In this document: in pieces, positions 1 to 40,728 of the stretch
How positions within the stretch are numbered: position 1 is the stretch's first letter
Layout: every line of letters starts with the position of its first letter
NCBI GenBank assembly: GCA_902805915.1
Contig: CADCUO010000005.1
Coordinates: forward strand, 1-40,728
Reading direction: 5' to 3'
DNA from: an uncultured Propionibacteriaceae bacterium
GTDB lineage: Bacteria; Actinomycetota; Actinomycetes; Propionibacteriales; Propionibacteriaceae
DNA: 40,728 bases
Translations under genes and position numbers: made by a program
The notes under the pieces: model-generated
The model's database searches: none
What the model was told of the DNA's origin: nothing
Seen by the model: only the letters and a program-made list of their open reading frames with translations

Positions 1-2
1 GC

Positions 3-119
3 GGCCTCATCCAGCACCGAGCCAAAACCAACGCCACCTACCTCAGCCGGCGCAAACTCAACCCCACCAAACGGGCAAAACCCGATGAGTCAACGACCAC
101 CACGACGCGGGCATCTTGA
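3..119 (+). CDS. C-terminal fragment of an ORF entering from the left edge (unknown product)
   Basis: Frame 3 is open from the window edge: GLIQHRAKTNATYLSRRKLNPTKRAKPDESTTTTTRAS*. Locally A/C-rich compared with the rest of the window. No family recognised. Confidence 0.3.
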   Translation, partial: GLIQHRAKTNATYLSRRKLNPTKRAKPDESTTTTTRAS

Positions 120-140
120 CATGAGTCATCAGGATCCCGT

Positions 141-1733
141 TTAGCCGTCCAGAAGGGGATCGGCGACGGCTCCCAGGTCGATCCGGTACGTCAGCCCGAG
201 CTCACTGAGGAAGGCATCGTCGTGGCTGGCGACCAACAAGGCGCCACGGTACTGGGTGAGGGCCTGGGTGAGCTGACGAATGCTGTCCAGGTCGAGGTTG
301 TTGGTCGGCTCGTCCAAGATCAACAGCTGGGGCGGTGGCTCGCTCAGCAGCAGCGCCGCCAGCGTCGCCCGGAACCGCTCCCCGCCGGACAGGGTGCCGA
401 CTGGCCGGGCGATAGTGTCGGCATCCAGTAGGAACCGGGCCAGCTCCGCCCGGAGCTGGTTGTCGTCTGCCGTGGGTGCTAGCCGGCTGACGGCGGCCAG
501 CACCGAGTCGCGGTCGTCCAGCAGCTGTAGCCGCTGCGGCAGCAGCCGGTACGGCACCCGCAGCGACACGGTGCCTGACCGGGGCTCGATCTCGCCGCGG
601 ATGGTGTCGATCAGCGTGGTCTTGCCGGAGCCGTTGGGGCCCACCAGACCGACCCGCTCCGGACCGCGGATGTGCAGGGAGACCACCGCACCGTTGCGGA
701 GGACGAGGTTCTCGGTGACGACGATGTCACGGCCGGGCGGCACACTGGTCCGGCTCAGGTCCACCTCGATCGAGTCGTCGTCGCGGACCCGTTCTTCAGC
801 CTCCTCCAGTCGGCGCCTTGCGTCGGCGACATCGGCCTGGTGGCCCCCGCGGAGCTTGCCGGCCGACACCTCCGCCGTCCCCTTCTTGGCCCCGGCCACG
901 ATCTTGGGCACGTTGCCGGCCTGGCTGCGGGCGAAGCGCTGACGTCGGTCCAGCTTGATCCGCGCCTCGGCCAGCTCGCGCTGCTGTCGCTTCAGGTCTG
1001 ACTCGGCCGCGCGTACGCCACGCGCGGCGGCTTCCTGCTCGACCGCCAACGCGTCGGTGAAGGCGGTGAAGTTGCCACCGAAGAACGTGATGCCGCCGGC
1101 TCGCATCTCTGCCATGTGTTGGACCAGGTCCAGCAGGTCCCGGTCATGGCTCACCACGATGGCCTGCCCCCGCCACGAGGTAAGGGCGGCGTACAGCCTG
1201 GCCCGGGCGCCGCTGTCGAGGTTGTTGGTGGGTTCGTCGAGGAGCAGCAGGTCGGGCTCGGACAGGAACTGCGCCGCGAGGGCCAGCAGGATCACCTCCC
1301 CGCCGGAGAGTGTCCCGATGGGCCGCCGGAGGTCCAGGTCGGCGAAGCCGAACCGGGCCAGCATGGCGATGGACCGGTCGGGCAGGTCCCACTGGTCGCC
1401 CACCACCTCGAAGTCGGCGGGCTGGCCCTGCCCGGCGTCGATGGTGGCCAGGGCTGCGAGTACGGCCTCAATGCCGAGCACGTCGGCGACGGTCCGGTCG
1501 CTCTGCAGGACCAGGTGCTGCGGCAGGTAGCCGACCCGCTCCGGTCTGGACACGGAGCCTCGGGTCGGCATCAGCTCGCCGGCGATGATCTTGAGCAGGG
1601 TGGACTTGCCGACCCCGTTGCGGCCGACCAGGCCCGTGACCTGGTCAGGGAAGGCGCAGGTAAGGCCGGCAATGGCGAGCTCGCCGGACGGCCAGGCGAA
1701 CCACAGGTCAGAACAGACAACGGAGGAAGGCAT
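141..1733 (-). CDS. ABC-F family ATP-binding cassette protein (duplicated ABC ATPase)
   Basis: Two Walker A motifs (GRNGVGKST, GPNGSGKTT), two LSGGE signatures, two LLLDEPTNNLD/LILDEPTNNLD Walker B motifs, no TM segments. GGAG Shine-Dalgarno 5 nt upstream of the ATG. Confidence 0.93.
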   Translation of the reverse strand: MPSSVVCSDLWFAWPSGELAIAGLTCAFPDQVTGLVGRNGVGKSTLLKIIAGELMPTRGSVSRPERVGYLPQHLVLQSDRTVADVLGIEAVLAALATIDAGQGQPADFEVVGDQWDLPDRSIAMLARFGFADLDLRRPIGTLSGGEVILLALAAQFLSEPDLLLLDEPTNNLDSGARARLYAALTSWRGQAIVVSHDRDLLDLVQHMAEMRAGGITFFGGNFTAFTDALAVEQEAAARGVRAAESDLKRQQRELAEARIKLDRRQRFARSQAGNVPKIVAGAKKGTAEVSAGKLRGGHQADVADARRRLEEAEERVRDDDSIEVDLSRTSVPPGRDIVVTENLVLRNGAVVSLHIRGPERVGLVGPNGSGKTTLIDTIRGEIEPRSGTVSLRVPYRLLPQRLQLLDDRDSVLAAVSRLAPTADDNQLRAELARFLLDADTIARPVGTLSGGERFRATLAALLLSEPPPQLLILDEPTNNLDLDSIRQLTQALTQYRGALLVASHDDAFLSELGLTYRIDLGAVADPLLDG

Positions 1734-1768
1734 CAGTGCTCCACGGACATCGACGAGTTGCGCAGCAT
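1733..1768 (-). CDS. Possible 11-codon upstream leader ORF (MLRNSSMSVEH*) overlapping the ABC-F start
   Basis: ATG at 1768..1766; stop TGA at 1735..1733 shares its A with the ABC-F ATG (TGATG). No clear Shine-Dalgarno of its own. Confidence 0.2.
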   Translation of the reverse strand: MLRNSSMSVEH

Positions 1769-1863
1769 CGCGGATGCGGCTGCGCGGTGACGATCTCGAT
1801 GTCAGAGCGACACTGGCGTTCCTCGAGTCGGCGGCAGAGACGGGACCACCCTAGGACGAAGGA

Positions 1864-1903
1864 CCTGGCCGGGCAACACCTTTCGGGGTGTCGCCCGGCC
1901 AGG
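1864..1903 (-). terminator. Strong hairpin terminator downstream of the epimerase gene
   Basis: 17-bp stem with one mismatch: cctggccgggcaacacc / ggtgtcgcccggccagg, 6-nt loop, about 12 nt past the epimerase stop. No U-tract, which is common for actinobacterial terminators. Confidence 0.7.
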
Positions 1904-1915
1904 CCGCGACGTCGG

Positions 1916-2770
1916 TCAGGCGTAGTCCCGCCAGCTGTACTCCGGGTTGTAGCCCAACAGCTCCCGGGCCTTGTCAATGGCCAGCAGCGTTTCATGATCA
2001 TCAACTGGGCGCTTCAACTCCAGGCCAGGGAACTGGTCCGCCAGCAGCTCAGCGTTGCTGGCCTTCATGATCGTGTCCGCCGCAGCGATCACGAAGCTGT
2101 GCGCGCCAGGCAGCTCGGCAGTCACCGAGAGCCGGCACGCCTGGCCGACGTCACGGGCGTCCACGTAGCCCCACAGGTTCCAGCGCCGCAAGGCGAAGTC
2201 GTCCTGGTATCCGGCCACCCGCTGGTAGTCGGACTCAAGGTGCACGTTGGACAGCCGGAGGGCGATGAAGCTGCCGCCGGTCCACTCCGCGAAGTGCACC
2301 GCCATGGTCTCCCCCACTACCTTCGACAGGGCGTAGGTGCTGGTCGGCAGCGGGTAGTGGTCCTCGTCGATCGGGGCGTAGCGCGGTGGGGTGTCGAACG
2401 GCAGGCCGAACGTCGTCTCACTGGACGCCCAGACCACCTTGTTGATCCTCAGCAGCTGGGCGGCCGAGAACACGTTGAAGTTCATCGCGGTGTTGTCGGT
2501 GAAGGTGGTGCTGGCCGGGAACAGCCCTGGTGCCGGGATCGCCGCCAGGTGCACGATGGCGTCGACACCCTGCAGCACGTCCACGGTCTGCCCGAAGTCG
2601 GTCAGGTCCGCACGGACCAGCCCGACACCGACATCCTGCGCGAACTCCCCGTACCCGCCCGCGCGCCCGGTGGAGTCAATCGGGACCACCGTGTACCCGT
2701 GTTCCAGGAAGTCGCGGACGACGACCCGCCCGGTCTTTCCGGCTGCTCCGGTGATGGCGACCGTGGCCAC
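1916..2770 (-). CDS. NAD(P)-dependent epimerase/dehydratase (extended SDR)
   Basis: N-terminal Rossmann motif TGAAGKTGR; YALSK (Yxxx K) catalytic motif; SDR-like fold by sequence. Confidence 0.88.
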   Translation of the reverse strand: MATVAITGAAGKTGRVVVRDFLEHGYTVVPIDSTGRAGGYGEFAQDVGVGLVRADLTDFGQTVDVLQGVDAIVHLAAIPAPGLFPASTTFTDNTAMNFNVFSAAQLLRINKVVWASSETTFGLPFDTPPRYAPIDEDHYPLPTSTYALSKVVGETMAVHFAEWTGGSFIALRLSNVHLESDYQRVAGYQDDFALRRWNLWGYVDARDVGQACRLSVTAELPGAHSFVIAAADTIMKASNAELLADQFPGLELKRPVDDHETLLAIDKARELLGYNPEYSWRDYA

Positions 2771-2773
2771 GGG

Positions 2774-3796
2774 TCAGCGTCCCCCTTCGATCTTGCGGCT
2801 GCGCTGCGCCTCGCCGGGCTCGCCGTAGGGGTAGTCATCCGGCGTCGGCTTGCCCGCCTCCGAGAGCAGATCCATCTCCTCGTCGCTGAGGTGCACGCCG
2901 GCGGCCGCCAGGTTCTGCTCCAGCTGCTCGTGCGTCCGGGCTCCCATGATCACCGAGGTAACAGCCGGCTGGTCAACCAGCCAGGCCAGCGCGACCTGAG
3001 CCATCGAGTCGCCGCGCTGCTCGGCGACGGAGCGGACCGCGTCAATCACCGCCCAGGTGCGGTCGACGTTGCGGCGGTCGTACGCCTCCATCCCTCGGCT
3101 CGGGTTCTCGCCGAGCCGGGTGGCGCCTGTCGGGGCCACGTCACGCTGGTACTTGCCGGTGAGCCAGCCGCCGCCCAGCGGCGACCACGGCAGCAGACCG
3201 AGACCGTACTCGTCGCAGGCGGGGATGATCTCCAGCTCGATGTCGCGGACGAGCAGGTTGTACTGCGGCTGCAGCGTCACAGGTGCGGTCAGGCCGGTAG
3301 CGCGCTCGGCCGTCTGGGCGATCTGCCATCCGGTGAAGTTCGACAGACCGAAGTAGTGGATCTTTCCAGCCTGCACGGCGTCGTCGATGAAGCGCAGCGT
3401 CTCGTCGATCGGGGTGTACGGGTCCCAGGCATGCATCTGGTACAGGTCGACTGTGTCGACCTGCAGTCGCTTCAGCGACGCGTGCAGAGCATCGCTGAGG
3501 TGACGCCGGGACAGGCCCACCCCGGTGGGGGTGTTGTCCATCGGGAACCGACCCTTGGTGGCGATCACTACCTCGGTACGGCGGCCCGGTCTGGCCTCCA
3601 GCCATCGCCCGATGATCGACTCGGTTTCCCCGGCGTTGTACACATCGGCAGTGTCGATCAGCGTGCCGCCGGCCTCGCAGAACGTGTCGAGCTGGGTGAA
3701 GGCGTCCTTCTCTGGTGTCTCAGCGCCGAAGGTCATGGTGCCCAACGTCAGCGTGGACACCGCGGTCCCGCTGCTGCCCAGTAATCCGTACTCCAT
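2774..3796 (-). CDS. Aldo/keto reductase
   Basis: MEYGLLGSSGTAVSTLTLGTMTFG start, LIDTADVYNAGETE, KIHYFGLSNFTGWQ, C-terminal SVIMGARTHEQLEQNL; typical AKR motifs. Confidence 0.92.
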   Translation of the reverse strand: MEYGLLGSSGTAVSTLTLGTMTFGAETPEKDAFTQLDTFCEAGGTLIDTADVYNAGETESIIGRWLEARPGRRTEVVIATKGRFPMDNTPTGVGLSRRHLSDALHASLKRLQVDTVDLYQMHAWDPYTPIDETLRFIDDAVQAGKIHYFGLSNFTGWQIAQTAERATGLTAPVTLQPQYNLLVRDIELEIIPACDEYGLGLLPWSPLGGGWLTGKYQRDVAPTGATRLGENPSRGMEAYDRRNVDRTWAVIDAVRSVAEQRGDSMAQVALAWLVDQPAVTSVIMGARTHEQLEQNLAAAGVHLSDEEMDLLSEAGKPTPDDYPYGEPGEAQRSRKIEGGR

Positions 3797-4037
3797 CTGT
3801 ACCGCTCCTCAAACCTGGATGATGCCGCCGGTTGTCCACGCGGCCTTCGGTGATCGTCGGGTTTTCGTACTGTCACCGACGACTCACCCTATCCAGGCGC
3901 TGCACGGGCTGCGTTCCCGCCTCTGAAGGGATGCAACCAAGCCGGCTCCGCATGCGTAGTCGGTTCATGAGGGATCTCCGAGCCGCCGCCGGCGGTGAAC
4001 GCCTGCGAGCACTCGCCAGCACGCAGCCGAGCCGGCG

Positions 4038-4616
4038 ATGAGCAATGCGACGGTGCGCCAGCGGCCAACGACAGGCAGGATCTCCGCTCGGGGAACTCTG
4101 CTGGCGGCCCCCACGGTGGTGATGGATGAGGAAGCATTCGACGCCTTCTATCAGGACTCGTTCCGTCGGCTGGTCGGACAGATCTATGCCATGTGCGGCA
4201 ATGTGGCCGAGGCGCAGGACTGCGTCCAGGAAGCCTTCGTCCGCGCCTGGGACAAGCGCAGGTCGCTCGACGTCGAGCAGTCCCCGGAAGCTTGGGTACG
4301 GACTGTCGCCTATCGACTGGCAGTGAGTCGCTGGCGCCGGGCTCGGAAGGCCTTCCTGCCGGCCGACCGCGCCCATGAACCGCCGCCACCACAAGAACCT
4401 GACATCACCCGGGTGGCGCTGGCCCGGGCGCTGCAGTCGCTGCCCGCCGACCAACGTCGAGCGATCGTGCTGCACCATCTGTGCGACATGTCGGTTGCCG
4501 ACGTCGCCCTGGAGGTCAACGCACCTATAGGTACCGTCAAGGCGCGGCTCTCCCGCGGCCGTGCCGCCCTCGCCTTGCTGCTTGCCGACGACGCCGAGCA
4601 GGTGCGCCATGGCTGA
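4038..4616 (+). CDS. ECF RNA polymerase sigma factor (SigE-like sigma-70 family)
   Basis: Region 2 (FYQDSFRRLVGQIYAMCGNVAEAQDCVQEAFVRAWDKR) and region 4 (LQSLPADQRRAIVLHHLCDMSVADVALEVNAPIGTVKARLSRGRAAL). The start may instead be the ATG at 4122. Confidence 0.9.
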   Translation: MSNATVRQRPTTGRISARGTLLAAPTVVMDEEAFDAFYQDSFRRLVGQIYAMCGNVAEAQDCVQEAFVRAWDKRRSLDVEQSPEAWVRTVAYRLAVSRWRRARKAFLPADRAHEPPPPQEPDITRVALARALQSLPADQRRAIVLHHLCDMSVADVALEVNAPIGTVKARLSRGRAALALLLADDAEQVRHG

Positions 4617-5718
4617 CCGCGACCCGTTCACCCAGCTGTGCGAGCTCGCTCGAGTCGGTGAGCAGCACGCCGAACCGTTAGCTGCCAGCCTGGTCCGCGC
4701 CCGCGGTACGCAACGGCGGCGCCGCCGGCACGCGCTGGTCGCGGCTGCTGTCGCAGTCGTCGCAGTGGTGGCCGGCGGCACTGCCCTGTCTGGTACCGGG
4801 TTGAGCTCGGACGGCCACCCCGCCCCGGTGGCGTCCTCGGGAGTCACTGCCCTGCCTACCGCCACAGACAGCCCTTATGCCGGCACCGGGCGGTCCGTTA
4901 CCGCACCAGCCACCGACGCGCCCAGCGCGGCTGCACAGTCGCGCAGCGCTCCCCCCAGCAAGCCATCTCACAACACCACGGCACGCGCAGGCAAAGCGAC
5001 CGCAAGCAAAGGGACCTCAGGCAAACGGACAACAGGCAAGGCGCCCGCAACCAAGCCGCCGACTACCACCGCACCGTCGACGACCGCGCCACCGCCGGCC
5101 CGCATTCTGTCCCCGACGGATTTGATCGACGCGGCTGAGGTGCCTCTGGGGGCCAACCACGAAGCGGTGGTCGTCTCCGATCCCGATGTCGGCCGGAAGC
5201 CCAACAAACTGTCCGCCTGCCAAGCCGGATCGGCTACCGACCTGGGCGCAACCGAAGCGCTGCCTCGCAACTTTGGACCGGGTCGCCTCGACAGCCCAAC
5301 TGGTCGGTTGCCGGAGATTTACACCCTGACGCTGCAGTTCGACGACGCAACCCAGGCAGCCAAGGCGGAGGCCACCTACACCGGCTGGCTGGTGGACTGC
5401 GCCAGCACGTTGGATGCCGACGGCTATCGGATGCTTCGGCCGAAGGTCGGAGACTCCCTGGCGCCCATCACTGTCAACACCGGCTCCGGACAGGGCCGGG
5501 CGTACGACCTCGTGTACTCCGAACCCGGTGAACCTTCAGAAAGCGGAACCTTCGAAAACGTGGGGCTGCTTGTCGTCGACGACCGGTTGTTGATCATGGT
5601 CCGCGTCGTCCAGGGGCAGGACGACAACGCCTACTACTGGGGTGACAACCCGGTGGAGGGCCTGGGAAAGCATCCCTTCTACGCGATGATGTCAGTCGCC
5701 GCGAAGAAGCTGGCCTAA
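4609..5718 (+). CDS. Single-pass membrane protein with Thr/Lys/Pro-rich linker and extracellular sensor-like domain; putative anti-sigma/sensor partner
   Basis: ATG at 4609 overlaps the sigma stop (4614-4616). Short cytoplasmic N-term, TM segment HALVAAAVAVVAVVAGGTALSG, low-complexity linker (TTARAGKATASKGTSGKRTTGKAPATKPPTTTAP), then a globular C-terminal domain. Confidence 0.75.
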   Translation: MADRDPFTQLCELARVGEQHAEPLAASLVRARGTQRRRRRHALVAAAVAVVAVVAGGTALSGTGLSSDGHPAPVASSGVTALPTATDSPYAGTGRSVTAPATDAPSAAAQSRSAPPSKPSHNTTARAGKATASKGTSGKRTTGKAPATKPPTTTAPSTTAPPPARILSPTDLIDAAEVPLGANHEAVVVSDPDVGRKPNKLSACQAGSATDLGATEALPRNFGPGRLDSPTGRLPEIYTLTLQFDDATQAAKAEATYTGWLVDCASTLDADGYRMLRPKVGDSLAPITVNTGSGQGRAYDLVYSEPGEPSESGTFENVGLLVVDDRLLIMVRVVQGQDDNAYYWGDNPVEGLGKHPFYAMMSVAAKKLA

Positions 5719-5728
5719 GACCGAAGGT

Positions 5729-6475
5729 CTACCGGCTGCCCTTGGTCAGTGAGCCGAGCAGATCCCGATTGAGCCGGGAGATGGTTTCGAAGGGGATGCC
5801 CTTCGGGCAGACGGCGGTGCACTCACCGATGTTGGTGCAGCCGCCAAACCCTTCGACGTCGTGCTGCGCAACCATGTTCGCCACCCGGCTGTACCGTTCG
5901 GGCTGGCCTTGGGGCAGCAGGTTGAGGTGGGTGACCTTCGCGGCGGTGAACAGCATCGCCGAGCCGTTCGGGCAGGCCGCGACACAGGCGCCACAGCTGA
6001 TGCAGGTGGCAGCGTCGAAGGCGGCGTCGGCGGCAGCCTTGGGCACCGGGGTGGCATGGGCGTCCGGCGCGGACCCGGTCGGGACGCTGATGTAGCCGCC
6101 GGCCTGGATGATGCGGTCGAATGCTCCACGGTTGACGACGAGGTCCTTGATCACCGGGAACGGCTCGGCGCGCCACGGCTCCACGTCGATCACCGCTCCG
6201 TCGGCGAACGACCGCATGTGGAGCTGGCAGGTTGTGGTCTGCTGCGGACCGTGGGCGGCGCCGTTGATGACGACTCCGCACTGGCCACAGATGCCTTCGC
6301 GACAGTCGTGGTCGAAGGCGATGGGGTCGTCGCCTTCCAGGGTCAGCCGCTCATTCAGTACATCGAGCATCTCCAAAAAGGACATGTCCTCGGAGACGTT
6401 CTCGACGCCGTAGGTGACCATGCGACCCTCGGTTTGTGCGTTCGGCTGCCGCCAGACCCGCAACGTGATGTTCAC
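5729..6475 (-). CDS. sdhB: Succinate dehydrogenase/fumarate reductase iron-sulfur subunit
   Basis: [27 protein letters not shown] [2Fe-2S] motif; [15 protein letters not shown] and [16 protein letters not shown] Fe-S motifs. Confidence 0.96.
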
Positions 6476-6485
6476 TTAGGCATCC

Positions 6486-8524
<2,039 letters not shown>

Positions 8525-8525
<1 letters not shown>

Positions 8526-9235
8526 CACTTCACCAGTCCCATCAAGATTGCGAACGGAGGCAATAGAAAGCCGATCGTGACCACCGCAGTTAGCGCGTAG
8601 GCCAGGACGTTGATCCGCCGGCGCGCGGCGGGGCTGGTGTTGGCGCCCAAAGTGGTGAGTGCGCTCCACGTTCCGTGGCGCAGATGGAGTCCCACCGCGA
8701 TCATGGCGATGGTGTAGGCGAGCACCACCCACCAGATCTGGAAGCCGTTGACCACCCGCTCGTACGGGCTTGCTGTGGCACCTCCGTGCGCGATCACGTT
8801 GGCGGTGAGGTGCAGCAGGTGATAGACGACGAACAAGATGATGATGATGCCGCCCCACCGCAGGGTGAAGGACGCGTAGCTTCGTTGCACACCGCGCCTC
8901 GCTTTGGCGCTCTGGTAGCGCTTGGCGCCACCTCGCGCGGCGTTCGCCCGACGCCACAAGACAATGGCCGCGTACATGTGGACGATAACGCTCGCCAGCA
9001 GGACGACCCGGATGATCCAGAGCAGCCCGGTGTGGGGAAGTAGTGGTTCACCGATCTCGCGCAGGTGATGGGCGTACTCGTCAAAAGACGCCTGGCCAGC
9101 GAAGACCTTGAGGTTGCCGTACATATGGGCGATCAGGTAGCCGATCAAGATCAAACCGCTGACCGCCATCAGCGCTTTCAGCGCCACGGTTGACCTCGCT
9201 GCCTGGCGAGCAGGGGTCATAGAGACAGTTGCCAC
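8525..9235 (-). CDS. sdhC: Succinate dehydrogenase cytochrome b subunit
   Basis: Five-TM protein immediately upstream of sdh[20 protein letters not shown] and [22 protein letters not shown] typical of fused SdhC (b558-type). Confidence 0.92.
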
Positions 9236-9355
9236 GCCCCAACATTAGATCCCTTCCTTGACAACCGGTACGCGAGGTGGCACTCCGTGACGAGTATCTC
9301 CTTTTGTCAGTTAGGCGGATCACAATGAAGGCGGCGGAAGGCGCTCGAACTGACG

Positions 9356-10513
9356 TCAACGCAGGGTCTTGGCCATTCTTACGATGGGCACACCTTCGGG
9401 GTCTACATCGCGGCCGGTCTCGACATACCCACGCCTGAAGTAGAAGGAGATGTTCGCGGCGCTGAGGGCGCCGGTGACCAGCCGGCAGTGGGTAGCGTCG
9501 CCAGGGGCCAGGGCTTCGATGGCGTCCATGAGCCGGCCGCCGATGCCTTGGCCGCGCAGGTCGGGCGCAACCATCAGCCGACCCACGTACCAGGATCCGT
9601 CCGCGGTTACCTCGCCACGGACCGAACCCACCAGTCGTCCGTCCCGGCGGGCGGTGAGCACGACGCCTTCATCAAGAGCGGCACGCAGCTGCGGCAGGGT
9701 CTCGGTCAGCGGCGGGATGTCCAGGGACCCGTTCAACCGACCCTCTGGCAGGAAGGCGGCCTGCTGGAGGGTGTACAGCTCCCCGGCGTCCGCCGCGGAT
9801 GCGGTCTGGATCACCAAGTCCCCCCGCATCAGGTCTGGACGACGCTCCCGGGTGGTGGCCAGCGCCTGTTCCCGACGCCAGGCCGCGATCCGTCCGTGGT
9901 TGCCGGAGAACAGGATCTCCGGGACGTCCTGACCTCGCCAGCTCGGCGGCTTGGTGTAGACCGGGTACTCCAGCAGCCCCTGGTGCGCCCCCGAGTGGGA
10001 CTCCTCCGTCAACGAGTTCGGGTTGCCGACCACACCGGGCAGCAGCCGGACGATCGCCTCGATCATGACCAGCGCGGCGGCCTCCCCTCCGTTCAGCACG
10101 TAGTCGCCGATGCTGATCTCGTCCACCCGCATCCGGGTTGCAGCGTGCTCGGAGACGCGGGCGTCAATCCCCTCATAGCGTCCGCAAGCGAAGATCAGGT
10201 GCGGCTCGGTGGCGAGCTCGTCGGCCACTCGCTGGGTGAACTGCCGCCCCGACGGGGTCAGGACGATCAGCCGTGGGTTCTCGCTCTCCCCCACCAGAGT
10301 GTCCAGGGCCTCCCCCCACGGCTCCGGCTTCATCACCATCCCGGCACCGCCCCCGTACGGGGTGTCGTCGACGGTGCGGTGCCGGTCGTCGGTCCACTGC
10401 CGCAGATCGTGGACGACAAGATGGACCAAACCGTTCTCGATCGCCTTGCCCACCAGCGACAGGCGGAGCGGCGCCAGGTACTCCGGGAAGATGGAGACTA
10501 CGTCCAGGCGCAT
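9356..10513 (-). CDS. trmD: tRNA (guanine37-N1)-methyltransferase fused to a C-terminal GNAT acetyltransferase domain
   Basis: TrmD motifs: [63 protein letters not shown]. From about 9829 down to 9359: [28 protein letters not shown]...[15 protein letters not shown] (GNAT). Confidence 0.93.
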
Positions 10514-11040
10514 CAGCCGTCATCCTCGTCGCTGAGCAGTCCAGGGACGTCAGCCAGCCCGAGATAGCCAGCGGCCAGGTCTACCTCAGGGACCAGAGCC
10601 GCCACGAACGGGATCATCCGAGTCCCGTTGGCGGTGTCGATCTCGAGCAGGTCCTGCGCGGGCAGGTGCACGACGGCCCTCACGCTGCCGACGTCGGTAC
10701 GGGCCGCGTCTCGTACCCGGAGCCCGATCAGCTGACGGTCGTAGTAGACGCCCTCTTCGTCCGGTGTCTCGTCGGCAGGGACCTCGACCACCAGCCGGAT
10801 GCCTCGCACCGCCTCCACGGCAGTCCGATCGGCCAACTCTGCGAACTTGACCAACAACCGGCCCGAGTGGTCCCGGGCGGCGGCGACGGTGAAGGTGCGG
10901 CTGCTGTCCTCAGCCCGGAGCACAGCCCCGACACAGAAGCGGACGTCCGGGTCGTCGGTACGGACATCGATGATGACCTCACCCCGGATGCCGTGGGCGC
11001 GCCCGATCACGCCGACCACGGTCTCGACCGTCTGGGTCAT
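10513..11040 (-). CDS. rimM: 16S rRNA processing protein RimM
   Basis: [25 protein letters not shown]-terminus; PRC-barrel part [12 protein letters not shown]...[25 protein letters not shown]; located between khpA and trmD. Confidence 0.95.
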
Positions 11041-11071
11041 CGAAGCTCCTGGGGATCGGTGTGAACAGCGA

Positions 11072-11106
11072 AGCGCCCCGACCGTCCTTGCGGAGGTCGG
11101 GGCGCT
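11072..11106 (-). terminator. Perfect 12-bp stem hairpin in the khpA-rimM intergenic region (attenuator, terminator or processing site)
   Basis: agcgccccgacc / ggtcggggcgct, 11-nt loop; directly after the khpA stop and before rimM. Confidence 0.55.
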
Positions 11107-11118
11107 ACCGGGGATGAG

Positions 11119-11394
11119 TCAGCGGCGACCGCGGCCGCCGCCGCCGGTACGAGGTGGCCGCCGGTCGACGTCGACGAAGTCCACCCGGATCTGGTCACGA
11201 CCAGCCAATGCGGCCATCACCGTGCGCAGCGCCGTGGCGGTGCGGCCGGAGCGGCCGATGACCTTGCCGATGTCGTCGGGATGAACCCGCACCTCCAGCA
11301 TCCGGCCACGCCGCAGGTCCTTGTCGGTGACATGGACGGCGTCGGGGTTGCTGACGATGCCGCGGACCAGGTGCTCCAGCGCCTCGGCCAGCAC
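11119..11394 (-). CDS. khpA: KH-domain RNA-binding protein (KhpA/YlqC-like)
   Basis: MLAEALEHLVRGIVSNPDAVHV...LEVRVHPDDIGKVIGRSGRTATALRTVMAAL; KH GxxG motif (GRSG); between rpsP and rimM. Confidence 0.93.
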   Translation of the reverse strand: MLAEALEHLVRGIVSNPDAVHVTDKDLRRGRMLEVRVHPDDIGKVIGRSGRTATALRTVMAALAGRDQIRVDFVDVDRRPPRTGGGGRGRR

Positions 11395-11396
11395 GG

Positions 11397-11930
11397 TCAG
11401 ACCTGCTCGCTCGACTCAGCCGCTGCGGGAGCGTCCGCTTCGGCCGGGGCGGAGGCATCAGCTTCAGCCGGGGCAGGAGCATCCGCTTCAGCCGTGGCGG
11501 GAGTGTCGGCTGCGACCGGTGCCTGGGCGGTGCTCTCCTCAGCCTTGGGCTTGTCGGCCCGCCTGGAGATGGCCGCGGTCTGCGGTTCGCTGCCGGCCTC
11601 GGCCAGTGCGGCGTTGAAGAGGTCCAGCTTGCTGCGCTTCCCCTTCTGCGGCTCCACGCCGGAGGGGGTGGTGTCACCGGTGAACTGCTGCCAGTCGCCG
11701 CTCCGCTTGAACAGCGCCACAACGGCCTCGGTCGGCTGGGCGCCAACGGAGAGCCAGTACTGCGCGCGCTCCGAGTTGACCTCGATGAACGACGGGTCGT
11801 TCTTCGGGTGGTACAAACCGATCTCCTCGATCGACCGACCGTCCCGCTTGGTGCGGGCGTCGGCGACGACGATGCGGTAGTGCGGCGACCGGATCTTGCC
11901 CAGTCGCTTCAGTCGAATCTTGACAGCCAC
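11397..11930 (-). CDS. rpsP: 30S ribosomal protein S16 with long Ala/Glu-rich C-terminal extension
   Basis: GTG start at 11930 gives (M)[45 protein letters not shown]. The 12002 start in the ORF track is over-extended. Confidence 0.95.
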
Positions 11931-12129
11931 GTGTGTGGTTACTCCTGTACGGGATATGCCTGGGATCGTCACCCAGTCATGAAACGGGTGAAATCGCTGC
12001 ACCTAGGGTGGGGAACACCACAGCCAGCGACTTCGGATGGATCCGACCGTGCAGCGATGAGAGGGCACCACACGGGACAGACGCGCCGACCATTCTGCCA
12101 GAGTTGACCGGCTGAGGGCCAACTGAGAC

Positions 12130-12984
12130 TCAGCTGGTGATGTCTTTGCGCAGGAAGTGCCACACCGCCAGCCCGATGAGCACCACCGCGTAGCCGACCG
12201 ACCACAGCGCTCCGGTCACCATGTCGGAGTAGTCCACAGTCGCCGACAGTGCGTCCGCCCAGGCATACGCGTAATGCCCGGGCAGACCTTCCCGGATGCC
12301 GCCGAGCGCGGTGATGGAGTCCAGGATGGCTGACAGGATCATCAGCAGCACCGCCCCGCCGACGGCCGCGAGCGGCGCGTCGGTCCAGACGCCGAGCGCG
12401 AACGCGAACGACGCCACCACCAACAGGCTGACCAGCAGGTAGCCGGTGATGAGCAGGAGCCGCCAGCCGAACTCGGGCCAACCGATCTGCTCGCCGGTGG
12501 GACCGACATACGGGCCCCACCCGTACGCCAGGCCGCCGACCAGCAACGTCCAGGCCGGCAGCAGCACCAGCGCGGCAATGGAGAACAGGCCGGCGACGAT
12601 CAGCTTCTGCCTGAGCAGCCGCTCGCGCGGGACGGGCGCAGCGAGGAGGTATCGCAAACTGGACCAGCTGGCCTCCGAGGGAACGGTGTCGCCGGCGAAC
12701 AGCGCGACCACCACGATCAGCAAGAAGCTGGTGGAGGCGAACAGGGCGAAGACGACCAGGTTGGCACCGCTCTCCTGTGCCAGGTCGACGAAACCGCGGG
12801 CGCCGGAGTCGCTCTCGTCGTCGCCGAGCGCGAAGGCTCCGAGCAAGATCAGCGGCAGGGCCAGCACAACCAGAAAGATGCCCTGGGTGCGGCGTCGCCG
12901 GAGCTGTCGTCTAATCTCAGCCCGCAACGGCAGCGCCTTGGCCGCGGGCCGTGCCGGAGACCGAGCCGCGAAGCGGTCAGGCAT
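12130..12984 (-). CDS. ABC-2-type transporter permease
   Basis: About six hydrophobic segments; ATG at 12984 overlaps the 3' end of the upstream ABC-ATPase fusion (stop 12979..12977). Confidence 0.82.
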   Translation of the reverse strand: MPDRFAARSPARPAAKALPLRAEIRRQLRRRRTQGIFLVVLALPLILLGAFALGDDESDSGARGFVDLAQESGANLVVFALFASTSFLLIVVVALFAGDTVPSEASWSSLRYLLAAPVPRERLLRQKLIVAGLFSIAALVLLPAWTLLVGGLAYGWGPYVGPTGEQIGWPEFGWRLLLITGYLLVSLLVVASFAFALGVWTDAPLAAVGGAVLLMILSAILDSITALGGIREGLPGHYAYAWADALSATVDYSDMVTGALWSVGYAVVLIGLAVWHFLRKDITS

Positions 12985-15862
12985 GGCTTGGCCCCGCAGC
13001 GGCGCGGTCGAGCTCAGCTGCACTGGGAGCGTCCGTGGCGTCCGTGTCTTGTCCGGGCGGACCTACCAGGGTGAGGAAGACCTCCTCCAGCTGGCGGCGT
13101 CCGTCGACCGACTCGATCGGCTGGCCGGCCTCCACCAGCCGAGCAACCAGATCTGCCCGGGGCACGTTCCCCGTTGCTCGGATGACTCCGTCCTCGACCA
13201 GGGTGTCGACTCCCTGCCGGCGCAGGATTGCCGCAGCGGCCTCCGGGTCCCCGCTGGCCCCCAGCCGGATCAGCGTGACGTCGTCACTGGCGGTCAGCTC
13301 CGCCATCGACCCCGTCAGGATCACGGTGCCCCGGTGCATCACCACCACGTGGCTGCAGGTCTGCTCCACCTCCGACAGCAGGTGGCTGGAGACGACCACG
13401 GTCCGCCCGCTGGCGGCGTACTCGGCCAGCACCGAACGCATCGCCTTGATCTGCGGCGGGTCGAGGCCGTTGGTCGGTTCGTCCAGCAGCAGCAGCGACG
13501 GAAGCCCGAGCATGGCCTGGGCGATGCCGAGCCGCTGCCGCATCCCCTGGCTGTAGCCGCGAACCCGGCGGTGGATCGCCGACCCCAGCCCGGCAATCTC
13601 CAGTGCCTCCTCCAGAAGAGCCTCCTCAGCGGGGCGACCTGTGGCCTGCCAATACGCCTCCAGGTTCGCGTATCCGCTCAGGTGCGGCAGGAAGCCGGGC
13701 CCCTCGATGAACGCCCCCACCGAGCCGAGGACGTCGGCGCCGGGATGGACAAGCTGGCCGTGGACATAGACGGCACCGGAGTCTGGACGGATCAGGCCCA
13801 CGAGCATCCGCATGGTGGTGGTCTTGCCGGCGCCGTTCGGGCCGAGCAGCCCGACCACCTGGCCAGCCGCTGCGGCGAAGGAGACGCCGTCGACAGCGCG
13901 GAACCCGTCACCGTAGGTCTTGGTCAGGTCCTGCACCAGCAACGGGATATCCCGCAGGTCGTCGCGGGGATGGGCGCTACGCCGACGGAGCCACAGGAGC
14001 ACCATCGCACCGATCCCGACCAATAGCAGCGCGGCGACGACCACGACCAGCGGTAGCGGGACGTTCAAAGTGGACGCCGCCAGTGTGGTGCCCGGCAGCC
14101 GCGGCAGCACGAGCTCCCGAGGTCCGGTCAGGTCCACTCGGTACACCCTGGTCGCGGCCGGTACGGCGTAGGCCTGGTCGGTGCTGGACACCACAACCTG
14201 CAGCCGGTGCCCCACCGGAACCTGATGTGCCACCGGCGGGAGCGCGATCCGTACGTTCTGCGGCGTGTTGGGGCGGAGTCCTTCCAGGTACACCGGTGAC
14301 AGCGCCAATCCGGGGAGGACCGCCGTAGCGGGGGCGGCAGGAGCGCCGTCGGTCGCGACGGTGTCCGGACCGAGGTCCCACAGGGAGACGAACACGGAAG
14401 CCTGTCCAGCAGATGAGGTCAGGGTCAGCTCGACGCTGCCGCTGCCGGCCAGGGTGACCGGCTCGGTCACCGGTGCTGTGGTGAACGTGGCCGACTGCCC
14501 TGGCAGCACTCCGAGGGCGTATCCGCCGACGCCGGACACGCCGCCCAGCGCTCCACCGGTGCCCGGCAGGTTGGTCAGCGCGGCCGGTGTCCCACCCGGT
14601 GGGGAGAGCAAGGTCTGCGCCGTCCCGGTCAGCGGATACGTCTGGCTCTGCACCGCCAGCTCCCGGCCGGGATAGCTGGCCGTGGCCAGCACTTGCGGTT
14701 CCTCGTCCCGGTCTCGAGCCACCAGCGATGTCCGTGGCACCGCCACCCGGAAGGAGGTGTCCGGAGCGGAGCCGTCCTTTTTCAGGTACCGGCCGAACCA
14801 CGCCTGCATGTCGGGCAGCAGCGAGTCGAGGTCGATCTCGGTGTCGTGTCCGCCGTCCACCCAGGCCATCGCGGCCGGCGTGGTCTTGGGCAGGCCGCGC
14901 AGGTTGGCGTCCGCGTGGTCGAGCGGGAACAAGGTGTCGTCCTCACCCTGGATCAGCAAGGTCGGTGCTGTGATGGCGGAGAGCAGCCGGTCCGGGTTGG
15001 ACCGGTTCAGCAGCGTGATCAGGGAGGGGTCGGGTCGGCCGGACTCGGCGGTACGGAGGTAGCCGCGGCACAGCTCAGCAGTGAACCGGCCGCAGACGGC
15101 GGGACTGGAGCCGCCGCCTGCAGCTTGGTCCTGGTCTGCTGAGGAGGAGCTGCGACCGCCGGCGCCGAGGAAGAACAGCGACGCCCACCGCTGCTTGAAC
15201 ACCCCGGTCTGCGGCACCGAGCGCACCTCAGCCAGCGAGGCCGGCGGCGCGGTCACCGCGTACTGCGGGAACAGGGCGTGGCTGAGGCGATTCCAGGTGA
15301 AGGCCGGAGCGATGGCGTCGACCCGGGGGTCGAGGCCGGCTGCCAGCAGGGATATGGCGCCACCGTACGAGGCGCCGGCGAAGCCGATCACCGGGTCGCC
15401 GGCCTCCTTGACCACCTCGGCGCGGGCCGCTGCGAGGTCGACCACCCTGCGGGCGTCCGCACCCTCGAACGCCGGGTCGTTGAGGTGGATCCGGCCGCCG
15501 GAGGCACCGAACCCGCGGGCGGTGTAGGTGATCACCGTGTAGCCGTCCCGGGCCAGGGAACGACCGATGGCCGCGCTGTCGATCTTGGTGCCGCCGAAGC
15601 CGTGGGCCAGCACCACCGCCGGTTTCGCGACCGCCGCGTCGGTGGTGAGAAGTGAGACGTCGAGCTGGACCTGTTGGCCGTCCGGCTCCGCGGCGCCGGT
15701 GATCTGTAGCTCCGTCTCGGTGACTGTGAGCTCGTGGTCATCGGCGGCAGCGGCGGAGGGGATCCAGGCGAGCATCACCGCTGCCAGAGCCGCTGCCACC
15801 GCCCGGTGGCAGCGGTTCCGGCGTGGGACCCGGCGGCTCCGGCTAGCCAACGAGGGCGCCAC
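12977..15862 (-). CDS. Secreted alpha/beta hydrolase (CocE/X-Pro dipeptidyl-peptidase-like) fused through one TM helix to a DrrA-type ABC transporter ATPase
   Basis: Signal peptide RAVAAALAAVMLAWIPSAAAADD; LAHGFGG; nucleophile GASYGG; QGEDDTLFP; GGHDTE; X-Pro-like C-terminal beta domain; TM LPLVVVVAALLLVGIGAMVLLWLRRR (about 13985-14065); ABC GPNGAGKTT, YSQGMRQRLGIAQAM, LLLLDEPTNGLDPP, VVSSHLLSEVE. Confidence 0.9.
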   Translation of the reverse strand: MAPSLASRSRRVPRRNRCHRAVAAALAAVMLAWIPSAAAADDHELTVTETELQITGAAEPDGQQVQLDVSLLTTDAAVAKPAVVLAHGFGGTKIDSAAIGRSLARDGYTVITYTARGFGASGGRIHLNDPAFEGADARRVVDLAAARAEVVKEAGDPVIGFAGASYGGAISLLAAGLDPRVDAIAPAFTWNRLSHALFPQYAVTAPPASLAEVRSVPQTGVFKQRWASLFFLGAGGRSSSSADQDQAAGGGSSPAVCGRFTAELCRGYLRTAESGRPDPSLITLLNRSNPDRLLSAITAPTLLIQGEDDTLFPLDHADANLRGLPKTTPAAMAWVDGGHDTEIDLDSLLPDMQAWFGRYLKKDGSAPDTSFRVAVPRTSLVARDRDEEPQVLATASYPGRELAVQSQTYPLTGTAQTLLSPPGGTPAALTNLPGTGGALGGVSGVGGYALGVLPGQSATFTTAPVTEPVTLAGSGSVELTLTSSAGQASVFVSLWDLGPDTVATDGAPAAPATAVLPGLALSPVYLEGLRPNTPQNVRIALPPVAHQVPVGHRLQVVVSSTDQAYAVPAATRVYRVDLTGPRELVLPRLPGTTLAASTLNVPLPLVVVVAALLLVGIGAMVLLWLRRRSAHPRDDLRDIPLLVQDLTKTYGDGFRAVDGVSFAAAAGQVVGLLGPNGAGKTTTMRMLVGLIRPDSGAVYVHGQLVHPGADVLGSVGAFIEGPGFLPHLSGYANLEAYWQATGRPAEEALLEEALEIAGLGSAIHRRVRGYSQGMRQRLGIAQAMLGLPSLLLLDEPTNGLDPPQIKAMRSVLAEYAASGRTVVVSSHLLSEVEQTCSHVVVMHRGTVILTGSMAELTASDDVTLIRLGASGDPEAAAAILRRQGVDTLVEDGVIRATGNVPRADLVARLVEAGQPIESVDGRRQLEEVFLTLVGPPGQDTDATDAPSAAELDRAAAGPSHA

Positions 15863-16958
15863 GGAGGATCACGTGCGACGGCCGGCGGAGGATTCCGAGG
15901 TCGACCCGAGGGTCGCTGCCGAAGACGACCAGGTCTGCCGACACACCATCGCAGAGCGTGTCGGGTTGGCCGAGCCAGCGCCGCGCCCGCCACGACCCGG
16001 CACCAAGGGCGTACTCGGGGGAACAGAACTGTGCCATTGCGGCCATTTCCGACCCAACCAGACCGTGCGGCTGGTATCCGCCGGCGTCGGTGCCTGCGTA
16101 CATCGGTACGCCGGCGTCCAGGGCCTGCCCGAAGCGCTCCAGCCGACCGGCGTACAACGAGCGCATGTGCTTGGCGTACGCCGGGAACTTGGCCTCCCCT
16201 GCGGCTGCGAACGACTCGAAGTTCTCCAGCTGGATCATGGTGGGCACCAGCGCTACCTGTCGGTCCGCCATGGTGGCGATGCTGGCGTCGGTCAGACCGG
16301 TGCCGTGCTCGATCCCGTCGATGCCGGCAGCGACAAGCTCAGCCAACGCCTGCTCACCGAAGACGTGCGCGGTGACCCGCGCCCCGAGCTCGTGCGCGCG
16401 GGTGATGGCGGCCGTGGCCACATGTTGGGGCCACAGCGGAGCGAGGTCCCCGGTGTCTCGGTCGATCCAGTCGCCGACAAGCTTGACCCAGCCGTCACCG
16501 GCGGCGGCCTGACGCTCGACAGCGGTGACCAGCTGGTCTGGCTCCACCTCGTCGCCATAGTGACGGATGTAGCGCCGAGGCCTGGCTATGTGCCGGCCTG
16601 CCCTGATGATCCGGGGCAGGTCCACCCGGTCATCGATCCAGCGGGTGTCGGCCGGCGACCCGGCGTCTCGGAGCAGCAGCGCCCCGGCGTCCCGGTCGGC
16701 CACCGCCTGCGCCTCCGAGGTCTCGTCCGGCACTGCTCCGGCGGCGTCCAGACCCACGTGGCAGTGCGCGTCGACCAGGCCGGGCAGGATGAACCCGTCC
16801 GCGACGATGGTTTCGGCGTCTGCCACCGGCTCCGTCCGGACCACACCGTCCACCACCCAGATGTCTCGGCGCTCGCCGTCGGGCAGCACCGTCCCGCTGA
16901 GATGCAGTCGGGGCAGTTGCCGTCGGGACAGGCGCGATCGGGGCCCGGTCACCGGCAC
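15843..16958 (-). CDS. Amidohydrolase family protein (imidazolonepropionase/prolidase-like metal-dependent hydrolase)
   Basis: ILPGLVDAHCHVGLDAAG (HxH), VTAHVFGEQALAELVAAGIDGIEHGTGL, MYAGTDAGGYQPHGLVGSEM. Confidence 0.88.
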   Translation of the reverse strand: MPVTGPRSRLSRRQLPRLHLSGTVLPDGERRDIWVVDGVVRTEPVADAETIVADGFILPGLVDAHCHVGLDAAGAVPDETSEAQAVADRDAGALLLRDAGSPADTRWIDDRVDLPRIIRAGRHIARPRRYIRHYGDEVEPDQLVTAVERQAAAGDGWVKLVGDWIDRDTGDLAPLWPQHVATAAITRAHELGARVTAHVFGEQALAELVAAGIDGIEHGTGLTDASIATMADRQVALVPTMIQLENFESFAAAGEAKFPAYAKHMRSLYAGRLERFGQALDAGVPMYAGTDAGGYQPHGLVGSEMAAMAQFCSPEYALGAGSWRARRWLGQPDTLCDGVSADLVVFGSDPRVDLGILRRPSHVILRGALVG

Positions 16959-16967
16959 GAGATCGCG

Positions 16968-18536
16968 TTACTTGCCCGAGTTGCCCAGCATCTTGCGCAG
17001 CTCGGGTGGCAGCTCGAAGTCGCCGATGGCCTGTTCCAGCTCCCGTTGGTCCAAGTCTGCAGCGCCGAATGCCGCGGCAGGGTTGGCGGCGGGGATTGCT
17101 GCCTGGGCTGGTGCGTTCCGCTTCGCCGGGTTGCCGGAGACCTTACGGCCACCCTTTTTCTTCGGCTGCTGCTTGCCCTGGCGGGCCTTGCCCCCACCAC
17201 TCCCGGGAAGTCCGGGCATCCCGGGCATCCGGCCGGAGGCCAGCGAGGTCATCATCTTGCGCGCCTCGAAGAACCGGTTGACCAGGCTGTTGACCTCCGA
17301 CACCTCAACGCCGGCGCCCTTGGCGATCCTGGCCCGGCGTGAGCCGTCGATGATCTTGGGGTTGTCGCGCTCCGTCGGTGTCATGGAGTGGATGATCGCC
17401 TCGATCCGGTCCACGTCACGCTCGTCGATGTTGTTGATCTGCTCCTTCATCTCCCCCATGCCGGGGAGCATGCCGAAGATCTTCGACAACGGACCCATCT
17501 TGCGGACCATCTGCATCTGGGAGAGGAAGTCGGCCAGCCCGAACTCGCCACCCTGACCGGTCAGCTTCGCCGCCGCCTTGGCCGACTGGTCGGCGTCGAA
17601 GCTCTTCTCGGCCTGCTCGATCAGCGTCAGCATGTCGCCCATGCCGAGGATCCGGCTGGCCATCCGGTCCGGGTGGAACAGGTCGAAGTCCTTGAGCTGC
17701 TCACCGTTGGAGGCGAACATGATCGGCCGACCGGTGACGCGGGCGATGGACAGCGCTGCGCCACCGCGAGCGTCGCCGTCAAGCTTGGTCAGCACCACCC
17801 CGTCGAAGCCGACACCCTCGGCGAAGGCCCGGGCGGTGTTCACCGCGTCCTGGCCGATCATCGCGTCGACGACGAACAGCACCTCGTAGGGGTTGACCGC
17901 GTCCCGGATGTCGGCTGCCTGCTGCATCAGGTCGGCGTCGACGCCCAGCCGGCCGGCGGTGTCGACGATGACGACGTCGTACAGCTTGCGCTCGGCTTCC
18001 CGGATGGAGCTGCGCGCCACCGCGACCGGGTCACCGACCCCGTTGCCGGGCTCGGGTGCGTAGACGTGGACGCCGGCCCGGCTTCCCACCACCTGCAGCT
18101 GGGTCACCGCGTTGGGCCGCTGCAGGTCAGAGGCGACCAGCAACGGTGAGTGGCCCTGCTCCTTCAGCCACAGCCCCAGCTTTCCTGCCAAGGTGGTCTT
18201 GCCCGAGCCTTGAAGGCCGGCCAGCATGATCACGGTCGGCGGCCGCTTGGCGTACCTGAGCAGCCGGGTCTCGCCACCGAGGATGGTGACCAGCTCGTCG
18301 TTGACGATCTTGATGATCTGCTGCGCGGGGTTGAGGGCGCCGGACACCTCCGCGCCGCGAGCGCGCTCCTTGACCGCAGCGACGAACTCCTTCACCACAG
18401 CCAGGGCGACATCGGCCTCCAGCAGTGCGATCCGGATCTCCCGACACGTCGCATCGATATCGGCGTCGGAGAGTCGTCCCTTGCCGCGCAGTCCCTTGAA
18501 TGTGGCTGCGAGCCGGTCCTGCAGGGTGTCAAACAC
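16968..18536 (-). CDS. ffh: Signal recognition particle protein Ffh (SRP54)
   Basis: MFDTLQDRLAATFKGLRGKGRLSDADIDAT; GLQGSGKTTLAGKL; DTAGRLGVD; TKLDGDARGG; Met-rich M domain with extended C-terminus. Confidence 0.97.
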   Translation of the reverse strand: MFDTLQDRLAATFKGLRGKGRLSDADIDATCREIRIALLEADVALAVVKEFVAAVKERARGAEVSGALNPAQQIIKIVNDELVTILGGETRLLRYAKRPPTVIMLAGLQGSGKTTLAGKLGLWLKEQGHSPLLVASDLQRPNAVTQLQVVGSRAGVHVYAPEPGNGVGDPVAVARSSIREAERKLYDVVIVDTAGRLGVDADLMQQAADIRDAVNPYEVLFVVDAMIGQDAVNTARAFAEGVGFDGVVLTKLDGDARGGAALSIARVTGRPIMFASNGEQLKDFDLFHPDRMASRILGMGDMLTLIEQAEKSFDADQSAKAAAKLTGQGGEFGLADFLSQMQMVRKMGPLSKIFGMLPGMGEMKEQINNIDERDVDRIEAIIHSMTPTERDNPKIIDGSRRARIAKGAGVEVSEVNSLVNRFFEARKMMTSLASGRMPGMPGLPGSGGGKARQGKQQPKKKGGRKVSGNPAKRNAPAQAAIPAANPAAAFGAADLDQRELEQAIGDFELPPELRKMLGNSGK

Positions 18537-18655
18537 GAGCGAGTCCTTCGGTCATCTCAGCGGGGCGGTAACCCTGCAAGCCTAATCGACCGTCGCGGAT
18601 CCGTTGCCATGGCGGCGAATGCGAGCCCTCGGGTGGTGAGGATTACGGTGACCCG

Positions 18656-19396
18656 GTGAGCTGGATGCATGCGGTTATCGACGTACCGGCCGAGCTGGTG
18701 GCACCTGCTGCGGCTTTCTGGTCACAGGCACTGGGGTGGCGGGCAGGGAGTACCTGGCCGGGGCATCCCGAGCTGCGCAGCTTCGAGCCGGTCGGCGGCC
18801 ACGCGTACGTACACCTGCAGCAGATCGGCGGCCCCGCCCGCACCCATATCGACGTCGAGGTGACCGACCTCGGCCGTGAACGCCGGCGGCTGGTCGAGCT
18901 GGGGGCGACGGTTGGCCAGGCGCAGGACGGATGGCAGCCGATGGCCTCGCCCGGTGCACTCCCCTTCTGCCTGGTCGAGGCCTCCGAGCACGTCGCGCCG
19001 GCTGCGGTGGAGTGGCCCGACGGTCACCGTACCCGGCTGGTCCAGGTCTGCATCGACTCTCCGCCGGGGTTGCACGAGTCCGAGGTGGAGTTCTGGCGGG
19101 CGGCTCTGGGCTGGCGCTGGGTCGGCTCGGACTCTCCGGAGTTCGCCGGAAAGCTGCACGACGACCAGGGGTCCCCGCTCCAGCTGCTGTTCCAGCGGCT
19201 GGACGCCGACGGCGGACCGGTCCGCGCCCATCTTGACCTCGGGTCCAACCAGATCGAGGCGGAGGTCCAGCGGCTGGTAGCGCTGGGCGCGGTCCGGCTC
19301 TGGTCGGGTGACGGCTGGGTGGCGCTGCGGGACCCGGTCGGGATGGTGTTCTGTGTCACCGGCAACTCACCGGATCCCGGCACTGCCCGTGCCTGA
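18656..19396 (+). CDS. VOC family (glyoxalase/bleomycin-resistance-like) protein, two tandem domains
   Basis: Two repeats of MHAVIDVPAELVAPAAAFWSQALGW / VCIDSPPGLHESEVEFWRAALGW with LQQIGGPARTHIDVEV / QRLDADGGPVRAHLDL. Confidence 0.85.
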   Translation: MSWMHAVIDVPAELVAPAAAFWSQALGWRAGSTWPGHPELRSFEPVGGHAYVHLQQIGGPARTHIDVEVTDLGRERRRLVELGATVGQAQDGWQPMASPGALPFCLVEASEHVAPAAVEWPDGHRTRLVQVCIDSPPGLHESEVEFWRAALGWRWVGSDSPEFAGKLHDDQGSPLQLLFQRLDADGGPVRAHLDLGSNQIEAEVQRLVALGAVRLWSGDGWVALRDPVGMVFCVTGNSPDPGTARA

Positions 19397-19886
19397 CTCG
19401 CTGTTGCTGCGACAGCTGGGCTATGACCACCCGGATGCCGTCGCCTTGACCGAGGCAGCCCAGGACCACTACGTCCGGCTGTACGGCGGGTCGGACGACA
19501 ATCCGGTCTCTCCCGCCGACTTCGCTGCGCCGAACGGCAGCTTTCTGATCGGGTACTCAGCCGAGGGCGCCGTCGCCATGGGCGGATGGCGCTTCTTCGC
19601 CGGGCCGTCCCCGATCCCAGCCGAGCGGCCGGCCGAGATCCGGCGCATGTTCGTACGCGAGGACGTCCGCGGCCGCGGGTACGCACGCGCCGTGCTGGCG
19701 GCACTGGAGTACTCCGCCGCGGAAGCCAGCGCCGACGTCATCATCCTGGAGACCGGCACGCCCCAGGTCGACGCGATCGGGCTCTACCGCTCAGCCGGGT
19801 ACCTGGACGTGCCGAGGTTCGGGCACTACGCCGACTCCGACCTCGCGGTGCACCTCGGCAAGATCCTCAGTGGCGGTTGTTCGTGA
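19389..19886 (+). CDS. GNAT family N-acetyltransferase
   Basis: GTG start at 19389 overlaps the VOC stop; EIRRMFVREDVRGRGYARAVLAALEYSA acetyl-CoA motif; QVDAIGLYRSAGYLDVPRFGHY C-terminal motif. Confidence 0.88.
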   Translation: MPDSLLLRQLGYDHPDAVALTEAAQDHYVRLYGGSDDNPVSPADFAAPNGSFLIGYSAEGAVAMGGWRFFAGPSPIPAERPAEIRRMFVREDVRGRGYARAVLAALEYSAAEASADVIILETGTPQVDAIGLYRSAGYLDVPRFGHYADSDLAVHLGKILSGGCS

Positions 19887-21090
19887 TCTCGTGCGAACCG
19901 GTGCCCAGCAGTGCGTCGACGAACACCTCAGGCTCGAACGGCGCCAGGTCGTCGACCCCTTCGCCGAGACCGACGAGCTTGACCGGAACCCCGAGCTCGC
20001 GTTGCACCTGGACCACGATGCCGCCCTTGGCTGACCCGTCGAGCTTGGTCAGCACGATTCCGCTGACGTTGACGACGTCGGCGAAGATCCGGGCCTGGGT
20101 CAGACCGTTCTGACCCGTGGTGGCGTCCAGCACCAGCAGCACCTCGCTAACCGGGGCCTGCCGCTCGATCACCCGCTTCACCTTGCCGAGCTCGTCCATC
20201 AGGCCGGTCTTGGTGTGCAGGCGGCCGGCAGTGTCGATCAGCACCACGTCCACCTCCGCTTCGATCCCGACCTTGACGGCTTCGAAAGCCACACTGGCCG
20301 GGTCCGCGCCTTCGGCACCGCGTACCGTCGGCACGCCCACCCGGCTGCCCCAGGTCTGGAGCTGCTCGGCGGCTGCGGCGCGGAAGGTGTCGGCTGCTCC
20401 GAGCAGTACGTCCCTGTCCTCGGCCACCAGAACCCGGGCCAGCTTGCCGGCGGTGGTGGTCTTGCCGGTGCCGTTGACGCCAACGATCAGCACCACGGCC
20501 GGGGTGTCGGTCCGGGCCGTGTTCAGTGACCGGTCAAGGCTTGGGTCGACCAGCTTCACCAGCTCTTCGCGGAGCACGTTCCGGGCCGCGCCGGAGTCGG
20601 CGAGTCCTTCCACCCGCAGCCGGGAGCGCAACGCAGTCACCAGCTCGGTGGTCGGACCGACCCCCAGATCGGAGGTCAGCAGGGTGTCCTCGAAGTCTTC
20701 CCAGGTGTCCTCGTCGATCCGGTCCCGGGCGATCAGTGCCAGCAGGCCGCGGCTCAGGGCAGTGTTGGTGCCGGCCAGCCGGAGCCGCAGCCGGGCCAGC
20801 CTGCTCTGCAGCGCCTCCGGCCGCTCCAGCATTGGTTCCGGAGCAGTCTCCAGGTCCGGCTGCAGCGAGATAAGAGCGTCGGTGGGCGGCGCCGTACGGT
20901 CGCGTTTGTCGAGGTCGACGCCGCCAGCACCGTCGGATCGGGCAGCCGCCCGCGATGTCGGGCCATCCTCCAGCTCGGCTGCCGACTTCCCACGCTGCAG
21001 TGCTGGCCCACCGCCGGCCACGAAGCCGACGACCACCAGGGCAGCAATCACGACCGCGCCGACAACAAGCCACAGAGTTGTTACATCCAC
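19867..21090 (-). CDS. ftsY: Signal recognition particle receptor FtsY
   Basis: N-terminal TM; VLIVGVNGTGKTTTAGKLARVL; GAADTFRAAAAEQLQTWG; DTAGRLHTKTGLMDEL; TKLDGSAKGG. Confidence 0.97.
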   Translation of the reverse strand: MDVTTLWLVVGAVVIAALVVVGFVAGGGPALQRGKSAAELEDGPTSRAAARSDGAGGVDLDKRDRTAPPTDALISLQPDLETAPEPMLERPEALQSRLARLRLRLAGTNTALSRGLLALIARDRIDEDTWEDFEDTLLTSDLGVGPTTELVTALRSRLRVEGLADSGAARNVLREELVKLVDPSLDRSLNTARTDTPAVVLIVGVNGTGKTTTAGKLARVLVAEDRDVLLGAADTFRAAAAEQLQTWGSRVGVPTVRGAEGADPASVAFEAVKVGIEAEVDVVLIDTAGRLHTKTGLMDELGKVKRVIERQAPVSEVLLVLDATTGQNGLTQARIFADVVNVSGIVLTKLDGSAKGGIVVQVQRELGVPVKLVGLGEGVDDLAPFEPEVFVDALLGTGSHEITNNRH

Positions 21091-21131
21091 CGGGTCATCC
21101 TAATGGCGCCGGTGAGCGCGGGCCGGGTCGA

Positions 21132-21353
21132 TTACCGGCGCTTGGACGCCTTTGCGCCGTACCGGTTGAGTATCCGGGTGAACCGCGCCGGCGGTTCGGC
21201 CTCACCGTTGAGGTGTCTGGCCGCCTTGGCGAAACGGTCGGCGAGCAGCGGGGCGCGGGACTTGCCGCGGCCCTCCATGCCGAGGAGGACGACCCCCGCC
21301 GTACCTCCGGCAACAGACAAGATCACGAACATGGCAACGACGATGGACGTCAC
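21132..21353 (-). CDS. Small single-TM membrane protein of unknown function
   Basis: GTG start at 21353 gives VTSIVVAMFVILSVAGGTAGVVLLGMEGRGKSRAPLLADRFAKAARHLNGEAEPPARFTRILNRYGAKASKRR; AAAGG-like SD upstream. A start at 21428 is also possible. Confidence 0.55.
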   Translation of the reverse strand: MTSIVVAMFVILSVAGGTAGVVLLGMEGRGKSRAPLLADRFAKAARHLNGEAEPPARFTRILNRYGAKASKRR

Positions 21354-21500
21354 GGACGGGCCTTTCACAGCAGCGAACAGGTGCGGGGGTAGGCAGGCCT
21401 TCGTTTGGCCCACACCCGATTGTGACATCCGGCTGGACCAGATCGAAGACCTCGGCCGAGTGGCTCGCTGAGCGGTTGGGTCACAGTTTCGTCACTCGGG

Positions 21501-24500
21501 TCAGGCCACCGACTCCGCCTGCGGCTCCCGTAGCCGCTGGCTGATCACCGCCGACACGCCATCGCCTCGCATGGTGACCCCGTACAGCGCGTCTGCTACC
21601 TCCATCGTCCGTTTCTGATGGGTGATCACCAGCAGCTGGCTGTTGCTGCGGAGCTCCTCATAGATCTCCAGCAGCCGACCCAGGTTCGTGTCGTCCAACG
21701 CCGCCTCCACCTCGTCCAGGATGTAGAAGGGGCTGGGTCGGGCGACGAACAGCGAGACCAGGAACGCCACCGCGACCAGCGACCGCTCCCCGCCGGACAG
21801 CAGGGACAGCCGTTTCACCTTCTTGCCGGGCGGCCGTGCTTCGACGTCCACGCCGGTGCTGAGCCAGTTGCCCGGCTCGGTCAGGATGAGGCGCCCCTCG
21901 CCGCCCGGGAAAAGCCGGGCGAAGACCCGGACGAAGGCCTGCTCGACGTCCGCGTACGCCTCGGCGAACACCTGTTGCACCCGGTGGTCCACCTCGTCGA
22001 TGATCTCCAGCAGGTCCGTGCGGGTCCGCTTCAGGTCGTCGAGCTGCTCGGAGAGGAACCGGTGCCGCTCCTCCATCGCGTCGAACTCCTCCAGGGCCAG
22101 CGGGTTGACCCGGCCGAGCACCCCAAGTGACCGCTCCGCCGCGCGGAGCCTCTTCTGCTGCTCCTCCCGCCGGTACGGGACCGGGTCGGGCTGCTCGTCG
22201 TCCTCGGTCAATGCTGACCCGTCCTCGCGGACCAGCACGGGCACGGCCACGTCTGGCCCGTACTCGGTCCGCAAGGTGTCCGGGTCGAGGCCGAGCTCGG
22301 TCATCGCCTTGTCGGCCAGCGCCTCGACCCGCATCTGCTGCTCGGCCCGCGCCAGCTCGTCGCGGTGTACCGAATCGACCAGGGTCTCGAAGTCGGCGCT
22401 CAAGGCACGGACCCGGGCCCGACAGTGCGACAAGGCTGCGTCGGCCGCTGTCCGGGCGGCTTCGGCCTCGGCACGGACGGCGGCCGCCTGCGCCAGCGAC
22501 TCCTCCACCCTGCGGACCAGATGCCCGCCGGCGGCATACACGGCGACAGCCGTCTCCGCCTCCAGCTTCATCCGCTCCCGTCGCGCCAGCGCCTTGGCTC
22601 GTGCCTGCCGCTCGTTCTCTGCCGCTCGGCGCAACGAGTCGGCGCGACCGGCGACGGCGCGTACTCGCTCCTCCATCGTCCGCAAGGCCAACCGGGCGTC
22701 CATCTCGGCCGCGCGCGCGAGCCGAGCCTGCTCGGCCAGCTCGTCACGGGTGCTGGGGTCTGGGTCGACATCGTCCTCGGTCTGCTCGGCTGCGTCCAGG
22801 CGGCGCTCGAGGTCGGCGAGGCCGTCGACGTTGGCGTCGCGGGCATGTTCGGCGGTGACGATCGCCTGGCTCAGCCGGTCGGCCTCCCCGCGGGCGGACT
22901 TTGCGGTCGAGCTGAGCTGTCCCAGCTCCTCGGCCAGTGCTGCCATTGCGGCGTCGGACTCGTGCAGCCGGGCCAGAGCCGTCTCAACGCGTTGGGCTGC
23001 CCGGCGGTGCTCATCCTCCAGCTGGGTCTGGGCGAAGCGGAGCCGTTCGCAGACATGCTGCGCCTCGGTCAGCCGGCTCTCGGCGTCGTCGATCGCTGCC
23101 TGCACCTCGATCAGGCTCGGCTGAGCCGACGACCCGCCCGAGGCGAAGTAGGTGCTCAGCACGTCGCCGTCCCGAGTTACCGCGACCAGATCGGGCGTCG
23201 CCTCGACCAGCGACTGGGCGGTGAGCAGGTCGTCCACGACTGCAACCTTGTGCAGCACCCGGTGCACTGCCGCACGCAGGTCGTCCCGGCAGTCCACCAC
23301 GTCGACGGCGTACCGGCTCCCGTTGGGCAGCTGAGGCCACCCGGTAGAGGAGTCCACGGCCTGACCGCCACCCAGTAGTAGTCCGGCCCGGCCGAGGTCT
23401 GCCACCTTGAGATGGCTGAAGGCGGCCGCGGCGGCGTCCAGCCCGGTGACCGCGACGGCATCCGCAGCGGCACCAAAGGCGGCTGCGATCGCGGTTTCGT
23501 AGGACGGCTCGACACTGACCAGCGCGGCCACCGACCCGAGCAGCCCGTCAACCTTGTCCGTGGCTGCCAGCAGCGCGGTGGAGGCGTCCTTGCGGTTCAG
23601 CCCGACCTGGAGGGCTTCGACCCGGGCCGCCAGTGCCGCCCGGTCCTGCGCGGCCTGAAGCTCTGCGTGACGCAGCTCGGTCAGCCGGGCGTCCAGGGTG
23701 TCCAGCTCCTGCTGGGCCGTCTCGTACTCCGCATCCAGCCCCAGCTCGCCGTCGTCCAACCCGGCGACCTTGGTCTCCAGTGAGGTGAAGGCCCGAGTCG
23801 CCTGCTCCGCCCGCTCCTCGGCCTCGAGCTGTGCGGCGCTGAGCCGACCGATCTCGGCCTCGGCTGCTTCCGCCCGGCTGCGGAGCGAGTTGACCTGGCC
23901 GGTGAGTCGGGCTAGGCCTTCCCGCCGATCAGCTGCCGCCCGCACCAGCCCAGCCAGCCGGGTCTCCTCGGCCCGGTGCGCGCCTTCGGCACTCTCCCGT
24001 CGAGCGGAGGCGTCGGCCAAGGCCCGCGACTTCTCGCCGACCTCGCTGGCCAGCTCCTGCTCCTGGACCTCTACGGCGACGGCCTCGGCATCGAGCTGGC
24101 CGGGGTCACGGCCGTGACGTAGCTCGCCCGGGTTGTCGTCGGCGTTGCGGATCCGTTCCCGGGCGATGGACACCGTTGTAGCCACCCGCTCCCGGAGCGC
24201 CGCCAGCGCGTACCAGGTCTCCTGTGCGCTGGTCAAACGTGGCGCACCGCCGCGCACCGCCTCCTCGGCTTCAATCTCAGCAGTGCGGGCCTCGGTCAGC
24301 GCGTGCTCCAGCGCGGTCCGGCGTTGCCGCAGCGCCTGCTCGTCGGCGAGCTCGGTCTTCAAGGTCGACATCGCCTGCAGCAGGTCGTCGGCGATCAGCC
24401 GGGCTTTGGAGTCGCGGACCTCCGCTTGGATCACGGCAGCCTTGCGGGCCACCTCGGCCTGGCGGCCCAACGGCTTGAGCTGACGGCGGATCTCGGTGAT

Positions 24501-25085
24501 CAGATCGGAGAGCCGGTTGAGGTTCACCTCGCAGGCGTCGAGCTTGCGGAGTGCCTTGTCCTTGCGTTTGCGGTGCTTCAGCACGCCGGCTGCTTCTTCG
24601 ATGAAGCCGCGGCGGCCCTCAGGGGTTGCCTGCAGGATGCTGTCCAGCTGACCCTGACCCACGATGACGTGCATCTCGCGGCCGATGCCGGAGTCGCTCA
24701 GCAGGTCCTGGACGTCCAGCAGTCTCGCCGCGCTGCCGTTGATGGCGTACTCGGATCCGCCGTTGCGGAACATGGTGCGCGAGATGGTCACCTCGGCGTA
24801 CTCGATCGGCAGCGCCCCGTCGGAGTTGTCGATGGTCAGCACCACCTCGGCCCGGCCCAGCGGCGCCCGGCCGGATGTGCCGGCGAAGATGACGTCCTCC
24901 ATCTTTCCGCCGCGCAGGCTCTTGGCTCCCTGCTCGCCCATCACCCAGCTGAGGGCGTCGACGACGTTGGACTTGCCGGACCCGTTCGGTCCGACGACGC
25001 AGGTGATGCCCGGCTCGAAGTTCAGTGTTGTTGCGGACGCGAAGGACTTGAAGCCGCGCAGCGTCAAGCTCTTGAGGTACAACAC
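21501..25085 (-). CDS. smc: Chromosome segregation protein SMC
   Basis: MLYLKSLTLRGFKSFASATTLNFEPGITCVVGPNGSGKSNVVDALSWVMGEQGAKSLRGGKMEDVIFAGT; long coiled coils; LLSGGERSLVAVAFLVSLF; FYILDEVEAALDDTN. Confidence 0.97.
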   Translation of the reverse strand: MLYLKSLTLRGFKSFASATTLNFEPGITCVVGPNGSGKSNVVDALSWVMGEQGAKSLRGGKMEDVIFAGTSGRAPLGRAEVVLTIDNSDGALPIEYAEVTISRTMFRNGGSEYAINGSAARLLDVQDLLSDSGIGREMHVIVGQGQLDSILQATPEGRRGFIEEAAGVLKHRKRKDKALRKLDACEVNLNRLSDLITEIRRQLKPLGRQAEVARKAAVIQAEVRDSKARLIADDLLQAMSTLKTELADEQALRQRRTALEHALTEARTAEIEAEEAVRGGAPRLTSAQETWYALAALRERVATTVSIARERIRNADDNPGELRHGRDPGQLDAEAVAVEVQEQELASEVGEKSRALADASARRESAEGAHRAEETRLAGLVRAAADRREGLARLTGQVNSLRSRAEAAEAEIGRLSAAQLEAEERAEQATRAFTSLETKVAGLDDGELGLDAEYETAQQELDTLDARLTELRHAELQAAQDRAALAARVEALQVGLNRKDASTALLAATDKVDGLLGSVAALVSVEPSYETAIAAAFGAAADAVAVTGLDAAAAAFSHLKVADLGRAGLLLGGGQAVDSSTGWPQLPNGSRYAVDVVDCRDDLRAAVHRVLHKVAVVDDLLTAQSLVEATPDLVAVTRDGDVLSTYFASGGSSAQPSLIEVQAAIDDAESRLTEAQHVCERLRFAQTQLEDEHRRAAQRVETALARLHESDAAMAALAEELGQLSSTAKSARGEADRLSQAIVTAEHARDANVDGLADLERRLDAAEQTEDDVDPDPSTRDELAEQARLARAAEMDARLALRTMEERVRAVAGRADSLRRAAENERQARAKALARRERMKLEAETAVAVYAAGGHLVRRVEESLAQAAAVRAEAEAARTAADAALSHCRARVRALSADFETLVDSVHRDELARAEQQMRVEALADKAMTELGLDPDTLRTEYGPDVAVPVLVREDGSALTEDDEQPDPVPYRREEQQKRLRAAERSLGVLGRVNPLALEEFDAMEERHRFLSEQLDDLKRTRTDLLEIIDEVDHRVQQVFAEAYADVEQAFVRVFARLFPGGEGRLILTEPGNWLSTGVDVEARPPGKKVKRLSLLSGGERSLVAVAFLVSLFVARPSPFYILDEVEAALDDTNLGRLLEIYEELRSNSQLLVITHQKRTMEVADALYGVTMRGDGVSAVISQRLREPQAESVA

Positions 25086-25155
25086 AAGCCTTTCATCGGT
25101 CGCCTGTGGGAAGGCTTTGCCACTGTAACCGAGGCCGTCGCCGTTCGAGGCAACC

Positions 25156-25749
25156 TCAGGCGGTGCCGGCGGGCGTGTCTTCGGAGGTGCTGTCCGGGGT
25201 CACCCCGAGTGCCGCCATCCGCGTCCGCCCGCGGACCGAGCGGAAGGTCCACAGCTTGTTGAGGACGAAGGAGACCGGTGTAATGACGATGACGGTGATG
25301 AGCTGGGCCCAGTAGAGCCGGGTCCGGAAACCGGTGGTGTCGTTGAAGAAGGCAGGCGACAATGCGATCGGCGAGCCGGGGTGCATCAGGGCGGTGAGGA
25401 TCGCCAGCCCCACCACCTGACCGAGCAGCCCAACGGCCAGGAACGGGAAGTACTCCCGAAACCAACCGGAGTGTGCCGCACTCTTGAAGGTCCACCGTCG
25501 GTTGAGCTGGAAGTTCCACAGGTTCGCGACCAGAAAGGCCATCGTGGAGTAGACGTGGTACCACCGCACGTTGAACTCCGTCAGCGGTAGGTTCCAGAAG
25601 ACACCGTCCTCGTCGGGGCCGAGCTTGTTGGCGACGATGACGGCGAGCAGGTTGACCAGAACGCCGGAGCCGCCCACCAACCCGAACCGGAACAGCAGGA
25701 TCCAGTTCTGCCCATGGCGGACGAAGATGAAGTGTCTGAGGCGGTCCAC
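25156..25749 (-). CDS. GtrA family membrane protein
   Basis: LFRFGLVGGSGVLVNLLAVIV...LVANLWNFQLNRRWTFKS...FVLNKLWTFRS; GtrA-type 4-TM pattern. Confidence 0.88.
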   Translation of the reverse strand: MDRLRHFIFVRHGQNWILLFRFGLVGGSGVLVNLLAVIVANKLGPDEDGVFWNLPLTEFNVRWYHVYSTMAFLVANLWNFQLNRRWTFKSAAHSGWFREYFPFLAVGLLGQVVGLAILTALMHPGSPIALSPAFFNDTTGFRTRLYWAQLITVIVITPVSFVLNKLWTFRSVRGRTRMAALGVTPDSTSEDTPAGTA

Positions 25750-25764
25750 GATCAGTAGAGACTA

Positions 25765-25799
25765 CCGGCAGCCGCCCTGGTGAGGGCGGTCACAGCCGG
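25765..25799 (-). terminator. Hairpin at the mutM 3' end
   Basis: ccggc-a-gccgccc (tggtga) gggcggt-caca-gccgg; overlaps the mutM stop codon region. Confidence 0.45.
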
Positions 25800-26644
25800 G
25801 CGTGCCGAGGCACCCGCTGGCAGCGCGGGCAGCGATAGGAGGACCGGTTCATAAAGGCTTCCCGGCGGATCGGCGTACCGCAGCGTGGGCAGGGATGCCC
25901 CTCGCGGCCATAGACCGCAAGGGATCGGTTGAAGTACCCGCTGGACCCGTTGACATTGACGTACAGGGAGTCGAAAGAGGTGCCTCCCTCGGCTAGGGCC
26001 TCCCGCATCACCGCAGCTGCTGCGGTGATGAGCGCCGCCGCCGCCGCGCGAGGCAGCGAATCTGTGGCTCGGGCGTAGTGCAGCCGCGCTCGCCACAGTG
26101 CCTCGTCGGCGTAGATGTTGCCGATCCCCGACACCAGTTGCTGGTCCAGCAGAGCCCGCTTCACACCGGTGCGCTTGGTTCGTAGCTTCGCCACGGCGGC
26201 GCCGAGGTCGAACTGCGGGTCGAAGGGGTCGCGGCCGATGTGGGCAACCTCCGCCGGTAGCTCCGCGCCGTCGGGCGACACCGAGAGTCCGCCGAACATT
26301 CGCTGGTCGACGAACCTCAGCTGCGGGTCACCGTCGCCGAAGGTGAACAGGACCCGGGTATTGGGTGCGATCGCCGCCTCGGCCGCGTCGAGGCGGAACT
26401 GTCCGCTCATTCCCAGATGGGCCAGCAGCGCGTCCCCGTCGGCGAACGGCAGCCACAGGTACTTGCCGCGTCGGCACGGCTCGGTGAAGGTGCGTCCCTG
26501 CAGCTGTGTGGCGAAGTCGTCAGCACCCAGAAGATGACGCCGGACGGGTCGCGGATGCAAGACTTCGACCCGCGCGATCTGGCGCCCGGCGATACCAGCC
26601 GCCAAGCCTCGGCGAACCACCTCCACCTCGGGCAGCTCAGGCAT
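25790..26644 (-). CDS. mutM: Formamidopyrimidine-DNA glycosylase
   Basis: [41 protein letters not shown]-terminal zinc finger [25 protein letters not shown]. Confidence 0.97.
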
Positions 26645-26675
26645 GGCGGCTCAGCATCTCAGCAGATCGGCCGGA

Positions 26676-27413
26676 CTACCCGCTGAGCGGGGTTCGACGG
26701 GTGTTGCGCTGATCCAGCGCAGTCGAAAGCGCACTGAACGCCTCAGCCGCGGCGTTCTGCTCGGCTTCCTTCTTGTTCGATCCTGCACCCGGTCCGTAGC
26801 TCTGCCCGTCGATCCGGACCATGGCCTCGAATGTCTTGGCATGGTCGGGACCGGACTCGTCCACCTCGTACACGGGGACGCCCAGGCCGGAGAGGGACGC
26901 GATCTCCTGCAGACTCGTCTTCCAGTCCAGGCCGGCGCCGCGGGTTGCCACATCGGCCATCAGCGGGTCGAAAAGATGATGCACCAGGACCCGAGCGGAG
27001 TCGATGCCGTGCTGCACGAACACCGCCCCGATCACGGCTTCCATCGTGTCAGCCAGGATGGATGACTTGTCCCTACCGCCCGTCGCCTCTTCACCGCGAC
27101 CGAGCTTGACGACCGCCCCGAGGTCGAGGCCGCGCGCCACGTCAGCGAGAGCGCGCGAGTTCACCACCGCTGCCCGGAACTTGGCCAGCTGGCCCTCCGA
27201 GAGATCCGGGAACGACACGAACAGGTGCTCCGTCACCACCAGACCGAGCACGGAGTCCCCCAGGAACTCCAGTCGCTCGTTGGTCGGCAACCCGCCTTGC
27301 TCGTACGCGAACGAACGGTGAGTAAGGGCACGCTCCAAGAGGTCGGGGTCAAGAGAGAGCCCGAGCTCGGTGAGGAGCGCTTCCACGGTGATACCGGAAG
27401 CCGCTTTCGACAT
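26676..27413 (-). CDS. rnc: Ribonuclease III
   Basis: ATG at 27413 gives [65 protein letters not shown]; dsRBD at the C-terminus. The ORF-track start at 27614 is over-extended across rpmF. Confidence 0.97.
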
Positions 27414-27415
27414 GG

Positions 27416-27607
27416 TCAGGAGGCGAGCACCTGTCGACGGGCCGCGCGGGGGCCGTACTGACCGCAGGATGGGCACGCGGTGTGCGGCAGGTGCTTCTCG
27501 CGGCAGGCAGGATTGGCGCAGGTCACCAGGACAGGTGCGGTTGCCTTCCACTGCGCGCGGCGGTGCCGCGTGTTGCTGCGTGACATCTTCCTCTTCGGAA
27601 CGGCCAC
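27416..27607 (-). CDS. rpmF: 50S ribosomal protein L32 (zinc-binding type)
   Basis: [52 protein letters not shown]. Confidence 0.97.
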
Positions 27608-27648
27608 GGTTCACTCCTTGCTGCTCCAGTGTGTCTGGAGACGTTCAT

Positions 27649-28257
27649 CTATCCCTGGGCGGATTCTGCGTTGTCGGATCTATAGGCGCTGCTGGAACTA
27701 ACGGCACTGCTGGATCTGTCGTCTGCGAGAGCAGCGAGCTTGCCCCAACGGGGATCGATCGGCTGCTCATGCGTGTGTTCTGGGTCGCCATTGAGGTCGG
27801 CACCACACAGGATGCACAGCCCTTGGCAGTCGTCTCGGCACAGCGGTTGAAACGGCAGGTCGAGCACCACTCCGTCGCGGAGCAAGGGCTCGAGGTCGAC
27901 CAGGTCGCCCTCCAGCCTGCTGGCCTCGTCTTCGGTCGCCTCGCTCCCGGGATAGACGAACAGCTCCTGCACATCGACCTCCATCTCGCCGGAGATCTCC
28001 GTCAGGCACCGTACGCACTCACCCGCGAGAGTGACGCTCGCGACACCGGTGACCAGCACTCCCTCGACCACGGACTCGAGCCGAAGATCCAGCTCGATCG
28101 GAGATCCGGGTGGTACCCCGATCACTGCAATCCCGAGGTCCGCCGGAGCATCGACGGACGTCTGAATCTGCTTCATAGCGCCCGCGCGACGTCCCAGCTC
28201 GTGGGTGTCCAGGACCAGTCCGGAGCGGCGGTCCAGCGGGCGATGCGGCGAACTCAT
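27649..28257 (-). CDS. DUF177/YceD family protein
   Basis: ECVRCLTEISGEMEVDVQELFVYP...LVDLEPLLRDGVVLDLPFQPLCRDDCQGLCILCGADLN; directly upstream of rpmF. Start set to the ATG at 28257. Confidence 0.93.
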   Translation of the reverse strand: MSSPHRPLDRRSGLVLDTHELGRRAGAMKQIQTSVDAPADLGIAVIGVPPGSPIELDLRLESVVEGVLVTGVASVTLAGECVRCLTEISGEMEVDVQELFVYPGSEATEDEASRLEGDLVDLEPLLRDGVVLDLPFQPLCRDDCQGLCILCGADLNGDPEHTHEQPIDPRWGKLAALADDRSSSAVSSSSAYRSDNAESAQG

Positions 28258-28348
28258 CGCAATCCTTCCATGCCAGCGGCCCGACACTGCCGTGACCGAC
28301 GCACCACTTTACCGGTGCACCAGATATCGACCAAACCGGCTTATCCCC

Positions 28349-28402
28349 GGGCGTCGGGCTAAAGGGCGGAAGGGCCAAGCGGGCGAAGGGCTAAGGGGAG
28401 GG
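28349..28402 (+). other. Two tandem putative G-quadruplex motifs
   Basis: 28349-28374 ggg-cgtc-ggg-ctaaa-ggg-cggaa-ggg; 28381-28402 ggg-cgaa-ggg-ctaa-gggg-a-ggg. Confidence 0.6.
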
Positions 28403-28425
28403 AATGGAAGCCGGACCGGATGTCA

Positions 28426-28905
28426 TCATGTCATCGCCTGGTCGAGGCCGCTGCGCTCGGCCAGTCGACCGCGTGCAGTCTTGACCTGGCTGGAGGTCTT
28501 GTGCAGGACCGACTCGAAGCTGGCCATCCGCGAGTCGATGAAGACATCCGTCTCTCGCCGGAGTGCGGCGGCATCCGCCTCGGCGTCTGCTCTGATCTTC
28601 GCCGCCACCTCCTCGGCCACCCGGACGATCTCGCTGCTGTGGGCCAGCTCGGCGGCGTGCTCTTGAGCCTCGCGCAGGATACGGCCTGCCTCGGTCGCCC
28701 CCTCGGCGATCTTTGACTCGCTCCGGTCGATGATCGCCTGTGCGTCCGCGATCTCGTCCGGCAACCCCTGGATCGCGTCGTCGATCACGGCTAGTACCTC
28801 CCCGCGGTTGATCACGCAGGAGGCTGACATCGGCATCGCCCGAGCGTTCGCGATCAGCTCCCGCAGCTGAGCGAGCTTTCGTTCTGCCGTTTCACGCTCC
28901 GCCAT
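28426..28905 (-). CDS. Conserved coiled-coil protein (DivIVA-like/ATPase-subunit-like helical)
   Basis: Long heptad-rich helix GRILREAQEHAAELAHSSEIVRVAEEVAAKIRADAEADAAALRRETDVFIDSRMASFESVL; located between coaD and DUF177. Confidence 0.75.
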   Translation of the reverse strand: MAERETAERKLAQLRELIANARAMPMSASCVINRGEVLAVIDDAIQGLPDEIADAQAIIDRSESKIAEGATEAGRILREAQEHAAELAHSSEIVRVAEEVAAKIRADAEADAAALRRETDVFIDSRMASFESVLHKTSSQVKTARGRLAERSGLDQAMT

Positions 28906-28961
28906 GGCATGAAATGTAACGCCTCCCCGACCGGACTCAAATCTCGCAGCGACTCCGCCGC

Positions 28962-29519
28962 TCAGCCGGTCTCGGCGGCGCGCTGTCGGACCCGTTCAGC
29001 GGTCCGGGCAGCGACCTGCGGCGGCAGGAACTGGTCGACATCACCGCCCAGGGTGGCCACCTCCCGGACGAGGCTGGAGGAGACGTACGACCACTGCGCG
29101 GCGGTCGGCATGAATACGGTGTCGATTCCGGACAGCTGCTTGTTCATCTGCGCCATCTGCAGCTCGTAGTCGAAGTCGGAGACGAAGCGGAGCCCTTTGA
29201 CGATGGCAGCGATGTCGTGGGCAGCGCAGAACTCCACCAGCAACCCGCTGAACAACCTCACCTCGACGCCCGGCCAGGGTCGACAAGCCTCCACCAGCAT
29301 CTCCACCCGCTCCTGCGGGGCGAACAGGGCGTTCTTGCTCATATTCGTGCCTACCGCTACCACCACCGTGTCGAACAGGTACGCGCTCCGCTCGATGATG
29401 TCGAGGTGGCCAGATGTCACCGGGTCGAACGAGCCGGGGCACACCGCACGACGGCCGGAGAGCCCTCGCTGCTCCGTTGACATGGGCCGCTCCGTTGACT
29501 CGGACTGCTCCGTTGACAT
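28962..29519 (-). CDS. coaD: Pantetheine-phosphate adenylyltransferase
   Basis: RAVCPGSFDPVTSGHLDIIERSAYLFDTVVVAVGTNMSKNALF. Alternative in-frame ATG at 29483. Confidence 0.95.
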   Translation of the reverse strand: MSTEQSESTERPMSTEQRGLSGRRAVCPGSFDPVTSGHLDIIERSAYLFDTVVVAVGTNMSKNALFAPQERVEMLVEACRPWPGVEVRLFSGLLVEFCAAHDIAAIVKGLRFVSDFDYELQMAQMNKQLSGIDTVFMPTAAQWSYVSSSLVREVATLGGDVDQFLPPQVAARTAERVRQRAAETG

Positions 29520-29524
29520 GGGAG
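29471..29524. repeat. Three 18-bp imperfect tandem repeats at the coaD start (6-aa units MSTEQS/ESTERP/MSTEQR)
   Basis: gctccgttgacatgggcc-gctccgttgactcggact-gctccgttgacatgggag. Confidence 0.9.
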
Positions 29525-29532
29525 CGACGGTA

Positions 29533-30111
29533 TCAGCGAGCCAGGAACAGCAGCCGGGTCTCTCCGTACCGGCGAACCCAGGCTTCGCTGAAGGCGGGCG
29601 GCGTGGTCGGGTCGGCGGAACGCCTGGACCGCTCCAGCACGACCAGACCGTTGGTCGCGACCCAGCCGTGTTCGACCAGGTCGCTGAGCATCCGCTCGAT
29701 CGCCTCGGTAGCAAGCTCGTACGGCGGGTCGGCGAACACGATGTCGTAGGCGACCCCGGCAGGCTGACCGACCAGCTGCTCAACCCGTGCTGTTCGTACC
29801 TCAGCGGTGAGGCCCAACGCGCGTACGTTCCCCACGATCAGCCGGGCGGTCCGCTGCGCCGCCTCCACCAGCAGCACCGGTCCAGCGCCGCGGCTGGCCG
29901 CCTCCAAGCCGACCCCGCCGGAGCCGGCGTACAGGTCACAGAACGCGAGGCCGCGCAGGGCTTCCGCCACCGGCAGGGCGGACGTACCGGACCAGGATGC
30001 CAGTGCGGAGAACAGCGCCTCACGGACCCGGTCGGTCGTCGGTCGGGTCCGGTCCCCGGGGGGCGTGGCGATCCGGCGGCCACCGTGGGAGCCGGCGATG
30101 ATCCGGCTCAT
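29533..30111 (-). CDS. rsmD: 16S rRNA (guanine966-N2)-methyltransferase
   Basis: MSRIIAGSHGGRRIATPPGDRTRPTTDRVREALFSAL; FCDLYAGSGGVGLEAASRGA; VFADPPYEL. ATGA overlap with the recG stop. Confidence 0.96.
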   Translation of the reverse strand: MSRIIAGSHGGRRIATPPGDRTRPTTDRVREALFSALASWSGTSALPVAEALRGLAFCDLYAGSGGVGLEAASRGAGPVLLVEAAQRTARLIVGNVRALGLTAEVRTARVEQLVGQPAGVAYDIVFADPPYELATEAIERMLSDLVEHGWVATNGLVVLERSRRSADPTTPPAFSEAWVRRYGETRLLFLAR

Positions 30112-32399
30112 GTGCGATCCAGCCACTCGCCGGCGGCCTGCAGCTCGATCTGCGCTACTGCGTCGGCCAGGCCGGGGGTGGCAAGCTCCGGGTCGTCGGC
30201 GATGCACTTCTCGGCGATGGTGCGCGCCTGGAGGATGACGTCGGCATCCGTCAGCACCCTGAGCAGGCGCAGGCTGGAGCGGTGCCCGGACTGGCTGGCG
30301 CCGAGCACGTCGCCTTCCCGACGCTGCTCCAGGTCGACGTCGGCGAGGGCGAAGCCGTCCCGGGTGCCGGCGACCGCGGACAGCCGCTCGCGCGCCATGC
30401 TGTCTTCGGCGGCGGTGGTCAGCAGCAGGCACACCCCGGGATGCTCGCCTCGACCGATCCGGCCGCGAAGCTGGTGCAGCTGGGAGATACCGAAGCGGTC
30501 GGCATCACAGATCACCATCACCGAGGCATTGGGTACGTCCACACCAACCTCGACCACTGTGGTTGCGACCAGGACGTCGCTCTCCCCCGCGGCGAAGCGG
30601 CTCATCACCGCGTCTTTGTCCTCACTGGGGAGCTGGCCGTGCAGGAGATCCAGCCGCAGATCCTTGAGCTGGCCGCTGGACAGCTCGGCGAACAGGTCCT
30701 CAGCCGCAGCCGCCGGAGCAGGTCCGTCCGAACCGTCAGGCACGGCCAGCACCTCGTCGTCGGCCACCGGACCGGCTGTGGTGTCGGAGCTGGAGATACG
30801 GGCACAGATGATGTAGGCCTGGCGACCAGCGGACACGTCCTCCCGAATCCGCTGCCAGGCCCGGTCGACCCAGCCGGGGTGTCGTCGGGTGTCGACCACC
30901 ACCGTGTGGACGTCGGCCCGTCCGGCCGGGATCTGCCGCAGAGTCGACACCTCCAGGTCGCCGAACACCGTCATCGCCACCGACCGTGGAATCGGTGTCG
31001 CGGTCATCACCAGGACGTGGGGGCGGCTGGCTGCCTTGGCGTTGAGGGCCGCGCGCTGCTCCACCCCGAACCGGTGCTGCTCGTCGACCACCACCAGACC
31101 GAGCTCGGCGAAGTGGACGTCTGCGCCCAGCAGAGCATGAGTGCCGATCACGATGCCGGCCTCGCCGGAGGCCGCGCGAAGCAGCGCCTCGCGTTTCTGC
31201 GCGGCATTCATGGACCCGGTCAGCAGCACCACCCTGGTGGCGTGCTCGGCGGCTCCCAGCATGCCGCCCTCCGCCAGGTCGCCGAGCAGCCGGGTGAGGG
31301 TGGCGAGGTGCTGCCCGGCCAGCACCTCTGTCGGGGCCAGCAGCGCCGCCTGCCCGCCCGCGTCGATGACCGCCAGCATCGCCCGGACCGCGACCAGGGT
31401 CTTGCCCGAGCCGACCTCGCCCTGCAGCAACCGTTGCATCGGCTGCGGTCGGGCCAGCTCGGCCATGATCTCCTCGCTCACCTCCACCTGGCCTTCGGTC
31501 AGCGTGAAGGGCAGCCGGGCGTCGAACGCGTCGAGCAGCCCTCCGGGGCGACGTGGCCGGGGTACCGCGCCGTGCGCCGCCGCATCCGCACGTCGGTGCG
31601 CCATGGTCAGCTGCATGGCGAAGGCCTCGTCGAAGCGCAGCCGTTTTGTGCCCTGCTCGGTCGCCGATCTGGTCTCCGGCTGGTGGACCGAGCGGAAGGC
31701 CGTCTCCAGGTCCACCACGTCTGCCGCCGCACGGACCTCGGCTGGGAGTGGGTCCTCGATCCCAGCTAGAAAGTCCAGCGCCAGCGCGGCGCTCTGAGCG
31801 ATGGTCCAGGTCCGCAACTTCGCCGACGCCGGATAGAGGCCGACCAGCGGCAGCCGGCTGACCAGCGCCATCTCCTCGTTGCGCTTGGCCCCGCCGACGA
31901 TCTGGCCGTCGGCACCCACGATCACGAAGTCCGGATGGGCCAGCTGCAGCTGGTGGTTGAACTCCTTCACCTTCCCGGCGAAGATGCCGCGGGCGCCAGG
32001 GGAGAGCTGGCCTTGCCAGTACCTGATCATGTGCAGCTGACCGAAGAAGGCCAGCGAGAGCATCCCGTTGTGGTCGGTCACCCGTACCTCCAGCCGGGGC
32101 TTCCCGCCGGTGGACCGGAAGCTACGACCGCCGGAGGCTGTCTCTCCCGGCAGGTTGAAAGCGCGGCACTCGACCACCTCGGCTAGCACCGCCACCTCCG
32201 CGCCGGGTTGGAGCGTGGACAGGTCACTCAGCTCGGTCCCGGAGAAGTAGCGGCGGGGCAGGTGGTGCATCAGGTCACCGACCGTGTGGATATTGAGCGC
32301 CGTGAACTGCTTGGCCGTCTTGGCACCCACGACGACGTCCAGCTTGGTGCCCAGCCGCCGGTACGCGTCCGTCCGCCAGCCGCGGGGTGGCGTACTCAT
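30108..32399 (-). CDS. recG: ATP-dependent DNA helicase RecG
   Basis: LLQGEVGSGKTLVAVRAML; VVDEQHRFGVEQR; MTATPIPRSVAMTVFGDL; QLHQLRGRIGRGEHPGVCLL. Confidence 0.97.
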   Translation of the reverse strand: MSTPPRGWRTDAYRRLGTKLDVVVGAKTAKQFTALNIHTVGDLMHHLPRRYFSGTELSDLSTLQPGAEVAVLAEVVECRAFNLPGETASGGRSFRSTGGKPRLEVRVTDHNGMLSLAFFGQLHMIRYWQGQLSPGARGIFAGKVKEFNHQLQLAHPDFVIVGADGQIVGGAKRNEEMALVSRLPLVGLYPASAKLRTWTIAQSAALALDFLAGIEDPLPAEVRAAADVVDLETAFRSVHQPETRSATEQGTKRLRFDEAFAMQLTMAHRRADAAAHGAVPRPRRPGGLLDAFDARLPFTLTEGQVEVSEEIMAELARPQPMQRLLQGEVGSGKTLVAVRAMLAVIDAGGQAALLAPTEVLAGQHLATLTRLLGDLAEGGMLGAAEHATRVVLLTGSMNAAQKREALLRAASGEAGIVIGTHALLGADVHFAELGLVVVDEQHRFGVEQRAALNAKAASRPHVLVMTATPIPRSVAMTVFGDLEVSTLRQIPAGRADVHTVVVDTRRHPGWVDRAWQRIREDVSAGRQAYIICARISSSDTTAGPVADDEVLAVPDGSDGPAPAAAAEDLFAELSSGQLKDLRLDLLHGQLPSEDKDAVMSRFAAGESDVLVATTVVEVGVDVPNASVMVICDADRFGISQLHQLRGRIGRGEHPGVCLLLTTAAEDSMARERLSAVAGTRDGFALADVDLEQRREGDVLGASQSGHRSSLRLLRVLTDADVILQARTIAEKCIADDPELATPGLADAVAQIELQAAGEWLDRT

Positions 32400-34009
32400 T
32401 CCACCCCCACCAGCAGGAGGTAGCGGGGCTGACCGCCGAAGACCCGCTCCACATCGACTCCCGGGGCGGCGGCCCGGGTACGGCGCTCGAGGTCCTCCAG
32501 CACAGCCTCGTCACAGCCCGCGCCGGCGACCAGCGTCAGCAGCTCCCCGCCGGAGGCGAGCAACCGGGTGACCACCCGCCATCCCACCTCCGGCACCGAG
32601 TCGCCGATCTCGACGAAGTCGCCCGCGACGACGCCGAGCACGTCGCCGACACGACACCGGCCGGCCATGGTGATGGCAGGGCTTTCCGCGACTGTCACGG
32701 CTCCGTGCCGGGTATGCCCAGCAGCCGTACTCATCGCCACCACGGCAGCATCGAAGTCCGCAGTCGGCTCGTGTACGGCGATGGCGGCCAGTCCTTGCAC
32801 CTGCACCACGGTGGGTATCACCGCCGCCCGTCGGTACGCCGACTTGGCGGCTGTGGCGACGCGGCGAGCAACCCTGAGGCTCTCCTTGTCGTTGGGCAGC
32901 AGGATGAGGTCGCCGCAGGTCCGCTGCACGACCGCGTCCAGCGCCTCGGCCAGCCCGGCGGTTGGCGTGGCTTGCACCGCCACCCCATCCAGCGCCTCCA
33001 CAGCAGCGGCGATCCCGGATCCGGTGACCATCGCCACCACCGTCCGCACTGAGGAGGAGGCGGGTGCTATCTCGTCCAGAGCGGTGATCTTGATCTGGCT
33101 CAGCCGTCCGCGATCGAGCCCGGCCTCCACTGCCGGACCTGGCTCTGCGAGGTGCACATGCACCTGTGCGACCGACTCGTCCCCCACGATCACCACGCTA
33201 TGTCCGAGCTCTGACAGTGCGGAACGCAATCGATCGAGCGACTCCGCGGAGGCGCCACGCAGGGCGTACATCACCTCGTACTCGGGCGGTCGCGCAGCTG
33301 TGGCCGGCGGCCTGGTCGGGCGGTTCGGTGGTGCCAGATCCAGCAGCGGCTCAGCGCGCGCACCGCCCAGCACCTCGACCAGGCAGTCGAGCAGCAGCAG
33401 GAACCCCTGTCCCCCTGCATCCACCACCCCGGCCTGCTCCAGCACCTCAAGCTGGTCCGGTGTCCGCTGCAGTGCCGCCGCGGCGCCGTCCCGGGCGGCC
33501 TGCGCCACTCCTAACGCGTCTGCGGCGGTGCCCGCGGCGGCGGCTTCTGCGGCATCGGCGGCCTCGTCTGCAACCGTCAGGATGGTGCCGGCCACGGGCC
33601 GGGCCACCGCCCTGGTGGCCGCGGCGGCGACCGTACGGAGCAGCGTCGCGACCAGGGAACCCGGCGCCACCTGGTGCAGTTGGTCGCAGTGGTGCTGCAC
33701 CCACCGGCAGGCACTGGCGAACATCTCCGCGACGATCGCTCCGGAGTTGCCGTGTGCCGACACAATCGCCGCCTGCACCAGCGCATCCAGATTGGCCCGC
33801 CGAAACTCCGGTACGGCGCTGGCGATGCCACGCAGGGTCAGTTTCAGGTTGGACCCGGTGTCGGCATCTGGGACCGGGAAGACGTTCATTGCGTTCAAGG
33901 AGCCGGCTGACGCCGCGATGACCTCCTCCGCGCGGCGCAGCCAGGCGCCGCCCAGGGCCCACAGATCGCAGCGGGGAGGCGACGCCGCTGCCGCTGGTAC
34001 CAAGGCCAT
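32396..34009 (-). CDS. DAK2 domain-containing protein (YloV/FakA-like)
   Basis: NVFPVPDADTGSNLKLTLRGI; AAIVSAHGNSGAIVAEMF; C-terminal YloV-type domain; ATGA overlap with recG. Confidence 0.92.
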   Translation of the reverse strand: MALVPAAAASPPRCDLWALGGAWLRRAEEVIAASAGSLNAMNVFPVPDADTGSNLKLTLRGIASAVPEFRRANLDALVQAAIVSAHGNSGAIVAEMFASACRWVQHHCDQLHQVAPGSLVATLLRTVAAAATRAVARPVAGTILTVADEAADAAEAAAAGTAADALGVAQAARDGAAAALQRTPDQLEVLEQAGVVDAGGQGFLLLLDCLVEVLGGARAEPLLDLAPPNRPTRPPATAARPPEYEVMYALRGASAESLDRLRSALSELGHSVVIVGDESVAQVHVHLAEPGPAVEAGLDRGRLSQIKITALDEIAPASSSVRTVVAMVTGSGIAAAVEALDGVAVQATPTAGLAEALDAVVQRTCGDLILLPNDKESLRVARRVATAAKSAYRRAAVIPTVVQVQGLAAIAVHEPTADFDAAVVAMSTAAGHTRHGAVTVAESPAITMAGRCRVGDVLGVVAGDFVEIGDSVPEVGWRVVTRLLASGGELLTLVAGAGCDEAVLEDLERRTRAAAPGVDVERVFGGQPRYLLLVGVE

Positions 34010-34177
34010 CTCCGAACCCTATCGAGTACATCGGTCCCAACGCTGTCGCGCACGCTCGGTTGCGGGGAGCGGTGCTGGTTCGATTCGCCAACCGCTGAGG
34101 TCGTCCGGTACGCTCTTCCGGTTGCTCAATCGGGCGAACACCAGACCTGTCGTTAGAAGTATGGGAAGTGAACTCCA

Positions 34178-34363
34178 GTGGCTGCCGTATGTGACATTTG
34201 CGCCAAGGGACCGGGTTTCGGCCACAACGTTCCTTGGTCGAAGAAGAAGACCAACCGTCGCTGGAACCCCAACATCCAGCGGGTCCGGGCAACGATCGGT
34301 GGCACCCCGAAGCGGGTCAACGTGTGCACCTCGTGCCTCAAGGCGGGCAAAGTCAGCCGCTGA
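34178..34363 (+). CDS. rpmB: 50S ribosomal protein L28
   Basis: (M)AAVCDICAKGPGFGHNVPWSKKKTNRRWNPNIQRVRATIGGTPKRVNVCTSCLKAGKVSR; GTG start. Confidence 0.97.
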   Translation: MAAVCDICAKGPGFGHNVPWSKKKTNRRWNPNIQRVRATIGGTPKRVNVCTSCLKAGKVSR

Positions 34364-34392
34364 GCGCTGAGTCTCCTCCTTCCTCGACCACT

Positions 34393-34423
34393 AAGGACCT
34401 GCCGATTCCGGCGGGTCCTTTTT
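34393..34423 (+). terminator. Rho-independent terminator of rpmB
   Basis: aaggacctgccg (attc) cggcgggtcctt followed by tttcctt; 12-bp stem with one G-T pair. Confidence 0.85.
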
Positions 34424-34439
34424 CCTTGCCTCGACTCTG

Positions 34440-36125
34440 CTACGCCTCTACTACGACCGGGACGATCATCGGCCGCCGACGGTAGGTGTCGCTGACCCAC
34501 TTGCCGAGCTGGCGGCGGATCAGCTGCTGCAGCCCGTACGAGTCGTCCACACCGTCAGCCAAGGCCGTCTCAAGGGCGGTAGTGAGCTGCGGCCGGATGG
34601 TGTCGAAGGCGGAGTCGTCCTCGACGAACCCCCGAGCATGCACGTCCGGGCCGCTGATGATGCGTTGCGAGCGGATGTCGACCACGGCGATCACCGAGAT
34701 GAAGCCCTCCTCCCCCAGGATGCGACGGTCCTTCAGCGACGCCTCGGAGATGTCGCCGACAGTCGTACCGTCGACGAAGATATAGCCGGCATCGACCTTG
34801 CCGACCACCTCGGCCCGGCCCCGGTGCAGGTCGACGACGACGCCGTCCTCGGCCACGATGACCTTGTCGGCGTCAACGCCGGTAGCGCGGGCGAGGTCGC
34901 CGTTGGCGATCAGGTGCCGGACCTCGCCGTGTACCGGCATCACGTGCTTCGGCTTGACGATGTTGTAGCAGTAGAGCAGCTCGCCGGCGCTGGCGTGGCC
35001 GGACACGTGCACCATCGCGTTCCCCTTGTGCACGACATGGGCGCCGAGCCGGGCCAGACCGTTGATCACCCGGTAGACGGCGTTCTCGTTGCCGGGGATG
35101 AGCGAGCTGGCCAGGACCACGGTGTCGCCCGACTTCAGCTGGATGACCGGGTGCTCACGGTTTGCCATCCTGGACAGCGCCGACAGCGGCTCTCCCTGGG
35201 AGCCGGTGGAGATGATCACCACCTCCTCCGGTTTGTAGTTGTCGATGTCGCGAAGCTCGATCAGGGTGTTCGCCGGTATATGCAGATAGCCGAGGTCGCG
35301 GGCCACCCCCATGTTCCGCAGCATGGAACGGCCGACGTAGACAACTTTCCGCCCATCAGCCACCGCGGCGTCGAGCACCTGCTGGACCCGGTGCACGTGG
35401 GAGGCGAAGCACGCCACGATCACCCGCTGGGTGCTGCGGGCGAAGACACGCTCCAGCGCCGGCGCAATGTCCTTCTCCGGCGTGGTGAACCCGGGCACCT
35501 CGGCGTTGGTGGAGTCCACCAGGAACAGGTCCACCCCCTCCTCCCCCACCCGGGCGAAGGCGCGCAGGTCGGTGAGCCGGCCGTCCAGCGGGAGCTGGTC
35601 CATCTTGAAGTCACCGGTGTGCAGGATCGTGCCCGCCGAGGTCCGTACCACCACCGCCAGCGCATCCGGGATGGAGTGGTTGACAGCGATGAACGCGAGG
35701 TCGAACGGGCCGACGGTGACCCGGTCGTTGTCCTCGACCTGCCGCCGGACCGCGTCCTTGATCCGGTGCTCGCGGATCTTCTCGTTGACCAGCGCCAAGG
35801 TGAGCCGTGAGCCGATCAGCGGGATGTCGTTGCGCTGACGCAGCAGGTACGGGACGGCGCCGATGTGGTCCTCGTGACCGTGGGTGAGGATCAGACCAAC
35901 GACGTCGTCCAGCCGGTCGGCGATGGCCTCGAACCCGGGAAGGATCAGGTCCACACCGGGATGGTCGTCCTCGGGAAACAGCACCCCGCAGTCGATCAGC
36001 AGCAGCTTGTCGTCGAGCTCCAGGACCGCCATGTTCCGCCCGACATCGCCCAGCCCGCCAAGCGCGATGATGCGGAGTACGCCGCTGCGAAGCTTGGGGG
36101 GTGTGTGAAGACTGCTGGCTGCCAT
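34440..36125 (-). CDS. rnj: Ribonuclease J
   Basis: ATG at 36125: MAASSLHTPPKLRSGVLRIIALGGLGDVGRNMAVLEL; LTHGHEDHIGAVPYLL; HTGDFKMD; HVSGHASAGEL. Confidence 0.96.
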   Translation of the reverse strand: MAASSLHTPPKLRSGVLRIIALGGLGDVGRNMAVLELDDKLLLIDCGVLFPEDDHPGVDLILPGFEAIADRLDDVVGLILTHGHEDHIGAVPYLLRQRNDIPLIGSRLTLALVNEKIREHRIKDAVRRQVEDNDRVTVGPFDLAFIAVNHSIPDALAVVVRTSAGTILHTGDFKMDQLPLDGRLTDLRAFARVGEEGVDLFLVDSTNAEVPGFTTPEKDIAPALERVFARSTQRVIVACFASHVHRVQQVLDAAVADGRKVVYVGRSMLRNMGVARDLGYLHIPANTLIELRDIDNYKPEEVVIISTGSQGEPLSALSRMANREHPVIQLKSGDTVVLASSLIPGNENAVYRVINGLARLGAHVVHKGNAMVHVSGHASAGELLYCYNIVKPKHVMPVHGEVRHLIANGDLARATGVDADKVIVAEDGVVVDLHRGRAEVVGKVDAGYIFVDGTTVGDISEASLKDRRILGEEGFISVIAVVDIRSQRIISGPDVHARGFVEDDSAFDTIRPQLTTALETALADGVDDSYGLQQLIRRQLGKWVSDTYRRRPMIVPVVVEA

Positions 36126-36164
36126 TCCGAAGAGATTACAAGATGGGTCTGGCTGGACACAGAG

Positions 36165-36208
36165 AAGTCCGTGGTCGCCTGCTCGGGGGTTCAGGTAACC
36201 ACGGACTC
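36165..36208 (-). promoter_or_regulatory. Inverted repeat upstream of rnj (leader hairpin or operator)
   Basis: 10-bp perfect arms agtccgtggt (36166-36175) / accacggact (36198-36207), extendable with cct/agg after a 2-nt mismatch; 40-80 nt upstream of the rnj ATG. Confidence 0.5.
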
Positions 36209-36325
36209 GCCTAGACATCGCTAAGGTTGGGCCCGATGTTACGCGGCAGGACAGTGACCTGCATCACAGCGCCAATCCAAAGTGTTGGCTGACCGCTCCC
36301 GAGACGCTCACGCTCGGGCGAACGT

Positions 36326-36576
36326 TGGGCGATCACTACCAGAGCTGGGGTCCTGGCCGGGACGTTGGCACTCGTGGCGGTCATCGCGCTGACCGCCTTC
36401 CAGCCGAGGGCCTTCCCCACGGCGTCGGTATGCTCATAGGCACCCTGGCGGTGCGCATGGTGTTCGCCCCAGCGGTACTGACCCTCCTTGGCCCCGCAGC
36501 GAGCTGGCCGAGCCACCGCATCACCACGGGTGAAGGACACATGACTGAGACTGCGACCACAGGTGATCATGACTGA
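36326..36576 (+). pseudogene. Degenerate C-terminal remnant of an MMPL/RND-type transporter (frameshifted, N-terminus missing)
   Basis: Frame 2 WAITTRAGVLAGTLALVAVIALTAFQPRAF, then frame 1 LPHGVGMLIGTLAVRMVFAPAVLTLLGPAASWPSHR; joined by adding one C to the C4 run at 36415-36418. Confidence 0.6.
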
Positions 36577-37279
36577 CCACACCGAGTCCCCGCTCCGGCG
36601 GCGCCGGCAGCGGGTAGCCATCATCGCCCTGGGAATCGTGGTGGTGCTGTGGGGCGTCGACACACTGGCTCGGATCGGCGCCGAGTTCCTGGTCGCTCGC
36701 GAGATCCAGAACACCGCCGGCCTGATCGACCGCCCTGACGTAGACGTTCGTGGCCTGGTATTTCTGCCCCAGGTCATCCGCGGCAGCTACGGCCGGGTGG
36801 ATATCACTACCCGTGGCATCACCCAGGGCCCGGTTCCGGTGGACCGTCTGGAGTCGCAGCTGTTCGACGTTCGGGTGCCGTTCCGCGACGTACTGGCTCG
36901 CGACGTACGTCGGGTGGCGATCGCCAGGTCGGTCGAACGAGCCACGCTGGGCTACCCGGCGCTCAACGCCTACCTCGAGGAGAGTGGCCGGTCGCTGCAA
37001 CTGGGTCCGGCCAACGATGGTGGGCTCGAGCTGACCGGGTCGGTGGACGTGGCCGGCCAGCCGATAGCGGTCCGTACCAACGCGACCCTGTCCGTCACCG
37101 ACGGAGGCGTCTCGGTCACGCCCGGCCAGAACGGTGGCGGGGCGAATCTCGGGCAGCTGCTGGCCTTCACGGTGCCGGTGGGGGAACTGCCGTTCGGGCA
37201 CCAGCTGAGGAACGCGACCCCGAAGGAGTCCGGGATCGAGCTCGAGGCCCAGGCTGAAGGTGTCGTGCTGCAGTCCTGA
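36569..37279 (+). CDS. DUF2993/LmeA family phospholipid-binding protein
   Basis: N-terminal TM VAIIALGIVVVLWGVDTLARIGAEFLVAREIQ; DVRGLVFLPQVIRGSYGRVDITTRGI; typical DUF2993 layout. Confidence 0.88.
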   Translation: MTDHTESPLRRRRQRVAIIALGIVVVLWGVDTLARIGAEFLVAREIQNTAGLIDRPDVDVRGLVFLPQVIRGSYGRVDITTRGITQGPVPVDRLESQLFDVRVPFRDVLARDVRRVAIARSVERATLGYPALNAYLEESGRSLQLGPANDGGLELTGSVDVAGQPIAVRTNATLSVTDGGVSVTPGQNGGGANLGQLLAFTVPVGELPFGHQLRNATPKESGIELEAQAEGVVLQS

Positions 37280-37281
37280 GT

Positions 37282-38094
<813 letters not shown>

Positions 38095-39405
38095 TCAACG
38101 TGGCCAGTCTGTCAGGACCTTCTCCAGGCCCCGTCGGGCCACCCGCGGACCGACCACGGCGAACACGGGCGGAAACCCGAACAGCTCAGCGGCTTCGCGC
38201 TGGATATCGGCCTCGGTGACTGCGTCGTAGTGGTGGAGCAAATCCTTGATAGTGCGCTTGTCACCGATCAGCTCGTTGACCCCCAACCGGCCCATCCGAG
38301 AGTACGGACCTTCGTACGACAGCGCCGTCTGCCCGCGCATCTGTCCCTTCGCCCGGGCAAGCTCGTCAGCGGTGACGCCGTGTGCGGCGACACCGGCCAG
38401 CGCGTTGCGGGTGATCGCGAGAATCTCCGTCAACTTGTCCGGAGCACATTGCCAGTCCACGCTCCACAACCCGGCGTCGGAGTAGGCGGTCTCCCCGGCG
38501 TCGATGCCGTACGTGAGGCCGCGGCGCTCGCGTACCTCCACGAAGAGCCGGGAGGCCATCCCCCCGCCCACAATCAGTGACAGCAGCCCGAGCGGGTACC
38601 GGCGATCGTCGAAGACGCCGGGGCTGGGGAAGGTCAACGTTGCGGTGCACTGCTCCAGCGGCCGGGTGGTGGTCAGCACGGCCGGCGAGGAGCTGACCGT
38701 GGTCGCCGGCGTCCGCCGCGCCCTGGTGGGCGCCGTCCCGTCGCCGGTCAGCGGAGCGAGCTGGTCCAGCAGCTCGTCATGGTCGACCTGGCCGGTAGCC
38801 ACCACCACCATGTTGGCGGCGGTGTAGTGCCTGCGCCAGTAGCGAACGATCTGTTGCCGACTCAGCTCAGTGATCGACCTCTCCGACCCGATCACCGGCA
38901 TCCCCAGGGTGGCGTTGCCGAACACGTGCGCGGCGACCAGCTCCTGCGCCACCTCACCCGGATCGTCGGCGTGCATGGCGATCTCCTCCAAGATCACCGC
39001 CCGCTCGGCGTCGACCTCGTGGCCGAGGATCAACGAAGAGGTCATCATGTCGCAGAGCACGTCAGTGGCAAGGTCGGAATCGGCGGCCAGCACCCGAGCG
39101 TAGAAACAGGTGTGCTCCTTGGCGGTGTAGGCGTTGATGTCCCCACCCACCGACTCGATGGCTTGCGCGATCTCCTCGGGCCGGCGTCGTGCGGTTCCCT
39201 TGAACAAGACGTGCTCCAGGAAGTGCGCGGCACCGTGCAGGCTCGGTGTCTCGTGGCGGGACCCCACACCGACGAAGATTCCGAGGTTGAACGTCTGGCT
39301 GCCCCGCATCTTCTCGGTGACCACGCGCAAACCGCCCGGGAGCACACTCCGGCGGACTTCTCCGCCACGGTGCGCCCGAGCGGCTGCACGGGATGTTCTA
39401 GCCAT
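38095..39405 (-). CDS. M16 family zinc metallopeptidase (pitrilysin/MPP-like)
   Basis: HGAAHFLEHVLFKGT (HxxEH); INAYTAKEHTCFYARVL; C-terminal M16 domain. Confidence 0.95.
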   Translation of the reverse strand: MARTSRAAARAHRGGEVRRSVLPGGLRVVTEKMRGSQTFNLGIFVGVGSRHETPSLHGAAHFLEHVLFKGTARRRPEEIAQAIESVGGDINAYTAKEHTCFYARVLAADSDLATDVLCDMMTSSLILGHEVDAERAVILEEIAMHADDPGEVAQELVAAHVFGNATLGMPVIGSERSITELSRQQIVRYWRRHYTAANMVVVATGQVDHDELLDQLAPLTGDGTAPTRARRTPATTVSSSPAVLTTTRPLEQCTATLTFPSPGVFDDRRYPLGLLSLIVGGGMASRLFVEVRERRGLTYGIDAGETAYSDAGLWSVDWQCAPDKLTEILAITRNALAGVAAHGVTADELARAKGQMRGQTALSYEGPYSRMGRLGVNELIGDKRTIKDLLHHYDAVTEADIQREAAELFGFPPVFAVVGPRVARRGLEKVLTDWPR

Positions 39406-39423
39406 CCGGCTGTCGTGCTCTAG

Positions 39424-40728
39424 CTAGACCGAGGCTTCTTCCTCGACCACCGGGATCAGCGAAAGCTTGCCCCGGTCGTCGATCTCGTTGATCTCCACCT
39501 GGATCTTCTGACCGACACTGACCACGTCCTCGACGCTCTCCACCCGGTTGCCCCCGGCGAGCGGGCGCAACTTGGAGATGTGCAGCAGACCGTCCTTGCC
39601 CGGCAGCAGCGACACGAACGCGCCGAAGGCGGTGATCTTGACGACGGTACCGAGGTACCGCTCGCCCTTCTCCGGCATGGTCGGGTTCGCGATGGCGTTG
39701 ATCAGCGCCCGGGCAGCCTCGGCGGCTTCGCCGTTGTCCGCTCCCACGTAGATCGTGCCGTCGTCCTCGATCGAGATGTCAGCGCCGGTGTCGTCCTGGA
39801 TCTGGTTGATGACCTTGCCCTTGGGCCCGATCACCTCGCCGATCTTGTCGACCGGGATCTTGATGGTGATGATCCGCGGCGCGTACAGGCTCATCTCGTC
39901 CGGTGCGTCGATTGCCTCGTTCATCACGTCGAGGATCGTGTTGCGGGCATCCTTGGCCTGGGTCAGGGCACCAGCCAACACGGAGGCGGGGATGCCGTCG
40001 AGCTTGGTGTCCAGCTGCAGCGCGGTGATGAAGTCCCGGGTCCCGGCGACCTTGAAGTCCATGTCACCGTAGGCGTCCTCGGCACCGAGGATGTCGGTCA
40101 GCGCCACGTACCGGGTCTCGCCGTCGACGGTGTCACTCATCAGGCCCATGGCGATGCCCGCTACCGGAGCGCGCAGCGGCACACCAGCGTTGAGCAGGGC
40201 CAACGTCGAGGCGCAGACCGAGCCCATCGAGGTCGAGCCGTTGGAACCCAGCGCCTCCGACACCTGACGGATGGCGTAGGGGAACTCCTCGCGGGTGGGC
40301 AGCACCGGCAGCAGGGCCCGCTCGGCCAGCGCGCCGTGGCCGATCTCGCGGCGCTTCGGCGACCCGACCCGACCGGTCTCACCGGTGGAGTAGGGCGGGA
40401 AGTTGTAGTTGTGCATGTAGCGCTTGGAGGTCTCGGCAGCCAGGGTGTCGAGCTTCTGCTCCATCCCGAGCATGTTCAGCGTGGTGATGCCCAGGATCTG
40501 GGTCTCCCCGCGCTCGAACAGCGCCGAGCCGTGGACCCGCGGGATCACGCCGACCTCGGCCGACAGCGTGCGGATGTCGGTCAGGCCACGGCCGTCGATC
40601 CGCACCTTGTCGGTGAGGATCTTCTGCCGGACAAGCTTCTTGGTCAGCGCGCGGTAAGCCCCGCTGATCTCCTTCTCGCGACCGGCGAACTGCTCGGACA
40701 GGGACGAGACCGTCTTGCCCTTGAGGCC
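39424..40728 (-). CDS. pnp: Polyribonucleotide nucleotidyltransferase (5' end beyond the right edge)
   Basis: [72 protein letters not shown]1 domain; frame stays open to the window end. Confidence 0.97.

Follow-up and report, generated by a model that had tools for sequence, protein, structure and literature searches.

Does a single gene in the window, the 40,728-nucleotide stretch of DNA analysed here, join an extracytoplasmic hydrolase to the ATPase of an ABC transporter, and what might such a protein do at the membrane? An open reading frame at 12977 to 15862 on the minus strand, which carries all of the window features described below, runs without interruption from a GTG at 15862 to a TGA at 12977 and encodes 961 amino acids. 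Its product consists of a signal segment, an alpha/beta hydrolase, a PepX_C domain, a transmembrane (TM) helix, and an ABC ATPase, an arrangement supported by the open frame, Pfam, and 63 relatives. A sequence-only reading of the locus had proposed a single chain of this kind, and both the frame check, which found no stop, and the matches of the parts to Pfam models and hydropathy bear this out. The fusion, the signatures of both of its active sites, a partner permease, and inheritance shared across the phylum can all be read directly from the genomes.

Only two segments of the protein exceed the hydropathy threshold. The first (residues 21 to 39; 15746 to 15802) is the putative signal segment; the earlier suggestion of a signal peptide holds to the extent that this hydrophobic stretch and an A-x-A pattern are present, the call having been made from these two features and not with a dedicated predictor. 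The hydrolase core (residues 65 to 328; 14879 to 15670), defined by Pfam and residue conservation, matches Peptidase_S15 at residues 65 to 315 (E = 4e-12; 46.8 bits against a gathering score of 23) and Hydrolase_4 at residues 79 to 327 (E = 1e-14, also above its gathering score). It contains S165 (GASYGG) and D309 (GEDD), along with C257 and C265, and the predicted catalytic triad is completed by H339 (GGHD), which lies just past the core. The Pfam models and the triad place the protein in the peptidase S15 superfamily; distant members match these models too. The X-Pro-type beta domain recognized earlier is a PepX_C domain (PF08530; residues 455 to 569; 14156 to 14500) with an E value of 1e-18 and 68.1 bits against a gathering score of 22.5.

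The second hydrophobic segment (residues 605 to 623; 13994 to 14050; hydropathy of 3.11) is the single TM helix, and it is followed by WLRRR, consistent with the helix and RRR stop of the sequence-only reading. The ABC ATPase domain and its C-terminal extension occupy residues 639 to 935 (13058 to 13948), with a match to ABC_tran at residues 658 to 798 (E = 2e-26, above the gathering score). In 54 of 62 fused proteins, the net charge is higher after the TM helix than before it. Hydropathy and charge together predict that the hydrolase is outside the cell and the ATPase inside. A full-length structure model, built from a four-row alignment, had a mean pLDDT of 39.8 and was unusable.

The assembly from which the window comes is fragmented (250 contigs; 84% complete), so it is the relatives that decide whether the fusion is real. 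A junction artifact, in which two genes were joined by assembly error or by a chance open frame, had been named as a possible refutation, and the state of this assembly would allow it. We looked for such an artifact in 63 relatives gathered from across the Actinomycetota, one of them a Propionibacteriaceae metagenome-assembled genome (MAG). All have the same fused frame, and the open fusion is also found in single-contig genomes, which makes an artifact extremely improbable; we reject it. By our own count from the hydrolase match table, about 100 of 395 sampled genomes of the class have a hydrolase match with an E value of ≤1e-105 within a frame of at least 790 amino acids. At all 30 of the loci fetched from that sample, one frame encodes both the hydrolase and the ATPase, and the permease gene follows immediately downstream; the same is true of 11 fused loci from other parts of the phylum. 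Recurrence of the fused frame is thus far beyond chance. A scan of contigs by short exact peptides gave just two usable relatives. One plasmid record from Tsukamurella lists an “alpha/beta fold hydrolase” and, overlapping it by four bases, an “ABC transporter permease.”

In the window, the gene downstream of the fusion (12130 to 12984) encodes an ABC-2 permease. Its ATG at 12984 lies within the end of the fusion gene, giving an 8-nt overlap (ATGCCTGA). Matches to PF12679 and PF12730 above cutoff and six TM segments predicted from hydropathy, in keeping with the approximately six of ABC-2 permeases, place it in that superfamily. The permease gene is directly downstream of the fusion at 61 of 64 loci. 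One of the three other cases is at a contig end, and in the remaining two (G004 and G009) the contig that carries the fusion also carries an orthologous permease with 66% identity, at a distance of about 53 and 62 kb, respectively. Unrelated transporter-like permease genes are nearer to the fusion than this ortholog in both genomes (G004:C21 and G009:C1; loci L038 and L042). Five genomes of the same genus that lack the fusion have only permease paralogs of about 30% identity. Furthermore, trees of the hydrolase, the ATPase, and the permease have 29 to 38 of 54 splits in common, against at most 3 in shuffles, an agreement that shows coinheritance and that could reflect species inheritance alone. 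Overall, conservation, co-occurrence, and gene adjacency strongly support the partnership with the adjacent permease that had been proposed.

On its other side, the start of the fusion gene overlaps the end of a gene encoding an amidohydrolase (15843 to 16958; Pfam), which lies between ffh and the fusion and is also beside the fusion in most relatives from the same genus. The usual order in that genus, including in single-contig genomes, is ffh, amidohydrolase, fusion, permease, rimM, trmD, and in the window the close spacing or overlap of the first four makes them locally resemble one operon. The amidohydrolase is absent from the neighbors of the fusion in other families; it is local operon context and not part of the conserved module. 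A survey of about 30 loci, based on our own gene calls with open reading frames of at least 60 amino acids, revealed no common family among the first genes upstream or downstream and thus gave no sign of a dedicated cargo or regulator gene. Since the other neighbors vary, the conserved unit is the fusion plus the permease. Within the same neighborhood, the gene for the tRNA methyltransferase TrmD (9356 to 10513) appears to be a fusion that adds a GNAT acetyltransferase domain at the C terminus, with Pfam matches at residues 22 to 226 and 277 to 384, and relatives from the same genus, such as L032, match both parts.

Conservation was examined in 64 fused proteins, comprising that of the window and the 63 others. 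S165 is retained in 62 of the 63 proteins that cover the site, the exception being on a frameshifted MAG contig (L030), and D309, H339, C257, and C265 are each found in 63 of 63; the Ser-Asp-His triad named in the sequence-only reading is thereby upheld. On the ATPase side, K680, S771, G773, D794, E795, and H827, representing the Walker A, signature, and Walker B motifs and the switch histidine, are present in all 64. The Walker A motif, signature, Walker B glutamate, and switch histidine are therefore complete, as in an ABC-2 exporter ATPase. Average pairwise identity over the ATPase reaches 65%, compared with 55% over the hydrolase core, 42% over PepX_C, 25% over the linker, and 23% over the TM helix. 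Between the end of the TM helix and the Walker lysine, there are 55 to 147 residues (median, 59). Judged from these alignments, strong constraint acts on the two active sites, and what connects them behaves as a tether.

This pattern bears on the mechanical coupling between ATP hydrolysis inside and the hydrolase outside that had been suggested for the locus. Poor conservation of the TM helix and linker and the varied linker length speak against rigid force transfer, so a rigid lever acting through the TM helix is disfavored; mechanical coupling is not shown, and the values above fit a tether better. Direct mechanical coupling through the surface of the permease is possible, yet the linker does not favor it. 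Overall, we consider it quite unlikely that the fusion is a phylum-wide single-chain machine whose outside hydrolase is gated or driven directly by ATP hydrolysis in the cytoplasm, which would make it an ATP-powered surface enzyme within the motor subunit of a transporter.

A related possibility is that little or no cargo is moved and that conformational changes of the permease, powered by ATP, switch the outside hydrolase on and off. There are analogues for such an arrangement: FtsEX switches cell wall hydrolases, and NosFY acts on NosD, so that in both FtsEX and NosDFY an ABC engine is paired with an extracytoplasmic protein. The strict conservation of both active sites together is what such a switch would lead one to expect, and NosF, which works in a complex with an extracytoplasmic partner, is among the nearest bacterial ATPases of solved structure. 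The partners in NosDFY and FtsEX are separate polypeptides with other folds; here there is no separate NosD, and the part outside the cytoplasm is a hydrolase that belongs to the fusion itself. Against such a switch, the TM helix and the linker are among the least conserved parts, with a linker of varied length, and hydropathy indicates that the permease lacks a large extracellular domain able to grip the hydrolase. An enzyme switched by ATP is thus an unlikely reading.

Among 26 other ATPases from five genomes, the fused ATPases form one clade of their own, with support of 100/99. Long fused frames account for 46 of the 47 best-scoring ATPase matches (E ≤ 2e-114) in the class sample, and after a wide gap the ordinary ATPases start at an E value of 1e-89. 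The one exception (L193; 6160 to 8642 of that locus) is an ATPase of the fused clade that stands on its own, with a permease but no hydrolase attached, which indicates that the hydrolase is dispensable for the existence of the transporter; its genome (G121) encodes a separate unfused hydrolase elsewhere (L117). Because L193 branches among the fused ATPases, with moderate support, loss of its hydrolase is possible but unproven. In the hydrolase tree, 18 rows of unfused hydrolases group together, apart from the fused ones, with support of 99/100, and the label changes outside this main pattern involve a mispicked open reading frame (L116_u) and a frameshifted fragment (L030_u). Two proteins of the same hydrolase family (L142, 4271 to 6916, and L143, 4310 to 7270) have three C-terminal CWB2 repeats in place of the TM helix and ATPase. 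Such cell wall-binding repeats on some unfused relatives support an outside location for the hydrolase.

These relatives, which are apparently secreted or cell wall bound, raise the prospect that the fused hydrolase works independently on substrates in the envelope or the medium and that fusion to the ATPase only holds it at the membrane. The poorly conserved linker would suit such plain anchoring. A bare TM anchor, however, would need no fully conserved ATPase, and the retention of the fusion in nearly all members of the ATPase clade and the co-occurrence of the permease also count against it. We regard this explanation as rather unlikely.

The ATPase had been called DrrA/CcmA-type. It is a complete ABC ATPase, and its best-matching TIGR models are those of drug and lantibiotic exporters (TIGR01188 and TIGR03740), but it does not reach the cutoff of the DrrA model TIGR01188 (172.3 bits against 312.45), the lantibiotic protection model TIGR03740 (169.6 against 309.75), or the CcmA model TIGR01189 (98.7 against 131.6). 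Exporters of the DrrAB, BcrAB, and LanFEG types share the two-gene layout and the ABC2_membrane permease with this pair. Their ATPases are soluble, as to our knowledge are all known DrrA-type ATPases, whereas the ATPase of the fusion is anchored by a TM helix of its own and carries a hydrolase on the outside. X-Pro dipeptidyl-peptidase, cocaine esterase, and alpha-amino acid ester hydrolase share with the fusion an alpha/beta hydrolase joined to PepX_C, the G-x-S-Y-G-G motif, and the Ser-Asp-His triad; these S15/PepX_C enzymes lack an ATPase, and the likeness of the fusion to solved members is partial. The label of peptidase is not established, because the S15 and S33-type Pfam models score alike and the best solved-structure matches are with lipases and esterases, which the catalytic half resembles more.

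The nearest functional parallel that we found is in lantibiotic resistance operons, which serve peptide resistance by encoding an NSR peptidase along with a BceAB-like transporter, as separate genes for an S41 peptidase (PF03572) and an FtsX-like permease (PF02687) with a two-component system (PMC8003753). Joint encoding of a peptidase and an ABC transporter is the point of likeness. In this pair, however, Pfam gives S15/PepX_C and ABC2_membrane in place of S41 and FtsX-like domains, and the hydrolase and the ATPase form one chain. In the part of the open-access literature that was covered, no description of a hydrolase-TM-ABC ATPase architecture was found, so the architecture may be undescribed.

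The reading that we prefer, with a probability of roughly 50%, is that of a two-gene ABC-2 exporter in which the membrane-anchored ATPase would carry a tethered surface serine hydrolase that cleaves the substrate as it emerges. By analogy with other ABC-2 systems, two fusion chains and two permeases would form one transporter, which would place two hydrolase domains around its outer mouth. The permease may use ATP to export a substrate that bears an ester, amide, or peptide bond and is probably membrane soluble, and the tethered hydrolase could cleave it on emergence, either maturing an exported product or inactivating a toxic compound against re-entry. The TM segment would then act as a tether, setting position and stoichiometry, and not as a rigid rod that transmits force.

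If this is true, one polypeptide combines the export of a substrate with its chemical conversion in about one-quarter of the sampled Actinomycetes genomes, and two strictly conserved active sites predicted to be on opposite faces of the membrane could reveal a general route for resistance, envelope function, or export processing. Genomes that carry the fusion range in size from 1.3 Mb to 11 Mb. Several genomes of family f29 are without the fusion; two others in that family (G064 and G335; loci L099 and L098) have kept it in genomes of 1.3 to 1.5 Mb.
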